Source: Syntrophorhabdaceae bacterium (GTDB taxonomy: Bacteria; Desulfobacterota; Syntrophorhabdia; Syntrophorhabdales; Syntrophorhabdaceae). From it: a stretch of DNA of 62,584 nt. The notes under the pieces were generated by a model. The model was not told where the DNA came from. It searched no databases and saw only the letters and a program-made list of their open reading frames with translations. Below are positions 1-62,584 of this stretch, one piece after another. The stretch spans positions 1 to 62,584 of the forward strand of contig JAOAGQ010000063.1 in the NCBI GenBank assembly GCA_026415675.1. Direction: 5' to 3'. Within the stretch, counting starts at the first letter, position 1; every line of letters starts with the position of its first letter. Both the position numbers and the translations under genes were made by a program.

Positions 1-125
1 GTGATTCTTACGCTTTCGGGTGTTGTTATAGAAAGCAAATAAAAAGTTATTGTCGTCTTTGATATGTTTTGATATGAGATAATAAAGAAACATTTAATTA
101 TTATAAACATCTTTCAACTAAAAAA

Positions 126-890
126 TCAATTCCTTAATTGTCTTATGGTAATGTCAAATATTTTGTGCCAGCACCCAAAAACATAGTGCACCCCATAGGG
201 TATGTTCTCATATGGGAATAAAGCATAGAGTATCCGTTCAATACTTGCTCTGTTCCCAAAGACCCCATCGGCCTTGTTCTCCTTAATCAACTCAGAGAAA
301 TACCTCCCACTCGTCTGTATTATCTTTAGGATGGACACCTAAAGTCGGTGACCTCTTTCTTCCCGTCATGGCGTACAAGGACAGGTCTTTTAATTTACCC
401 TCCCTGTGTCTTCCTGGTAAGTATCACTCCGTCAAGGATAAGGGCCTTGTAATTGTTTGATAGCTTCCTTCTGTGGAAGGCTAAAATTAAGCACCAAGGC
501 TCTGGCTGCCCTACTTACAGTAGATGGGCTTATCTTCTCCCCCAGAACGCTAAGGAGTGCCGAGACCTAAAAGGAACGGGTAGAGTATAAAACGGTCAAC
601 ATCCTGTGATCTCCATACATAGGATCTTATGACCATAATACCACATCTCCCAACTCTGTGAGCAGGTGGCGGAGATAGGGACCATATCTTCTGTCAGGGA
701 TACCTTTGGCTTCAGTCTGGGCAAGGTGACAACCCACCTTGTCATTCATTCGACTGGTAAGGAAAGAAGCTATAGCGTCTTTTGCAAACTGACGGTAATC
801 CCCTGTCCATTCATTCTCTGAAAGGATATTCATCTCCTTGAACATTTCCATTGCTTCTGGTAGACTCGTTATCATCATCTTACATTTCAT
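126..890 (-). pseudogene. IS256/Mutator-type transposase, degenerate
   Basis: Reading leftward from an ATG at 890, the first 87 codons resemble the N-terminal part of IS256/Mutator transposases and contain LRHLLTELGDV, the stretch that normally leads into the VPRTR motif. The frame then ends at 627. Later family motifs survive in shifting frames: SPSTVSRAARAL (helix-turn-helix region, about 480-530), DGVILTRKTQGG (first catalytic Asp region, about 400-435), KRPVLVRHDGKKEVTDFR (about 335-395) and NTDEWEVFL; the last piece (338-126) ends in a garbled version of the CWVHK region. At least four stops or frameshifts separate these pieces, so no active enzyme is made. Positions 1-125 hold nothing I recognise. 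The family call rests on remembered motifs. Confidence 0.78.
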
Positions 891-1007
891 GTTTGGGGTA
901 CCTCCTCATTGTCATTGATGGAACCGTAGTGGGTTCTTTGGCTATGATGGTACCCCATTTATTATGTTGACACAAAAAAATATACATTACCGAGGGGTCT
1001 CCAAAAT
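891..1007. other. Intergenic gap with short inverted repeat
   Basis: This gap lies between the transposase wreck and the end of the anti-sigma-like gene. It contains GGGGTACC at 895-902 and its inverse GGTACCCC at 949-956, enclosing a smaller GGAACC/GGGTTC hairpin. It may be the decayed end of the insertion sequence or a weak transcription stop; neither can be shown from this copy alone. Confidence 0.3.
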
Positions 1008-1451
1008 CTATCTATTCCAATCAGGGGTTATTGTAAAAACAAGGGTATTCGTGTCCGGCCCCCTTCTGAATTCAATGTTTTTGATGGCCTTTTTTATCAG
1101 TTTTGTTGATGGTACCCTCCCCGGCTCAAAAAAGTCCTCTGTCTCGGGAAAGGCCCCTGCAAGGAGCATATTAAAAGGGGCTCCATTATCAATGATGTTT
1201 ATGATTAAGGCCCCGCTGTCGTGGGTGACACATGAGATCTTGATCTCCCCATCCCTTCCCGAACAGGCGAATTCAACGATGTTTTTAAGGGCCTCCTCTG
1301 TGGCGAGTTCTATCTCCTGAACCCTCTTTTCCCCGAATCCGCATTCCTTAACATGGGCACCCACAAATTTTACAAGGGCGGGAATGGATGACTCCCGGGC
1401 AGGCATGGTCATCTCATCGATTATAGGTTCAGGTATAACAAATTTGTCCAT
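1008..1451 (-). CDS. RsbW-like anti-sigma factor / serine-protein kinase
   Basis: About 147 residues of the HATPase_c_2 (RsbW/SpoIIAB-like) GHKL ATPase family. The N-box appears as EIELATEEALKNIVEFA and the next ATP-lid motif as IIDNGAPFN. Such proteins bind a sigma factor or phosphorylate an STAS-domain antagonist; no partner lies in the window. I chose the ATG at 1451 because AGGAGG sits 8 bases before it; a TTG 24 bases upstream lacks this. It is the last gene of the rod-shape operon, 30 bases after rodA, an unusual neighbour that could link cell-wall elongation to a partner-switching signal. Family call is firm; the target is unknown. Confidence 0.8.
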   Translation of the reverse strand: MDKFVIPEPIIDEMTMPARESSIPALVKFVGAHVKECGFGEKRVQEIELATEEALKNIVEFACSGRDGEIKISCVTHDSGALIINIIDNGAPFNMLLAGAFPETEDFFEPGRVPSTKLIKKAIKNIEFRRGPDTNTLVFTITPDWNR

Positions 1452-1481
1452 ACTATCTTCCTCCCTGGATAACAATATTTA

Positions 1482-2588
1482 TTAAAACATATAACGGCGC
1501 ATACTTATATTGAGCAGAAGTCCTGTACATATCAAAACGGACAAAAGGGAAGAACCCCCGTAACTTATAAAAGGAAGGGGTATACCTACAACAGGGGAGA
1601 GGTGGATGGCCATCATGATATTTATTGTAAACTGGAAGTAAATGATCGCGCCCAGACCGAAGGCAATAATTGAACCGAGTTCATCACCGGCATTTTTTGC
1701 GATATTGATACACCTGTATATAAAGGACATGAAGAGCATGAAGAGAAAAATCGATCCAAGAAAGCCCCATTCCTCTCCAAAAACGGTGAAAATAAAATCC
1801 GTATGGTGCTCAGGGATGAACTGAAGCCTATACTGTGTCCCTTCCATGTAACCCTTCCCGAAGAATTTTCCCGACCCGATCGCTATCAATGCCTGTTTCG
1901 TGTGGTATCCAAAGCCTGAAGGATCAGAATCGATATTTATAAAGCTGTACAACCTCATCTTCTGGTAAGGTTTTAAAAGGTAATGCCACGCCACATAGGA
2001 GAGTATGGCCCCTGCGATTCCGAGGATTGCATAAGTCGATTTCTTTAATCCCACGAAACAGAGTATGGAGATGGCTGTGATGAGTACGATGATCCCTGTG
2101 CCGAGATCAGGCTGTTTCACGATGAGCACAAAGGGTATGGCTGTATATAACAAGGGTTTTAAAATGTCCTTTAAACCCATCAAGCGTCTTTCCTTTTTGT
2201 ATTCGTAGACCATATTAGAAATAAAGAGGACAAGAACAGGCTTCATGAATTCAGAGGGCTGGATGCTTATACCGAAAATATTGAACCACCTCCTTGCTCC
2301 TCCTGCGATCATACCAATGGCAAGAACGAGGACTATGGAAAAAAGGGACACGATGTAAAACCATTTTGAATAATCTGCCAGCTCCCTGTAATCGTAATTT
2401 ATTATGATAAGAATGGCGATAAGCCCAAAGGAGAAGGCGGCGAGCTGTTTTAAGATAAAGCTATAGGCACCGCTGTAGAAGGAACTGGTTGCACTGAATA
2501 GATTGAGCATACCGACGCCGAAAAGGGCAAGACCGTTTATTATAAGATACCAGTCGAGGTGGTATAACTTTCTCTTATCTACCTTCAT
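1482..2588 (-). CDS. rodA: RodA peptidoglycan glycosyltransferase (SEDS family)
   Basis: This 368-residue polytopic protein of the FtsW/RodA/SpoVE (SEDS) family polymerises lipid II glycan strands during lateral wall growth, working with PBP2. The hydrophobic profile shows about ten membrane segments. Characteristic stretches include GGARRWFNIFG and QPSEFMKP, KQPDLGTG, and near the C-terminus PLPFISYGGSS. Its start overlaps the 3' end of mrdA by 14 bases, as expected for translational coupling of the RodA-PBP2 pair. Length is normal for RodA. FtsW is excluded mainly by context with mreBCD and mrdA. Confidence 0.95.
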   Translation of the reverse strand: MKVDKRKLYHLDWYLIINGLALFGVGMLNLFSATSSFYSGAYSFILKQLAAFSFGLIAILIIINYDYRELADYSKWFYIVSLFSIVLVLAIGMIAGGARRWFNIFGISIQPSEFMKPVLVLFISNMVYEYKKERRLMGLKDILKPLLYTAIPFVLIVKQPDLGTGIIVLITAISILCFVGLKKSTYAILGIAGAILSYVAWHYLLKPYQKMRLYSFINIDSDPSGFGYHTKQALIAIGSGKFFGKGYMEGTQYRLQFIPEHHTDFIFTVFGEEWGFLGSIFLFMLFMSFIYRCINIAKNAGDELGSIIAFGLGAIIYFQFTINIMMAIHLSPVVGIPLPFISYGGSSLLSVLICTGLLLNISMRRYMF

Positions 2589-4398
2589 TCAGTTTCGCCT
2601 CTTTTATCAATGTTTTCTCTTTAAAAACGCTCTCCACAATCTGTTTCGCAATGGGAGCCGCTGCAGTAGAACCATGGCCACCGTGTTCCGCGAGTATAGC
2701 CATAGCGACGGAGGGGTTATCCACCGGGGCATAAGCAACAAACCAGGCGTGATCCCCGAGGTTCCTGCCTTTTTCGCCAACAGACTGGGCAGTCCCTGTT
2801 TTTCCCGCCATCACTATGTGCTGTATTCTCGAAGAGTATGCTGTGCCGCTCGGTTCGTTTACAACACCCTTCATACCCTCCTTTATTATCTTGAGATGCT
2901 CCTTTTTTATCTTTATATCCGTGCTGGGGGAAGGTTCGAATATTTTTATAACCTTTCCGTCAAATCCTATTATCCTGTTCACAATCTGCGGTTTGTATGT
3001 AACCCCATCGTTGGCTATGAAGGCGGACATCTGGGCCAGCTGGATAGGGGTGAGCCAGACCGCACCCTGCCCGATGGATACCGATACGGTTTCCCCTTCA
3101 TACCACGCCTCCCCCCTTACCTTTTTCTTCCATGCCGTGGAGGGGACAAGGCCCTCTTTTTCGTTTGGGAGATCAATTCCTGTTATCTTTCCAAGACCCA
3201 TAGATTGTGCCATCTCGTGTATCCTGTCAACACCCAATTTCAACCCTACATTATAGAAGAATACATCGCACGATTCAACAATGGCCCTGTGTACCGAGAC
3301 ATGGCCATGACCCCCTTTTTTCCAGCATTTGAATACCCTGTTGCCGTAAGGGAAACCACCTCTGCACAGAAACCCTGTCCGTTCATTTATAAGGCCTTCC
3401 TCCAGGGCCTTTAAGGCAACGACCATTTTGAAAGTAGAGCCAGGGGGGTATCTACCCTGGATCACCCTGTTCTGTAGAGGATGGAATCTATCGGTGGCTA
3501 TGGCCTTCCAGTCCTCTTTTGTGATACCCGATGCAAATTTGTTGGGGTCAAAGGCCGGTCTGCTGACCATTGCGAGGACCCCTCCTGTTTTCGTATCCAA
3601 GACAATACCACCCCCCCTTTTATTCTCAAAACCTTTTTCGAGGGTTAACTGCACATCGAGGTCTATATTGAGATAGATATTATTTCCCGCTACAGGTTCT
3701 ATTGTTTCAAGGGTTCTTACCTCCCTCCCCAAGGCATCCACCTCTACCCTCTTTTCACCGTCTTTACCCCTTAAATATTGCTCATAGGCCCTTTCGATAC
3801 CGTATCTCCCTATGTTATCCCCAGGAGAGTAACCTTTAAATGCGTTACTCTTCAGTTCTTCCTCGCTGATCTCAGATACATACCCTAAGAGATGGGCCAT
3901 AAATTTTCCGTAAGGATAATTCCTTTTTGGTTCTATCTGGATACCTACACCGGGGAGATAGACCCTGTTTGCCTCAACCTTTGCCACCTCATCCATAGAG
4001 ATATCCGATTTTATTTTTACAGGAAAAGAAGGGGGGAAACCGCTCGCCCCCTTTAGCTTTTCTATCACCTCTTCCCTGTCCATCTGGAGAAGATTGGCAA
4101 GCCCGTCCACCGTCTGGTTGAAATCCTTTATATCTTCAGGGGTGATGTAGAGGTTGAAAGAGGGTCTTGTATCAGCAAGGATCCTGCCGGCCCTATCGTA
4201 TATAATTCCTCTCGGGGCAATAACCTTTTTTACCCTTACCCTGTTCTGCTCCGATTGCCTCCTCATCTCGTTTCCCTTCATGATCTGGAGATCCCATAAC
4301 CTCACTGATAGTATGATTACGGTAAAAATGAGGATCCTTTTACACCATTTATACTTCGCATCCTCTTTTGTCCTGTCATCCTTTACAAAGTTTTCCAA
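2575..4398 (-). CDS. mrdA: Penicillin-binding protein 2 (elongation transpeptidase)
   Basis: A 607-residue class B penicillin-binding protein that cross-links peptidoglycan in the elongasome. It has one N-terminal membrane segment (about residues 20-40), a dimerisation/pedestal domain starting with RVKKVIAPRGIIYDR, and a transpeptidase domain. The catalytic motifs are visible: PPGSTFKM (SxxK), SCD (SxN/SxD position) and KTGTAQ (KTG). It lies 14 bases downstream of mreD and overlaps rodA. Length is typical of PBP2; the order mreD-mrdA-rodA separates it from the division paralogue FtsI. Confidence 0.96.
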   Translation of the reverse strand: MENFVKDDRTKEDAKYKWCKRILIFTVIILSVRLWDLQIMKGNEMRRQSEQNRVRVKKVIAPRGIIYDRAGRILADTRPSFNLYITPEDIKDFNQTVDGLANLLQMDREEVIEKLKGASGFPPSFPVKIKSDISMDEVAKVEANRVYLPGVGIQIEPKRNYPYGKFMAHLLGYVSEISEEELKSNAFKGYSPGDNIGRYGIERAYEQYLRGKDGEKRVEVDALGREVRTLETIEPVAGNNIYLNIDLDVQLTLEKGFENKRGGGIVLDTKTGGVLAMVSRPAFDPNKFASGITKEDWKAIATDRFHPLQNRVIQGRYPPGSTFKMVVALKALEEGLINERTGFLCRGGFPYGNRVFKCWKKGGHGHVSVHRAIVESCDVFFYNVGLKLGVDRIHEMAQSMGLGKITGIDLPNEKEGLVPSTAWKKKVRGEAWYEGETVSVSIGQGAVWLTPIQLAQMSAFIANDGVTYKPQIVNRIIGFDGKVIKIFEPSPSTDIKIKKEHLKIIKEGMKGVVNEPSGTAYSSRIQHIVMAGKTGTAQSVGEKGRNLGDHAWFVAYAPVDNPSVAMAILAEHGGHGSTAAAPIAKQIVESVFKEKTLIKEAKLNEGR

Positions 4399-4412
4399 CC
4401 TGGTTACCTCAC

Positions 4413-4904
4413 CTATCCCTTAAGTAATATTTTTGAATTCATGTATGTGAGTAGGGAAAAGATAAAGATGGAAAAGAAACCGGTGAAGACACCGTTTGGT
4501 ATGGCATAGAAGAGGATGTTCAACGCATTTCCTGTCTCGCCTTTTGATAAGAAAAATAGGAAGAGATACAATGTTGATTCAAAGAGAGAAAAGCACCCAC
4601 ATATATACGAGAAATAGAATTTTGAATCTATGTAGACCTTTCCTTTAATAAACATCGCGAGAAGAAAGACGGATAGTTTTGTGAATATTATGGAGCCATG
4701 GGGTGAACCGGAGACACCTTCTTGAAAAAGGCCGAGAAAAAAGGCGCCCAGTAGTCCCTGTAAAGGCTCCATAAAAAGGCTCATGTATAGGATAAAAGGG
4801 ATTGAAAAATCGGGCTTGAACAGCTCTATGGAGAACCATGAGAGAACAGAGGATTCGAGGAGAAGAAGACATATACCTGATATTATAAAGATCCCTATTT
4901 TCAT
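4413..4904 (-). CDS. mreD: Rod shape-determining protein MreD
   Basis: A small (163-residue) very hydrophobic protein with five or six predicted membrane segments, as in MreD, which connects MreC and the elongation machinery in the inner membrane. MreD sequences are poorly conserved, so the call rests on size, hydrophobicity and position between mreC and mrdA. Its ATG overlaps the mreC stop by four bases. The motif GLFQEGVSGSPHGSIIF resembles the conserved G..D/E..S..P.G...F loop of the family. Confidence 0.9.
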   Translation of the reverse strand: MKIGIFIISGICLLLLESSVLSWFSIELFKPDFSIPFILYMSLFMEPLQGLLGAFFLGLFQEGVSGSPHGSIIFTKLSVFLLAMFIKGKVYIDSKFYFSYICGCFSLFESTLYLFLFFLSKGETGNALNILFYAIPNGVFTGFFSIFIFSLLTYMNSKILLKG

Positions 4905-5704
4905 TGCCTTTTAATGATGAGTACCTCATCGACCCTTTTGTAGTTGTTGAAGGGCATAACATCCACTTCTGCAAAGATCCCCGGTTTTTTTCTGTCTATC
5001 TCCACGACCATACCTACAGGTAACCCCTTGGGGAATATCCCGTCCTTTCCCGATGTGATGAGCTTATCCCCCAACGCCAGGTCGTCGTTTTTCAATATAT
5101 ATTTTAACTTTAATTTTGAACCCCCTGTGCCTTCTGCGATCCCCCTTGTGTTTTTCCCTTCCACATATACATCTATGGATGAGTTGGTGTCGTTCAAAAC
5201 AAGTACCTTTGCATGTCCCCGGCCGATCTCTACCGCTTGGCCTACAACCCCCCTGGGGGTTATAACTGGCATCCTCTCTTTTAATCCCGAATCCCTTCCT
5301 TTGTCTATGATGATACACTTGAAGAGGTTTTTTAAATCCTCTCCTATGACGTTTGCAGCCACCATCTTTTGAGGGTTTTTGTTCATGATGTTCAAGATCG
5401 ATTTAAGCCTCGTATTTTCCTTTTCCAGTTCCACGAGTTTTTGGTTTTCCAGTTCGAGTTGGTCGATTTTTTTCTTCAGTTCTTCGTTTTCCCGTTTCAC
5501 GCCCACAAGGTTTATATATGAGTTGAAAAAGATTTTTATATAGCGAACAGGTAAATCGACGAGTTTTAATAAAGGGCCTGTAGTCTCCCCTACAGTTGCC
5601 TTAATTTTGGAATACCCCTTTACAAAAGGGGAAACCCCGGTAAAGACGAGAAAGGAAAAGAGAAGAAGGAGAACGGAAGTTATTATTATGATAGAGTTTT
5701 TCAA
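4901..5704 (-). CDS. mreC: Rod shape-determining protein MreC
   Basis: A 267-residue bitopic periplasmic protein: one N-terminal membrane anchor (residues 4-26), then a coiled coil (about residues 70-110, rich in ELKKKIDQLELENQKLVEL-type heptads), then the beta-rich MreC domain with the conserved VITPRGVVGQAV and NSSIDVYVEG stretches. MreC oligomerises and activates PBP2-RodA. It sits 12 bases after mreB and overlaps mreD by four bases. Length is within the usual range. Confidence 0.95.
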   Translation of the reverse strand: MKNSIIIITSVLLLLFSFLVFTGVSPFVKGYSKIKATVGETTGPLLKLVDLPVRYIKIFFNSYINLVGVKRENEELKKKIDQLELENQKLVELEKENTRLKSILNIMNKNPQKMVAANVIGEDLKNLFKCIIIDKGRDSGLKERMPVITPRGVVGQAVEIGRGHAKVLVLNDTNSSIDVYVEGKNTRGIAEGTGGSKLKLKYILKNDDLALGDKLITSGKDGIFPKGLPVGMVVEIDRKKPGIFAEVDVMPFNNYKRVDEVLIIKRQ

Positions 5705-5716
5705 TTTCCAATGTGC

Positions 5717-6847
<1,131 letters not shown>

Positions 6848-8230
6848 ATGCTTAGATTTATGAGAAAATACGCAACGGGCTGGTTGATAAAGGGTTTGTT
6901 TGGCATAATAATAATAGTTTTTGTCCTCTATTTCGGCTCAACAAACCTAAGGCAGACGGATAAGGTTGTGGCGGAGGGAGGTTCAAAACATATTACCCTC
7001 ACCGAGTATATAGAAACATACAACAAGATTTTTAACTTTTACAGGTCCCTTTACAGGGATAAATTTGATGAGAAAGAGTTGAAGCTAAAAGAGAAGACGA
7101 TGGATGAACTTGTAAACAGGCTACTTTTGATTAAAAAGGCGGAAGGTATGGGGGTTTATGTCTCCGATGAAGAGTTTAGCCGCTACCTCGAAGGGATAGA
7201 TGCATTCAAAAGGGATGGTAAGTTCGACAAGGCCATGTATTTACAGGTCTTGCAGAAAAGCGGTATAGACCCAAAAAAGTTTGAAGAAACAGAGAGAACG
7301 AATATGCTCATCTCTAAGGTGACCTCCATCATCGGTGATAACGGGGTGAATGTGACAGAGAGGGATGTATGGGATGATTATGTGAAGGAAAAGGGGCGGG
7401 TAAATCTGTACTACGGTGAATTCGATCCTGCCTCGTTTAAGGATAAGGTTACCATAGATGATAAAGAAGTTGATGCCTTATACGAGAAAGAGAAGGGCAG
7501 CTTTAAGACTGAGGCGGTTTATCGTTTAAAATATCTGGTAATAGATGAGAAGAGCACTGTGAAGGATGATAAGGCATACATGGATTTACTGAAACTAAAG
7601 AACATTGATGAATACGGAAAGAAAAATGGACTCGAAGTCTTTGAGACAGGAAGGGTAAAGATTGGGGAACTCACAAAGAGATTTCAAAACATAAAGATAG
7701 AACAGCACCTGAAAGGGATGAAGAAGGGTGACATCTCCCTTCCCGTAAGAGATGGCTTGAAATCTTATATTTTTATGGTGGTAGATTTGGAAGGGGAGAG
7801 ACCCCTTGAAAAGGCAGATATTATAAAGGAACTGAAGGAGCGGTTGGTCTACGAAAAGGCGAAGGTTTTAGCCAAAAATAAAGCAGAAGAGGCGATCAGG
7901 GAGAAGAGGTTAGAGTTCAGGAATGAGACAGGTTTTATCATGAGGAACTCCACCGAAATCCCGAGGCTTGGTCAAATAGATAAGGGGAATACAGATCTTT
8001 TCTCCCTTACGAAAGAGAGACCCATCTACGAAAAACCCGTTGAGATATCGGGAAAATATTATGTATTCTCCTATAAAGATGAAAAACAACCCGATCCCCA
8101 GGAATGGGAGAAGGAAAAGAAGGCGTACAGAAATTACGTAGTCGCTAAAAAGAAGGAGGAGTTTTTCAAAAAATTCCTCGATGATTTGAAAAATAAGGAG
8201 AAGGTGAAGATATATTGGAAGGAGATTTAA
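6848..8230 (+). CDS. PpiD/SurA-like periplasmic chaperone
   Basis: A 460-residue protein with a short cytoplasmic N-terminus and one membrane anchor (about residues 14-32), then a SurA_N/PpiD-type helical chaperone domain (residues 38-190, including MDELVNRLLLIKKAEGMGV and VSDEEFSRYLEGIDAFKRDG). This is the layout of PpiD, which helps outer-membrane and secreted proteins fold at the Sec translocon. The following region resembles a parvulin domain only loosely: the usual GGDLGW-type loop is missing, so isomerase activity is doubtful. A second weak repeat and a basic C-terminal helix follow. It is 35 bases upstream of tsaD. Confidence 0.8.
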   Translation: MLRFMRKYATGWLIKGLFGIIIIVFVLYFGSTNLRQTDKVVAEGGSKHITLTEYIETYNKIFNFYRSLYRDKFDEKELKLKEKTMDELVNRLLLIKKAEGMGVYVSDEEFSRYLEGIDAFKRDGKFDKAMYLQVLQKSGIDPKKFEETERTNMLISKVTSIIGDNGVNVTERDVWDDYVKEKGRVNLYYGEFDPASFKDKVTIDDKEVDALYEKEKGSFKTEAVYRLKYLVIDEKSTVKDDKAYMDLLKLKNIDEYGKKNGLEVFETGRVKIGELTKRFQNIKIEQHLKGMKKGDISLPVRDGLKSYIFMVVDLEGERPLEKADIIKELKERLVYEKAKVLAKNKAEEAIREKRLEFRNETGFIMRNSTEIPRLGQIDKGNTDLFSLTKERPIYEKPVEISGKYYVFSYKDEKQPDPQEWEKEKKAYRNYVVAKKKEEFFKKFLDDLKNKEKVKIYWKEI

Positions 8231-8265
8231 AGGGGATAGGAGTATATTTATAACCCCATAATTTT

Positions 8266-9264
8266 ATGATTATCCTCGGTATTGATACGTCCTGCGATGA
8301 CACCTCCATTGCGGTCCTCGATGGCTATAACAGGGTATTATCTGATATCGTTTCCAGTCAGGTTGAGGTCCATGCCCTGTTCGGGGGGGTGGTCCCTGAG
8401 ATTGCCTCAAGGAAGCACCTCGAATTGATAGGGGGTATATATAGAGAAGCCCTTCAAAAGGCAGGGGTATCCGATAGGGATATAGACCTAATTACCGTAA
8501 CAAACGGCCCTGGATTGATAGGCTCTCTCCTTATAGGTTTATCTTTTGCAAAAGGTCTCGCCCTTTCTCTCTCAAAACCTATTATAGGGGTAAACCACAT
8601 AGAGGCCCATGCGATGAGTATTTTTGCAGAGAGATATGTGGATTTCCCGTATATTGCCCTTGTTGTATCGGGGGGGCATACGGTTATCATGGTGATGGAG
8701 GATTTCTGTAGATCCACCATACTGGGCACCACAAGGGATGATGCAGCTGGAGAGGCCTTTGACAAGATATCAAAGTACCTGAACATAGGCTATCCGGGCG
8801 GTAAGGTGATCGAGGATATGGCAAAAAAGGGGAAGAGAGATGCGATAGCCTTTCCCAGACCCATGATAACCGAGGATAACTACGATTTCAGCTTCAGCGG
8901 TTTGAAGACCTCTTTTTTGAACTATGACAGGAGATACGGGGTTAAGGAGGAGGAGATACCGGATCTCCTCGCCTCTTTTCAGGAATCCATATGCGATGTT
9001 CTTGTAAGTAAAACGATAAAGGCCGCAAAAAGATCGAATATAAAGAGAATAGTCGTTGGTGGAGGGGTGGCGGCAAACGGAAGGTTGAGGGAGATGTTTT
9101 TTGAAAAAGGGGGAGAGAACGGTCTTGAGGTGATCTTCCCATCTCATAGATTATGTGGGGATAACGGTATTATGGTGGCTGTTACTGGGTATTTTTATTT
9201 CCAGAAGGGTTTTGTCTCTCCTATTGATATGAAGGCCTACTCGAGGATTACCTTGACCGGATGA
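8266..9264 (+). CDS. tsaD: tRNA threonylcarbamoyl transferase TsaD
   Basis: A 332-residue Kae1/Qri7/YgjD-family ASKHA protein that transfers the threonylcarbamoyl group to A37 of ANN-decoding tRNAs, acting with TsaB and TsaE. The metal ligands are seen as HIEAH (His111 and His115, the same positions as in E. coli) and a late Asp in GDNGIMVA. The start ILGIDTSCDDTSIA and the motif GGGVAANGRLREM are diagnostic. It is followed 19 bases later by rsmA, likely in one transcript with the upstream chaperone gene. Confidence 0.97.
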   Translation: MIILGIDTSCDDTSIAVLDGYNRVLSDIVSSQVEVHALFGGVVPEIASRKHLELIGGIYREALQKAGVSDRDIDLITVTNGPGLIGSLLIGLSFAKGLALSLSKPIIGVNHIEAHAMSIFAERYVDFPYIALVVSGGHTVIMVMEDFCRSTILGTTRDDAAGEAFDKISKYLNIGYPGGKVIEDMAKKGKRDAIAFPRPMITEDNYDFSFSGLKTSFLNYDRRYGVKEEEIPDLLASFQESICDVLVSKTIKAAKRSNIKRIVVGGGVAANGRLREMFFEKGGENGLEVIFPSHRLCGDNGIMVAVTGYFYFQKGFVSPIDMKAYSRITLTG

Positions 9265-9283
9265 ATCGGTCGGTACTCAATAC

Positions 9284-10060
9284 ATGCTAAAGAAGGGTCT
9301 CTCCCAGCATCTTATTAAAGATATAAACATACATAGAAAGATCGTCCGTTTTGCAGGGTTAAAGAAAGATGACGTGGTCGTTGAGATAGGGGCAGGTCAG
9401 GGAGATCTGACCTTATGTCTTGCTGAAAAGGCAGGTTCTGTGTATGCGATCGAATACGACACCTCTTTTGCCCCTTATCTCGAGGAGATTGAAAAAATAC
9501 ACCCAAACGTGAAAGTGATTTACGGTGATTTTCTCAAGATTACCCTAAAAGACTTCAAAGATGAGAAAAACATAAAACTCATAGGGAATATCCCCTATAA
9601 GATCACAGGCCCTATAATCATGAAGGGGATCAGGGAGAGGGATGTAATCGATTCCATGTTTCTCATGGTTCAGAAGGAGATCGCCCAGAGGGTTGTAAGT
9701 AAGCCCTGTAGAAGGACCTATAATGCCCTTTCTGTGAACTGTCAGATATTCGGAAAGGCCACCGTCCATTTTTATATCAAACCCCAAGCCTTTATCCCTC
9801 CCCCCAAGGTGGAGAGTGCATTTTTTTCTATTAAATTTTACGAAGAAGAGAGATACACAGAGGCCGGTATAATAGATTTTGTAAAGGCATGTTTTGAGAA
9901 CAAGAGGAAGTTATTGAGGCATGCTTTAACAAGATATTTCGGGGAGGAGAGGGTGGAAGAGCTCTATAGATGGATGGGTTTTCCAAGGACAGTCCGGGCG
10001 GAGGAGTTGGAGCCTTATATTTTCAAAGAGATGTTTATGTTTTTAAGGGAAGAAGAGTAG
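9284..10060 (+). CDS. rsmA: 16S rRNA dimethyladenosine transferase RsmA (KsgA)
   Basis: A 258-residue class I SAM methyltransferase that dimethylates the two adjacent adenosines of 16S rRNA helix 45. The SAM-binding motif is VVEIGAGQGDLT, the catalytic motif NIPYKITGPII, and the family PPP.V.S motif is PPPKVESAF. The N-terminus KKGLSQHLIKD replaces the more usual K.SLGQNFL but aligns in position. Its last 18 bases overlap the 3' end of the convergent glycosyltransferase gene. Confidence 0.96.
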   Translation: MLKKGLSQHLIKDINIHRKIVRFAGLKKDDVVVEIGAGQGDLTLCLAEKAGSVYAIEYDTSFAPYLEEIEKIHPNVKVIYGDFLKITLKDFKDEKNIKLIGNIPYKITGPIIMKGIRERDVIDSMFLMVQKEIAQRVVSKPCRRTYNALSVNCQIFGKATVHFYIKPQAFIPPPKVESAFFSIKFYEEERYTEAGIIDFVKACFENKRKLLRHALTRYFGEERVEELYRWMGFPRTVRAEELEPYIFKEMFMFLREEE

Positions 10061-11734
10061 GGCGATGGGGGTATCCCGTCTATTTTTCTTCTCCATATCT
10101 GCAGCAAGTATCTCGGGCTTTTTTATATCGTTTTGGTTATATAGTATGGGTATGGTATTCATACTCGTTATTACGTATCTGCATCTCCTTTCATTTATAC
10201 ATACCTTAAGGTCTTCCAGCGTATCGAAGGTCTTTATCCTGTGCCTTTTCAGATAAAAGATAAAGGCCGAATTGACGGCGTTATATATGGCGATATTATC
10301 GTCATTCACATTTTTTAATACGGCCGACACCCTATTTGCAAAAGGCACAAGGGTCCTTTTAGACTCAAAGACCGCCATGCCCGCCGTGTAAGTCCACAGC
10401 TCGAGGGAGAAGAAGATAAGGGCGAGCCAAATAAAGCCCTTAAAGCATTCTTTCTTCAAGAAAAGTAAGATGGTTAAGGACAAAGCAGAAGCGGTTGAGA
10501 CCCCAAGTAAGATGAAGACAGGATTTTTTGGGAGGCTGTTCTTATAATAGGTGTAAACAAAAATTACCCCTGCCACAGATAACATGATCGATGTGAGGAT
10601 GAACGCCCCGAAAAGGGGATCTTTTTTCGAATAAACCCTATCATCGAGCCATTTTTTAACCCCCGCCCCAGTTATGATTGAAAGGGCAGGGATGATGGGG
10701 AGTATGTAGTAGCTCCTCCTTGAGCCGGAAAAGGTGAAAAAGATAAATATCGATAGGGCTATAAGGAGGATCCACCGCTTCTGTTTGGTCCCTATCCACG
10801 ATTTTACTTTGAATAGGGAAGCCAAGAAAATAAATACCCACGGCACAATATATAGGGGGATATATTTAAAGTATATATAGAACGGTTCTATATGGTCGAA
10901 GGGGCTGAAGAAACGGAGAACGTTTTCCCTCCACATGAGTCTTACCGATTCCCAGGAACCTGTAAATACTACGGGCATTAAAAGGAGCATAAAAAAAACC
11001 GCAATCCCTGCCGCTATACCTTTTAAAGCCCCGGGAGAGAATAGCCACTGCCCTTCCTTAAAGAAGGAGAGAAGGAAATTTTTAAGTGAAATCCCCTTTG
11101 TCCTTATACTCAAAAACGATTCGAATAAGTTTGTAAAAAGGAGAGAGAAGAGGACCAAAGAAGGGGCAACAGGGCCTTTGCAAAAGGCGGATATCGCAAG
11201 GATAATATAGAAAAGGACCGCATGGGTGGTTTTATTGGGTATATCAAGATGTAAGTAGAGGAAGAGGGCAAACCAGACCATAAAGAGGTTTAACATTTCA
11301 GCGGATGCGGTTTTTGACCAGAAGATGAACATAAAAGAGGTGGCGAGGATTACGGTAGAGATCAGGGACGCCTTTTTCCCAAACAGGTATTTACCTATCA
11401 AATATATGATAAAGATAGAGAGAATACCGAAGAGGGCACTCGGAAGCCTAAGGGAAAATTCCCCCACTTCATCCCATATAAAGGCAAAGGGGATGATTGC
11501 CCAGTAACTGAGAAGGGGTTTATCGAAATATACCTTTCCGTTTATAGTGGGAAGAAAGTAGTCTCCCGTTAATATCATCTCCCTTACGATTGCCGCCCAT
11601 CTTCCTTCTGGCCCCCAGAGAGAACGAATGGATAACCCTGAGAAATATAAGATTGCCGTTGCAATAAAGATAACAAAAAAAAGGATCTTTTCCTCTCCCA
11701 ATAAAAACTTTCTTTTGGTTTTCAAATCACTCAT
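10043..11734 (-). CDS. ArnT-like GT39/GT83 membrane glycosyltransferase
   Basis: A GT-C fold glycosyltransferase of about 563 residues using a lipid-phosphate-linked sugar donor, with roughly eleven to thirteen membrane segments. The first periplasmic loop carries the family signature LWGPEGRWAAIVREM with TGDYFLPTINGKVYFDKPLL; the acidic residue there is the likely catalytic base. I chose the ATG at 11734, which overlaps the addB stop as ATGA, over an ATG 36 bases upstream inside addB. The acceptor (lipid A, a glycan or a protein) cannot be told. A second homologue lies at 45716-47368. Confidence 0.88.
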   Translation of the reverse strand: MSDLKTKRKFLLGEEKILFFVIFIATAILYFSGLSIRSLWGPEGRWAAIVREMILTGDYFLPTINGKVYFDKPLLSYWAIIPFAFIWDEVGEFSLRLPSALFGILSIFIIYLIGKYLFGKKASLISTVILATSFMFIFWSKTASAEMLNLFMVWFALFLYLHLDIPNKTTHAVLFYIILAISAFCKGPVAPSLVLFSLLFTNLFESFLSIRTKGISLKNFLLSFFKEGQWLFSPGALKGIAAGIAVFFMLLLMPVVFTGSWESVRLMWRENVLRFFSPFDHIEPFYIYFKYIPLYIVPWVFIFLASLFKVKSWIGTKQKRWILLIALSIFIFFTFSGSRRSYYILPIIPALSIITGAGVKKWLDDRVYSKKDPLFGAFILTSIMLSVAGVIFVYTYYKNSLPKNPVFILLGVSTASALSLTILLFLKKECFKGFIWLALIFFSLELWTYTAGMAVFESKRTLVPFANRVSAVLKNVNDDNIAIYNAVNSAFIFYLKRHRIKTFDTLEDLKVCINERRCRYVITSMNTIPILYNQNDIKKPEILAADMEKKNRRDTPIALLFFP

Positions 11735-14538
11735 GTTTTGCAGATGTCTTTGAAATTGCAGTATGGACAATACTCATAATCAAACGGTTTAATATATCCT
11801 GTTTCGTCAAACATATCAACAAGTACTGTTTTCGCACACTTGATGTAGAAGTCCCGCTTCTCCTCCCTCTCTTTCGTGTCTTCAGTTTTGAAGAGTATCT
11901 CCCTGTCGTTTTTCTGTAGTAACACCAGTTCCCCGTTTATCTCCTCCGGAGGTACTTTGAAGGCATTTTGGAACATAAAGACGTATAACGGCAACTGTAA
12001 TGATTCTATATGGTTATGGATCTCCTCGATGGAGGATGTGTTAAGCTCCCTCAATTTTGTCGTGGCGTACTCTCTTTTACCCCCTGTCTTGTAGTCGATT
12101 ATCCTGTACATATTATCCTTCTGTATATAGTCGATCCTGTCTATTTTGCCTTTCATAGGGATTTTGTGACCATCCAAGGCAATATCGAAGTAAAAGGTCT
12201 CCTCGAGGAATTTCACAAAAAAGACTTGATCCGTCTCCTTTATATCCTTTTCCAGGTATCTTTCGAGTTTATACCTTATGATTTCCCTGAAGAGATAGGA
12301 GTCCCCTGTCTCCATCTGGTCTTTAAATTTCTTTTCAATCGCATCATAAAGGGATTTGATGAGTTCATCGTATACGTTTCGTCCTATTGGTCTGTCCTTA
12401 AATCTTAAGAAGGTGTCGTAGAGGATCTGATGTACAACTATCCCCCTGTCCAGTTCGTCTATATCATCGGTAAGCACCCTTTTTTCATTAAAATCGAGGA
12501 TATGCTTATAGTAGAATAAAAGGGGACAGAGGATGTAATCATCGAGGGCAGTGGGGGTTAAAGTTTTTCTTTTTAAGGCCTCGAGCATCGCCCCTTTTTT
12601 CTTTATCTCAACGGGGGTTTCCCTGGAAGAGAGGTTTATCATGAATGTGCACTTCTCAACAGGTATCACATCGAGAAGGTTATTTCTTTTTTCCTCACGC
12701 CATATTAGCTGTTCAATGTACCTGCTCCTTAGGTTTTCTTCAGAATCGAGGTATAGCAGATGGATGTCCTCGGCGGAAGATACGAGTCTATAGAAGTGAT
12801 AGCGGTATATCTCTTCGGTATCCTTGGTGGAGGGGATGCCGAGCTGGTCGTAGATCGCTATAGGTATCACCGGGTCTATCTTTTTCTGCTGGGGGAATAC
12901 GCCTTCCTCCATGTCGAGAATAATCACCGTATCAAAAGAGATGCACCTCGTCTCAAGGACTCCAAGTACCTCTATGGGTTCAATCGGTTTTGTATCGAAG
13001 GGAATTATGATATTCTTTATATGATTCAGGAGAAAGTCCCATATATGTCTTATATTTTCATCATCCTCACCTACGAACCTCTCTTTTGAAATTTCGGTAG
13101 TTTTAAGAACCTCAAGGGATTCAAAGATATGTCTTAATATCTCCTCCGATAGGGCATAGGAACGGACAGGGGTGTGATCCATAATGTACGATAGGGTCTC
13201 CTCGAGCTTGACAATCAGGCGGTATAGATTCTCCGGCCCCTCGAGATTCTTAAAGAGATGTCTGTGTATATTTTTTAAATCGTAAAGGGCGTTTCTATCC
13301 CCTTCCATTGTAGTTTCCCCGTATTCCTCCACTTCGTCCAAGGTAATATAGGGTTTTGTTATCGATGAGCGGTCATGGTCTTTTGTAAGGTACCTCTTTA
13401 TCCCCCCGATTAAGTTTCTTATCTCTGAAGATGTGTTTAAGTTCTTTATAAAGGGATTGAGCATTACGTTCAGATACGATGTTGTGAGATAGGTGTTGTT
13501 TTCCGCCTTTGTGAGCTGAGCTTCGAATAGTTTGCTTATGAGATCAAATATGGATGTCCTCGATAGGGGATAACCGAGGGAGATATTGTAAGGCTTTTTG
13601 AGTCTATCCGTAACAAAGGTGAGAACAGGAAAGAGGGCGTCCGATGAGGGAAGTACTATCGCTTTCTTTTTAGAATCCTGATCATTTAGGATCTCATATG
13701 CCTTAAATGCCTCTCCGTGGACATCTACGGCACTATAAATTTTTACTGAAACCCGTTTTGTCTCCTCTGATGGTAATAGTTCTACCCTTCCCCCCAGAAA
13801 ATCTACGAGACCTTTCAAAAGGGGCCATTCCTTTGGGTTACCCTCAAGGAGAACCTCTCCCTTACCCATGATGGATATCTCCTTTATGATCTCCTTCTCT
13901 GTTGAGGATAAGGCAAAAAGACCTGCGAATAAGACCTTTTTGAAGTCATCAAGGGTTGAGCTTTTGATACTTTTTAGGGCTTTTATATGTTTATATCCCT
14001 TGGTCACCCTATTTTTCTCATCGAGCATCCTGTGGAATGCCTCTCTGATTGCACCAATCCTCTTTAGGAGTTTGTTTATCCTTTCAGGGGCATCATAGCC
14101 GATCTCCGCATTAAAGCCAAGGGACTGAAGTTTCTCCCCCGATATACCCTCCATGTCGAGTTTATCGATAAAATCGAGTAAATAGATGCCCCAGCCGTAG
14201 AATTCCCCTAATCCTTTCCCTTCAAAAAAGCCAGGAGAAAAAAGGTTAAGGGAATCTATCACCCTGTAGAGGAGTAAAACCGCATCGGCTCTTGGGAGAT
14301 CCGATACGTAAGGATATTCTTTTCTGCACAGATGGTCTATGAAATCCTCAATGGAAAAAAATGTGGGGGAGAAGAAGGGTTTTTCTATTCGTTTTGCAAG
14401 GTTTTCCTTTAAATAGAGGGAGGGTCGTCTCCCAGGAAAGACTATGGCAATCTCCTCGAGGGGAAGACCAAGGTTCAGGACAAAATCTGTGATTGAAGAG
14501 ATAAAATCGACACCGAAGGGGACTGCATAGATTTTCAT
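11731..14538 (-). CDS. addB: AddB-like nuclease subunit of double-strand break repair
   Basis: A 935-residue partner of AddA. Its C-terminal PD-(D/E)XK nuclease domain shows GKIDRIDY followed by RIIDYKTGG, and the last residues EYCPYCNFKDICKT together with an upstream Cys in DDYILCPLLFYYK form the AddB/RecB-type Fe-S cluster ligands. The N-terminal part has a decayed UvrD-like helicase fold with no Walker A, as in AddB proteins that only scaffold. Start overlaps the addA end by four bases. The complex processes DNA ends for RecA loading. Confidence 0.88.
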   Translation of the reverse strand: MKIYAVPFGVDFISSITDFVLNLGLPLEEIAIVFPGRRPSLYLKENLAKRIEKPFFSPTFFSIEDFIDHLCRKEYPYVSDLPRADAVLLLYRVIDSLNLFSPGFFEGKGLGEFYGWGIYLLDFIDKLDMEGISGEKLQSLGFNAEIGYDAPERINKLLKRIGAIREAFHRMLDEKNRVTKGYKHIKALKSIKSSTLDDFKKVLFAGLFALSSTEKEIIKEISIMGKGEVLLEGNPKEWPLLKGLVDFLGGRVELLPSEETKRVSVKIYSAVDVHGEAFKAYEILNDQDSKKKAIVLPSSDALFPVLTFVTDRLKKPYNISLGYPLSRTSIFDLISKLFEAQLTKAENNTYLTTSYLNVMLNPFIKNLNTSSEIRNLIGGIKRYLTKDHDRSSITKPYITLDEVEEYGETTMEGDRNALYDLKNIHRHLFKNLEGPENLYRLIVKLEETLSYIMDHTPVRSYALSEEILRHIFESLEVLKTTEISKERFVGEDDENIRHIWDFLLNHIKNIIIPFDTKPIEPIEVLGVLETRCISFDTVIILDMEEGVFPQQKKIDPVIPIAIYDQLGIPSTKDTEEIYRYHFYRLVSSAEDIHLLYLDSEENLRSRYIEQLIWREEKRNNLLDVIPVEKCTFMINLSSRETPVEIKKKGAMLEALKRKTLTPTALDDYILCPLLFYYKHILDFNEKRVLTDDIDELDRGIVVHQILYDTFLRFKDRPIGRNVYDELIKSLYDAIEKKFKDQMETGDSYLFREIIRYKLERYLEKDIKETDQVFFVKFLEETFYFDIALDGHKIPMKGKIDRIDYIQKDNMYRIIDYKTGGKREYATTKLRELNTSSIEEIHNHIESLQLPLYVFMFQNAFKVPPEEINGELVLLQKNDREILFKTEDTKEREEKRDFYIKCAKTVLVDMFDETGYIKPFDYEYCPYCNFKDICKT

Positions 14539-17500
14539 ACAGGGATAACCTCTCTTAAGTCTCTATCTAAATAGATAAGATAACCTTCCGATGGCCTGTC
14601 GGGATAAAGGGTTTCTATGACCTCCCTGTAACGGTTTATCTGCGTTATATGCTCCTCTGTCCTTGATTCCCCTGTTTTAAAATCTATAACGATAGTCTTT
14701 TTGTGATCCACAATTAGCCTGTCTATCTTAAAAGCCTTTCCCTTTGCATCTATCACCTCTTTCTCTGTGTATGTCTCCCCGTAAGGTCTTCCGGTAAAAA
14801 AGCGTTTTGTCCTTTCGTCTAAAAAAATATTTTTGATGGTTTCCTCTATTTCTTCCCTATCATGGATGGTATTGAATCGGGATAGCCCCTTTTTTATGCA
14901 AAAGTCAACAAAGTCCATCTCCCCTGCTTCGGGGAGCTCTTTTATGAGGGAGAGGATATGGTGTATCGCATCCCCCTTTGTCTTGGCGTAGATGGACTCT
15001 GCCGATGGTTTTATGGAATCTTCGCTTCTCTTCTTTATATAATCCATCCACCCTATGTCCTGGCCTATATCCGTGAGGGATGGATTTTTAAAAATGGTAT
15101 GGGAAACACCTTGAATATAGGAACCATCACCGGATGAGGGCTTACCAATCTCGATGGTATTCTCTTTTGTAAAAGGTTTAAAAGCCTCTATATTGAAGAT
15201 GTACTCGATCAGGTAATTCTTTTGTCTTTCCGAGTCCATAAGGAAGAGATACATCTCTTCCTTCGCCCTTGTTGAGGCTACATAGATATTGTTTATCTCC
15301 TCAAGAAGGAAGTCGATCTGTCTTTTTCGATATATGTCTGCAAGCCATTCGGAATGATGGAGGTAATCCTTTTTTATATAGAGGAGCCTTTTGCCTTCCC
15401 CATCGTCTACAAAAAACTTTGTCTTATCCCTTCCATCGGATGTCTCAAAAGAGGTGAGTTTCAAAAACGGCAGAATCACGACGGGGGATTGGAGGCCTTT
15501 GGCCTTGTGTATGGTCATCACCTTTACAGCGTTTAAACTTTCCGACCTCTTTAAGAGAAAGAGTTTCTCCTGTTCGTTGTTTGTAGAATCGGGGTCATCT
15601 TCATCGTTGCCCCAGAACTGGAGGAAACTGTTTATGCTATTTTCCCCTGAGGCCTCCCTGTTTTTTACGAGTTCACACAGGTGAAGTAGAAACGGGGCAT
15701 GGTCAGGAAATAGCTGAAAGACCTCCCATTTTTTTAAAAAGAGGACGATAAACTCATATGTTGGCATGTATCCTGCACTTTTGAAAAGATGTTCGAAGAG
15801 TCCCTCCCATAACGCCTTGAAATCTTCCTGAAATTCCCTGTAGAGGGGGTCTTTTTTACCGTTGACCCTTTTATCGGCAATCCATTCTGCCATCGAATCC
15901 CTTCCGAACCCCGTTTTTTTCTCAAAGATCTCACCGAGTAAGAAGCCTGCAAAAGATATGTTGTCATCCACAGAATCTACAAACTTAAGAAAGGAGATCA
16001 CCTCCTTTATCAGGGGATTGTTTTTTATATTCACCGTAAATTCAGAGTCCACATCTATAGATGATTCGAGGAGAATTCTTGAGATATACTGGGCCTCCTC
16101 TCTTTTTCTCACAAGGATAGTGATGTCCTTCAGGGGATAAACACCCCTTTGTTCAATCCTTTTAATTAGGGCGAGGAGTCGATCTTTTATAAGTTCTTTC
16201 CCCTCTTTTTTGTTAAAACGCTCCTTCCTGTCTCCATCCTCCCCTTCCATCACAATTTTTTCGATATATACATACCCCTTACCCATATTGGGTTCGTATA
16301 CCCTCTGGGCGGGGCATGTGTAAGGGGCAAGGATCTTTTCCCTCTCCCCTTCTGTGACATGCCCGATCACCATGTCTATGAGCCTTTGGAGATATTGTCG
16401 GTTGAACAGGGTGTTATTAAATCTGACTATCTCCTCCCAACTCCGGAAATTGAGATCAAGGACATACTCCTCCCCGGCGTACTTGCTATATTTCTTTGCT
16501 ATCTCATCGACGAGATCCGCCTTACCCCCTCTCCACTGGTATATCGCCTGTTTTTTATCTCCCACGAGGAAGAGGGTCCCTCCCCTTGCAATCGCCTCTT
16601 CGGCGAGAACCTCTATGTTTTTCCACTGGAGATGGTTTGTGTCCTGGAACTCGTCCACAAGAAAATGGGTATATCTGTCGGCAAGGGCGTAGTATATCTC
16701 GGGGATGAAATATTCGTCCTCGATGATACGCTGGAGGAGCATATTCAACTGTTCAATGAGAACCGTCCGTTTGAGATTTATCACCTCCCGGGAGAACCTC
16801 TTTTTAAATTCGAGGTAGAGTTCAAGGTAGGGGGAGAATTTAGATAAGGAGAACGCCTCAACGAGCCTTGATACGGATCCCTGTATCTCTCTCCACATGC
16901 CCTCAAGGGCTTGATCCGGGACGATACTCTTTTTTGTGGTCATCTTGGATAGAGAAGACCTTTTTAGATACGCACTCTTCAAGAAATCATAACCTTTTGA
17001 CAGGGCGCATTCTTCTAAAGCATCGATAAACCTTTTCTCAAACTTTAACGATTCATTGGAGAGAATAGATTTAAGGAGCTCAAGGCTCTTTGTCCTTATC
17101 TCCTTTAAAAGGGAATCTATCTCCGGTATATCATTTTTTATGATGAAAGGCCTGTTATCCTTTGTCTCCTCCCTCCAGAGGGTGATTATAACATCCCTGA
17201 TGATCTTTTTTGGAAACCAGCTTGCCCTCTCTCCTTCGGTGGTGAGATAATCTTCAAGAAACCTCTCAAACTTTTCCTTGAGACGCCCATCCGCAATCAC
17301 CTCTTTGAGCATCCTCTGTATAACGGCATCTATGTATAAGGAAGACTCCATCGATATATCGAAGTCGGGCTTTAAGCCGAGCTTAAATGCCGATGCCTTA
17401 AGGGTGAGATTTACGAAACTGTCTATGGTACAGACCTTAAAATCATGGTAGTCTTTGATGAGGTCTTCAAAGATCTCCCCTACCTTGTCTCTTATATATG

Positions 17501-17801
17501 ACCGAGGAATATGGTTTGCCTTCTCATCAGGTATCTCTTTTATGGCCTCCTCCACAGGGTCTATAGAGAAACCCCCTATGGTTTTATTGAGGATGATCCT
17601 CTTCATCCAGTCTATGATACGGCCCTGCATCTCCGATGCTGCCTTATTTGTAAATGTGATGGCTACAATGCTTGATACACGGGTCTTAACAGGGGTAAGG
17701 CCCATAATCTCGAGAAGAAGAAGTCCCATATACCTCTTTGCGAGGCTATAGGTCTTGCCGCTTCCGGCAGAGGATTTTACTGTGACAATCTGCGGAAAAA
17801 T
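14535..17801 (-). CDS. addA: AddA-like helicase-nuclease, non-canonical start
   Basis: A UvrD/RecB-family superfamily 1 helicase with a C-terminal PD-(D/E)XK nuclease (IDRLIVDHKKTIVIDFKTG). Helicase motifs include motif Ia AITFTNKAASEM, motif II VDEFQDTN, motif III LVGDKKQAIYQWRGG and VMTIHKAKGLQSPVVILP. The Walker A, SSAGSGKTYSLAKRY, is encoded upstream of the first ATG (17729). In that frame a stop lies just beyond 17820 and no ATG, GTG or TTG lies between it and the Walker A. I place the start at the ATT at 17801, about 11 bases after AGAAGGGA and directly behind the rubredoxin-like gene, so reinitiation is likely. An ATA at 17813-17811 is the alternative. Function is secure, the start is not. 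Confidence 0.88.
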   Translation of the reverse strand: MFPQIVTVKSSAGSGKTYSLAKRYMGLLLLEIMGLTPVKTRVSSIVAITFTNKAASEMQGRIIDWMKRIILNKTIGGFSIDPVEEAIKEIPDEKANHIPRSYIRDKVGEIFEDLIKDYHDFKVCTIDSFVNLTLKASAFKLGLKPDFDISMESSLYIDAVIQRMLKEVIADGRLKEKFERFLEDYLTTEGERASWFPKKIIRDVIITLWREETKDNRPFIIKNDIPEIDSLLKEIRTKSLELLKSILSNESLKFEKRFIDALEECALSKGYDFLKSAYLKRSSLSKMTTKKSIVPDQALEGMWREIQGSVSRLVEAFSLSKFSPYLELYLEFKKRFSREVINLKRTVLIEQLNMLLQRIIEDEYFIPEIYYALADRYTHFLVDEFQDTNHLQWKNIEVLAEEAIARGGTLFLVGDKKQAIYQWRGGKADLVDEIAKKYSKYAGEEYVLDLNFRSWEEIVRFNNTLFNRQYLQRLIDMVIGHVTEGEREKILAPYTCPAQRVYEPNMGKGYVYIEKIVMEGEDGDRKERFNKKEGKELIKDRLLALIKRIEQRGVYPLKDITILVRKREEAQYISRILLESSIDVDSEFTVNIKNNPLIKEVISFLKFVDSVDDNISFAGFLLGEIFEKKTGFGRDSMAEWIADKRVNGKKDPLYREFQEDFKALWEGLFEHLFKSAGYMPTYEFIVLFLKKWEVFQLFPDHAPFLLHLCELVKNREASGENSINSFLQFWGNDEDDPDSTNNEQEKLFLLKRSESLNAVKVMTIHKAKGLQSPVVILPFLKLTSFETSDGRDKTKFFVDDGEGKRLLYIKKDYLHHSEWLADIYRKRQIDFLLEEINNIYVASTRAKEEMYLFLMDSERQKNYLIEYIFNIEAFKPFTKENTIEIGKPSSGDGSYIQGVSHTIFKNPSLTDIGQDIGWMDYIKKRSEDSIKPSAESIYAKTKGDAIHHILSLIKELPEAGEMDFVDFCIKKGLSRFNTIHDREEIEETIKNIFLDERTKRFFTGRPYGETYTEKEVIDAKGKAFKIDRLIVDHKKTIVIDFKTGESRTEEHITQINRYREVIETLYPDRPSEGYLIYLDRDLREVIPV

Positions 17802-17809
17802 CTTACTAT

Positions 17810-17998
17810 TTATCCCTTCTTGGTGTCACCTTTTTTAGATGTTGCCAGGCGGGGGTCTATGTTTCCAGGCCCGCCACATTCTGGAATATAACAGGTAACA
17901 TTCTGAAAAGTACACGCCTCCTTACAGGAGGGGCATTTATCAGGCGGGGTTTCTGCCCCGAATATATAACCACAGTTTGAACATTGCCATTGGTTCAT
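17810..17998 (-). CDS. Small rubredoxin-like protein
   Basis: A 62-residue protein with a single-iron rubredoxin-like site: CSNCGYIFG near the N-terminus and CPSCKEA after a PPDKC turn. It is shorter than true rubredoxin and resembles the rubredoxin domain of rubrerythrins; two further Cys follow in [11 protein letters not shown]. The tail SKKGDTKKG is basic. An ideal AGGAGGTGAG ribosome site precedes the ATG. Its stop lies 9 bases before the presumed addA start. It probably carries electrons in peroxide or oxygen defence or sulfur metabolism; the partner is unknown. Confidence 0.8.
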
Positions 17999-18017
17999 GT
18001 CTCACCTCCTGCCTTAT

Positions 18018-18047
18018 AATATATACCACAGGGCCAGTGATAGGCAA
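18018..18047 (-). promoter_or_regulatory. Putative promoter for rubredoxin-addAB-glycosyltransferase
   Basis: On the minus strand TTGCCT (18047-18042) is followed after 18 bases by TATATT (18023-18018). The overlapping alternative TATATA at 18025-18020 has a 16-base spacer and a TGG extension. It would give a short leader ending in the AGGAGGTGAG site. Confidence 0.4.
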
Positions 18048-18074
18048 GAAAAGCGGTGCTATATCATAAAAGAA

Positions 18075-18104
18075 TTGAATTTTCCCTGTGATTACTGATA
18101 TATT
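18075..18104 (+). promoter_or_regulatory. Putative promoter for the mla operon
   Basis: TTGAAT at 18075-18080, an 18-base spacer, and TATATT at 18099-18104 preceded by TGA (extended -10). The leader to the TTG start of mlaE would be about 55 bases. Confidence 0.5.
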
Positions 18105-18166
18105 TGTCATGGGGTCAAGGTGCAAAAGGTGCTTGAGCCATATCCATATTAAAAGAAGGACGTTTT

Positions 18167-18985
18167 TTGGAAAAGGCAGGAAAAGAGTTTATAAAAAAAC
18201 CGCCGTTCACTTTTTTTCAAAAAATCGGACAGGGGACGATCCGTTTCATAAACACCCTTGGGGGGATCACGATCTTTTTTTTCCTCTCCTTCATAAACAT
18301 TTTCAGGCGCAAACAGATAAGGGAGATCATAAATCAGGTATACTATATCGGGGCCACCTCTTCCCTGATAGTGATGCTCGTTGCCCTTTTTACAGGTATG
18401 GTCTTAGGCCTCCAGCTCTTCTATACCCTCGTAAAATTTGGTTCTGTAGGTGCTCTGGGGTCTGCCATCTCCCTCTCCCTTATAAGGGAGTTGGGACCAG
18501 TGCTAACAGCCATAATGATTACAGCAAGGGCAGGTTCTGCCATGACCGCCGAGATAGGGATTTTACGTATCTCCGAACAGATAGATGCCCTCTATACGAT
18601 GAGGATAAACCCTGTGAGATACCTTATAAGCCCGAGGATTGCGGCATCTATAGTGAGCTTTCCCCTCCTCACCTCATTTTTCGACATAGTTGGTATGATA
18701 GGGGGATATATTACAGGGGTGATACTTCTCGGGACAAACGGGGGAACCTATCTATACCGTATTCAAGCCTCCATAAACATGGTGGATGTGAGAGGGGGTT
18801 TCATTAAATCCATCGTCTTTGCGATAATCGTCTCAACCATCTGTTGCTATCAGGGCTACTACTGCCACACAAGGTCAGATGGTTACGGTGCGAAGGCCGT
18901 TGGTCTTGCCACCATATCTGCCGTTGTCTTATCCTGTGTTATGATACTCATCGCAGACTATGTGGTTACATCGTTTCTCATGTAG
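18167..18985 (+). CDS. mlaE: MlaE-like phospholipid ABC transporter permease
   Basis: A 272-residue permease of the MlaE/YrbE family, the membrane part of the Mla system that moves phospholipids between outer and inner membrane. It begins at a TTG after AAGGA. Conserved elements are GMVLGLQ, RELGPVLTAIMITARAGSAMTAEIG (split: RELGPVLTAIM, ARAGSA, AEIG) and EQIDAL; about five membrane segments follow an amphipathic N-terminal helix. It is first of five co-directional mla genes. Confidence 0.94.
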   Translation: MEKAGKEFIKKPPFTFFQKIGQGTIRFINTLGGITIFFFLSFINIFRRKQIREIINQVYYIGATSSLIVMLVALFTGMVLGLQLFYTLVKFGSVGALGSAISLSLIRELGPVLTAIMITARAGSAMTAEIGILRISEQIDALYTMRINPVRYLISPRIAASIVSFPLLTSFFDIVGMIGGYITGVILLGTNGGTYLYRIQASINMVDVRGGFIKSIVFAIIVSTICCYQGYYCHTRSDGYGAKAVGLATISAVVLSCVMILIADYVVTSFLM

Positions 18986-18993
18986 GTAATCAA

Positions 18994-20235
18994 ATGGAGA
19001 CGCCTCTTATAGAATTTGTAAAGGTTACTAAGAGATTCGGGGATAAGACGGTTCTAAATAACATTGACCTTAAGATATATGGGAATCAGATCACCACCAT
19101 AATAGGCAAGAGTGGAACGGGAAAGAGTGTGCTCTTAAAGCATATAATTGGGCTTTTAGAGCCCGATGAGGGGGAGGTGCTTTTTCAGGGGAGGGCGATA
19201 AACAGGATGAACAGGAAGGAGAAGGATGCTTACAAGAGCAGGGTCTCCTATCTATTTCAGAATAATGCCCTCTTTGATTCCATGACGGTCTTTGAAAATG
19301 TGGCATTTCCCCTTATACAGACCACAGATTTGGGAAAAAGAGAGATAAAGGAAAGGGTCATGAAGAGGATGGAGGAACTCGAGTTGACCGATGCCCTCGA
19401 TAAATACCCCTCAGAACTCTCAGGGGGCATGCAGAAGAGGGTAGCCCTTGCGAGGGCCCTTATTACAGACCCTGAAATCGTTCTCTTCGATGAGCCTACA
19501 ACAGGTCAGGATCCCATAAGGAAGAACATGATTCTGAGCATGATCACCCATTACAAAAAGAAGTTCGGTTTTACCGCTGTTATGATAAGCCACGATATCC
19601 CCGATGTTTTTTTTATCTCCGACAGGATTATCATACTCTGGGATGGGAGAATAGGGTTTGAGGGTACATATGAAGAGGCAAAAAAGGTTAATATCCCGTT
19701 GATAGATGAGTTTTTAAGGAGTCTCGAAGGCTTCGAGGATGAACTCACAGGTTTGATATCGAGGGAGGTTTTCAGGGTGAGGTACTCCACAATCCTCGGA
19801 GGGCCTGTTGTGCCCCTGAAAGTCTCGGCGGTTCTCTTCAGCATAAGGATAAGCCTCCTTGAGGAGACGATTGGACCTCAAAAGACCATGGAAGTTTTAA
19901 GGATGCTCGGGGAGTACATAAATACAAGGTTTAGTCCCATAGGGGCATTCTCCGCGAGATATAGCCGTGATGAGATCTTGACGATCTTTCCCCATACGGA
20001 TGTGGAGGAGGCAGAACAACTCGTATATGAGTTTGCCCAGGAGTTGAAGGATAAGGTGTTGGCCAATATAAAGTTGGTATCCGAGAAAAAGGTTGGAGAG
20101 GAGCCCTGTTTTGATATACATATCCATGGAGGGGTTGTAGATGTTTCTTCCTCTGATACGATAGACCAGATTGTAGAGAAGGCGAGGGCAAGACAGAGGA
20201 TCATCGCAATACACAGATGTGAAAACGGGAGGTAG
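18994..20235 (+). CDS. mlaF: MlaF-like ATPase fused to degenerate GGDEF domain
   Basis: About 413 residues. Residues 1-245 form a normal MlaF ABC ATPase: Walker A GKSGTGKS, signature LSGGM, Walker B EIVLFDEPTTG, and the switch His in MISHDI. The ATG at 18994 fits the family start. MlaF usually ends near residue 250-270, but here about 160 residues follow that align with a diguanylate cyclase domain: DELTGLISREVF (249 on) at the DxLTGLxNRRxF position, then the helix-strand pattern, then ARYSRDEILTIFP at the RYGGDEFxxLLP position. The GG is replaced by Ser324-Arg325 and the metal-binding Asp of the first half is lost, so cyclase activity is not expected; GTP or c-di-GMP sensing remains possible. 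Confidence 0.88.
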   Translation: METPLIEFVKVTKRFGDKTVLNNIDLKIYGNQITTIIGKSGTGKSVLLKHIIGLLEPDEGEVLFQGRAINRMNRKEKDAYKSRVSYLFQNNALFDSMTVFENVAFPLIQTTDLGKREIKERVMKRMEELELTDALDKYPSELSGGMQKRVALARALITDPEIVLFDEPTTGQDPIRKNMILSMITHYKKKFGFTAVMISHDIPDVFFISDRIIILWDGRIGFEGTYEEAKKVNIPLIDEFLRSLEGFEDELTGLISREVFRVRYSTILGGPVVPLKVSAVLFSIRISLLEETIGPQKTMEVLRMLGEYINTRFSPIGAFSARYSRDEILTIFPHTDVEEAEQLVYEFAQELKDKVLANIKLVSEKKVGEEPCFDIHIHGGVVDVSSSDTIDQIVEKARARQRIIAIHRCENGR

Positions 20236-20240
20236 TTCCG

Positions 20241-20714
20241 ATGAAGAGGTTTTATATAGAGACGGTCGTAGGTATTTTTGTTGTGATAGGCCTTATCTGT
20301 GTAGGCTATATGACGGTAAAACTCGGAAAATTATCGATTTTTGAAGAGGATACATACACCGTCTACGGCAGGTTCGCCTCTGTCTCCGGGTTGAGAGTCG
20401 GCAGTTCTGTGGAGATATTCGGGATAGAGGTGGGAAGGGTGGTGAGTCTCTCCATCGACGAGGAGAGGCAGATGGGGATGGTAGGGATGAAGATAAAAAA
20501 GGGGATAAAGATATACGATGATGCAACTGCCGTTATCAAGACCGCAGGCCTTATAGGGGATAAATACGTGAAGATAGACCCCGGAGGGTCTGGAGAATTG
20601 TTAAAGGATAAGGGTATAATCACGCAGACCTCGGTTCCGGCGGATATAGAAGACCTTATAGGGAGATACGCCTTCGGAGATGTGAAAAAGGGGGGAGAAG
20701 GTGCATCAAAATAG
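20241..20714 (+). CDS. mlaD: MlaD-like MCE-domain protein
   Basis: A 157-residue periplasmic lipid-binding protein with one N-terminal anchor (residues 6-25, VVGIFVVIGLICVGYMTVKL) and one MCE domain (about 36-115), including ASVSGLRVGSSVEIFGIEVG and AGLIGDKYVKI. MlaD forms a hexameric ring on the MlaE permease. It begins 6 bases after mlaF. Its length is that of single-MCE MlaD proteins. Confidence 0.94.
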   Translation: MKRFYIETVVGIFVVIGLICVGYMTVKLGKLSIFEEDTYTVYGRFASVSGLRVGSSVEIFGIEVGRVVSLSIDEERQMGMVGMKIKKGIKIYDDATAVIKTAGLIGDKYVKIDPGGSGELLKDKGIITQTSVPADIEDLIGRYAFGDVKKGGEGASK

Positions 20715-20726
20715 AGGGAGGAGAGA

Positions 20727-21323
20727 TTGAAGGTAAAGGTTACAGTAATAGGGATGTTTTTAATAGCGGTCTTTTTCCCGTTTCATCTTTTCGGGGCTAC
20801 TGCCCTTGAGATGGTAAAGGCAAATGTAATCGATGTTTTAAGTGTTCTCAAAGACCCAAAACTGCAGGGTGAAGAGGGTAAAAAGACGAAGATGCAGAGG
20901 ATTGAAGTGGCTGCGGATAGGCTTTTTGATTATGTTGAGCTTTCAAGGAGGACCCTCGGTGTATCATGGAATAAATTCTCTCCCGAACAGCGAAAAGAGT
21001 TCGTAGCCTTATACAGGTTGCTTCTTAAGGATACCTACATTGAAAAGATCATGGCGTACAGAAACGAGGAGATAAATTTTCTCAAGGAGATACCCCTTTC
21101 AGAGTCAACGGTTGAGGTGCAGACAAGCGTTACCGCAAAGGGAGGTCCTGCTGCCATTTATTACAGGGCAATAAAGAAGGAGGAGGGATGGAAGGTTTAC
21201 GATGTGGTGATAGAAGGCGTCAGTTTGATAAACAATTACCGCACCCAGTTCAGGGAGATCCTCGGGAACAATCCCCCAGAGACACTTCTCGAAACCCTGC
21301 GGAAAAAGGTGGGAAAAAAGTAA
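20727..21323 (+). CDS. mlaC: MlaC-like periplasmic phospholipid carrier
   Basis: A 198-residue protein of the MlaC/Ttg2D family, which ferries phospholipid across the periplasm between MlaA and MlaD. It starts at a TTG behind GGAGGAG and has a signal peptide of about 23 residues ending near HLFGATA. Family features include the FDYVELSRRTLG helix, WNKFSPEQRKEFVALYRLLL and the C-terminal WKVYDVVIEGVSLINNYRTQF. It lies 12 bases after mlaD. Confidence 0.93.
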   Translation: MKVKVTVIGMFLIAVFFPFHLFGATALEMVKANVIDVLSVLKDPKLQGEEGKKTKMQRIEVAADRLFDYVELSRRTLGVSWNKFSPEQRKEFVALYRLLLKDTYIEKIMAYRNEEINFLKEIPLSESTVEVQTSVTAKGGPAAIYYRAIKKEEGWKVYDVVIEGVSLINNYRTQFREILGNNPPETLLETLRKKVGKK

Positions 21324-21328
21324 AATAT

Positions 21329-22132
21329 ATGCTTTTGTCTCTCATACCTGTTTTGATCCTCGCCATCCTGTTCGGGAACAATAGCTATCTATACGGAGAT
21401 ACCGTTCATGAGGCTTTAAAGGAGAACAGAACCGAACTCGAAGGGGAAGATAAGAATATATACGCCGAAGTTACAGAAGAGGAGACGGAAGGGGCTGACA
21501 GGGGTGCCACGATCCCCGACCCTTTTGAGGGATGGAACAGGGCGATCTTCCAGATAAATGACAGGTTTTATTTCTGGGTCTTAAAGCCTGTGGCAAGGGG
21601 GTATGGTTTTTTGTTAAACGAGGATATAAGGGGTCTTTTCAGTAACTTTTACAGTAACCTAAAAGGACCTTTAAGGATTGTGAATAACCTCCTCCAGGGG
21701 AGATTTTCTGCGGCAGGAATAGAATTTTCCCGCTTTTTAATAAATTCCACCGTCGGTGTGGCAGGGTTTAGGGACTGTGCGAAGGAGTGTTTCTCTATAA
21801 AGGAGAGATTTGCCGATTTTCGACAGACCCTCGGAAGATATGGTCTGGGATTTGGTTTCTATATTGTATGGCCCTTTATAGGACCCTCAAGCCCGAGGGA
21901 TACCCTGGGGATGATAGGGGATGGTCTGTTAATGCCGCAGGGTTATCTCCTCGAAAAGAGTTTTTTGACACCGGAGATGATCTCCCTCTTTGCCCATGAA
22001 TGGGTGAACAATTTATCCTTCCACATAGGGGACTATGAGACGTTGAAGAAAGCCGCCATTGATCCGTATATCGCTATGAGGGATGCCTATGTTCAATACA
22101 GAAAAGAGGTGATAGAAAGGGGTAGGGATTAG
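21329..22132 (+). CDS. mlaA: MlaA/VacJ-family outer-membrane lipid asymmetry protein
   Basis: About 267 residues of the MlaA (VacJ) family, which removes phospholipid from the outer leaflet of the outer membrane. Family stretches: DPFEGWNRAIFQINDRF near residue 60, then GLFSNFYSNLKGP, FLINSTVGVAGFRD, FRQTLGRYGLG and WPFIGPSSPRDTLG. The ATG at 21329 gives a hydrophobic signal sequence; a longer start would run through mlaC. Unlike E. coli MlaA there is no lipobox cysteine after the signal sequence, so it may be held by its own membrane helices. Its end overlaps the convergent gene by four bases. Confidence 0.92.
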   Translation: MLLSLIPVLILAILFGNNSYLYGDTVHEALKENRTELEGEDKNIYAEVTEEETEGADRGATIPDPFEGWNRAIFQINDRFYFWVLKPVARGYGFLLNEDIRGLFSNFYSNLKGPLRIVNNLLQGRFSAAGIEFSRFLINSTVGVAGFRDCAKECFSIKERFADFRQTLGRYGLGFGFYIVWPFIGPSSPRDTLGMIGDGLLMPQGYLLEKSFLTPEMISLFAHEWVNNLSFHIGDYETLKKAAIDPYIAMRDAYVQYRKEVIERGRD

Positions 22133-22992
22133 CCTTTCGGTATCCCCGATTCGCAGGGAACCCTTACCTGACATAGACCGCAGCCGTAGGTATCAAGATT
22201 GTACCTGTTTTTTACATATTCCCTCATTTTCGTATCGATATATAGCCTACATTTCTCCTTATCGTGCCCTTTCTCTGTGATTGCCCCCACGGGACAGCGT
22301 TTTATACATCTGCCACAGGTTCCCTTTTTAAAAAAGAGGCAGTATTCGTGGTGATCCGTATAAGGTCTTGGGGTAGGGGGAATAACAATTTTTGCAATTA
22401 CAGAACCACATCTCATCGCCTTTCCTACCGGGGTAATGAGGCCGTCGCAGAGGCCGAAAGTCCCGAGCCCCGATGCATATGCTGCGTGCCTTTCGGACCA
22501 GTTCGAGGAGAAGCCATAGGTATCAGAACTTAAGGTCTTCCAGAAGGGGGATAACTGAGGGGCCAGGGCCTGATACCCTTTCTCCTCTAAGACTTCAACC
22601 ACATGCCTCCTCAGCATCACATTGAAATCCTCTCCGAACTTTCTTGATCTAACCCAGCGTTCGGAAGGGTGGGTCTTTTCCTTACCGTGTTCTCTTTTGG
22701 TATTCTCTGTCTGGGGTAAAACCCATGAGATGACGGTCAGTTCATAAGGGGTTACGGATGTTTCGGGGTAAGTTTTCTTAAATAACTCGTACGGAGTAAA
22801 ATAGAATTCTCCGATATGCCCTTTAAAGGTATCCCAGATAGGGTCAGACCCATTCGCAAAACCTGTAATCGGTGTACCCCATGCAGGTTCCATTTCCTCG
22901 TTCATAAGGGAATTATAAGGAGAATATATGAAATCCATGATGACCGATTCCACCCATTTCGTAAGGCCAAAGGTCTCTTTCTCTTCCTTCAA
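22129..22992 (-). CDS. QueG-like 4Fe-4S ferredoxin-type protein
   Basis: A 287-residue protein starting at TTG (22992) with GGGAGGTG placed before it. The C-terminal third carries two iron-sulfur motifs, CGRCIKRCPVGAI and CGLCQVRVPCESGIP, as in epoxyqueuosine reductase (QueG) and reductive dehalogenase relatives. The middle holds HAAYASGLGTFGLCDGLITP, which matches the corrinoid-binding region of QueG-like proteins (AYxAGLGWxGKN). The N-terminal part differs from true QueG, so a different substrate is likely. No signal peptide is seen; cytoplasmic. It stands alone between mlaA (convergent) and a divergent unknown gene. Confidence 0.72.
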   Translation of the reverse strand: MKEEKETFGLTKWVESVIMDFIYSPYNSLMNEEMEPAWGTPITGFANGSDPIWDTFKGHIGEFYFTPYELFKKTYPETSVTPYELTVISWVLPQTENTKREHGKEKTHPSERWVRSRKFGEDFNVMLRRHVVEVLEEKGYQALAPQLSPFWKTLSSDTYGFSSNWSERHAAYASGLGTFGLCDGLITPVGKAMRCGSVIAKIVIPPTPRPYTDHHEYCLFFKKGTCGRCIKRCPVGAITEKGHDKEKCRLYIDTKMREYVKNRYNLDTYGCGLCQVRVPCESGIPKG

Positions 22993-23100
22993 TGTTTGGC
23001 ACCTCCCTTTTATTCTTAACCTATTTTTTCCTTACCCTGCAAGGGCTTTGTTACCCCGGGCAGTATTGTCTATCGAGAATCAAAATGTTAAACTTCGTCT

Positions 23101-24237
23101 ATGGAGGTTATATACCTTTTTTCCTCTCAAAAAGGCGATGTGATACTAAACGAAGAGATGCTTTCCATGCCTTTTATCGTAAGGCCCTTTGAGAACCATC
23201 CCTTTATGAATCTAAAGGACTTTTTCGATGCCACAAGGGATTTTGTGATCATGGGGGAGAGGGTTTTTGATTTATACAAAGGCCACGCCATACCTGTAGA
23301 AACAAAAGATGATATCAAAGAATTAAAGATTCGCTATGAGAAGTACGGGACACTCTACCATATAGCGAAGGTTGAAATTAATACAGAAAAAGGGAAAAAG
23401 AGTTTTGCCGTAAGTGCCGCTATCTGGCCCAATGCAAGGCAGGTGATGGCAAGGGAGTTTCCTCTACTTTTGATGTTGAACGAAAAGAAGACCCCCTCCT
23501 ATCTCCCCGATGTTTATAATATGGGAAAGATAAAGGTTGAGAGGGATGGTAGATGGGAGATAATGACATTTATGCTCTCTACCTGGTTTGAAGGCTACGA
23601 TGAATGGCATTTTCACACAGATGACAGATGGAAAGACTCCGCTATTATATGGGATATGGGGCAAGGGGAGAGGAGGCTATCGGAACATGAGACATACGAA
23701 CTTATAAAAAAGGCAACGTATATCCTCACCTATTATTATGAGATGGAAGGTGGTTACCGTATAACATCATGGCATCATGGCGCCGGGGATTTTATTGTGA
23801 AAGCAGATGGAAAAGAGGTCGATGTGAGGCTTGTGGCAGCAAGGGAATTTAGACCTTTCTTTTTTATGCCCGGGGACAAAAAAAATCACCCCTTTAAGGC
23901 CCTATCCCTTTTTCTCATCGAGACAACGGTAAAGATGAGGCTTGACAGGGAAGGGGGGGTGGGTAAGAGGTATATGGCAGGGGTTTCTCTATTAGAGGCG
24001 GTGATGGAAGGGTTTTTAAAAGGTATGGCCGATAAAGAGAAAAGGGGGGAGATGGGGGGTATCACTTCGAAAGAAGTGGCATCGAAATTAAAGGCAATGG
24101 GGGAATCTGAGGCTATGGCCCTCCTCAACGATTTTCTCGGTACATACCGTATGGAAGATCCCGAAGAAGCCCTGTTTTTAGAACCCCATAAGGAGGAACA
24201 TCTAATGGCCCTTATGACAATCTTTAAAGCATTGTAG
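23101..24237 (+). CDS. Unrecognised 378-residue cytoplasmic protein
   Basis: I do not recognise this protein. It is soluble and without signal peptide. It has recognisable alternation of helices and strands, an aromatic-rich centre (WFEGYDEWHFHTDDRW) and the conserved-looking stretches SWHHGAGDFIVK and EVDVRLVAAREFRPFF around residues 220-255. The C-terminal 110 residues are mostly helical and charged. A kinase-like or nucleotidyltransferase-like fold is conceivable (a lone lysine in IVKADG and acidic pairs after it), but no catalytic motif is convincing. The ATG at 23101 lacks a clear ribosome site; the ATG at 23158, behind GAAGAG, is an alternative. Codon use matches the neighbours, so it is a real gene. 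Confidence 0.6.
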   Translation: MEVIYLFSSQKGDVILNEEMLSMPFIVRPFENHPFMNLKDFFDATRDFVIMGERVFDLYKGHAIPVETKDDIKELKIRYEKYGTLYHIAKVEINTEKGKKSFAVSAAIWPNARQVMAREFPLLLMLNEKKTPSYLPDVYNMGKIKVERDGRWEIMTFMLSTWFEGYDEWHFHTDDRWKDSAIIWDMGQGERRLSEHETYELIKKATYILTYYYEMEGGYRITSWHHGAGDFIVKADGKEVDVRLVAAREFRPFFFMPGDKKNHPFKALSLFLIETTVKMRLDREGGVGKRYMAGVSLLEAVMEGFLKGMADKEKRGEMGGITSKEVASKLKAMGESEAMALLNDFLGTYRMEDPEEALFLEPHKEEHLMALMTIFKAL

Positions 24238-24257
24238 AATTGTAGTCGCACGATAGG

Positions 24258-25583
24258 TCAGGAAACGGTTTCGGTATTCCTTACTATCAGGTTTCTACCT
24301 TTCTGTTTTGCCTCATAGAGGGCTTTATCCGCGGCCTCAATGATAGCTGATTCGGATTGTCCCTGTTTCGGTACCATCGTGGCAATGCCCATGCTCACCG
24401 TTACATAACTAGCTACCGATGACTGGGCATGGGGGATACTCAATGCCCTTATCCCATCCTTTAGCTTCTGGGCAAAGATATACGCCCCATCATTATCGGT
24501 ATCGGGCAATACACATGCAAACTCTTCCCCACCGTATCGGGCCAGAAGATCCGATGCCCTTTTTACCATATTGGATAAAACCTGGGCGATTTGCCTCAAG
24601 CACTCATCCCCGGCGACATGTCCGTAATAATCGTTGAAGTTCTTGAAAAAATCTATGTCTATCATGATGAGGGATAGGGGATGTTGAATACGGATCGCCC
24701 TTAACCATTCGTTATGGATGAAACTGTCGAACCTCCTTCTGTTTGAAACCCCCGTAAGGTAGTCTGTGAGGGATATGCTCTCGAGGAAGAACTGATACTT
24801 TTTTATCTCCGTTATGTCCCTGAAGGTCCATATCCTCCCGTAGTATGTCCCTTTATCGTCGAATATGGGGGAGGAGTACCTCTCTAAAAAAGTCCCATCT
24901 TTCTGTTCTATCACATCGCAGCTTATCTCTTCGGGATGTTCGTAGAGGTAGTTTATCCTCTCCACAAATTTTTCCGGATATCTCAATTTTTCTGTAAGGT
25001 ATTTTACCCTTATGTGGTCGTCCTTTTCGTTTACGATCTCCGGTGGCATCTTCCTCATATCTATATAACGTTGATTCTGGATGATCACCTGCCTATTTTC
25101 ATCGACGACGAGGATCGCATCGGGGGATGATTTTACAAGGGCTTCGAGAAAGGCGGTCTTTCTTTTCAGTTCATCTTCCGCAATTTTTCTCTTCGTCACA
25201 TCGGCTATGTACCCTTCAAGAACAACAGGGTCAGACCCGTTCTCAGAGACAACCTGGCCGTATTCCATCACCCATTTTAGAGAACCATTCTTTGCTATGA
25301 TCCTGTATGTTACCTCAAAGTGTTTCTTCTCCTTGACGCTTTTTTGTATTTCCTCCCATACCATCTCTCTGTCATCGGGGTGGATGATCTCATTGTAAGT
25401 GATGATACCGTTATTTACGAGTTCTTCGGGGGTGTAACCTGTTACTTTTATGGACCCCATACTGACAAATTCCATGGTCCAGTTTTTGTCGTTTAAGCAT
25501 CGATAGACCATGCCTGGCAGGTTGGAGAGCAAGGTCATGAGAAAACGTCTGCTTTCAAAAACCGTTTTTTCTTTTTCTTTCAT
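24258..25583 (-). CDS. PAS-PAS-GGDEF diguanylate cyclase
   Basis: A 441-residue cytoplasmic sensor that should make c-di-GMP. Two PAS domains (about 12-130 with a PAC-like TYRIIAKNGSLKWVMEYG, and 140-265 with AILVVDENRQVIIQNQRYID) precede a GGDEF domain (about 270-435). The active site is intact: DIDFFKNFNDYYGH, then GGEEF at residues 351-355, and the inhibitory site RASD five residues before it, so product feedback is likely. No membrane segments are seen. It diverges from an HD-GYP phosphodiesterase gene with which it shares a promoter region. Confidence 0.92.
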   Translation of the reverse strand: MKEKEKTVFESRRFLMTLLSNLPGMVYRCLNDKNWTMEFVSMGSIKVTGYTPEELVNNGIITYNEIIHPDDREMVWEEIQKSVKEKKHFEVTYRIIAKNGSLKWVMEYGQVVSENGSDPVVLEGYIADVTKRKIAEDELKRKTAFLEALVKSSPDAILVVDENRQVIIQNQRYIDMRKMPPEIVNEKDDHIRVKYLTEKLRYPEKFVERINYLYEHPEEISCDVIEQKDGTFLERYSSPIFDDKGTYYGRIWTFRDITEIKKYQFFLESISLTDYLTGVSNRRRFDSFIHNEWLRAIRIQHPLSLIMIDIDFFKNFNDYYGHVAGDECLRQIAQVLSNMVKRASDLLARYGGEEFACVLPDTDNDGAYIFAQKLKDGIRALSIPHAQSSVASYVTVSMGIATMVPKQGQSESAIIEAADKALYEAKQKGRNLIVRNTETVS

Positions 25584-25637
25584 AGGGGTTCTGGTATTAT
25601 GCAGAATTAACCGTAAACTATTTTTGTTTATTTTTCT

Positions 25638-25667
25638 ATACTATTCCCATAAGGCCTGGCATGTCAA
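25638..25667 (-). promoter_or_regulatory. Putative promoter for the GGDEF gene
   Basis: On the minus strand a perfect TTGACA (25667-25662), an 18-base spacer and TAGTAT (25643-25638). The leader would be about 50 bases. Confidence 0.45.
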
Positions 25668-25675
25668 GAAAATTA

Positions 25676-25704
25676 TTGAAAAAAAGATTGATAAAATTTA
25701 AAAT
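25676..25704 (+). promoter_or_regulatory. Putative promoter for the HD-GYP gene
   Basis: TTGAAA at 25676-25681, a 17-base spacer and TAAAAT at 25699-25704. It lies back to back with the minus-strand promoter in the 201-base gap, giving a leader of about 75 bases. Confidence 0.5.
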
Positions 25705-25784
25705 CAAACTGTTCTTCTTTACCTAAAAGGTTTATATCGGTTGCACGCGAATATTGCCCCAAATCTGAAAAAGGGTGGTGGTAG

Positions 25785-27695
25785 ATGGAAGAAACGATTC
25801 CTTATGGTGTATCGGTAAGGGTGCTTTTCGTTGGGGATTCTGAGGAAGATACACATCTCATCGCAGGAGAGTTAAAGAAGTACGGTTTCAACCCGTATTT
25901 TGAAAGGGTTGAGACGGAGAAGGGTTTTGTCTCCGCGATAGATAGAGACACCTGGGATATAATCCTTATTGACTATAACCTCCCGAAATTACTTTTTAAC
26001 AGCATACTCAAGTTATACGAAAAATTTAATGTAAATACACCCCTTATCCTTCTCACCGGAGGTATTGCGGTAGAAGATGTGATGGAGGCTATTGAACAGG
26101 GGGTGAAGGATTATATATACAAGGATGATCTAACGAGGCTTGGCCCTGTAATTACGAGGGAGTTAAGGAGTGTAAAGATAAAGAAAGAGAAAAAGGAATG
26201 GCAGAAAAGACTCACGGTAGAGTTGGAATGGAAGGATTTTTTCAATAAACTTTACAGAGATTATAAATCTTACCCTTGGGGTAAGTTTTTATCTTGGGCC
26301 CTTCAAGAGATGATTAGACTGACAGAGAGTGGTTTTGGGTTCTCAATGGTAATCTCTTTAGAGAAGAAGGAGGTAAAATTCCATGTATATGAGTCCGGGG
26401 AAGGCTGTGGATTCTCCTCTGCCCAAAAGTGCATAAACGATGGGGCAGGTCTATGGTTCGACCCGGTGAGGTTAAAAAGGCCCGTGGTAATAAATGAATT
26501 CGAAAAGTTCGAGGGAAGAAGGGAATTACCGGAAGGCCATGTCAGGATAAAAAGGTTTCTGGGGGTGGCGGCAGAAAAGACAGGGGATGATCTATGTATC
26601 GTGGGTGTGGCGAACAAAAAAGAGGATTATAATGAACAGGATGTTAAAATGCTCCAGATAGGGGCCGATACCGTGCAGAAAATAGTGGATTTAAAAAATG
26701 CGGAGGAGGCCTTAAGGGTAAGCGAGGAGAGATACCGTTCCATAATTGAAAATGCCTCGGAGGGCATATACCAGAGTAGCCCAAAGGGCCATTTTATCAT
26801 GGTGAACCCTGCCCTTGCGAGGATATACGGTTATGAATCCCCGGAGGAGCTAATAGCCTCCATAAGAGATATAGGGCATGATCTATACGTAGATAGAGAG
26901 GAGCGAGAGCGGTTTAAAGAGGCGATTAGAAAGTACGGCTACGTGAAGGACTTTGAGCATAAATCATACAAAAAGAACGGGGAGGTGATCTGGGTCTCTC
27001 TAAACAGCCGTGCGGTAAAGGATGAGAAGGGTAACGTTATCTGCTATGAGGGTATCGTTGAAGATATAACGGCAAGAAAGATGGCGGAAGAGTCTATAAG
27101 GGAATATACGGAGAAGCTGAGAAAAAATCTGATAGGTACGATCCAGACCATATCGATGATAGTTGAGGTAAGGGACCCTTATACATCGGGACATCAGAAG
27201 AGGGTCTCCAAGCTCGCAAGGGTTATGGCCCAGGAGATAGGCCTATCCCATGATGCAACGGAGAACATAAGGATGGCAGCATTGATCCACGATATAGGAA
27301 AGATATCCATCCCTGCAGAGATATTGAGCAAACCCACAAGGTTATCAGAAATAGAGATGAGTCTTATAAAGATACACCCCCAGTCGGGGTATGATATAGT
27401 AAAAAATGTGGATCTCCCATATCCAATTGCGGAGACCATCCTCCAGCACCATGAAAGGCTTGATGGTTCGGGGTATCCAAAAGGGATTAAAAACGGAGAG
27501 ATACTCCTTGAATCGCAGATCATAGCCATTGCAGATGTGGTGGAGGCGATCTCCTCCCACAGGCCTTATAGACCTGCCCTCGGAATAGACGCTGCCCTTG
27601 AAGAGATCGAAAGGCAGAAAGGTATCCTCTTCATTCCGGATCTTGTGGATGTGTGTATCAGGCTATTCAGAGAAAAGGGGTTTGTCTTCGATTAG
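25785..27695 (+). CDS. REC-GAF-PAS-HD-GYP c-di-GMP phosphodiesterase
   Basis: A 636-residue signalling protein. Residues 10-125 form a response-regulator receiver with acidic GDSEED and phospho-acceptor Asp63 in LIDYNLP. Residues 150-305 resemble a GAF domain. A PAS domain with PAC tail follows (about 310-435, ENASEGIYQSSPKGHFIMVNP). The HD-GYP domain (about 445-630) is complete: VRDPYTSGHQKRVS, His502-Asp503 in HDIGK, LQHHERLDGSGYPKG with the GYP at 563-565, and ADVVEAISSHRPYRP. It should hydrolyse c-di-GMP under control of a histidine kinase not in this window. Confidence 0.93.
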   Translation: MEETIPYGVSVRVLFVGDSEEDTHLIAGELKKYGFNPYFERVETEKGFVSAIDRDTWDIILIDYNLPKLLFNSILKLYEKFNVNTPLILLTGGIAVEDVMEAIEQGVKDYIYKDDLTRLGPVITRELRSVKIKKEKKEWQKRLTVELEWKDFFNKLYRDYKSYPWGKFLSWALQEMIRLTESGFGFSMVISLEKKEVKFHVYESGEGCGFSSAQKCINDGAGLWFDPVRLKRPVVINEFEKFEGRRELPEGHVRIKRFLGVAAEKTGDDLCIVGVANKKEDYNEQDVKMLQIGADTVQKIVDLKNAEEALRVSEERYRSIIENASEGIYQSSPKGHFIMVNPALARIYGYESPEELIASIRDIGHDLYVDREERERFKEAIRKYGYVKDFEHKSYKKNGEVIWVSLNSRAVKDEKGNVICYEGIVEDITARKMAEESIREYTEKLRKNLIGTIQTISMIVEVRDPYTSGHQKRVSKLARVMAQEIGLSHDATENIRMAALIHDIGKISIPAEILSKPTRLSEIEMSLIKIHPQSGYDIVKNVDLPYPIAETILQHHERLDGSGYPKGIKNGEILLESQIIAIADVVEAISSHRPYRPALGIDAALEEIERQKGILFIPDLVDVCIRLFREKGFVFD

Positions 27696-27707
27696 AAGAA
27701 CAGAAAT

Positions 27708-28568
27708 ATGCTGGAAGAGGACGAGATAAGAGACATAAAGGAACATGCCTATATCCCCGAGCATATCCCCGAATATGTAAACGCTATTTCAGAGGCGGAG
27801 CCTTTCCTTTCAGAGGGATTCATCTATTATAGAAAAGGCGGTTCTCTAATATTCATAGGGTACCCCCTGAAAGGAGATTTTGACGAAGAGAGGATGAGGC
27901 AAACCCTGAACAGGATAAGGGAAAAGAACGAATTTGAGGAGGTCTTCCTCATTGCCCCCCACCTTGGGGGTGAAATAGAGGATGAAACTACCGGGGCTTC
28001 ATTGGATGTCTATTACAGATATGACCTTGCCCAGGAAAGAATGCCACAGAAGGTGGGGAATATGGTTAACAGGGCTCAGAGGGAGCTTGATGTGAATATC
28101 CATACCAAGATGGGGAGGGAACACATCGATCTGATAGAAGAGTTTCTCGATATCCACAGTTTCGATGATGATACAAGGTACATTTTTCATAAAATCCCTG
28201 AATATATCTCAAAATCGAAGAGTGCCCTCATCATAGAGGGAAGAGATAAAAAGGGGATGCTTTATGGTTTTGATATAGGAGAGTTTGATTCGAAAGACTA
28301 CGCCTTCTATATGTTTAATATCACCTCAAAGAGACTTTATGTGCCCGGTCTTTCTGACCTTCTTCTCCACTTTTTAATAAAAATCGCAAGGGAAAAGAGG
28401 AAGAGATACGTGAATCTCGGTCTCGGTATAAATAGTGGTATCAGATTTTTCAAAGAAAAATGGGGGGGAACCCCTTTTCTCGATTACAGATACGTAAGGT
28501 ACAGGCACAAAAGGGAGGGCAGGGGGATACTCGATAAACTGTTAAAAGGGATTCTTTACAGGAGATAA
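27708..28568 (+). CDS. GNAT-like acyltransferase-fold protein
   Basis: A 286-residue soluble protein with no exact family I can name. The C-terminal half (about residues 135-270) has the pattern of a GNAT/FemAB-like acetyltransferase fold: SKSALIIEGRDKKGMLYGFDIGEF, then a strand-helix pair with LLLHFLIKIAREKRKRYVNLGLG and GIRFFKEKWGG, as seen in DUF2156- or FemAB-type proteins. The N-terminal half is acidic, of unknown fold. It follows the HD-GYP gene by 12 bases and precedes the radical SAM gene by 3 bases, so the last pair is likely to act together. Confidence 0.6.
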   Translation: MLEEDEIRDIKEHAYIPEHIPEYVNAISEAEPFLSEGFIYYRKGGSLIFIGYPLKGDFDEERMRQTLNRIREKNEFEEVFLIAPHLGGEIEDETTGASLDVYYRYDLAQERMPQKVGNMVNRAQRELDVNIHTKMGREHIDLIEEFLDIHSFDDDTRYIFHKIPEYISKSKSALIIEGRDKKGMLYGFDIGEFDSKDYAFYMFNITSKRLYVPGLSDLLLHFLIKIAREKRKRYVNLGLGINSGIRFFKEKWGGTPFLDYRYVRYRHKREGRGILDKLLKGILYRR

Positions 28569-28571
28569 ACT

Positions 28572-29639
28572 TTGTTTAAAACCATTATAGAAAGGTTTAA
28601 AAAAAGAAGGTTCAAGGCGTGGCAGATAGAGATCACCACCCGCTGTCCTCTGAGATGTGTGATGTGTGTGAGGCGGTCTGAGGAGGGGTTTGAAGAAAAA
28701 GATATGAAGATAGAGGATTTCAGAAAGATAGTCCCCTATCTGAAGGATGTGGAGAGTGTGGTCCTTGAAGGATGGGGGGAGTCCCTCCTCCATAGAGATC
28801 TCATAGAGATTATAGGTCTTGTGAAAGGTCAGGGGGCAGAGGCAGGTTTTGTAACGAGCGGTTTCGGCCTAAACAGAGGATATATAGAAGAATTGAGAAA
28901 GGTAGGTCTCGATTTCATAGGCTTTTCCCTCTCCGGGGCAACCTCCAGGACCCATAACAGCATAAGGATAAACTCCGATTTTGAAGGACTTCTGGAATCG
29001 ATGAGGTATATGGGAAAGATGGGCGATCCAAAACCGAAGATCCATATCACATATCTCCTTTTGAAGGAGAACATAGAGGAGTTACCCCTCCTTTTAGATA
29101 TTGCCTTCGAGATAGGGATCCGCCAGGTGGTCCTTATAAACCTCATTCAGGTATCCAATAAAAGGCAGGATGAGATAAGGGCCTTTACCCTTGAAGAGAA
29201 AAGCCCTTACGAAGAAATGATGGATGGTGTGAAAAAGAAAAGTAAGGACCTTGGTATAGAGATTTTTGTACCGAGGCTTACCCCCAGCTCTGTTTCTGTC
29301 TGTAGCGAAAACCCGTTGACCAATCTCTACATATCCGTAGAAGGGGAGGTCTCCCCTTGCGTCTATCTATATCCTCCAGTTTCATCGCCTTTTAAGCGGT
29401 ACTTCTCGGGAGAGGAAAAGACTGTACAGAAGGTGAGTTTTGGAAATATCTTTAACACAACCTTCGATGAGATATGGAACGGTGAGGCCTATTCGGCATT
29501 CAGAGAGGTTTTTATGGAGAGGAGAAGGGCTTCAAAGAGGCTTTATGAGTCTATCCTCGAGATGAGAAGGGATATGCTGTTACCCTACCCGGATCCCCCT
29601 GAATCTTGCCGTACTTGCTATAAGATGCTTGGATTTTAA
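28572..29639 (+). CDS. Radical SAM/SPASM-type protein
   Basis: A 355-residue radical SAM enzyme starting at TTG. The cluster motif is ITTRCPLRCVMC (CxxxCxxC), followed by the glycine-rich GWGESLLH and the expected (beta/alpha) barrel. A SPASM-like C-terminal region (about 255-355) holds VCSENPL, EVSPCVYLYPP and SCRTCYKM cysteines for auxiliary clusters. Such enzymes modify peptides, sugars or cofactors; no small precursor peptide is visible next to it. Its partner appears to be the GNAT-like protein immediately upstream. It ends just before a large palindrome. Confidence 0.85.
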   Translation: MFKTIIERFKKRRFKAWQIEITTRCPLRCVMCVRRSEEGFEEKDMKIEDFRKIVPYLKDVESVVLEGWGESLLHRDLIEIIGLVKGQGAEAGFVTSGFGLNRGYIEELRKVGLDFIGFSLSGATSRTHNSIRINSDFEGLLESMRYMGKMGDPKPKIHITYLLLKENIEELPLLLDIAFEIGIRQVVLINLIQVSNKRQDEIRAFTLEEKSPYEEMMDGVKKKSKDLGIEIFVPRLTPSSVSVCSENPLTNLYISVEGEVSPCVYLYPPVSSPFKRYFSGEEKTVQKVSFGNIFNTTFDEIWNGEAYSAFREVFMERRRASKRLYESILEMRRDMLLPYPDPPESCRTCYKMLGF

Positions 29640-29640
29640 G

Positions 29641-29668
29641 AGATAGCGGGCATATATGCCCGCTATCT
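29641..29668. terminator. Perfect 28-base palindrome, bidirectional terminator
   Basis: AGATAGCGGGCATA is followed directly by its exact reverse complement, giving a 14+14 base perfect inverted repeat between two convergent genes. The stem is GC-rich in its centre. A T-rich stretch follows loosely on the plus strand (about 29673-29688). It can stop transcription from both sides. Confidence 0.7.
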
Positions 29669-29679
29669 GACTTAATGTT

Positions 29680-31212
29680 TTAGAATTTTGGTACCGGGAA
29701 GAGCACGCCCCCAAAGATCAACCAAGAAAGAAGCAGTGTCCACAGTATATTGAATAACTGGGCTAAAAGAAATGCGGCAGCAGGTTTCCCTCCTCCCATG
29801 CCGACAAGCTCTTTGAACCTTGTATCGAGACCTATGCATAGGAATGCAAGGGTAAACCACCACCCCCTCAACCCTGCTGTAACACCTGTTACCGCCTTTG
29901 CAGATGCCTCTGACATGAAGAAGGAGAAGATAACCGAGGCAGCGATAAAACCTACAACGAATTTCGGGAACCTGAACCATATCTCCATGAGGCTCGGTTT
30001 CTCCCCTGTTTTTGCGCTCCCCTTAAAGGTGAACCAGATGGCAAGTAAAAAGGCGATTGCCCCTATCAGCACGTTCTGCGCCATTTTTACGACAACTGCC
30101 ACAGCCATAGCCGCTTCCCCGGCTATTGCCCCTGCCGCAACCACAGCACCTGTTGTATCGATCGTGCCTCCTATCCATGCCCCTGCAACGGCCGGTGACA
30201 TACCCACAGCCTTTGCGATAAGGGGTTGGAAGATCAGCATGGGGATTGCACAGAGGAGGACAAGGGATATGGTGTGGCTTACCTTTTTCTGGTCACCCTG
30301 GACGGCACCACCGGCGGCTATCGCAGCGGAGACCCCGCATACGGAGACCGCGGTTCCGAGGATCGAGGCAAATTCATCGTCGAGACCGATCTTCTTTGCC
30401 ACCCAGAAACAGAAATAGAAGACCACCCCTATAACAAGGATGGACTGGATCATACCGTAAGCACCAACCTTTGCTATGGTGGTGAAAACCACCTCTGCCC
30501 CAAGGAGGACAAGGCCGATCTTTATGAAAAACTCTGTCTTGACCGCTGACTTTAGCCAATCGGGAACACCGAGGAAATTGCTCACGATGAGACCAAGAAG
30601 GAGGGACCAGAAGACGACCTCAAGGCCATAGTATGAGATGGTGGTATTTCCAGCGATGAGAAACGATAAAGTGGAGAGGATAAATACAATAGGGAAACCG
30701 AGGGTAAATTTCCCTACAGACATCCCCATAAAGGCCATACCGATTGATCCCAGTATCCATAGACCGATTAAAAGGTAGAAAGCCCTTATGAGGTTTTCCC
30801 CTGAGAGGACCCTTCCTATTGTAGTCCCTGCATTTCCTTTCAGGTCTTTAGCAATCTTATCCGCCTTTTTGCCGAGGTCTTTGTCCTTTACATCTTTAAC
30901 TGCCTTTTCGAGTTTACCTGCCGTATCGCCTACCGCCTTTCTGTCTTTAGCGTCGATTGCGGCCTTTAAGGCGAGGGCCTCCTTCTGGAGCCCCGACTCC
31001 CCTTTTCCTTCCGCCTCCTTTGCAAGGGCTTCTAGTTTCGGTGCCGCCTCAATAGCCTTCTCAAAAAATGCGCCGTCCGTCATCCATCTCCATGAAGGGA
31101 GCTTGAACGTTGCACCGGCCATGAAGATGATGAGGATAATAAAACCGATCCATACGGACATCCAATCGTCTTTCTTCCATAAAGTAGTCCAATCGATACT
31201 CTTTTGTCCCAT
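29680..31212 (-). CDS. yeiH: YeiH-family putative sulfate exporter, extended N-terminus
   Basis: A 510-residue membrane protein. Residues about 150-510 match the YeiH/UPF0324 family (PF03601), suggested to export sulfate or sulfonates: about ten membrane segments, with GTAVSVCGVSAAIAAGG, AGAWIGGTIDTTGAVVAAG and DTRFKELVGMGGGKPAAAF. Family members are usually near 340-350 residues. Here an extra 150 residues come first: a membrane segment (about 17-35), an Ala/Lys/Glu-rich probable coiled coil (about 48-130) and a further membrane segment. Located beside the dsr region, so a role in sulfur-oxyanion balance is plausible but inferred. Confidence 0.85.
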   Translation of the reverse strand: MGQKSIDWTTLWKKDDWMSVWIGFIILIIFMAGATFKLPSWRWMTDGAFFEKAIEAAPKLEALAKEAEGKGESGLQKEALALKAAIDAKDRKAVGDTAGKLEKAVKDVKDKDLGKKADKIAKDLKGNAGTTIGRVLSGENLIRAFYLLIGLWILGSIGMAFMGMSVGKFTLGFPIVFILSTLSFLIAGNTTISYYGLEVVFWSLLLGLIVSNFLGVPDWLKSAVKTEFFIKIGLVLLGAEVVFTTIAKVGAYGMIQSILVIGVVFYFCFWVAKKIGLDDEFASILGTAVSVCGVSAAIAAGGAVQGDQKKVSHTISLVLLCAIPMLIFQPLIAKAVGMSPAVAGAWIGGTIDTTGAVVAAGAIAGEAAMAVAVVVKMAQNVLIGAIAFLLAIWFTFKGSAKTGEKPSLMEIWFRFPKFVVGFIAASVIFSFFMSEASAKAVTGVTAGLRGWWFTLAFLCIGLDTRFKELVGMGGGKPAAAFLLAQLFNILWTLLLSWLIFGGVLFPVPKF

Positions 31213-31363
31213 AAAAATCCCCTTTCCCGATATGATATTTTATCGTGAGGCTTATGCCTCAATATAACTATTTTCACCTTTAAAAGATTTTTGTCAAGAT
31301 TATTTTTTGTTTTGTGGTATATTTCTAATTGGGACAGGTAAAGTAAGTTTTTAGGAGGTCTTT
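31213..31363. promoter_or_regulatory. Divergent regulatory region yeiH / iscU-like
   Basis: A 151-base AT-rich gap. For the plus strand an extended -10, TGGTATATT (31315-31323), is the best candidate. TTGTCAA at 31291-31297 reads as a -35 (TTGTCA) on the plus strand and as a perfect TTGACA on the minus strand, though no good minus -10 is at 17 bases. TGAGGC-TTAT-GCCTCA at 31246-31261 is a perfect hairpin/dyad in the yeiH leader. AGGAGG precedes the iscU-like ATG. Confidence 0.4.
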
Positions 31364-31861
31364 ATGCATTACTCAGAAAAGGTCATGGAACACTTCCGTA
31401 ATCCGAAAAATATGGGAAAGATGAGAAATCCCGATGGCATAGGGGTTGTGGGCAACCCTATCTGTGGAGATATGACAACCATGACGATTAAGGTAAAGAA
31501 CAACAGGATCGAAAAGATAAAGTTTACCACTATGGGTTGCGGGGCAGCAATTGCGGTATCGAGTATAGTGACGGAGATGGCAAAGGGGAAGACCCTTGAT
31601 GATGCGATGAAAATCTCCTATGAATCTGTGATAGAGGTAATAGGGGAACTACCTACAAACGAACTCCACTGTTCAAAACTCGGTACAGATGCCCTTCAAA
31701 AGGCGATTATGGATTACTATGCAAAAAAAGAAGGGAAAAAGCCTAAAGATAAACATGTTGAGTATATAGGAGGTAGGAGGGGAAGGTGCTACTGCCCCTA
31801 TTGTAGTTCGGAGACGTCGAGGGCAAGCCCCTACTGTTCTAAGTGTGGGAAACCCATCTGA
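31364..31861 (+). CDS. iscU: IscU/NifU-like Fe-S scaffold with zinc ribbon
   Basis: A 165-residue protein. Residues 1-120 are an IscU/NifU-N scaffold with the three ligand cysteines Cys34 (NPICGD), Cys59 (MGCGAA) and Cys103 (LHCSKLG), and the assisting Asp36. The HscA-recognition motif LPPVK is not present (LPTNEL instead). The last 25 residues add a zinc ribbon, CPYCSSE with C144/C147 and C158/C161 (YCSKCGKPI), which standard IscU lacks. It assembles Fe-S clusters, probably with the NifS-like protein encoded 56 bases downstream. Start chosen behind TAGGAGG. Confidence 0.9.
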   Translation: MHYSEKVMEHFRNPKNMGKMRNPDGIGVVGNPICGDMTTMTIKVKNNRIEKIKFTTMGCGAAIAVSSIVTEMAKGKTLDDAMKISYESVIEVIGELPTNELHCSKLGTDALQKAIMDYYAKKEGKKPKDKHVEYIGGRRGRCYCPYCSSETSRASPYCSKCGKPI

Positions 31862-31917
31862 TGTACTATAGAAAATGTAGATAGAATTTGCGCCTATAAT
31901 GAAGGAGTAGAGAGAAG

Positions 31918-33081
31918 ATGAACAGAATCTATTTTGACCACATATCCGCTAACCCCATCCATCCAAAGGTAAAAGAGGTGTTAGTCGATTTTATAAAGAG
32001 TGACTGTTTCGGTAACCCTTTAAGTCAGCACAGTGTTGGAGATGAGGCTACCGAAGCCCTTGAAAGGGCGAGAGAGAAGACCGCAAGGTTGATCGGGGCA
32101 AAACCCGATGAGATAGTCTTTACCTCCGGGGGTACGGAGTCGAACAATCTCGCCATAAAAGGTGTTGCCTTTGCAAAGGCAAAGAGGGGAAAGCACATCA
32201 TATCCTCGAGTATAGAGCATCAGTCTGTTGCAAGAACACTAAGGGTCCTTATGAAGATGGGTTACCAGGTGACGGCCGTACCTGTGGATAAGGATGGGCT
32301 TGTAAACCCAAAGGATGTGGAAAAGGCGATAAGAGATGACACGATACTCATCACCATCATGCACGCAAATAATGAGATCGGAACCATAGAACCCATCGCT
32401 GACATAGGTAAGATCGCAAGAGAGAGAAAGATCCCGTTCCATACTGACGCCGTTGTCTCATGCGGCAATATCCCTGTTAATGTAGAAGAGCTCGGGGTTG
32501 ACCTTTTAAGTATGGCGGCAAACCAGTTTTACGGCCCTTCAGGGGTAGGGGCGTTATATATAAAGGATGGGACTGAGATTGTACCCATCCTTGATGGTGG
32601 AACCCAGGAGAACGGTAAAAGGGCAGGGACACAGAATCTCATAGGTATCGTAGGCATGGGAGAGGCAGCGGAGCTTGCCCTTATAGAGATGGATGAGAGG
32701 ATGAAATACTTGAATAGACTGAAAAAAGCCCTGATTGAGCGTATATCCACGATAGAGGATGTATATATTAACGGTAACCCCGAGCTTACGATTCCAGGAC
32801 TCGTCTCCTTCTCCGTGGCGTATGTGGAGGGGGAATCGATGACCATCATGCTCGATGAGAAAGGGATAGCCGTGTCTGTCAGGTCTGCCTGTGCCTCCGG
32901 TTCATTGAGGGCATCCCACGTGCTGATCGCCATAGGGAGGGATTATGCCACTGCCCAGGGCACTCTAATATTCTCTTTTGGTATAGAAAATACCATAGAA
33001 CAGATAGATGAGGCCTTTGAAACATTGAAAAAAACTATAGATTTTTTAAGGAGTATGTCCCCATTATACAAAAAAAAATAG
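31918..33081 (+). CDS. iscS: NifS/IscS homologue lacking the PLP lysine
   Basis: A 387-residue class V aminotransferase-fold protein that aligns without gaps to IscS over its C-terminal half. Conserved elements: [50 protein letters not shown] and the sulfur-carrying Cys325 in SACASGS. But the cofactor site is broken: where IscS has SFSGHKIYGPKG this protein has [12 protein letters not shown], so His and the Schiff-base Lys become Asn202 and Gln203, and the ring-contact Gln becomes Val180 (HTDAVV). It should not be an active cysteine desulfurase. Archaeoglobus fulgidus IscS likewise lacks this lysine. It may scaffold IscU or take sulfide-derived sulfur. The annotation cysteine desulfurase would be misleading. 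Confidence 0.92.
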
Positions 33082-33142
33082 ATTTTTTATTTTGTTTGGT
33101 TTAGTTTTAGAATGTAACAAAAATTCTTTAGGAGGTGAAGGG

Positions 33143-34312
33143 ATGGCAGATGGAGAAACCCCACTTCTTGACGAGCTTGAAAAGGGTCCCTGGCCAAGCT
33201 ACGTTAAGGAAATCAAGAGGATGGCGAGCAAAAACGCCGCATCAAAAGACCTGCTAGGTATCCAGGAGTTATCTTACAAGGACAAGGTAACACACTGGAA
33301 ACACGGGGGTATCGTAGGCGTAACAGGTTATGGTGCTGGTGTCATAGGTCGGTATACGGATATGCCCGATAAATTTCCGAATGCCGCCGCATTCCATACT
33401 TTAAGGATAAACCAGCCTGCCGGTTGGTTCTATAACACAAAATCCTTGAGAACCATATGCGATATCTGGGAGAAGTATGGAAGCGGTATGACAAATTTCC
33501 ACGGCTCCACAGGGGACATCATACTGCTCGGCACCACAACGGAAAACCTACAGCCCTGTTTTGACGCTTTAACGGATGCCGGTTTTGATCTCGGTGGTTC
33601 TGGTTCTGCACTCCGTACAATTTCAGGCTGTGTGGGAAAGGCCCGTTGCGAGTGGTCGAGTATCGATACCCTTGACATCATATATAACCTCACGATGGAG
33701 TTCCAGGACGAGATACACAGGCCGAGGTGGCCTTACAAATTCAAGATCAAGACATCGGGATGCCCCAATGACTGCTCTGCAGCCATAGCGAGGGCCGATT
33801 TCACCATCATCGGGACCTGGAAGGATGGCCTGAGAATAGACCAGGAAAAGGTACGGGAATATGTGGATAAAGGTATGGATATCAATGGCCTGATTGTAAA
33901 TAAATGTCCCACATACGCCCTTGAGTGGGATGGAAAGAGTAGAGAGTTGAAGTTCTATGAAGATGATTGTGTTAGGTGTATGCACTGTATCAACAAGATG
34001 CCGAAGGCGATAAGACCAGGGGTGGATACAGGGGCTACAATTCTTATAGGCGGAAAGGCCCCCATTATAAAAGGGGCTTACCTTTCCTGGGTCCTTATTC
34101 CCTTTATGAAGATGGAACCACCGTACGATGAGGTGAAAGACCTTTTAAGAAAGATATGGGACTGGTGGGATGAGAACGGAAGGACGAGAGAGAGACTTGC
34201 GGAATTGATAGAAAGGGTGGGCCTTAAGACATTTTTGAAAGAGATAGGTCTTAAGCCCGTACCACAGATGGTTTACAAGCCCAGGGCAAATCCTTATGTA
34301 TTTTTGAAATGA
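33143..34312 (+). CDS. dsrA: Dissimilatory sulfite reductase alpha subunit
   Basis: About 389 residues. DsrA forms the alpha2beta2 enzyme with DsrB that reduces sulfite using siroheme and [4Fe-4S]. Visible are CVGKARC (CX5C) and CPNDC (CX3C), which hold the siroheme-coupled cluster, and an inserted ferredoxin domain with NKCPTYAL and [15 protein letters not shown]. The substrate-pocket stretch includes HGSTGDI. The ATG at 33143 follows AGGAGGTGAAG; an upstream in-frame start would run into intergenic AT-rich DNA. First of the dsr genes, 61 bases after the NifS-like gene. I could not find a clear promoter in that gap. Confidence 0.97.
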
Positions 34313-34341
34313 ATATTAAAGAAAAGTAAAGGAGGAATAAC

Positions 34342-35406
34342 ATGGGAAGAACGGATATAGGGCCACCTAATTACCAGGATATGCTCCCGGATGTGATAAA
34401 GAAGAATTACGGTAAATGGAAATACCATGAAATACAAAGACCCGGTGTTTTAAAGCACGTTTCAGAGTCAGGGGATGAGTTATATACGGTAAGGGTAGGA
34501 TCCCCGAGGCTTGTAAGCATAGATTTTATAAGAGACCTCTGCGATGTTGCCGATAAATATTGTGATGGGTACTTAAGATTTACAAGTCGTTATAATGTTG
34601 AGTTTCTAACGGACAAAAAGGAGAATGTCCAGGGTATCATCGCTGAGATGGAGAGGCTCGGTCTCCCTGTGGGGGGTACGGGGAATAGCGTATCCAACAT
34701 AGTCCACACCCAGGGGTGGATACACTGCCATAGCGCTGCAACGGATGCCTCGGGAATAGTTAAGGCGATCATGGATGAACTCTACGATTATTTTACCTCC
34801 ATGAAGCTTCCCGCTTATGTGAGGATAGCGGTAGCATGTTGTATAAACATGTGCGGTGCCGTTCACTGCTCTGACCTTGCCATTGTGGGTGTCCATACAA
34901 AGCCCCCTAAAATAGACCACGAGAAGGTACTTGCCCAGTGTGAGATACCTACGACAATCCAGTCGTGTCCAACGGGGGCGATAAGGAGACACCCTGACAC
35001 TAATATCAAAAGCGTTGTTGTAAGGGAAGACCTCTGTATGTACTGTGCGAACTGTTATACCGTATGTCCCGCAATGCCTCTGGCAGACCCGATCGGAGAT
35101 GGGGTTGCCATATATGCAGGAGGTAAAGTCTCAAATGCAAGGAAACCTCCGATGTTCTCGAGGATGGTTGTTCCTTACCTGCCAAACAACCCCCCGAGAT
35201 GGCCCGAGGTGGTGGACGTTATAAAAAAGATCGTTGAAGTATATGCGAACCATGCAAAGAGATATGAGAGGATGGGTGAATGGATCGAGAGGATAGGGTG
35301 GGAGAAGTTCTTTAAACTGACGGATATACCCTTTACAGAGCATCATATCGATGATTTTACCCATGCGGTAGAGACCTACAGGACGACCACGCAGTTTAAG
35401 TGGTAG
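34342..35406 (+). CDS. dsrB: Dissimilatory sulfite reductase beta subunit
   Basis: A 354-residue DsrB, which carries the catalytically active siroheme in known Dsr enzymes. Seen are [29 protein letters not shown] with the cluster cysteines, and a ferredoxin domain with [12 protein letters not shown] and [16 protein letters not shown]. It begins with [20 protein letters not shown], typical of DsrB N-termini. It follows dsrA by 29 bases behind AAGGAGG. Together with dsrD downstream this indicates a reductive-type system. Confidence 0.97.
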
Positions 35407-35415
35407 GAGGCATAG

Positions 35416-35613
35416 ATGGCAGAAGTAACAGAGGAACTAAAGCAGAAGGTGATAGATTACTTAAAAACGGTGACGAAGGCCAAAAACAAAGAGGTGGCGA
35501 GGGAGATAGGGGAGGACAAACACCTTGTGGATAAGGCGATTGCTGAGCTTGGGAAGGAAGGAAAGATAGAGTACCTCTATCTCGGCGCATCGTTTATAAA
35601 GCTAAAGGAGTGA
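35416..35613 (+). CDS. dsrD: DsrD winged-helix activator of DsrAB
   Basis: A 65-residue winged-helix protein that begins 9 bases after dsrB. The helix EVAREIGEDKHLVDKAIAEL and the closing beta wing GKIEYLYLGASFIKL match DsrD. In Desulfovibrio DsrD has been shown to raise DsrAB activity, and its presence is used as a marker of sulfite reduction rather than sulfur oxidation. It is a little shorter than the roughly 78-residue Desulfovibrio protein. Confidence 0.92.
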   Translation: MAEVTEELKQKVIDYLKTVTKAKNKEVAREIGEDKHLVDKAIAELGKEGKIEYLYLGASFIKLKE

Positions 35614-37040
35614 TGAAAAATAAAGGCCGTCTCCTGATTGCCGCTCCGTCAGGTCATTCGGGAAAGACCACGATAACCATAGGTATCTGTCGTCTTTTGG
35701 GAAAGATGGGGTATACTGTCCAGCCTTTTAAAAAAGGGCCCGACTATATAGACCCATCTTGGCTTACAGCAGCCTCGGGGAATGTATGTCGTAACCTCGA
35801 CAGCTTTATGATGGGCGAGGAGGCTTTAATACGCTCTTTTCATAGAGGCTCAAACAAAGCGGATATCACGGTGATCGAAGGCAACATGGGGCTATACGAC
35901 GGTATAGACGGGGACGGGAGGGATAGCTCTGCCTGTCTTGCCCGTCTTCTAAACATACCTGTTGTTTTGGTCATCAATTCTGCGAGGATGACGAGAAGCG
36001 TGGCGGCCCTGGTTAAGGGTTTTGTGGATTTTGAAAGGGGAACGCCTTTCGCAGGGGTGATTTTAAACAACGTATCAGGTTCAAGGCATGAGGCCAAACT
36101 CGTATGTGCCATCGAGAGGCACTGTGACATCCCTGTCCTTGGGGCCATACCGAGGGATAATGCCCTTCAGATTAAGGAGAGGCATCTGGGTTTGATCCCT
36201 TATAAGGAAATGGGCGAGGGAAACTTCTTTATAGAAAGGGCTGCGGATTTGGTTGCCTCCCATGTGGATATGGACAGGCTCATCGAGTCTATCAAGGTTA
36301 AAGACCCCTGTGGGATTGAGAATATAGAGCAAAGTACCGGTATGGCCGATGGGGTAAACGGAGATGAACATAGAGAAAACCTCTGCAGGATAGGGGTAAT
36401 CTACGACAAGGCCTTTAACTTTTACTATCAGGAGAATCTTGAGGCGCTTGAAAGGTGCGGGGCAGAGCTCATATTTATAGATACCTTCAAAGAGAAGACC
36501 CTCCCAAAGGTAGAGGGACTTTATATTGGCGGTGGTTTCCCTGAACTATACCTTGAAGAGATCATAGAAAACAGAACGCTTATGATGGACATAAGAGAGG
36601 CCGTTGAAGAGGGGCTCCCTGTGTACGGAGAATGTGGAGGTCTTATGTATCTCTCGAAGGGGGTATGGTTCAACGGAAAATTAAACAGGATGATCGGGGC
36701 AATCCCGATTGAGGTGGAATTTTCAAAGCGTCCCCAAGGCCATGGCTATGTGGTGGCAGAGGTTGCATCGGAAAACGGATATTTCCCGAAAGGGACGGTG
36801 ATAAGGGGACACGAATTCCACCACTCGAAGGTATCAAGGATGAACAATGTCCGAACGGTACTCGAACTAAAAAGAGGGTTTGGCATAGACGGGAAGACAG
36901 ATGGTGTTGTTTACAAGAATCTGTTCGCCGCCTATGTCCATATCCATACTTTCTCGGTGCCAGGATGGGCCTATGCCTTCATATCCCAGGCAGCGGGAAA
37001 CAGAGAGTATGGGCCTTCGAGGTTTTATATGATTTTATAG
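35613..37040 (+). CDS. dsrN: DsrN, cobyrinate a,c-diamide synthase-type amidase
   Basis: About 475 residues of the CobB/CbiA family. In dsr clusters this protein (DsrN) amidates siroheme for sulfite reductase; cobalamin amidation is the alternative role. The N-terminal ATPase domain has APSGHSGKTT and FKKGPDYIDPSWL; the C-terminal class I glutaminase domain has GGGFPELY and the nucleophile Cys in VYGECGGLMYLS, with HTFS near the end. Start is either GTG at 35610 or ATG at 35613; both overlap the dsrD stop. Placement in the dsr cluster favours siroheme. Confidence 0.9.
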   Translation: MKNKGRLLIAAPSGHSGKTTITIGICRLLGKMGYTVQPFKKGPDYIDPSWLTAASGNVCRNLDSFMMGEEALIRSFHRGSNKADITVIEGNMGLYDGIDGDGRDSSACLARLLNIPVVLVINSARMTRSVAALVKGFVDFERGTPFAGVILNNVSGSRHEAKLVCAIERHCDIPVLGAIPRDNALQIKERHLGLIPYKEMGEGNFFIERAADLVASHVDMDRLIESIKVKDPCGIENIEQSTGMADGVNGDEHRENLCRIGVIYDKAFNFYYQENLEALERCGAELIFIDTFKEKTLPKVEGLYIGGGFPELYLEEIIENRTLMMDIREAVEEGLPVYGECGGLMYLSKGVWFNGKLNRMIGAIPIEVEFSKRPQGHGYVVAEVASENGYFPKGTVIRGHEFHHSKVSRMNNVRTVLELKRGFGIDGKTDGVVYKNLFAAYVHIHTFSVPGWAYAFISQAAGNREYGPSRFYMIL

Positions 37041-37051
37041 GGGAGGTGTTT

Positions 37052-37249
37052 ATGGCAGAAGGAACAGAGATTATCAAATGTCCTGTGTGCGGTATGGAGA
37101 TAGAGGTTGGCTCCCAGGTGGCAAAACTCTATGGAGCTGTAAGGGCGGCACCAAGGGCTACAAGCACATATGAGGGCAAGGAATACCATTTTTGTTGTAA
37201 GGCATGTAAGAAAAAATTTGATGAGAAACCTAAAGATTATATAAAATAA
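37052..37249 (+). CDS. Small YHS-domain metal-binding protein
   Basis: A 65-residue soluble protein made of one YHS/TRASH-like domain: CPVCGMEIEV near the N-terminus and YHFCCKACKKKF near the C-terminus, giving five cysteines likely to bind iron, zinc or copper. The ATG at 37052 follows GGGGAGGTG. It sits 11 bases after dsrN and 33 bases before dsrC, within what looks like the same transcript. Its job there is unknown; metal delivery or sensing for Dsr assembly is a guess. Confidence 0.8.
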   Translation: MAEGTEIIKCPVCGMEIEVGSQVAKLYGAVRAAPRATSTYEGKEYHFCCKACKKKFDEKPKDYIK

Positions 37250-37282
37250 AACAATACCCAAATTTAGTACAGGAGGAGAGAA

Positions 37283-37600
37283 ATGCCAAAGGCGACACTC
37301 GGTGGAATCGAAATTGAAATCGATGAGGATGGTTTTATCCAGGAACCAGAAAAATGGAGTAAGGAGGTAGCGGAGGACCTCGCAAAGATCGAAGAGGCGT
37401 ACCCTATGGGAGAAGACCACTGGAAGGTGGTTAATTATCTCAGGGATTACTACCTTAAATACGAGATAGCCCCACCCATCAGGATGCTCGTGAAACAGAC
37501 AGGGATGGATCTAAAAAAGATATACCAGCTTTTCCCGAGTGGTCCTGCGAAAGGGGCGTGCAAGGTGGCGGGGCTCCCAAAGCCGACGGGATGTGTGTGA
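37283..37600 (+). CDS. dsrC: DsrC sulfur carrier protein
   Basis: A 105-residue DsrC. The flexible C-terminal arm carries both redox cysteines, Cys93 and Cys104 (GACKVAGLPKPTGCV, CX10C), which bear the trisulfide product of DsrAB and are reduced at DsrMK. Both being present separates true DsrC from TusE-type or regulatory homologues. The central HTH-like region includes DHWKVVNYLRDYYLKYEIAP. A strong AGGAGGAG precedes the ATG. Confidence 0.97.
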   Translation: MPKATLGGIEIEIDEDGFIQEPEKWSKEVAEDLAKIEEAYPMGEDHWKVVNYLRDYYLKYEIAPPIRMLVKQTGMDLKKIYQLFPSGPAKGACKVAGLPKPTGCV

Positions 37601-37695
37601 GAAGGCCGTATATATGTTCTGGTATAGGAGTTAGGCGTTAGAACCTGTGTACGCGTTAAATGGTGTTTGAAAAAAATTAAAACCGAAGGAGAAAC

Positions 37696-38577
37696 ATGGG
37701 CAGCGCCGTTGTAATAATCTTTTATGGTAGTATTCTATTTTGTTTGGTGGGGGTAGTGGTACGCCTTATAAAATTTATCAAGATGCCCGTTCACTTAAAA
37801 TGGGAATTTTATAAGGGAAGTTCCATATACGAACAGATGGAATGGTGGACAAAAGAACAGGTGAACCTCTGGGAGAAGGTAAAGTCTACAATCCTTGATG
37901 TCCTTCTCCTTAGGGAATACTACCATAGAAACAGGCCTTTTTGGTCGGTTTTATACCTTTTTCACCTGGGTATTTACCTACTTATCCTATGGCATGTCTG
38001 GCTTTTTATTGCTTCGGTAGCAGTAGAACCTGAAACCGCCTCCACTGCTGGCCTGATATGGGGACATACGGCGACTGCCCTTGCCTTTATTGGGGGTCTT
38101 GGGATTCTTATAAAAAGAATAACCGATAGTGAACTGAAGCTCTATTATCCCCCTTTACACTATATTAAATGGGTGGTGATGCTGTTTACGCTTCTCGAGG
38201 CCTTCTATGCGGTTCAGTACTATTTCGATGCCTCCATGCCTGCCCTGCTTAAGTATGTAAAAACACAGGTCACCTTTGGTGATATAGAGCACAAGCTCCA
38301 CCCTCCTCCGGCAACGGCTATCCACGTATTGCTGGCCTCCATCTGGCTTATATATCTGCCATTCAGCCATATAATGCGTCTCTTCTTGAGATATTACCAC
38401 TACCTGGTCTATGACGATGTCCCCAATGTGAAAGGAGGCCCAATGGAGCATAAGATTAGAAAACTCCTCGGTTTGTCTGTCAGTTGGTCTGCCCCCCATA
38501 TCCAAAAAGGAAAAACATGGGGCGAAGTTGCAACGGAGATACCAAAAGAGTTATCAAAAGGGGCAGCGGGTAAATGA
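37696..38577 (+). CDS. dsrM: DsrM, NarI-like membrane cytochrome b subunit
   Basis: A 293-residue membrane protein with five or six membrane segments, related to the NarI/HdrE cytochrome b. Candidate heme-ligand histidines are in FHLGIYLLILWHVW, WGHTATAL, YPPLHYIKW and HIMRLFLRYYHYL. It takes electrons from menaquinol and passes them to DsrK. The preceding 95-base gap has no clear promoter, so it probably belongs to the dsr transcript. Its stop overlaps the dsrK start as ATGA. Confidence 0.92.
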   Translation: MGSAVVIIFYGSILFCLVGVVVRLIKFIKMPVHLKWEFYKGSSIYEQMEWWTKEQVNLWEKVKSTILDVLLLREYYHRNRPFWSVLYLFHLGIYLLILWHVWLFIASVAVEPETASTAGLIWGHTATALAFIGGLGILIKRITDSELKLYYPPLHYIKWVVMLFTLLEAFYAVQYYFDASMPALLKYVKTQVTFGDIEHKLHPPPATAIHVLLASIWLIYLPFSHIMRLFLRYYHYLVYDDVPNVKGGPMEHKIRKLLGLSVSWSAPHIQKGKTWGEVATEIPKELSKGAAGK

Positions 38578-40181
38578 AAAGGATAAAGGTAAGCGATATA
38601 AGTAAGAATAACGAAGAACAGCTCCTCCATATCAAAGAAGAAGAACTGATGCAACTGCCATACATAGGGGAGGCAGAGAACAAAGGGGAACCTGTAAAAC
38701 CCCTTACAGAAAAACAGCAGGCCGGTTTCGAACATTCCCTTGATGGTGTTTCCGCATGTACCATACCAAAGCCAAAAGATAAAGAGGAAGAGGAAAGGTT
38801 TGTTAGAAGCTTCCTTGAGGGTCTTAAAAAATTGATTTCAGAGAAGGACAACTGGACATTTCTCCAGCAACTGCTCCTATCCCTCGACTCCTGTGCAAAA
38901 TGCCAGACCTGTAACGATGCCTGCTCTATATATTTAGGAAGCGGAAAACAGGATATTTACAGGCCCACGTACCGTTCGGAGGTATTAAGGAGGATTGTAA
39001 ATAAGTATATAAAAAAGGGTGGAAAAATATTTGCGAAGCTAACAGGTAGCGATGTTGATCTAAACTGGGCGACAATCGCCCGTCTCGCAGAACTTGCTTA
39101 CAGGTGTACGATGTGTAGAAGGTGCGCCGCATCATGCCCTTTGGGGTGTGATAACGGTTTAATAACCCATGAACTGAGGAAGCTGTTCAGCGAGGAGATG
39201 GGTATAGCCGCCAAAGAACTCCATGACTTAGGTACCGTGCAACAACTGAAGGTCGGCGCCAGTACAGGGATTACCCCCCCGGCATTTAAAGATATCGTTC
39301 AATTTATGGAAGAGGAGATAGAGGAAAAGACAGGGAAAAAAATTAAAATACCTGTTGATAAGAAAGGGGCTGACATCCTGCTTATTCACAATAGCGGTGA
39401 ATATCTCTCTTGGCTTGAAAACCCCGAGGCCTTTGCGATCATATTCGAAGAAGCAGGTATAAGCTGGACGCTATCGAGCGAACTATACGGATACGAGGGA
39501 ACCAATTACGGGGTTTGGTATGACGATATCCAGTTCAGCAGAGTTGCCCTGAAACACATAGAAATTGCCCGAAAACTGAATGTAAAAAAGATTGTTGTCG
39601 GTGAATGTGGCCATGCCACAAAGGCCCTTGTTGTGATAGCGGACAGGATACTCGTTGATGATATGAATTTTCCGAGGGAGAGTGCCCTGCCTTTACTCTA
39701 TGACCTTGTGTGTAATGGTAAATTAAAACTCGACCCCACCCGCAACAACTTTCCTGTGACCCTCCATGACCCCTGTAACATGGTGAGACTAATGGGTATT
39801 GTTGAGCCCCAGAGGGAGGTGTTAAGGAAAATCTGTCCCGATTTCAGGGAAATGGAGCCCCATGGTGTAGATAACTACTGCTGCGGAGGGGGAAGTGGTT
39901 TTGCGATTATGCAGTCGATGAATTTCCCTGACTGGAGAAGTGCCGTCTCGGGGAGGATGAAAATGAAACAGATCCTCGAGGCATTCTCCGATGTGATATC
40001 CCCGGAACACAAAAAGTACGTATGTGCCCCCTGCTCGAACTGCAAAGGGCAGATAAGGGAACTCTTCAATTATTACAACGTGAATGAGAAATATGGCATT
40101 TACTACGGTGGTCTTGTAGAGTTGATCGTCAATGCGATGGTAGATATCGAAAAACCCTTTATAGAATGGGATTGGCATTGA
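38574..40181 (+). CDS. dsrK: DsrK, HdrD-like Fe-S subunit
   Basis: A 535-residue cytoplasmic iron-sulfur protein. Two [4Fe-4S] motifs are CAKCQTCNDACSIY and CTMCRRCAASCPLGC. The catalytic cluster is held by CCG domains, seen as GECGHATKALV, LHDPCNMVR, YCCGGGSGF and CAPCSNCKGQIREL. With DsrM it forms a minimal DsrMK complex reducing the DsrC trisulfide. About 100 acidic residues at the N-terminus precede the first cluster. It overlaps dsrM by four bases. No dsrJ, dsrO or dsrP follows. Confidence 0.95.
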   Translation: MKRIKVSDISKNNEEQLLHIKEEELMQLPYIGEAENKGEPVKPLTEKQQAGFEHSLDGVSACTIPKPKDKEEEERFVRSFLEGLKKLISEKDNWTFLQQLLLSLDSCAKCQTCNDACSIYLGSGKQDIYRPTYRSEVLRRIVNKYIKKGGKIFAKLTGSDVDLNWATIARLAELAYRCTMCRRCAASCPLGCDNGLITHELRKLFSEEMGIAAKELHDLGTVQQLKVGASTGITPPAFKDIVQFMEEEIEEKTGKKIKIPVDKKGADILLIHNSGEYLSWLENPEAFAIIFEEAGISWTLSSELYGYEGTNYGVWYDDIQFSRVALKHIEIARKLNVKKIVVGECGHATKALVVIADRILVDDMNFPRESALPLLYDLVCNGKLKLDPTRNNFPVTLHDPCNMVRLMGIVEPQREVLRKICPDFREMEPHGVDNYCCGGGSGFAIMQSMNFPDWRSAVSGRMKMKQILEAFSDVISPEHKKYVCAPCSNCKGQIRELFNYYNVNEKYGIYYGGLVELIVNAMVDIEKPFIEWDWH

Positions 40182-40182
40182 A

Positions 40183-40524
40183 ATGGATGATAAAAGAAAG
40201 GTAATTATCCTCGGCTCAGAACATATAGGAAAAGGGGATGAAACCCTTGGCTATGCCATTATGATGACCTTCCTTGAGACCCTGATAAAAAGGGAGGATA
40301 GGCCAAAGGCCATCATATTCTGGAATACCGCGGTAAAACTCCTTGTTGAGGGTTCCCCTGCTGTCCCGAGGCTTAAAGCCCTTGAGGAAAAGGGGGTAGA
40401 GCTTCTCGCGGGGAGGCTATGTCTAACCGATTTATGTATCGCCGATACCGTTGTGGTGGGTAAGGCTGTCTCAATGGATGAGATCCTCGATGTGATCCTC
40501 CATAATGAAACCATAAGCCTTTAG
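40183..40524 (+). CDS. DsrE/YedF-like sulfurtransferase-family protein
   Basis: A 113-residue DsrE-fold protein closest by pattern to the C-terminal domain of YedF: GKGDETLGYAIMMTFLETL, then AIIFWNTAVKLLVEGS, then a cysteine loop LLAGRLCLTDLCIAD and the closing VSMDEILDVIL. It begins one base after the dsrK stop, so it is translated with the dsr genes. It is a single protein, not the DsrEFH trio of sulfur oxidisers. A role as a sulfur relay to or from DsrC is plausible but not shown. Confidence 0.78.
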   Translation: MDDKRKVIILGSEHIGKGDETLGYAIMMTFLETLIKREDRPKAIIFWNTAVKLLVEGSPAVPRLKALEEKGVELLAGRLCLTDLCIADTVVVGKAVSMDEILDVILHNETISL

Positions 40525-40537
40525 TTGCACCCGATTG

Positions 40538-42364
40538 TTATAATTCTATCCTTGTTACAACACCGTGGAGCTTATTAGCCGGCAGGTCGTAAAACTGGAT
40601 AAAGGGGGGGGCAAGTCTCTTCATGAAGGAGAAGATCTTCCAGATGGCATTATCCGTTACGATCTCTTCCAAGCCATAGAAAATCCCTTTCTCCACAATC
40701 CCTGCCTTCTGGATCTCCTTTTCTATATCCAGGACCTCCATATAGCCCATCTGGATCTCAAAGGACCTTAATCCCTCCGCGAGGGTCTCCTTGAAGAAAC
40801 TTTTAACCCCGAAGGGTTTGTCTGTAGTGACTATGGAGATTATGATGTTGTCTTCGTATATGATGTTGTTCATAAACATGGTATGGACGATATAACCGGG
40901 TATTTTTTTCGTATCCCTCGCGAAAAAGAGGGCCGTTCCTTTTATCTTGTTCAACTCCTTATACAGCTGGTTGTAACTAACGAGGAAGGTTTCAACGGCA
41001 AGGGGTCTTAGAGATTTGTAGAGTTTTATCTGGCCTGCCGTATATATCATGATGAGGGACAGGGGTATGGCGGCTATGATCAGGGACCAGTACCCACCGT
41101 GGGGAATCTTATATGTGTTCGAAAGGAGGAAGATAAAGTCGACGATGGTCACGAAGAAGGCGATCCCCGTTTTGACCTTTTCCTTTCGGAGATAGAATAT
41201 GGTTGTCATCATGATCCCCGTTAGGGTCATTGTTCCGGTGACGGCGAGCCCGTATGCTGCGGCCAGTTTGTTCGACTCTTTGAAGAGGTAGATGATGAAG
41301 ATAACAGAAACGAGGAGGAACCAGTTTACAAAACCTATGTATATCTGGGAACGGAGTTTTGTGGAGGTGTACTCGATCTTGAGCATGGGCATCAACCTTG
41401 TGTTGATACCCTGGTATACAACGGAGAACATACCGCTTATCATCGCCTGAGAGGCGATGATCGTTGCGATTATGCTCAATACGAGAAAGGGGATGTATAA
41501 GAACACGGAATGCTGGAATACCATACTGAAGAGTACGTTCCACGAACTCCCCTGATTCTTTATGAGAAAGGCCCCCTGGCCGAAGTAGTTGAGGAGTAAG
41601 GCGACAAAGACAAAGACCCAACCCCTGATGATGGGTTTTCTACCGAGATGTCCCATATCCGCATATAGGGCCTCCCCTCCCGTTGCGCAGAGAATTACCT
41701 CGGAGAGGACAAAAAAACCGGATATCCCGTTTTCATACATGAATTTGAAGGCATAGTAGGGATTAAGGGCCTTAAAGACATAAGGCACATGGAAAATGGA
41801 GAGGATACCGTAGGTGGCGAGGGAAATAAACCATAAGAGCATAAGGGGACCAAAGGCAAAGGCGACTTTTTCCGTCCCCTTTTTCTGAAAGGCAAAGAGA
41901 CCTATGGCAATGGCGCTTGCAATGAGGATCAAGGTCATCTGACTTGTATGTTTTAGACCGGGGATGAGAAGCATACCTTCAACGGCACTCAAGATACTTA
42001 TGGCAGGGGTGATAACCCCATCTCCTACGAGAAGGGAAATACCTATAAAGGTGAGGATGGTGAAGAAAAGGGCGGCCCTACCTTTTTTGATGAGACGGAG
42101 AAGGAGGCTCCGGAGCACGATCGTACCCCCTTCACCTTTTTCTCCAAGGCTCATGGCAAGCCAGGCATATTCGATGGACACAAGGATTGTCAAAGTCCAG
42201 ACAACAAGGGAAAGAACACCTATCACATTTGCCTCGGTCGGCTTGGTAAGGAGGAAGACAACCGTTAAGGTGTATATTGGGCTTGTTCCGATATCGCCAA
42301 AGACAAGACCCAAAGATTTTATCGTATCCCGCGTCGATTCTTTGAGTCTATTATAATCTGCCAT
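40538..42364 (-). CDS. kup: Kup-family potassium uptake protein
   Basis: A 608-residue KUP/HAK/KT transporter with about twelve membrane segments in residues 1-450 and a soluble C-terminal domain. Diagnostic stretches: LGLVFGDIGTSPIYTL at the start, then GEGGTIVLRSLL, GDGVITPAISILSAVEG, and GGEALYADMGHLGRKPI. It imports K+ with protons. Convergent with the dsr transcript with only 13 bases between, where I see no hairpin. Confidence 0.96.
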   Translation of the reverse strand: MADYNRLKESTRDTIKSLGLVFGDIGTSPIYTLTVVFLLTKPTEANVIGVLSLVVWTLTILVSIEYAWLAMSLGEKGEGGTIVLRSLLLRLIKKGRAALFFTILTFIGISLLVGDGVITPAISILSAVEGMLLIPGLKHTSQMTLILIASAIAIGLFAFQKKGTEKVAFAFGPLMLLWFISLATYGILSIFHVPYVFKALNPYYAFKFMYENGISGFFVLSEVILCATGGEALYADMGHLGRKPIIRGWVFVFVALLLNYFGQGAFLIKNQGSSWNVLFSMVFQHSVFLYIPFLVLSIIATIIASQAMISGMFSVVYQGINTRLMPMLKIEYTSTKLRSQIYIGFVNWFLLVSVIFIIYLFKESNKLAAAYGLAVTGTMTLTGIMMTTIFYLRKEKVKTGIAFFVTIVDFIFLLSNTYKIPHGGYWSLIIAAIPLSLIMIYTAGQIKLYKSLRPLAVETFLVSYNQLYKELNKIKGTALFFARDTKKIPGYIVHTMFMNNIIYEDNIIISIVTTDKPFGVKSFFKETLAEGLRSFEIQMGYMEVLDIEKEIQKAGIVEKGIFYGLEEIVTDNAIWKIFSFMKRLAPPFIQFYDLPANKLHGVVTRIEL

Positions 42365-42406
42365 ATAAAGTATTCGATGGGGTTTCCATATCCGTATTTT
42401 TCGTCT

Positions 42407-42434
42407 ATTCTACCATACTTTTCAATAAATTCAA
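42407..42434 (-). promoter_or_regulatory. Putative kup promoter
   Basis: Minus strand: TTGAAT (42434-42429), a 16-base spacer ending in TGG (extended -10), and TAGAAT (42412-42407). It is 43 bases before the kup ATG. Confidence 0.5.
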
Positions 42435-42480
42435 CGCCAAGATTTACTGTAAAAAGTATCTTGACAATCAATTCAATACG

Positions 42481-42510
42481 TTGACAAATAATGGTATCGT
42501 CAATTCTAAT
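42481..42510 (+). promoter_or_regulatory. Putative promoter for the DUF488 gene
   Basis: TTGACA at 42481-42486, an 18-base spacer and TCTAAT at 42505-42510. A second perfect TTGACA begins 20 bases upstream at 42461, giving a direct repeat that could also bind a regulator. Confidence 0.5.
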
Positions 42511-42528
42511 TACAGGAAGGGATAAGCG

Positions 42529-42963
42529 ATGAAGATATACACGATAGGATTTACAAAGAGCACGGCCGAGTCTTTTTTCACCCGATTAAAGGAGGCATCT
42601 GTGAAGAAGGTGATCGATGTGAGATTAAACAACGTCTCCCAGCTTGCGGGCTTTACAAAAAAGGATGACCTTAAGTATTTTTTGAAGGCCATCTGCGGGA
42701 TCGATTATAAACACATGCCGGAGTTGGCCCCTACCCAGGATATTCTGGATGCCTATAAAAAGCATAAAGGGGACTGGTCAATGTATGAGAAACTTTTTTT
42801 AGAGCTTTTAAGGACCCGCAGGGTAGAGGAGGTTCTCCCCCGTATCGAATTCGATCACGCCTGCCTTCTGTGTAGTGAGGATAAACCCCAGCATTGCCAT
42901 CGCCGCCTAATAGCAGAATATCTGAGGGATAAATGGGGGGATATTGAGATCATCCACCTGTAG
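42529..42963 (+). CDS. DUF488 family protein
   Basis: A 144-residue soluble protein of the DUF488 family. It opens with YTIGFTKSTAESFFTRL and has VIDVRLNN, then ends with CLLCSEDKPQHCHRRLIAEYL, the family C-terminal motif with conserved cysteine, glutamate, histidine and arginines. The biochemical function is unknown. It is transcribed alone, divergently from kup. Confidence 0.88.
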   Translation: MKIYTIGFTKSTAESFFTRLKEASVKKVIDVRLNNVSQLAGFTKKDDLKYFLKAICGIDYKHMPELAPTQDILDAYKKHKGDWSMYEKLFLELLRTRRVEEVLPRIEFDHACLLCSEDKPQHCHRRLIAEYLRDKWGDIEIIHL

Positions 42964-43071
42964 ATGATAATAACCAGCTATATGTATCTATGGGACAGGG
43001 CACACGGAAACCGTAGAGGAAAAGACGGAAAAATATAAGGGAGAACGCTAAAACTCGGGGTCTTTTAATGC

Positions 43072-43100
43072 TTGATTTTTAAGGAAAAGCCATGTAAAAT
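43072..43100 (+). promoter_or_regulatory. Putative promoter for the EF-G-like gene
   Basis: TTGATT at 43072-43077, a 17-base spacer and TAAAAT at 43095-43100, giving a leader of about 40 bases to the ATG at 43148, which has AAAGGAG in front. The rest of the 184-base gap (42964-43071) contains CGGAAACCG and a purine-rich stretch without a clear identity. Confidence 0.5.
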
Positions 43101-43147
43101 TCACAGAATTTTATTCAATTTCCCATTTGATCGAAAGGAGTTTTTAC

Positions 43148-45241
43148 ATGAAAAAGTATGAGCCTGATTCAATAAGAAATGTAGGTATTTTTTCGCATGG
43201 AGGGGAAGGAAAGACTTCAATCGTTGAGGCCATGCTTTTTCTTTCCGGTGAAAATACAAGGCTCGGAAAGGTTGACGATGGAACATCCCTTATGGACTAT
43301 GAACCTGAGGAGATAGAGAGGAAGATCACCATATCTTCTTCCCTTGCCTGTTTTGAATGGAACAAGCACAAGTTTAATTTTATAGATACCCCTGGTGATG
43401 ACAATTTTGTAGCGGATGCCTATTCGTCCATGAGGGTGGTTGATGGTGCCGTCATAGTTGTAGGGGCGGTTTCAGGGGTTCAGGTTCAGACGGAGAAGGT
43501 ATGGGGGTACGCAAACGAGTTTTCAATTCCCAGGGCGATTTTTATTAATAAGCTCGACAGGGAAAGGTCTGACTTTGAGAGGACCCTTGATGACATAAAA
43601 AAGAGCTTCCCCGATAAGTCGATACTTGCCATACAGATACCGATCGGTAAGGAGGAGAACTTTACCGGTGTTGTTGACCTCCTAAACATGAAGGCCTATA
43701 TCTTTAAAAAAGATGGCTCCGGTGCCTTCGATACCGGAGACATACCAGGAGATTTAAAAGGGGAGGCGGAAAGTTACAGGGAAAAACTCATAGAGACCTC
43801 CGTAGAGATGGACGATGAGGTGATGGAGCGTTATCTCAACGGTGATGAAATAAAGGAAGAAGAAATCGCAAGGTGTCTGAAGGAGGGGATAAAATCGGGA
43901 AAAATCGTACCTGTCCTTTGCGGTTCAGGGACGAAGAACATAGGTATTCCGATGCTCCTAAATGCCATCATTACATTCTTCCCCCACCCCACTTATAAAC
44001 CTGTGGTGGAAGGTGTTGACCCCAAGACAGGGGAAGTGATAAAGAGGGAGGCTACTGTCAATGCGCCTTTCAGCGCCTATGTTTTCAAAACCATAACAGA
44101 CCCCTTTGCGGGCAAATTAACCCTCTTCAGGGTATATTCCGGAGAGCTACACCCCGATACAACCGTATTGAATACGGTAAAGGAGACAAAGGAGAGGATA
44201 GGACAGATATTCTACCTCGTTGGAAAAAAACAGAAACCTGCCGCATCCGCTACAGTTGGAGATATAGCGGTTGTGGCCAAATTAAAGGATGTGGCAACAG
44301 GAGATACGTTATGCGATGAGAAGGCCCCGATAAGGTATAGCGGGGTAAAGATTACACCTCCCATCATCTCCTTCTCCTTACAGCCTAAATCCAAAGGCGA
44401 TGAGGACAAGCTCAATAACTCCCTTGCAAGACTCATGGAAGAAGACTTGACCGTAAAATACTCGAGAGACGAACAGACAAAGGAGTTTATCCTCTCAGGC
44501 ATGGGCCAGGTACATATTGAGGTGATCGTTGAGAAGTTGAAGAGAAAATTCGGGGTCGATGTGGAGTTGAAGGAGCCAAAGGTACCGTATAAAGAGACGA
44601 TAAAGGGTACCGCTAAGGTACAGGGTAAATACAAAAGACAATCCGGTGGAAGGGGGCAGTACGGGGATACATGGCTTGAACTTCAACCCCTTCCGAGAGG
44701 TGCAGGTTTTGAGTTTGTCGACAAGATAGTAGGGGGGGTAATACCGAGACAGTACATCCCTGCAGTGGAGAAAGGTATCGTTGAGGCGATGGCCCAGGGC
44801 ATCCTCGCGGGATACCCCGTTACAGACTTCAGGGTCATTCTATACGATGGTTCTTACCATGAAGTAGACTCATCAGAGATGGCCTTCAAAATAGCCGCAT
44901 CGATGGGATTCAAAAAGGGCCTTGAGCAGGCTCAACCTACCCTTCTTGAACCGATCATGAAGATGGAAGTGATAGTCCCCGACGAGTACATGGGTGATAT
45001 CATGGGAGATTTGAATTCGAGGAGGGGGAAGATCTTAGGTGTTGAATCGAAAGGCCACAACCAGGTGGTGAAGGCCGCAGTCCCCATGGCCGAGGTATTG
45101 AAATATGCCCCTGACCTTAAATCCATGACAGGGGGAAGGGGTACGTTCACCATGGAATTTTCCCACTATGAAGAGGTGCCCCCACACCTTGCCCAGAAGA
45201 TCATAGAACAGGCAAAAAAGGAAAGGGAAGCGGAAAAATAG
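43148..45241 (+). CDS. fusA: EF-G-like translational GTPase (EF-G2 type)
   Basis: A 697-residue, five-domain elongation-factor-G homologue. Its GTP-binding motifs deviate from classical EF-G: G1 is SHGGEGKTS instead of AHIDAGKTT, and G3 is DTPGDDNF, lacking the catalytic His of DTPGHVDF; G4 is NKLD. The other domains are normal, e.g. GMGQVHIEVIVEKLKRKFGV and RRGKILG near the C-terminus. This matches the second EF-G group (EF-G2), which is not embedded in the rpsL-rpsG-tuf operon, so it may have an accessory role. The ATG at 43148 has AAAGGAG; the upstream in-frame start overlaps that site. Confidence 0.9.
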   Translation: MKKYEPDSIRNVGIFSHGGEGKTSIVEAMLFLSGENTRLGKVDDGTSLMDYEPEEIERKITISSSLACFEWNKHKFNFIDTPGDDNFVADAYSSMRVVDGAVIVVGAVSGVQVQTEKVWGYANEFSIPRAIFINKLDRERSDFERTLDDIKKSFPDKSILAIQIPIGKEENFTGVVDLLNMKAYIFKKDGSGAFDTGDIPGDLKGEAESYREKLIETSVEMDDEVMERYLNGDEIKEEEIARCLKEGIKSGKIVPVLCGSGTKNIGIPMLLNAIITFFPHPTYKPVVEGVDPKTGEVIKREATVNAPFSAYVFKTITDPFAGKLTLFRVYSGELHPDTTVLNTVKETKERIGQIFYLVGKKQKPAASATVGDIAVVAKLKDVATGDTLCDEKAPIRYSGVKITPPIISFSLQPKSKGDEDKLNNSLARLMEEDLTVKYSRDEQTKEFILSGMGQVHIEVIVEKLKRKFGVDVELKEPKVPYKETIKGTAKVQGKYKRQSGGRGQYGDTWLELQPLPRGAGFEFVDKIVGGVIPRQYIPAVEKGIVEAMAQGILAGYPVTDFRVILYDGSYHEVDSSEMAFKIAASMGFKKGLEQAQPTLLEPIMKMEVIVPDEYMGDIMGDLNSRRGKILGVESKGHNQVVKAAVPMAEVLKYAPDLKSMTGGRGTFTMEFSHYEEVPPHLAQKIIEQAKKEREAEK

Positions 45242-45250
45242 ACTTTAACC

Positions 45251-45691
45251 ATGAGGGCCGTTGTACAGAGGGTCAAAAAGGCATCCGTTGAGGTGGACGG
45301 AAAGGTTGTAGGGGAGATAGGGCAGGGTTTTCTCGTCCTTCTCGGTGTTGCGCATAAGGATACGAAAGAAGATGTCGATTGGATGGTTGAAAAGGTATTG
45401 AACTTGAGGATATTCGAGAACGAGGAAGGGAAATTTGACAGATCCCTCTTGGATATAGACGGGGATCTCCTCGTTGTATCCCAGTTTACCTTATACGGCG
45501 ATTGTTCTAAAGGGAGAAGGCCTTCCTTTTCCAGTGCGATGGAGCCTCATAAGGCAAAGGAACTATACGACCTTTTCATTGCAAAGGCAAAAGAACGGGT
45601 AAAACGGGTGGAAAGTGGCATTTTTCAGGCAATGATGGACGTCCATCTCGTAAATCAAGGCCCGGTAACATTGATCATCGAGTCTCCTTAA
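45251..45691 (+). CDS. dtd: D-aminoacyl-tRNA deacylase
   Basis: A 146-residue DTD, which removes D-amino acids (and glycine) from mischarged tRNA. Both active-site motifs are present: SQFTLYGDCSKGRRPSF (the SQFTLY motif) and NQGPVTLIIES (the GPVT motif with the cross-subunit cis-Pro). Starts 9 bases after the EF-G-like gene, so the two form a translation-related pair. Confidence 0.96.
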   Translation: MRAVVQRVKKASVEVDGKVVGEIGQGFLVLLGVAHKDTKEDVDWMVEKVLNLRIFENEEGKFDRSLLDIDGDLLVVSQFTLYGDCSKGRRPSFSSAMEPHKAKELYDLFIAKAKERVKRVESGIFQAMMDVHLVNQGPVTLIIESP

Positions 45692-45715
45692 CGCACAAAA
45701 AGGGACAAGAGCCTT

Positions 45716-47368
45716 ATGGACTATGAGAGAATGCGGTATTTAAAAGTGGCGGCCCTTATCGTGGCTGTACTGTCCATATCCCTATCAGGCCTTAACAACC
45801 ATGACTTATGGACACCGGATGAGCCGAGGGTAGCAGAGATAGGAAGGGAGATGGCACTGACCGGTAACTGGTTTGTGCCCATGCTAAACGGAAGGTATTT
45901 CCTCGAGGAACCTCCCCTTTATTACGCAAGTATTGCCTTTATTTTTAAACTTACAGGGTATGTATCCGATGGATTGGCGAGGGTGCCTTCCGCCTTATAC
46001 GGAATGGCAGGGGTATTCGCGACATTCCTCATCGCTTATACCCTATTCGGTACGAAAATAGGCCTCATCTCTGCCTTTATTCTTGCCACGTCCTTTGAAT
46101 ATCTGAGGGTCTCCCACTGGGTGGTCGTCGATAGTGCCCTTTCATGTTTTATTTATTTTGCTATGTGGGCCTTTCTTAAGGGCTATCTAAGTAATGATAA
46201 AGGGGATAAATGGCGCTACTATATGCTTTTATATCTATTTTCAACCCTCGCCTTTTTTGTGAAGGGTTTTATAGGTATAGGGGTGCCTGCTGTTGCCATA
46301 CTCGTATTTTTGATCTTTGATAGAAACCTAAAAGAGGTATTGGGGATGCACCTCTTTGCAGGTATTCTTCTATTTACCATCTCCCTTGGATTCTGGGTAT
46401 GGGGTCTCTACAGTCAGGGGGGCCTCGACTACCTCAAGGTTTTCTTTATAGATAACAACCTCATGCGTTTTCTTCCAGGGGGAAAATCGGGCCACCAGCG
46501 GCCGTTCTATTATTATCTCACCGAATTCCCCGCAGGATTCCTCCCCTGGTCAATCTTTCTCCTTCCTGCCTTCTATTATATCTTTTCAAAAGGCCCAACC
46601 CATAACAGAAGGGCCTTACTCTTTTTGAAGTGTTATTTTATATCGGGCTTTATACTCTTTAGTATTGCCTCAACGAAAAGGATACTATATCTGTTGCCCC
46701 TATTTGCCCCCATCTCCATAATCATTGGATACTATGTGGACTATCTGATTAAATCACAGAAAGTAAAAGGTCTCGATAGGTTTTTTATGGGTGTCTATGG
46801 CATAATCTACCCCTTGTTAGGCCTATTTCTCCTTATAGCCTATTTTTATCTCCCCAAAAATTATGGTCTCTCCGTCTCAAAAGGAACTGCTATAGCCCTT
46901 TTTGTCATATGCCCAATTATCATCGTGGTATCTACCATATCTTTGATAAGACTTAAGAAAGGAGAGAGAGAGGGGTTTTTTATCTTAAGCGGGGTAGCCC
47001 TTGTGGCAGTTCTTCTTTTTTCCTTAAACTATATAGCCCCCGAACTGGATAGATATAAGAGTTTAAAGCCCTTTGCGATGAAGGTCGGGGCTTATGTACC
47101 TAAGGATTTGCCCCTATACGGTTATAGACCTGATGAGACTTTAAGGGGTTTTATCCCCTTCTATACAGGCAGGTTTATCAGAGAGATAAAAAACCCGGAT
47201 GAGGTCTTACCCCTTCTCAAAAAAGGTGGAAGGATATACATAGTAATCAGAGATAAAGAAGATGAAATTAGAAAAGAACTGGAAAATATGGGCTTCTCCT
47301 TGGTCATAGAGCAACCTATGGGTCAGGAAAGGTCTTTAAGCCTCTACAGGGGTGGGGTTGATCCTTAA
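45716..47368 (+). CDS. ArnT-like GT39/GT83 membrane glycosyltransferase
   Basis: A 550-residue GT-C glycosyltransferase with about twelve membrane segments. The first loop reads LWTPDEPRVAEIGREMALTG and then NWFVPMLNGRYFLEEPPLYY, the acidic DE being the likely catalytic site. It is a distant paralogue of the protein at 10043-11734. The C-terminal 100 residues form a soluble periplasmic domain. It begins 24 bases after dtd. The acceptor is unknown. Confidence 0.88.
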   Translation: MDYERMRYLKVAALIVAVLSISLSGLNNHDLWTPDEPRVAEIGREMALTGNWFVPMLNGRYFLEEPPLYYASIAFIFKLTGYVSDGLARVPSALYGMAGVFATFLIAYTLFGTKIGLISAFILATSFEYLRVSHWVVVDSALSCFIYFAMWAFLKGYLSNDKGDKWRYYMLLYLFSTLAFFVKGFIGIGVPAVAILVFLIFDRNLKEVLGMHLFAGILLFTISLGFWVWGLYSQGGLDYLKVFFIDNNLMRFLPGGKSGHQRPFYYYLTEFPAGFLPWSIFLLPAFYYIFSKGPTHNRRALLFLKCYFISGFILFSIASTKRILYLLPLFAPISIIIGYYVDYLIKSQKVKGLDRFFMGVYGIIYPLLGLFLLIAYFYLPKNYGLSVSKGTAIALFVICPIIIVVSTISLIRLKKGEREGFFILSGVALVAVLLFSLNYIAPELDRYKSLKPFAMKVGAYVPKDLPLYGYRPDETLRGFIPFYTGRFIREIKNPDEVLPLLKKGGRIYIVIRDKEDEIRKELENMGFSLVIEQPMGQERSLSLYRGGVDP

Positions 47369-47383
47369 AACTTTTGTCTTCAG

Positions 47384-47409
47384 TCTCCCCTTAGAGGATA
47401 TGGGGGAGA
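47384..47409. terminator. Possible terminator hairpin between convergent genes
   Basis: TCTCCCC (47384-47390) pairs with GGGGAGA (47403-47409) across a 12-base loop, followed by TAAAAAA. The stem lies between the glycosyltransferase and the giant secreted protein gene. The loop is long and no T-run follows on the plus strand, so it is only moderately convincing. Confidence 0.4.
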
Positions 47410-47430
47410 TAAAAAACCTATTATCTATCC

Positions 47431-50400
47431 CTACCGCACTTTTATCCAGTATGCCTTCCCTTTGTTAAAATAGATTAAAGGCTCTATATTTAACGGGAAA
47501 TCGGGGTCTTCATGTCTTGCCCTCCAGGTACCATTCTCCCATCCCCATATAATATCCCATTTACCCTTGTGGGGCTCCATGAAAGATGAGACGGCTGTGT
47601 TATCTTTCCCTGCCCATCCTATGAGGTTCCATCCTTTATGTTCAGGGAATCTCCATTCCCCTTGAGGGGTCCCCGAGACCGTGAATACGGCATCCTTGTT
47701 CATGTATACCCAGTACCCGAGACCTCCATCTATCCTGCCAAGGGTGGATGTGGTTAATTTATCTGTTTTATAAAACTTCCATACCTTAAACTCGTTGTCG
47801 TATCCCCACACTACCCTGAGATTGTTGCTTATATCTTTTAGTATTACATTGCACGAACTATCCTCAGGTTGAACAGGAAGGGAGATAAAATTCCATCCAC
47901 TATTTAGGGTGAGTCTGTACATACCAGGGGGGATCTTTATGAATGTAACCTCTATTTCCTTGTTTCCATCCATCGTGAGGGTGCATGTATCCTGTTGGGT
48001 ACATTCCGTATTTCCCCATCCAAAAAGATACGAATCGCTGGAAGAGATTGCCGAAACGGTTATGGATTGGCCGTGGCTGAATATGAGAGTGCAGTTGCCT
48101 GTACAATCCCCTCTCGATGTACTTACTCTACCGGACCCTGTCCCTGCAAATTTTATTGTCAGGGTCTTAGGTCCTATCACCCATACTGCCGCTGCGTTCC
48201 ACTCCTTGCCCTTTGTATCCGTATAGGAGACCCTGAGGGCCGTTCCATCCGCTACTTTCAGTGTATCGGACCCTCCTGTTGTGGTGGTGAGCGTTACATC
48301 TTTCTGAAATACACCGTCCACCCCCGTTAAGGTAATGGTCTTTACCCCTGCCTCCGCGGAAGTATAGAGTTTGGCGACAATTGTCTGACCCGAAACATTT
48401 TCATCCTCGATCCTTATTTTCATGCTGCTCTGTGTATCCGTATACACAGTACGGTCAAGGATTATCCTCTGGGGTCTGAAGATAGCCCCCTGATAAGCCT
48501 CTGTCTTGATCGTAGAATCCATCCTTGCCGCCTCAACGATGGACCCTGTATTTTCCAGTATAACGATATTTTTTACCGTATAAGGTCCGTTTATCCCTGA
48601 GGCACTAATCTCTCTCCCTGGAAATATCAAAGACAGGTTCTGTTCCTGGTCTTGTTCGGCCTCTATCTGTTGACCCAAAGACCTTGAGATAAAAGCGTTT
48701 CCCGTTTCGTCGTAGAGGTCGGCCCTGAGACTAAACTTCCCCCTCTTTAAGGCTTTTACAGGGATAGTTACCATAATCCCGTCTACGGCATCGTTTCTGA
48801 TATCATAAAGGTGTACTGTATTGTTTCCGGTGAATGAAATCATCCCGTCTACGGCCTCGGCCATACCTATCGATGGAGGTGTAAGATTTTCGATAGATGT
48901 CCAGGTAAAAACAAGGGAGCCGTCAGATGCGGTGGCACCGGAAAATGCATGTTTTAAAGTTCCCGAATCCGTTACCTTCTTTATAACAGGCGACTGGCCT
49001 TGATTTAAGTCCTTCTCCACCTTATAAATCTCATCTTCCGTGCCCGAATGTTTGCGGTAGGCGATGATCGCCTTATTCTGATAGATGCTTATCTTCGGGT
49101 CTTCTATCAAGTACCCCCCGGAATCGAGGGTCTCATGTATCTGAAAATTAGAAGACCTCGTAAGGTATAGCTTATCTTCCTGACCCTGCCTTTTTATATA
49201 AGCGATTATTGCCTCCGAACCAAAAAGGGCAACGCTCGGCATAAGCTCTGCTGCATTATCCGTTGGGGTGATTTTTAACGGGGAACCCCACTGACCTGTC
49301 CCCACATTATAGACCACATAATAGATATCGCTGTCTGAATTTATATTCCCCGTTGCAGACCAGTTGTCTTTGGTGTTATCCGCTAAATCAAAGATTTTTC
49401 CGTCTCCGTCTTTCACCCAGACTATATGGAACCTTCCTTCTCCATCGGAGGCCAAGGCGGGCATATAGTCCGCCGCCGTATCGTCTGTCGTCGGGATAAC
49501 GGCAGGGGTGCTCCAATACGGTGTCGATGCGCCGGCATCGAAGATAGAGTAGTATAACTGCCTCCCCTTTGGGTCCATCGTATCCTCACGATTTGTGTTA
49601 TGTACCCATACTGCCATTGCCTTGTTTGAATTTGCATCATAGGCTACCCTTGCATTTCCGTCTGAGAAATCATCGTTTATTATACTTCCTGCACCGCTCC
49701 ATGAGGTGCCGTTGTAATATGCATAAGCGATGTCCTGGTTCTTAAGTATCGTATGGAGATTATTCCCTGTTATGTTTTTATCGAGCTTGTTACTTGTCCA
49801 CACCGCGAGGGCCTTGCCATCTTTTAGGAACGTGACATCCGTATCCATCTCCCAGAGTGTATTATCTGTGAGCCTCATCTCACTTCCCCAACTCCCCCCT
49901 GAATAGATCTTCCCGTACACTTCTGGGTTTATTGAAGTGGAAGATGGGGATATATCTTTCGTATAGACCATGATTTTTCTGCCGGATGTATCCGTTGCCA
50001 CGGCGGTGGAGGGATAATATCTTTTCCCCGCCTCCATCGGCGTTTTCCTCGATTCCAGGGTGACGGTTATGGTCCCTGCCGCATCTCCCATGCTGCCGAA
50101 TCTGTATGGACCTATGACGAAAGGTTCGCAGAGATCCCCGCTTATGCTATCCCAGAAGAGGGAGCCAAATACCGTGATGGGGATGGTGATTTCACCGCCA
50201 AAGGCCTCCTGTTTTAACCCCCCTGCCGTTGTGTAGCCTAGTTTTATCTGTAGTGTTGCCGTAGGGCTGCCTTTTACACCGAGCTTTGCCACCCCGAAGG
50301 CTGCCGAGGCAGAGGCGGTCAGGTCAAGTTGAATCGTTGTTCCAGGGGCGAATGTAAGTTTACTGAACTTCAGCTTTTCATCGAGGACAAGGGCGGCATT

Positions 50401-53400
50401 TACAAAGACCTTTATGTTACCCCCGACATCCATTGCTACTGTTATAGGAACTCCGTATACGACAATGGTCTTGCTTGCCAGGGTCTTCTCCGGTAAAGGA
50501 AAGTTCAGTTCCCCATATACACTTCCCGTCGTTCCTGGAAGTAGATTGAATGATCTATCGAATTGACCCTCTATCTCCCCCTTTATGGTGAACCCCTTGC
50601 CCAGTATCTCTCCCTTAAATTCTGCCTGGCCGAGAAAACCCGTATTCTCGTTCAGATAAAAATCCGCACCGATTGTTGATGTAAAATTTACCTCCTCCTC
50701 TTCTGCGCCGAGAACAGGCACCCATGAAGGTATAGGGTTTGACCAGATGAAATCGGTAGGGTAGGTGAAGGTGATACGGTATCTGTCTTTATCATCCTCA
50801 AACTTTGATTCTATGGACTTGACTATTGTCTTCACCCCATCGAACCATCCGGGGAGGGTGATCGCCTTTATGGGGTACTCCTGTTCCACGACAGAGTTAT
50901 CACTCATAATGGCGCTTACGGTTATATATTCCCCATTTTTCGCCTCCGCCATATTGAATTCTGCCTCATACGGTTCTGCGGTATCCTCCTTTATCGTGTT
51001 ACCCATCTTAAAGGTTACCTTCTTTACCGTCCTTGTATCCCCCGGGGGTAGTTTCGGGATGGCGGTAAATTTGTTCTTCGCCTCAATCCCCGTGATGTAA
51101 GTGCCAAAGGTATCTCCTTCCATACCGTCATTCTGGGCGGAGACCTCAATACCTGCTGCAAAGACCTCATATATCTTTTCTTGAGGGGTGGTATCGGGAC
51201 ATTGATAATTACCCCCTGACAGTTCAGGGGTTACGGATACATTATAAAGGCCGATTTTATCCCCTAACGTGAGGCCTGATGTAGCTATTAACTGGGCATT
51301 GAATGGGGTAAGCTTTTCTATATCTTCATTGTCGAACGTATATCCCGTTGCACCGCCAGGGACCTGGGAGAAAACATATTTTGCCTTCCAGAAGGGGGTA
51401 TCCTCGCCGTCAACATCCTTGATCATGACAGGAAGGGGGGTGTCAAGGGGTTTTTTCACAACCCCTGAGCGCTTTAAGGGCTCATAAAGGGCAATCTCAG
51501 GGTATCCCATGTTCAACGTACCTGAGGCCATGCCCCCTATCTGGACATCGGAACCATCGGCAGGGATTTTTGCCTTTGCCCCGGAGCCTGCTGTTAGGGC
51601 ACCGTATTCTGCGCAGGGGGTAGGTGTCTGAAGGTTGTATCGGATAAAGTAGCATACAGGTATTCCCTTAGAGACTATTTCATTCATACCGTCGAATAGG
51701 ACCGTATTGCCCGAAAAGCCCCCGCTTTTAAGGAGAGAACCCTGCAAATCGTTACAGGATGACCCTTTATATAGATAAACGTTTGTTACATCCGTTATCT
51801 TCCCGTTCCCCATAAAGGCAAAAGTCATTTTCTCAAGGGCAATATCACGGTTGTTCCGGTCGTTGTTTTCGACCTTGATATGTAGCACATCGGCAGGTTC
51901 ACCTTTGAGATAAGGCTTATTTTTCGGGTTCATATCCCCTGGAATTATACGTAATTGGGGCAGAAGGAGGGGATATCTGTCTGTAATGCCGCTACTACTG
52001 AAAGAAGTGTCCCCTATGCCATCTTTGTTTGCATCTGTACCTGTGTATGTACTCCAGTAATTGCCCCCTGTATAAGGGCCTCCTACGACGTTCATCTCTT
52101 CTTTGAGCTCCGGCAGGTTGAATTCATTGGGACAGACTGTGGAACCACATTTGTTTTCCGTGTTAATAGAATTTGTTAAATAAGAGTAACCGGCGGCCTT
52201 CTTCTTGAAGACATTATTATAGAATTTATTGTTTCTTGCACCGTTATACATATAGAGGGCATAATAGTTTTCCTCGGATGTATTACCCATGAGGATATTT
52301 CCGGAAACATCCGCTGTTGTCCTTAACGGATGGTACTGCCCCCCGTGCATATATATCCCGGAGTTATACCCCGATACGTAATTACTCTCAATGATATTTT
52401 CCACCGCATCCCATCCTAAATAAATGCCTTCACGACCACTCCCGTTATTTTTGATGGCATTGTCTTTCACCACGTTCTTTTTTACGGTACTTTCATATCC
52501 GTTAAGATCAATACCCCAGAGGCATCCGTTCATCCCATTTTCTGTTATAAGGTTGCCCGAAGAGCCGTATTTTAAACTTATACCCCATGTATAATCATAG
52601 TCTCCCTGTGTACAGTTTATCGTATTACCCGAAATGAAGATGTCATCTCCTGGATAATTATGGAGGGCGTCCTCTCCTTGTCCTCCTAGCTTTATGCCGT
52701 ACATGGAATCATTTTTTGTAGAGACAGGGGTTAAGGTGTTTTTACTGATTATCCTGTTGTAAGATGGGGGAGATTCTTTTAGTGTAATCGACCTTGTATC
52801 ATTCTCACTTATATATAGTGGTCCACTTACGATCACCGAGGAAGCTCTATTTTTTGTAACAACGAAAGGCTGATTTTTTGCATACTGGATCTCAATTGGG
52901 CCATTTATAATGTTATTTTTTATGGACAGGGGGCTGTTTATAGATAAAGGATTAAAGATGCGCAATGTTTCGAAAGTATTGTTCTGAATAGTAATAGATG
53001 TATTCGTTGTTGCTGGAAATAGACTTACCTTCGCCCCCTGAAGGCTATTGTTCTGTAAAACAAAATCCGAGGAGGCGAGTAAGTTTATCGTACCTGCGCT
53101 TCCCTTATTATTTGTAAAATTATTTATTTTTAGCGTGGGTAGATAGTATTTATCGGATTCAAAAGAGAACCCGTTTAATATGTTATTCGAGAAAGAGCGT
53201 ACATATGAATCTTTTGTAGAGGTATAGTAATTTTTTAACGATACTTTCACAATGGTAGAGCTATCGGCACTGAAGACCCCTTTGTTGTCAAGAACAACTG
53301 AAATATTATCAAGGGTACCTCCCCGTATTTCAAGGTCTCCCCCTTCGTGGATATAGATTGTTGACGACAATTCAGATGTACCCTTTAAAGTTCCTCCTTC

Positions 53401-53877
53401 CACGATAAGTTTCTCCATTAAATAAAGGGAGCCAACCTCCCAGTTGTCGCTTAGGGTCATGGGACGCACAAACAAACCGTTTACAGTCCCTGTGTTGACT
53501 GTAATTGATCTTTCAGCCGTATAACTCCATTTCGTGTCATTACAACTTGAATATCCTACAACCCTGTATGTATAATCCTTACCCTTTGTGACCCCTCTAT
53601 CTATAAATTTAATGACTCCGTATCCAGTTGAAGCAATGAGTCTATCTCCCCTGTAAAGCTCTGACTTTACACAATTCCGGACAACGCTTTCTTCTTCCTT
53701 TGTTGACGCCTCGGTGCCAAATACGAGATCAACCTCGGTATGGCTGTTGAAATTGGAAACTAGAAATAGTTGTGTTGCCGTTGTAATGGAGGGGGTGGCG
53801 GCAAGGAGAAAAAGAAAAAGGGTGGGTGTTAAAAGATGGAGGGAAAATAGTTTTTTTAAGGCTTGATATATGACCAT
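47431..53877 (-). CDS. Giant secreted beta-helix protein (2148 residues)
   Basis: Starts with a signal peptide (basic MVIYQALKK, then a hydrophobic core to about residue 35). Residues about 130-650 are rich in Asn and short hydrophobic repeats (for example NNIINGPIEIQ, GNTINCTQGDYDY, SGNLITENGMNGCLWGIDL), the pattern of right-handed parallel beta-helices (PbH1/NosD-like). The centre (about 650-1270) looks like several Ig-like beta domains. About 1290-1640 has propeller-like repeats ending in AVW strands. Near 1950-2030 is one InlB_B-like repeat (GRVSTSRGDCTGNCTL). The end carries two GWNxI repeats (GWNFISLPVQP and GWNLIGWAGK). No membrane anchor or sorting signal is visible. Probably a cell-surface or released adhesin or polysaccharide-acting protein; its function is unknown. 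Confidence 0.82.
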   Translation of the reverse strand: MVIYQALKKLFSLHLLTPTLFLFLLAATPSITTATQLFLVSNFNSHTEVDLVFGTEASTKEEESVVRNCVKSELYRGDRLIASTGYGVIKFIDRGVTKGKDYTYRVVGYSSCNDTKWSYTAERSITVNTGTVNGLFVRPMTLSDNWEVGSLYLMEKLIVEGGTLKGTSELSSTIYIHEGGDLEIRGGTLDNISVVLDNKGVFSADSSTIVKVSLKNYYTSTKDSYVRSFSNNILNGFSFESDKYYLPTLKINNFTNNKGSAGTINLLASSDFVLQNNSLQGAKVSLFPATTNTSITIQNNTFETLRIFNPLSINSPLSIKNNIINGPIEIQYAKNQPFVVTKNRASSVIVSGPLYISENDTRSITLKESPPSYNRIISKNTLTPVSTKNDSMYGIKLGGQGEDALHNYPGDDIFISGNTINCTQGDYDYTWGISLKYGSSGNLITENGMNGCLWGIDLNGYESTVKKNVVKDNAIKNNGSGREGIYLGWDAVENIIESNYVSGYNSGIYMHGGQYHPLRTTADVSGNILMGNTSEENYYALYMYNGARNNKFYNNVFKKKAAGYSYLTNSINTENKCGSTVCPNEFNLPELKEEMNVVGGPYTGGNYWSTYTGTDANKDGIGDTSFSSSGITDRYPLLLPQLRIIPGDMNPKNKPYLKGEPADVLHIKVENNDRNNRDIALEKMTFAFMGNGKITDVTNVYLYKGSSCNDLQGSLLKSGGFSGNTVLFDGMNEIVSKGIPVCYFIRYNLQTPTPCAEYGALTAGSGAKAKIPADGSDVQIGGMASGTLNMGYPEIALYEPLKRSGVVKKPLDTPLPVMIKDVDGEDTPFWKAKYVFSQVPGGATGYTFDNEDIEKLTPFNAQLIATSGLTLGDKIGLYNVSVTPELSGGNYQCPDTTPQEKIYEVFAAGIEVSAQNDGMEGDTFGTYITGIEAKNKFTAIPKLPPGDTRTVKKVTFKMGNTIKEDTAEPYEAEFNMAEAKNGEYITVSAIMSDNSVVEQEYPIKAITLPGWFDGVKTIVKSIESKFEDDKDRYRITFTYPTDFIWSNPIPSWVPVLGAEEEEVNFTSTIGADFYLNENTGFLGQAEFKGEILGKGFTIKGEIEGQFDRSFNLLPGTTGSVYGELNFPLPEKTLASKTIVVYGVPITVAMDVGGNIKVFVNAALVLDEKLKFSKLTFAPGTTIQLDLTASASAAFGVAKLGVKGSPTATLQIKLGYTTAGGLKQEAFGGEITIPITVFGSLFWDSISGDLCEPFVIGPYRFGSMGDAAGTITVTLESRKTPMEAGKRYYPSTAVATDTSGRKIMVYTKDISPSSTSINPEVYGKIYSGGSWGSEMRLTDNTLWEMDTDVTFLKDGKALAVWTSNKLDKNITGNNLHTILKNQDIAYAYYNGTSWSGAGSIINDDFSDGNARVAYDANSNKAMAVWVHNTNREDTMDPKGRQLYYSIFDAGASTPYWSTPAVIPTTDDTAADYMPALASDGEGRFHIVWVKDGDGKIFDLADNTKDNWSATGNINSDSDIYYVVYNVGTGQWGSPLKITPTDNAAELMPSVALFGSEAIIAYIKRQGQEDKLYLTRSSNFQIHETLDSGGYLIEDPKISIYQNKAIIAYRKHSGTEDEIYKVEKDLNQGQSPVIKKVTDSGTLKHAFSGATASDGSLVFTWTSIENLTPPSIGMAEAVDGMISFTGNNTVHLYDIRNDAVDGIMVTIPVKALKRGKFSLRADLYDETGNAFISRSLGQQIEAEQDQEQNLSLIFPGREISASGINGPYTVKNIVILENTGSIVEAARMDSTIKTEAYQGAIFRPQRIILDRTVYTDTQSSMKIRIEDENVSGQTIVAKLYTSAEAGVKTITLTGVDGVFQKDVTLTTTTGGSDTLKVADGTALRVSYTDTKGKEWNAAAVWVIGPKTLTIKFAGTGSGRVSTSRGDCTGNCTLIFSHGQSITVSAISSSDSYLFGWGNTECTQQDTCTLTMDGNKEIEVTFIKIPPGMYRLTLNSGWNFISLPVQPEDSSCNVILKDISNNLRVVWGYDNEFKVWKFYKTDKLTTSTLGRIDGGLGYWVYMNKDAVFTVSGTPQGEWRFPEHKGWNLIGWAGKDNTAVSSFMEPHKGKWDIIWGWENGTWRARHEDPDFPLNIEPLIYFNKGKAYWIKVR

Positions 53878-54114
53878 TGAAGCCTCCTTTGATGGTTAAT
53901 GTGTGAGGCCTTATAGCTAAAATTCCAGGTTAGTTTAAAAAGAGATTATAGTTGTAATATGGCCTATTTTTTTATAAAAATAAATGATTTTTATCACTTT
54001 ATCGTAGATTGCCGACTTAACGCCCGGGCAATAAAGAGAAACTATGTTATAATGGATTGATAGCTATTTTTTAATTTGCATAGCATAACAAAGCAATCTG
54101 GTGTATAAATAACG
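53878..54114. promoter_or_regulatory. Divergent intergenic region with extended -10
   Basis: A 237-base AT-rich gap between the giant protein gene and a methyltransferase gene. TGTTATAAT at 54045-54053 is a perfect extended -10 for the plus strand, about 60 bases before the ATG; no clear -35 precedes it. The giant gene has a ribosome site AAAGGAGG just inside the gap on the minus strand. The stretch from 53930 to 54000 is nearly all A and T, as expected for a promoter upstream element. Confidence 0.45.
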
Positions 54115-54876
54115 ATGGTCGAAAAGAGCCGATATCCCATAGAGGGGGAGGATCAGATCTTTCCGAAGGCCCGTCACGAGATACACAGGGTGCTTGTTGA
54201 ATTTTTTTCAAAACAACCCCCGGGTAAGGTCTTTGATGCCCCTGGGGGTTACGGTCATCTATCGAAAAGATTAAAAGAGATGGGCTATACCGTAATATGT
54301 GGGGAGATTGAACCGGAGATCGTAAAGGCCCATGGTATAGAATGTATATACACGGATCTTAATGAGAAGATAGATGCGCCGGATGCCTCTTTTGATTATA
54401 TATGCTGTGTTGATGGACTTGAACATATGTGCAATCCATATAGGGCCGTTCAAGAATTCGGGAGGGTTCTAAAGCCCGGAGGCATAGGGGTATTCACCCT
54501 TCCCAATTACTCGAACATCGAAAAAAGGCTCCGGTACTTTCTAAAGGGGTATCTTACCAAACCAAAAACCCTGAAAGACTATAAACAAGAGGGATGTAAA
54601 CTGTTCAATTTCCACAATTCCCCTTTAACGATCACAATCCTGAATTTTATGTTTGAGATAAATGGGCTTAAGATAGAGGCAATCTTAAGGGATAAGAGAA
54701 AAAAGAGGCAGTATTTTTTTCTCCCTGTTGTATTTATTCTAAAGTTATGCGCTTGGCTTTCGTCGAAGAAGAGGAAAGAAAAGGATGGATACCATCTAAC
54801 CTTAAAGAATGAGGTAGTTCTCGGTGGTAACACCTTGATATGTATAACAAGAAAAGATGGGGGATTACAGGGTTAG
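54115..54876 (+). CDS. Class I SAM-dependent methyltransferase
   Basis: A 253-residue Methyltransf_11-type enzyme. Motif I is VFDAPGGYGHLSKRLKEMGY, motif II ends in CGEIEPE, the motif III region is DASFDYICCVDGLEHMCNP and then FGRVLKPGGIGVFTLPNY. The C-terminal 110 residues contain a hydrophobic stretch (FFLPVVFILKLCAWL) that could touch the membrane. Glycan, quinone or small-molecule substrates are all possible; nothing nearby decides it. No Shine-Dalgarno site is obvious before the ATG. Confidence 0.82.
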   Translation: MVEKSRYPIEGEDQIFPKARHEIHRVLVEFFSKQPPGKVFDAPGGYGHLSKRLKEMGYTVICGEIEPEIVKAHGIECIYTDLNEKIDAPDASFDYICCVDGLEHMCNPYRAVQEFGRVLKPGGIGVFTLPNYSNIEKRLRYFLKGYLTKPKTLKDYKQEGCKLFNFHNSPLTITILNFMFEINGLKIEAILRDKRKKRQYFFLPVVFILKLCAWLSSKKRKEKDGYHLTLKNEVVLGGNTLICITRKDGGLQG

Positions 54877-54894
54877 ATGTGATATAGACATCTA
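54874..54894. terminator. Weak hairpin after the methyltransferase gene
   Basis: TAGATGT, starting with the stop codon, pairs exactly with ACATCTA across the loop GATATAG. The stem is AT-rich and has no T-run, so it is at best a weak terminator. Confidence 0.3.
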
Positions 54895-54948
54895 TTCCAA
54901 AGCATCTGAGGTCAAAACCAGCACGGAAGATAAGACATCGAACAGGGT

Positions 54949-54978
54949 TTAGCATAGATATGGAAATTATGTTATATT
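54949..54978 (+). promoter_or_regulatory. Putative promoter for the trmD-larC gene run
   Basis: TTAGCA at 54949-54954, an 18-base spacer ending in TGT (extended -10), and TATATT at 54973-54978. The trmD ATG lies 29 bases further, behind AAGGAA. Confidence 0.5.
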
Positions 54979-55006
54979 ATGCCCTTAAGAAAAGGAACGG
55001 AAAATC

Positions 55007-55744
55007 ATGGAGATAGGGATACTGACAATCTTTCCCGGTATATTCGATTCCCCTCTCGGTGAAAGCATAATAAAGAGGGCAAGGCAGAAAGGGCTTGTCG
55101 ATTTTACCATAATAAACATAAGGGATTTCGCGAAAGATATACATAAAACATGCGATGATGCCCCTTACGGTGGCGGGCCTGGAATGGTGATGAAGATCGA
55201 ACCGATATATAACGCCATGGAGTATTTAGAAAAAGAGAAGGGAAGAAGACCGAAATATATACTTCTTACACCGCAGGGGAGGATATTAAATGATGAGATG
55301 GCCGCAAGACTTGCCAGGCAGAGCTTTATATGCCTTATCTGCGGTAGATATGAAGGGATAGACGAGAGGATACTCCATTTTGTGGATGAAGAGGTGTCGA
55401 TCGGTGACTATGTTCTATCAGGGGGGGAGTTCCCGGCCCTTGTCCTTATCGATGCGATCCTTCGCCATATCCCCGGGGTTCTTGGAAATAGTGAATCGAT
55501 AAAAGAGGAGAGTTTAAACGAGAATCTCCTTGAATACCCCCAGTATACAAGACCACAGGTATTTATGGGTATGGAGGTGCCTGCCCCTCTTCTCTCGGGA
55601 AATCATGAGGAGATAAGGAAGTGGAGGCGGAAGGAGGCGATAAGAAAAACGATTCTAAAAAGACCGGATCTCATGGGTCAGTTTAAACCCACAGAAGAGG
55701 ACCTAATATTAATAAGGGAAATAATGGAGGAGATTCTTGAGTAA
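55007..55744 (+). CDS. trmD: tRNA (guanine-N1-)-methyltransferase TrmD
   Basis: A 245-residue SPOUT methyltransferase that makes m1G37 in tRNAs and protects reading frame. The knot region is complete: LICGRYEGIDERILHF followed by EEVSIGDYVLSGGE, with the catalytic Asp further on, and PYGGGPGMVMK. Normally preceded by rpsP and rimM; these are missing here, and trmD leads the transcript. Confidence 0.97.
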   Translation: MEIGILTIFPGIFDSPLGESIIKRARQKGLVDFTIINIRDFAKDIHKTCDDAPYGGGPGMVMKIEPIYNAMEYLEKEKGRRPKYILLTPQGRILNDEMAARLARQSFICLICGRYEGIDERILHFVDEEVSIGDYVLSGGEFPALVLIDAILRHIPGVLGNSESIKEESLNENLLEYPQYTRPQVFMGMEVPAPLLSGNHEEIRKWRRKEAIRKTILKRPDLMGQFKPTEEDLILIREIMEEILE

Positions 55745-56309
55745 GGTATATGTGGCAGTTATTCACTACCCCGCCTATGATAAAAACAGAAAGATCATTG
55801 CGACAAGCGTTACAAATATAGAACTCCACGATATCGCAAGAAGTTGCATGACATTTGATATCGATTTATGCTATATTGTTACGCCTCTCTCCAAACAGAG
55901 AGAGATAATGGAAAGGCTTATAGAACACTGGAACAGGGGTTACGGCTCTGTTTATAACCCGTTAAGGGGTATTGCGTTAGATAAGATAAAAATCATAGGG
56001 TCATTTGACGAGGTCATCTCAGAGGTTAAAAGGAACGGTGAACCTGTAATTATCGGGACATCATCGATAGAAAGAAGGGAAAAGGCCATAGGTTATAAGA
56101 CCTTAAGGAATTGGATAGAGAGAGAGGAGAGACCCTTTCTTATACTTTTCGGTACAGGATGGGGTTTAACGGATGAGACGGTAAAGATGTGTGATAAGGT
56201 ACTGATACCAATAAAAGGGAGAGGCAGCTATAACCACCTATCTTTAAGGGTTGCCTTTGGTATCGTTCTTGATAGAATATTTGGTGAAAGAGGAGGCAAA
56301 GATGAATGA
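55737..56309 (+). CDS. SPOUT-type RNA methyltransferase (PF09936-like)
   Basis: A 190-residue protein of the family often annotated as RNA methyltransferase and found directly behind trmD. It begins [20 protein letters not shown] and ends with [12 protein letters not shown] and [19 protein letters not shown], the SAM-binding knot with its Asn-His-Leu-Ser motif. The start is a TTG overlapping the trmD stop by eight bases; the end overlaps rplS by eight bases. The RNA target is not established. Confidence 0.85.
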
Positions 56310-56652
56310 AATGATCGATTTACTGGAAAAAGAGCACATGCGGCTTGATCTACCGGAGATAAATGTTGGAGACAACGTTAAAGTATACACGAAAATTTTC
56401 GAGGGTGATAAGGAGAGAATCCAGGTATTTGAAGGCGTTGTCATAAGGAGAAGGGGGGGCAATACAAGGGCCTCTTTTACGGTAAGGAAGGTCTCTTTTG
56501 GTGTAGGGGTGGAGAAGACCTTTCCCATACACTCCCCTCTCATAGATACGATAGAGGTCACCGGTAAAAACAGGGTGAGAAGGTCGAAGCTCTATTTCTT
56601 GAGAAATTTAAAGGGTAAGGCGGCTAAACTTAAAGAGAAAAGGGATAGATGA
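56302..56652 (+). CDS. rplS: 50S ribosomal protein L19
   Basis: A 116-residue L19, which sits at the 30S-50S interface. It has [51 protein letters not shown] and the basic tail [15 protein letters not shown] chose the ATG at 56302 behind AGGAGG rather than an in-frame codon 51 bases upstream. Overlaps at both ends show tight translational coupling. Confidence 0.97.
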
Positions 56653-57230
56653 CCTGTACCTTCAAAGGGTTTGTCGGGGGGATAGATGAGGCAGGAAGGG
56701 GGCCCATTGCAGGCCCCGTAGTTGCCTCCTGTGTTATCTGGCAGGAGATACCTGGAGAGAAAAACGGTATAAACGATTCAAAGCTTCTCACAGAGAGAAA
56801 AAGGGTCGAGCTCTTCGAATGGATCCATGAAAATGCGTATAGAGTTGGAATAGGTATATCAACCCAGGGGGAGATAGAGAGGTTGAACATCCTTCATGCG
56901 AGTCTTTTGTCCATGGAGAGGGCCCTCATGGATACCGGGATAGAACCGGATCTCCTCCTGATCGATGGAAATTATCGTATCCTTTCTCATCCAGAGAGTA
57001 AACCTGTAGTAAAGGGGGATAGGCGCTGTTTTTTCATAGCCTGCGCATCGATCATTGCAAAGGTTACAAGGGACAGGATCATGGATGAACTCCACGACCT
57101 TTATCCCCAGTATAACTTTAAAAAGAATAAAGGTTACCCGACTTCAGAGCATCTAAAGGCGATTAAGAGATACGGACCTTCTCCGGTCCATAGAAGGACA
57201 TTTAAGGGGGTTAAAGAATATTTTGTCTAA
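56649..57230 (+). CDS. rnhB: Ribonuclease HII
   Basis: A 193-residue RNase HII that cuts RNA in RNA-DNA hybrids and at misincorporated ribonucleotides. Active-site elements are [18 protein letters not shown] (Asp, Glu), LLIDGNYRI (Asp) and the later Asp in [12 protein letters not shown]. The tail [11 protein letters not shown] is typical. It overlaps the rplS stop as ATGA. Confidence 0.97.
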
Positions 57231-57573
57231 CAAAAGGCTGGAAGGCTCAAAAGGTGAGGAATCTGCCCTTTGGGCACTAAAAGAGAATGGGTACAGAATC
57301 ATAGAAAAGAACTATCGGAGTCCCTTCGGGGAACTCGACATCATAGCCGAAGAAGACGGATACCTTGTCTTTGTTGAGGTGAAGAAGAGAAACTCCTCTT
57401 TTTACGGAAGTCCCTTTGAGGCGGTCAACAGAATCAAACAGAGGAGGATCATAAAGACCGCCATGTTTTATATGAAACATAACAACTGCTTTGACAGAAA
57501 AATAAGATTCGATGTTGTGGGCATTGAAAAGGAAAAGGTAAGTATCGTTAAACATGCCTTTACGCTGGAATGA
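57223..57573 (+). CDS. yraN: YraN/UPF0102 family nuclease-fold protein
   Basis: A 116-residue restriction-endonuclease-like (PD-(D/E)XK-like) protein. Characteristic residues: KGEESALWALKENGY, then ILEKNYRSPFGELDII-type region seen here as NYRSPFGELDIIAEEDG, then VFVEVKKR. It is usually found after rnhB, as here, and starts at a TTG overlapping the rnhB end by eight bases. Its cellular function is not settled; DNA processing is assumed. Confidence 0.9.
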   Translation: MSNKRLEGSKGEESALWALKENGYRIIEKNYRSPFGELDIIAEEDGYLVFVEVKKRNSSFYGSPFEAVNRIKQRRIIKTAMFYMKHNNCFDRKIRFDVVGIEKEKVSIVKHAFTLE

Positions 57574-57576
57574 ACG

Positions 57577-58320
57577 ATGATTGAAGAGAGATTGATAAGG
57601 CTACTGAAGGGTGTAAGGAATGGGGAGATAGAGGTAGAGGGGGCCATAGAGGCGCTAAAAGACCTCCCCTATCAGGATTTGGAGCATACAAAGGTTGACC
57701 ATCACCGTATTGTCCGAAGAGGTATGGAGGAGGTGGTCTTCGGTGAGGGGAAGAGTGCTCGGGAGATTCTCGATATTATAGGGGCAATGAGAGAGAAGGG
57801 GCAGAATGTGCTTGTAACGAGGATTGGAAAACTCAAAAGTAGAACGATCCAGAGAGAATACCCCGAAGGGGTATACAACGAACGGGGACGATGTTTCTAT
57901 ATAAAGAACGATGATACGATAAGGGGCAAGGGCGTTGTTCTTATTGTATCCGCAGGCACAAGTGACGCAAGGGTAGCGGAAGAGGCCTATGTAACGTCTC
58001 TCTTCTTCGGTAACAAAACGGAGAGGCTATACGATGTTGGCGTTGCAGGTATACACAGGCTCTTTCAGAACATGGAAACCTTAAAAAAAGCAAGGGTAAT
58101 CATAGTCACAGCAGGTATGGAGGGGGCTTTACCGTCGGTTGTGGCAGGTATAGTAAATGTCCCTGTGATAGGGGTACCTACAAGTGTTGGCTATGGTGCA
58201 AACTTCGGTGGTCTCTCCGCCCTTCTTGCCATGCTAAACTCATGCTCCACCATATCTGTATTCAATATCGACAACGGCTTTGGTGCAGCCTACTTTGCTA
58301 CATTGATAAACCGTTTATGA
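57577..58320 (+). CDS. larB: LarB, nickel-pincer cofactor biosynthesis
   Basis: A 247-residue LarB. LarB carboxylates and hydrolyses nicotinic acid adenine dinucleotide in the first step of nickel-pincer nucleotide synthesis for lactate racemase-type enzymes. The C-terminal half is the PurE-like domain: VLIVSAGTSDARVAEEA, VTAGMEGALPSVVAG, VPVIGVPTSVGYGA and GLSALLAMLNSC. The N-terminal part contains VDHHRIVRRGMEEVVFGEGK. It is 3 bases after yraN and overlaps larC. Confidence 0.94.
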   Translation: MIEERLIRLLKGVRNGEIEVEGAIEALKDLPYQDLEHTKVDHHRIVRRGMEEVVFGEGKSAREILDIIGAMREKGQNVLVTRIGKLKSRTIQREYPEGVYNERGRCFYIKNDDTIRGKGVVLIVSAGTSDARVAEEAYVTSLFFGNKTERLYDVGVAGIHRLFQNMETLKKARVIIVTAGMEGALPSVVAGIVNVPVIGVPTSVGYGANFGGLSALLAMLNSCSTISVFNIDNGFGAAYFATLINRL

Positions 58321-59498
58321 GGATAGTTTACATAGACCCCATATTTGGTATAAGCGGTGATATGACGATAAGTGCCTTCCTGGATGCCGGTTTACCCTTT
58401 GATGGACTCATGGAATTATTGAAGAAGTTTCCCCTTCAGATTCCGGATGTCATACCTGAGCGTTTGGAGTCCGGGGTAGTAAAGGGTATCCATTTAAAAA
58501 TCGGCCATTCCCATACCCATCTCACGATAAACGAGATGTTCAAATTGATCGAAGAGGTCCAATGCAGGGATTCTATAAAGGAACATGTGCGACAGATGCT
58601 CGAGTCGATAATCGGTGCCGAAGGGAAGGTTCACAATCTCTCGAAAGACGAACTCCATCTCCATGAACTATCGAATATAGATACCCTGATCGACCTTTTT
58701 GGTGTTGCCTACGGGATGGACTATTTCGAAGTGGAAAGGGTTTATGCAGGGCCAATACCTCACGGGAGAGGTACGATAAAGACATCCCATGGGATGATCC
58801 CTAACCCACCCCCTGTTACCCTTGAAATGCTATCGGGGTTTAATACTTATTTTTTAGATGTCCCCCTTGAACTTACAACCCCAACGGGTGCTGCCATCGT
58901 GTCCCATTATGTTAAAGATAAGAACACCATGCCCCCTCCCTTCAAAATCGAAAAGATTGGATATGGAGTGGGAACATATAAAACAGAGAGGCCCGATGTA
59001 TTGAGACTTTTTTTTGGCCGTATCGATAGGGTCTCTTCCGATGAAGAGGTGTATATCCTCGAGGCGGATATGGACGATATGGAGACAGAGTATCTCGGGG
59101 CGGTCGCAGACAGGATCAGAGGTCAAGGGGCCCTCGATGTGCTATATTTCCCCGTTTATATGAAAAAGGGTAGACCTGGGATACGTCTATCCGTCATCGT
59201 AAAGGAAGAAAAAATGGAGGAGATAAAAAACCTTATGCTCCATGAAACAACGACTTTCGGCATAAGGATAAGAAGGGAACATAGGACTGCCTTACAGAGG
59301 GAAGTAAGAACGATAAGTACGAGCTTAGGTGATATAAGGGTTAAAGTCGGTTTTGATAATGAGGGCAAGCCGATCAAGACCCATATTGAATACGAGGATG
59401 TAAAAAGTATATCGGAAAAGAAGGGCCTTCCATACCGTAATGTACTTGAGGCCCTTTATTTAGAGATTGGCAAAAGGGATATTAACCTGGGAACTTAA
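58317..59498 (+). CDS. larC: LarC nickel insertion protein
   Basis: A 393-residue LarC (CTP-dependent nickel cyclometallase) which inserts nickel into the pincer cofactor. It starts at an ATG overlapping the larB stop: YIDPIFGISGDMTISAFLDAG, then HSHTHLT as a candidate metal-binding stretch, then LHELSNIDTLIDLFG and the C-terminal domain with YILEADMDDMETEYL. In some lactobacilli LarC is made by frameshift from two open frames; here it is one continuous frame. LarE and LarA are not in the window. Its 3' end overlaps the convergent gene by 17 bases. Confidence 0.93.
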   Translation: MRIVYIDPIFGISGDMTISAFLDAGLPFDGLMELLKKFPLQIPDVIPERLESGVVKGIHLKIGHSHTHLTINEMFKLIEEVQCRDSIKEHVRQMLESIIGAEGKVHNLSKDELHLHELSNIDTLIDLFGVAYGMDYFEVERVYAGPIPHGRGTIKTSHGMIPNPPPVTLEMLSGFNTYFLDVPLELTTPTGAAIVSHYVKDKNTMPPPFKIEKIGYGVGTYKTERPDVLRLFFGRIDRVSSDEEVYILEADMDDMETEYLGAVADRIRGQGALDVLYFPVYMKKGRPGIRLSVIVKEEKMEEIKNLMLHETTTFGIRIRREHRTALQREVRTISTSLGDIRVKVGFDNEGKPIKTHIEYEDVKSISEKKGLPYRNVLEALYLEIGKRDINLGT

Positions 59499-60153
59499 GG
59501 GCTTCTTTGGGGCATGTAGCAACACATAACCCGCATTTGAGACAATCCCCTTTGAACTTCATCTCTTTTTCATGCTTCATCTCAAAGGGAGTAAGTTGCA
59601 TAGGGCATGTTTTGTAGCAGAGTTTACACTCTATACATTTTTCAGGCTCAATCGTCAGTTTATATCTGTTTTTCCCCACCCAGTTAGAGAGGGTACCTAT
59701 GGGACATATATAACACCACGAGCGTTGATGGAGCAAAATCCCGAGAATAATCCCTACCGTTGTGGTTATGGTCAAAAGTATAACAAAAAATCTCCCTATA
59801 CCGTAGAAGTCAGGCCATAGCCTTATGATCTGATAGGTGAGCATGCCTATGAGGAATAGGAGGACCCCTACCCTTACAGGGGTCTTTTTAAGAAAATCGG
59901 GTATCCTCTTTTCCGGACTTATAATCTTCATGTAAGAGTCGGCAAATGAACCTCTCGGACAATACCAGTTACACCATTTCCTCCCCTTTATGCTTGCCAT
60001 CCCAATGCCAGCAACCATGCACAGGGGAATGAAATAGCCGATCAGGGAAAAATACCAGCCTCCTATCAAAAGGACTATAAACACTGTACCCATGATAAAC
60101 TGCTTTATTCTTCTCTCCCTTTTTTTCCTTTTCAACTCCTCTTTTCTCTCCAT
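59482..60153 (-). CDS. NapH-like membrane ferredoxin
   Basis: A 223-residue membrane protein with about four membrane segments and cytoplasmic cluster motifs. Two Cys pairs typical of NapH/NosR-type polyferredoxins are WCNWYCPRGSF and CYICPIGTLSNWVGK, followed by two complete [4Fe-4S] motifs: CIECKLCYKTCPMQL and CLKCGLCVATCPKEAL. It should pass electrons between quinol and a soluble or periplasmic partner. It lies 61 bases downstream of the ArsR gene, likely in the same transcript and under its control. Confidence 0.85.
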   Translation of the reverse strand: MERKEELKRKKRERRIKQFIMGTVFIVLLIGGWYFSLIGYFIPLCMVAGIGMASIKGRKWCNWYCPRGSFADSYMKIISPEKRIPDFLKKTPVRVGVLLFLIGMLTYQIIRLWPDFYGIGRFFVILLTITTTVGIILGILLHQRSWCYICPIGTLSNWVGKNRYKLTIEPEKCIECKLCYKTCPMQLTPFEMKHEKEMKFKGDCLKCGLCVATCPKEALKFPG

Positions 60154-60177
60154 TGAAAACCTCCTATGCTATTATTA

Positions 60178-60193
60178 AAATATTTCGATATTT
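60178..60193. promoter_or_regulatory. Dyad in front of the NapH-like gene, possible operator
   Basis: AAATAT-TTCG-ATATTT, a perfect six-base inverted repeat 25 bases upstream of the NapH-like start, within the short gap to arsR. The sequence TATTTAGAAA next to it recurs inverted as TTTCTAAATA in the arsR leader (60592-60601). It could be an ArsR-family binding site. Confidence 0.4.
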
Positions 60194-60214
60194 AGAAACA
60201 AAGGTGTAAAAAAA

Positions 60215-60574
60215 TTATATTTCAAGGTCCTCTTCCTTTTCACCTCTTATCATTTTTGATAGGGTCTCCTTTGTCTTTAAGGATTCAACGAGTACCTCCC
60301 GCATTATCGCGCATGCCTCTGATATCTTTGGATTTGCTATCCTGTAAAAAACGGAAGTCCCCTCTCTCCGGTATGATACGATTCCGTGCTGCTTCAAGAT
60401 CGATAGGTGCTGGGATACATTTGCCTTCGGTAATTCTGTGATCCTTATAATCTCACTTACCGACATCTCCCCATCTTTTAGCAGGTTCAATATCTGAAGC
60501 CTTTTCGGGTTTGCCATAGCAAGACAGACATTTGCCTGAAGCTCATATAGGTTTTTATCTTTTTCGTTGTTCAT
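60215..60574 (-). CDS. ArsR/SmtB-family transcriptional regulator
   Basis: A 119-residue winged-helix repressor. The recognition helix region reads MSVSEIIRITELPKANVSQHLSILKQHGIV and the wing SYRREGTSVFYRI. Dimerisation helices flank this. It has only two cysteines, Cys17 and Cys88, in the first and last helices, about the spacing used by thiol- or sulfide-sensing ArsR proteins, but not at identical positions to SqrR/BigR; no classic metal motif is present. It sits directly upstream of the NapH-like ferredoxin gene. Confidence 0.9.
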   Translation of the reverse strand: MNNEKDKNLYELQANVCLAMANPKRLQILNLLKDGEMSVSEIIRITELPKANVSQHLSILKQHGIVSYRREGTSVFYRIANPKISEACAIMREVLVESLKTKETLSKMIRGEKEEDLEI

Positions 60575-60608
60575 ATTTCAATCTTTCTTAGTTTCTAAAT
60601 ACATAAAC

Positions 60609-60637
60609 ATTATAACAATAAAATAATCGTTCGTCAA
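60609..60637 (-). promoter_or_regulatory. arsR promoter with dyad in the leader
   Basis: Minus strand: TTGACG (60637-60632), a 17-base spacer and a perfect TATAAT (60614-60609). The small dyad TTAG-TTT-CTAA at 60588-60598 lies near the expected transcript start and could be the operator for autoregulation. The -35 abuts the transposase remnant. Confidence 0.7.
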
Positions 60638-60844
60638 TATTTTTGTCTTTGGATGTTGTTCGTTTATAGGTGATTGAAAATCCTTGTTGGTCTTTCTTAT
60701 ATTCCTTTATTAGTTTGAAAAGTTGTGTCTTTTTGATTCCAAGAAGTGTCTGTGCGGCAAGTCTGTCTATTTCCTTATCAATGTACCGCTTCAGAATTTT
60801 TTTACCTCTTCAACAGTTAACCTTTTGTGTATTTGCTCGGCCAT
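60638..60844 (-). pseudogene. Truncated ISNCY/IS481-like transposase N-terminus
   Basis: From an ATG at 60844 with AGGAGGA before it, the frame reads MAEQIHKRLTVEEVKKF and stops. Re-reading one base in the run of seven A (minus strand, plus 60797-60803) continues as ILKRYIDKEIDRLAAQTLLG and then IKKTQLFKLIKEYKKDQQGF, which looks like the helix-turn-helix start of DDE integrase-type transposases (ISNCY/IS481-like). The A7 run could be a programmed -1 slip site or a deletion. The catalytic part is gone; the sequence breaks off at the arsR promoter. Confidence 0.7.
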
Positions 60845-60907
60845 AGTGAACATCCTCCTTTTTTAGTCATGGTGAAGGTAATAATAACCATCTTTATGGT
60901 CACAAGA

Positions 60908-60956
60908 GTTCGGTTTTAACTTTTAAATGTATCAAAATCGGTTCGGTTTTAACTTT
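60908..60956. repeat. Direct repeat, probable transposon-end remnant
   Basis: GTTCGGTTTTAACTTT occurs at 60908-60923 and exactly again at 60941-60956, 33 bases apart. It lies upstream of the transposase remnant's start, where terminal transposase-binding repeats of such elements sit. The 300-base stretch 60845-61115 otherwise holds the ribosome site of the remnant and the leader of the next gene, with TTGACA at 60981-60986 as a possible -35 lacking a good -10. Confidence 0.5.
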
Positions 60957-61115
60957 AAGATGACAAGGTTTATTTTTTTCTTGACATGATATGAGATTGT
61001 GAATTATTTGATAGTTAAATTATTGTACCATTTAATATTTAGACAGAAAGGGGGTGGAACAAAAAATTGATTACGAATTGATGATTAAAAGACTTATTGC
61101 CAAGGAGGTAGCATT

Positions 61116-62584
61116 ATGCGAAAGAATATCTTTTTGTTGTTGGCATTATTTTTTCTTGTTGCTGCCTGCGGAGGAGGGAACAGTGATTCACCTATAAATA
61201 ATTATACTCCTACTGTAGCAGTAGGGGGTACACCAACACTGGCTGCAACAGCACAGGCCGCAGCCGCTGCTCTTCCAGCTGCATTTTCCTATCCAAATAC
61301 AACAATAACATCAACCACATTTGTTGCAGATTCATCAGTAAATGTAACAGGTATTGGCCCTATGCCTGAGCACGTGGTTGTTAAAGGTTTCATGAATCCA
61401 CGCGTAAGCCCGGTAGATGGAAAAAATTATGCAATAGGTTTTGAGATGCGCTTACCAACTAACTGGAATGGTAGATTTTTTTACCAAGCAAATGGAGGTT
61501 TAGATGGTAGTGTTGTTACTGCCTATGGTGGTATAGGTGGAGGCGGACCTACATCAAATGCCTTAAAAAAAGGGTTTGCAGTAATAAGCTCTGATGCAGG
61601 ACATACAGCGGAGGCAACTACTATTGGTGGTGGTGTATTTGGGTTAGACCCGCAAGCACGCATTGATTATGGATATAATGCTGTAGCCCAGCTAACACCA
61701 ATGGCGAAAAATCTAATAAAAACCTATTATGGAAAATTTCCTGATAAATCTTATCTTGGCGGTTGTTCCAACGGTGGTAGACATGCTATGGTAGCTGCTT
61801 CAAGGTATGCTGACATGTATGATGGAATATTGGCGGGGGATCCAGGTATCAATCTGCCTCAGGCTGCTATAGCTCAACTTTGGGGGGCTCAACAGTTTGC
61901 AACAATATCAGATGTTAGTGCAAACACAGGAAGGCCCGATATTAATACAAGTTTTACAGCCACGGAACTTGCTCTTGTCTCAGATGCAATTATAGCAAAA
62001 TGTGATACCCTTGATGGGGTAAAAGATGGTATGGTTACTGACTGGGTTAAATGTCAGGATACTTTTGATCTCTATTCAGATGTGCCTACCTGTGCAGGCG
62101 CAAGAAATGGCACCTGTTTGACCATAGGACAAAAAGCTGTGCTTACCTCGGTTCATGCTGGTATAAGAAATAGTAAAGGTACCCCCTTATACATTAATTT
62201 TCCATGGGACCCCGGCATCAGATCTTCTGGTTGGCGATCATGGAAATTCTCTGCCTCCATAACAAACCGCGACCCCCTAGCCGTAGCATTTGTTTTTACT
62301 GTGCCACCTCAGGACCCTACGATTCTTAATGGTACGGGTAACACTTTACTTGATTATGCTCTTAATTGGTCAGGAACAGGCTTTGATGTTGATAGAGATG
62401 CTCCTAAAATATATGCTACAAATGCTACTTATACAGAATCAGCAATGTCATTTATGACCCCACCTGATCCTTTGATGAAAAAATTACCACATACTCACAC
62501 AAAACTCATTGTGTATCACGGCACTGGAGACCCTGTTTTTTCTGTTGCAGATACTGTTAAATGGTATGATACATTCCTTGCATA
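61116..62584 (+). CDS. Tannase/feruloyl esterase-family lipoprotein (3' end cut off)
   Basis: At least 489 codons stay open to the window edge. The ATG follows AAGGAGG. A lipoprotein signal ends in LVAAC with Cys18 followed by GGG, so the protein is exported and lipid-anchored. The body matches the tannase/feruloyl esterase family (PF07519): KGFAVISSDAGH, YLGGCSNGGRHAM with the nucleophile Ser218, YDGILAGDPG, CDTLDGVKDGMV (a calcium-loop-like stretch) and HGTGDPVFS with the acid Asp. The catalytic His should lie past the window end. Codon use (more GCT, GCA, CGC, TTA, fewer ATA and AGG) differs from the rest of the window, suggesting acquisition. Substrate: an aromatic or hydroxyalkanoate ester, undetermined. 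Confidence 0.85.
   Translation, partial: MRKNIFLLLALFFLVAACGGGNSDSPINNYTPTVAVGGTPTLAATAQAAAAALPAAFSYPNTTITSTTFVADSSVNVTGIGPMPEHVVVKGFMNPRVSPVDGKNYAIGFEMRLPTNWNGRFFYQANGGLDGSVVTAYGGIGGGGPTSNALKKGFAVISSDAGHTAEATTIGGGVFGLDPQARIDYGYNAVAQLTPMAKNLIKTYYGKFPDKSYLGGCSNGGRHAMVAASRYADMYDGILAGDPGINLPQAAIAQLWGAQQFATISDVSANTGRPDINTSFTATELALVSDAIIAKCDTLDGVKDGMVTDWVKCQDTFDLYSDVPTCAGARNGTCLTIGQKAVLTSVHAGIRNSKGTPLYINFPWDPGIRSSGWRSWKFSASITNRDPLAVAFVFTVPPQDPTILNGTGNTLLDYALNWSGTGFDVDRDAPKIYATNATYTESAMSFMTPPDPLMKKLPHTHTKLIVYHGTGDPVFSVADTVKWYDTFLA

Follow-up and report, generated by a model that had tools for sequence, protein, structure and literature searches.

The Mla operon of a Syntrophorhabdaceae bacterium encodes an ATPase in which a complete MlaF-type ABC domain is joined to a degenerate diguanylate cyclase (GGDEF) domain, a fusion that is conserved within a large phylum and appears to have a single old origin. 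The best explanation of the data as a whole, which we hold with moderate confidence, is that a dead GGDEF domain sits where Escherichia coli MlaF carries its C-terminal "handshake" extension and plays a dimer-stabilizing or docking role. Each half belongs to a known family; their union in a conserved class of transporters appears to be new, as we found no publication on it in the open literature searched, although this does not prove that none exists.

An Mla operon with an extended ATPase

The window, that is, the whole stretch of DNA analyzed (62,584 nucleotides, contig JAOAGQ010000063.1), contains the following genes and domain:

18167..18985, + strand: mlaE permease, TTG start as listed, without a STAS domain (Pfam)
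18994..20235, + strand: fused mlaF, MlaF-type ABC ATPase plus degenerate GGDEF domain, 413 aa (ORF translation, Pfam)
19006..19722, + strand: ABC ATPase half of the fused mlaF, residues 5-243 (Pfam, PDB sequence comparison, motifs read from the sequence)
20241..20714, + strand: mlaD, MCE domain (Pfam)
20727..21323, + strand: mlaC (Pfam)
21329..22132, + strand: mlaA, likely ATG at 21329 (Pfam); the mechanically delimited ORF starts at 21188, inside mlaC

The gene order is mlaE-mlaF-mlaD-mlaC-mlaA; mlaE ends 8 bases upstream of the fused mlaF, the translated frame of which (18994-20235, + strand) contains no internal stops. The adjacent genes carry PF02405, PF02470, PF05494, and PF04333 (Pfam), and the companions that mark an MlaF operon (mlaE, mlaD, and mlaC) are all present. 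The ABC half contains the Walker A (GKSGTGKS), signature (LSGGMQ), Walker B (IVLFDEP), and H-loop (ISHD) motifs, and Pfam places ABC_tran at residues 21-170 (E 2.8e-37). Its best NCBIfam model is PRK11831 (MlaF; residues 4-242), with 204.9 bits, a score below the equivalog cut-off of 441. The best PDB sequence matches of the protein are MlaF chains, and the alignment of the ABC half runs to residue 245 in E. coli MlaF and covers residues 13-251 of Acinetobacter baumannii MlaF. An earlier note, made from the sequence alone, described a complete ABC ATPase, and residues 5-243 are indeed of the MlaF type with every motif in place. Judged from its sequence, the product is the ATPase of an Mla system predicted to transport phospholipids.

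The N-terminus of MlaA (MLLSLIPVLILAILFGNNSYLYGDT...; window 21329-22132) lacks the lipobox cysteine, so this protein may not be a lipoprotein. Downstream of the operon, at a distance of 2-5 kb, are two signaling genes: one (24258-25583, - strand; 2-3 kb away) encodes a PAS-type protein whose GGEEF cyclase domain is intact and the other (25785-27695, + strand) a response-regulator/PAS/HD-GYP-type protein. Promoter and terminator patterns in the window hardly stood out from the shuffled background and could not be used.

The C-terminal region belongs to the GGDEF family

19738..20184, + strand: degenerate GGDEF domain of the fused mlaF, residues 249-397 by Pfam (Pfam, hhalign, predicted fold)

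Taken singly, the protein gives a marginal Pfam signal, as would be expected if the tail had some other fold and resembled GGDEF by chance: the full-length product scores 23.1 bits against PF00990, just under the gathering cut-off of 23.8 bits, and the tail alone reaches 25.8 bits (E 1e-5). This weak match is more than a chance one, however, because all 32 diverse fusion tails match Pfam GGDEF (best E 1.2e-17). In a profile-profile comparison with hhalign, the alignment of these 32 tails matched the seven canonical GGDEF domains that the window genome encodes with a probability of 99.3 (E 9e-21), and the tail profile searched against PDB sequences retrieved diguanylate cyclases (best E 1.4e-14). 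AlphaFold2 modeling of the tail (pLDDT 79.9, pTM 0.80) yielded a GGDEF fold that extends to about residue 407, past the Pfam end at 397. With this model as the query, the best 50 Foldseek matches included only GGDEF-containing structures (PleD, E 4.6e-7), and the best 50 VIA matches likewise all contained GGDEF (top match 3ign, Z 15.9, rmsd 2.8, 151 residues). Profile, profile-profile, and structure comparisons together rule out a different fold with fortuitous similarity, to which we assign virtually no chance. The degenerate GGDEF domain proposed from the sequence is fully supported at the levels of profile, profile-profile, and predicted fold, and no better-matching family emerged.

A pseudo-cyclase with eroded ligand sites

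19840..19842, + strand: codon of Ser283, which replaces the first metal-binding Asp of diguanylate cyclases (alignment to canonical GGDEF domains)
19963..19977, + strand: residues 324-328, SRDEI in place of the GG(D/E)EF motif (alignment to canonical GGDEF domains)

The replacement of the GG of the motif by Ser-Arg and the loss of the metal Asp, both noticed earlier, are thus located at residues 324-328 and 283, respectively. The guanine-contact Asp/Asn and the RxxD I-site are missing from the same tail. To place these losses among relatives, 76 fusion tails were mapped automatically to canonical GGDEF domains, a mapping that is poor past the motif, in the last third of the domain. In all 76 tails, the GG(D/E)EF pentad is missing, as are the first metal-binding Asp and the "GD"-motif Asp that contacts guanine; the Arg and Asp of the I-site occur in 5 and 9 rows, respectively. 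Scaffold positions are kept, namely, the T of LTG in 74 of the 76 tails, the G of GH in 73, and the R before the motif in 74. The pentads of relatives include SQNEI, KTNEF, GPEEI, and GMNKI, a variety which implies that catalysis does not constrain the motif region. An intact MlaF-GGDEF ancestor was sought among divergent fusions and none was found; the closest pentad, GADEF (L104), comes from a tail in which the metal Asp is absent. From these residues, the tail is predicted to be dead as a cyclase, with the loss already early, and to make no c-di-GMP.

A dead cyclase domain can still bind nucleotides, and the pseudo-GGDEF could be a sensor of c-di-GMP, GTP, or ppGpp that ties lipid transport to the levels of second messengers. 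CdgI, a degenerate GGDEF protein, binds c-di-GMP through its I-site (PMC5635695), and the genome studied here encodes active-looking GGDEF proteins, among them the one at 24258-25583. The fused protein, however, has lost the metal, guanine-contact, and I-site residues alike, and both Asp positions are gone in 76 of 76 fusions; moreover, an EAL domain is absent, and an Rfam scan of the window revealed no riboswitch and no other RNA. We therefore regard a sensor as quite improbable, and the control by nucleotides or c-di-GMP that the earlier note envisaged is disfavored by the loss of these sites in all or nearly all relatives.

Distribution and origin of the fusion

Within the phylum (Desulfobacterota/Thermodesulfobacteriota-type bacteria), full-length ABC-GGDEF frames were detected in 20 groups at the family level, namely, f1, f2, f10, f12, f31, f32, f34, f35, f38, f58, f64, f68, f71, f72, f80, f91, f95, f106, f107, and f111. 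The family of the window genome has the fusion in 24 of 37 genomes, a count that includes two fusions split by contig ends. Named relatives include Syntrophorhabdus and metagenome-assembled genomes (MAGs) labeled Syntrophaceae, Syntrophus, Syntrophobacterales, and Deltaproteobacteria. Among 395 genomes drawn from the phylum, 40 matched a narrow profile at E <= 1e-12 and 63 a broad profile at E <= 1e-19, a minority of the latter being ordinary GGDEF proteins. Single MAGs labeled Nitrospirae (L063) and Myxococcota (L051 and L056) also encode the fusion, but these labels are possibly wrong. The viral contigs searched contained no relative. A frame or assembly artifact is ruled out by the recurrence of the fusion, with the same joint, in dozens of genomes.

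A maximum-likelihood tree was built for the ABC half from 51 fusions and 17 unfused MlaF proteins of the same genomes. All fusions fall on one side of one branch (support 100/99), which points to one ancient origin. The order mlaE-fused mlaF-mlaD-mlaC is kept in five distant operons (L131, L092, L088, L129, and L108), with MlaE and MlaD of L088 placed partly by gene order. Of the four inspected further, the first three have mlaA next to mlaC, and L129 has a trypsin-like gene in this place. The L088 operon (genome G174) additionally contains, after mlaA, a second and more divergent MlaF-GGDEF paralog (474-1829, - strand) with a stronger GGDEF match (53 bits) yet a dead motif (GMNKI), followed by a gene for an HATPase_c_2 protein of the anti-sigma kinase type (34-447, - strand).

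Purifying selection on the tail

Comparison of six closely related pairs gave dN/dS values of 0.09-0.17 for the tail and 0.03-0.07 for the ABC half; the tail of fused MlaF is held under purifying selection. The mean majority-residue fraction is nevertheless lower in the tail than in the ABC half (0.43 vs 0.73), as would fit a passive leftover of an old gene fusion, tolerated and decaying. Such a leftover is highly improbable given these dN/dS values, the near full length that the tail retains across the 20 family-level groups, and the lack of internal stops in verified fusions.

Two cysteines, Cys372 (window 20107-20109) and Cys409 (window 20218-20220), adjoin the last two strands of the tail; most fusions have them, and they tend to occur together. 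Across the fusions, both positions are cysteine in 31 proteins, only the second in 8, only the first in 1, and neither in 5; cysteine is rare in ordinary GGDEF domains of the window genome. A metal-binding, redox, or structural pair is possible.

Fused systems and MlaB

Fused systems occur without a neighboring MlaB. In the window genome, a STAS_2 search gave two matches, both away from the operon, which has no MlaB/STAS neighbor, in line with what had been read from the sequence; one of the two is fused in frame to a different MlaE. The other MlaE systems of this genome (G000:C35, L116, and G000:C61, L115) comprise one in-frame STAS-MlaE and one without STAS or GGDEF. Across 103 MlaE loci from 40 fusion-bearing genomes, a STAS domain lies within 3 kb of 0 of 36 fused and 31 of 67 unfused MlaE operons (Fisher p 7e-8, shared ancestry ignored), mostly in frame with MlaE in the latter. 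At two MlaE loci (G002 and G014), the fused MlaF is split over contig ends, and both were scored as unfused; some weak STAS domains may also have been missed. Neither effect places a STAS domain beside a fused operon.

This distribution is what would be seen if the tail specifically replaced MlaB, acting at the MlaB site on the MlaF helical subdomain to activate or stabilize the ATPase. The p value, however, ignores shared ancestry, and the tree shows few independent events. In the ABC-half tree, STAS-type MlaF proteins branch off as a deep clade of their own, and STAS is also missing from the unfused clades that stand next to the fusion, a pattern that weakens the case for a substitute; the fusion seems to have been born in a lineage that had no MlaB to replace. 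Furthermore, MlaB is sparsely distributed among diderms in general (PMC10665443). Replacement of MlaB is hence possible but on the unlikely side. The structural regulator in place of MlaB suggested in the earlier note is upheld in its first part, a structural regulator being the preferred reading; replacement is compatible with the gene content.

A putative dimerization or docking module

The MlaF homology of the fused protein ends at residues 242-243, equivalent to E. coli residue 245, and the pseudo-GGDEF starts a few residues on. In this alignment, the tail appears to take the position of the E. coli handshake extension rather than that of MlaB. In E. coli, residues 247-269 of MlaF wrap the other MlaF; deletion of the extension abolishes function, with MlaF and MlaB gone from the complex, and a fused GCN4 dimerization domain substantially restores growth (PMC7367683). 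GGDEF domains, including degenerate ones, form homo- and heteromeric contacts (PMC5635695). The retained pseudo-cyclase tail is most likely a dimerization or docking module of the ATPase, a built-in part that probably persists because it clamps the motor or gives partners a place to dock.

Under this scheme, the fusion would have arisen once, in an MlaF lineage without a neighboring MlaB, at the place of the approximately 25-residue extension of E. coli. Within the MlaF2E2 complex, the tail might pair with that of the second MlaF or with a different GGDEF protein; paired tails would stabilize the ATPase dimer and its grip on MlaE, and could offer partners a surface for tuning transport. Binding of GTP or c-di-GMP is probably not needed, although a ligand of another kind is conceivable. 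The model of the full-length protein (pTM 0.55) is too uncertain to place the tail. A large domain is not obviously needed for dimerization: Veillonella MlaF, which has no MlaB, was modeled with a shorter extension that still touches its neighbor (PMC10665443), and the unfused sister MlaF proteins have short tails only. A broader proposal, speculative and on balance unlikely, is a phylum-wide Mla class in which the dead cyclase domain mediates dimerization and partner docking, and outer-membrane lipid transport is tuned by heterodimers with cellular GGDEF proteins or by redox state through the two cysteines.

The fusion bears on the regulation of Mla-type ABC transporters and on the question of who does the job of MlaB in the many diderms that lack it. 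Conserved in a large phylum and apparently of single origin, it is a candidate built-in regulator that can be deleted or swapped, and it would clearly exemplify how an enzyme domain of second-messenger signaling can be recruited into a membrane transporter as a non-enzymatic component.

Comparison with known systems

Like MlaF of E. coli and A. baumannii (MlaFEDB; 6xbd and 7d06), the fused protein combines complete ABC motifs with an operon containing mlaE, mlaD, and mlaC, and its signature has the Met after SGG (SGGM) found in Mla systems. Whereas E. coli MlaF ends in the handshake extension of about 25 aa and binds the STAS protein MlaB, the fused MlaF ends in a pseudo-GGDEF of about 170 aa and has no MlaB nearby.

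The tail resembles the degenerate GGDEF domains of CsrD, LapD, and CdgI in keeping the GGDEF fold without the cyclase motif, and its best NCBIfam model is CsrD (E 2e-4), followed by weak matches to DgcR and LapD. In those proteins, however, the GGDEF domain is standalone or linked to EAL and sensor domains, whereas the fused MlaF joins it to an ABC ATPase; CdgI also retains the I-site that the fused MlaF lacks. The tail profile also matched the ammonium-transporter entries 8qj3, 8qj4, and 8qpf, in which GGDEF is likewise joined to a transporter. There, GGDEF sits on a channel-type membrane protein; in the fused MlaF, a degenerate GGDEF sits on the ATPase, a cytoplasmic part of an ABC transporter for lipids. 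The in-frame STAS-MlaE fusions of the same genomes (for example, G000 C35) similarly add a cytoplasmic domain to an Mla-type subunit, but in these the STAS domain is N-terminal to MlaE and the accompanying MlaF is unfused and belongs to another clade.
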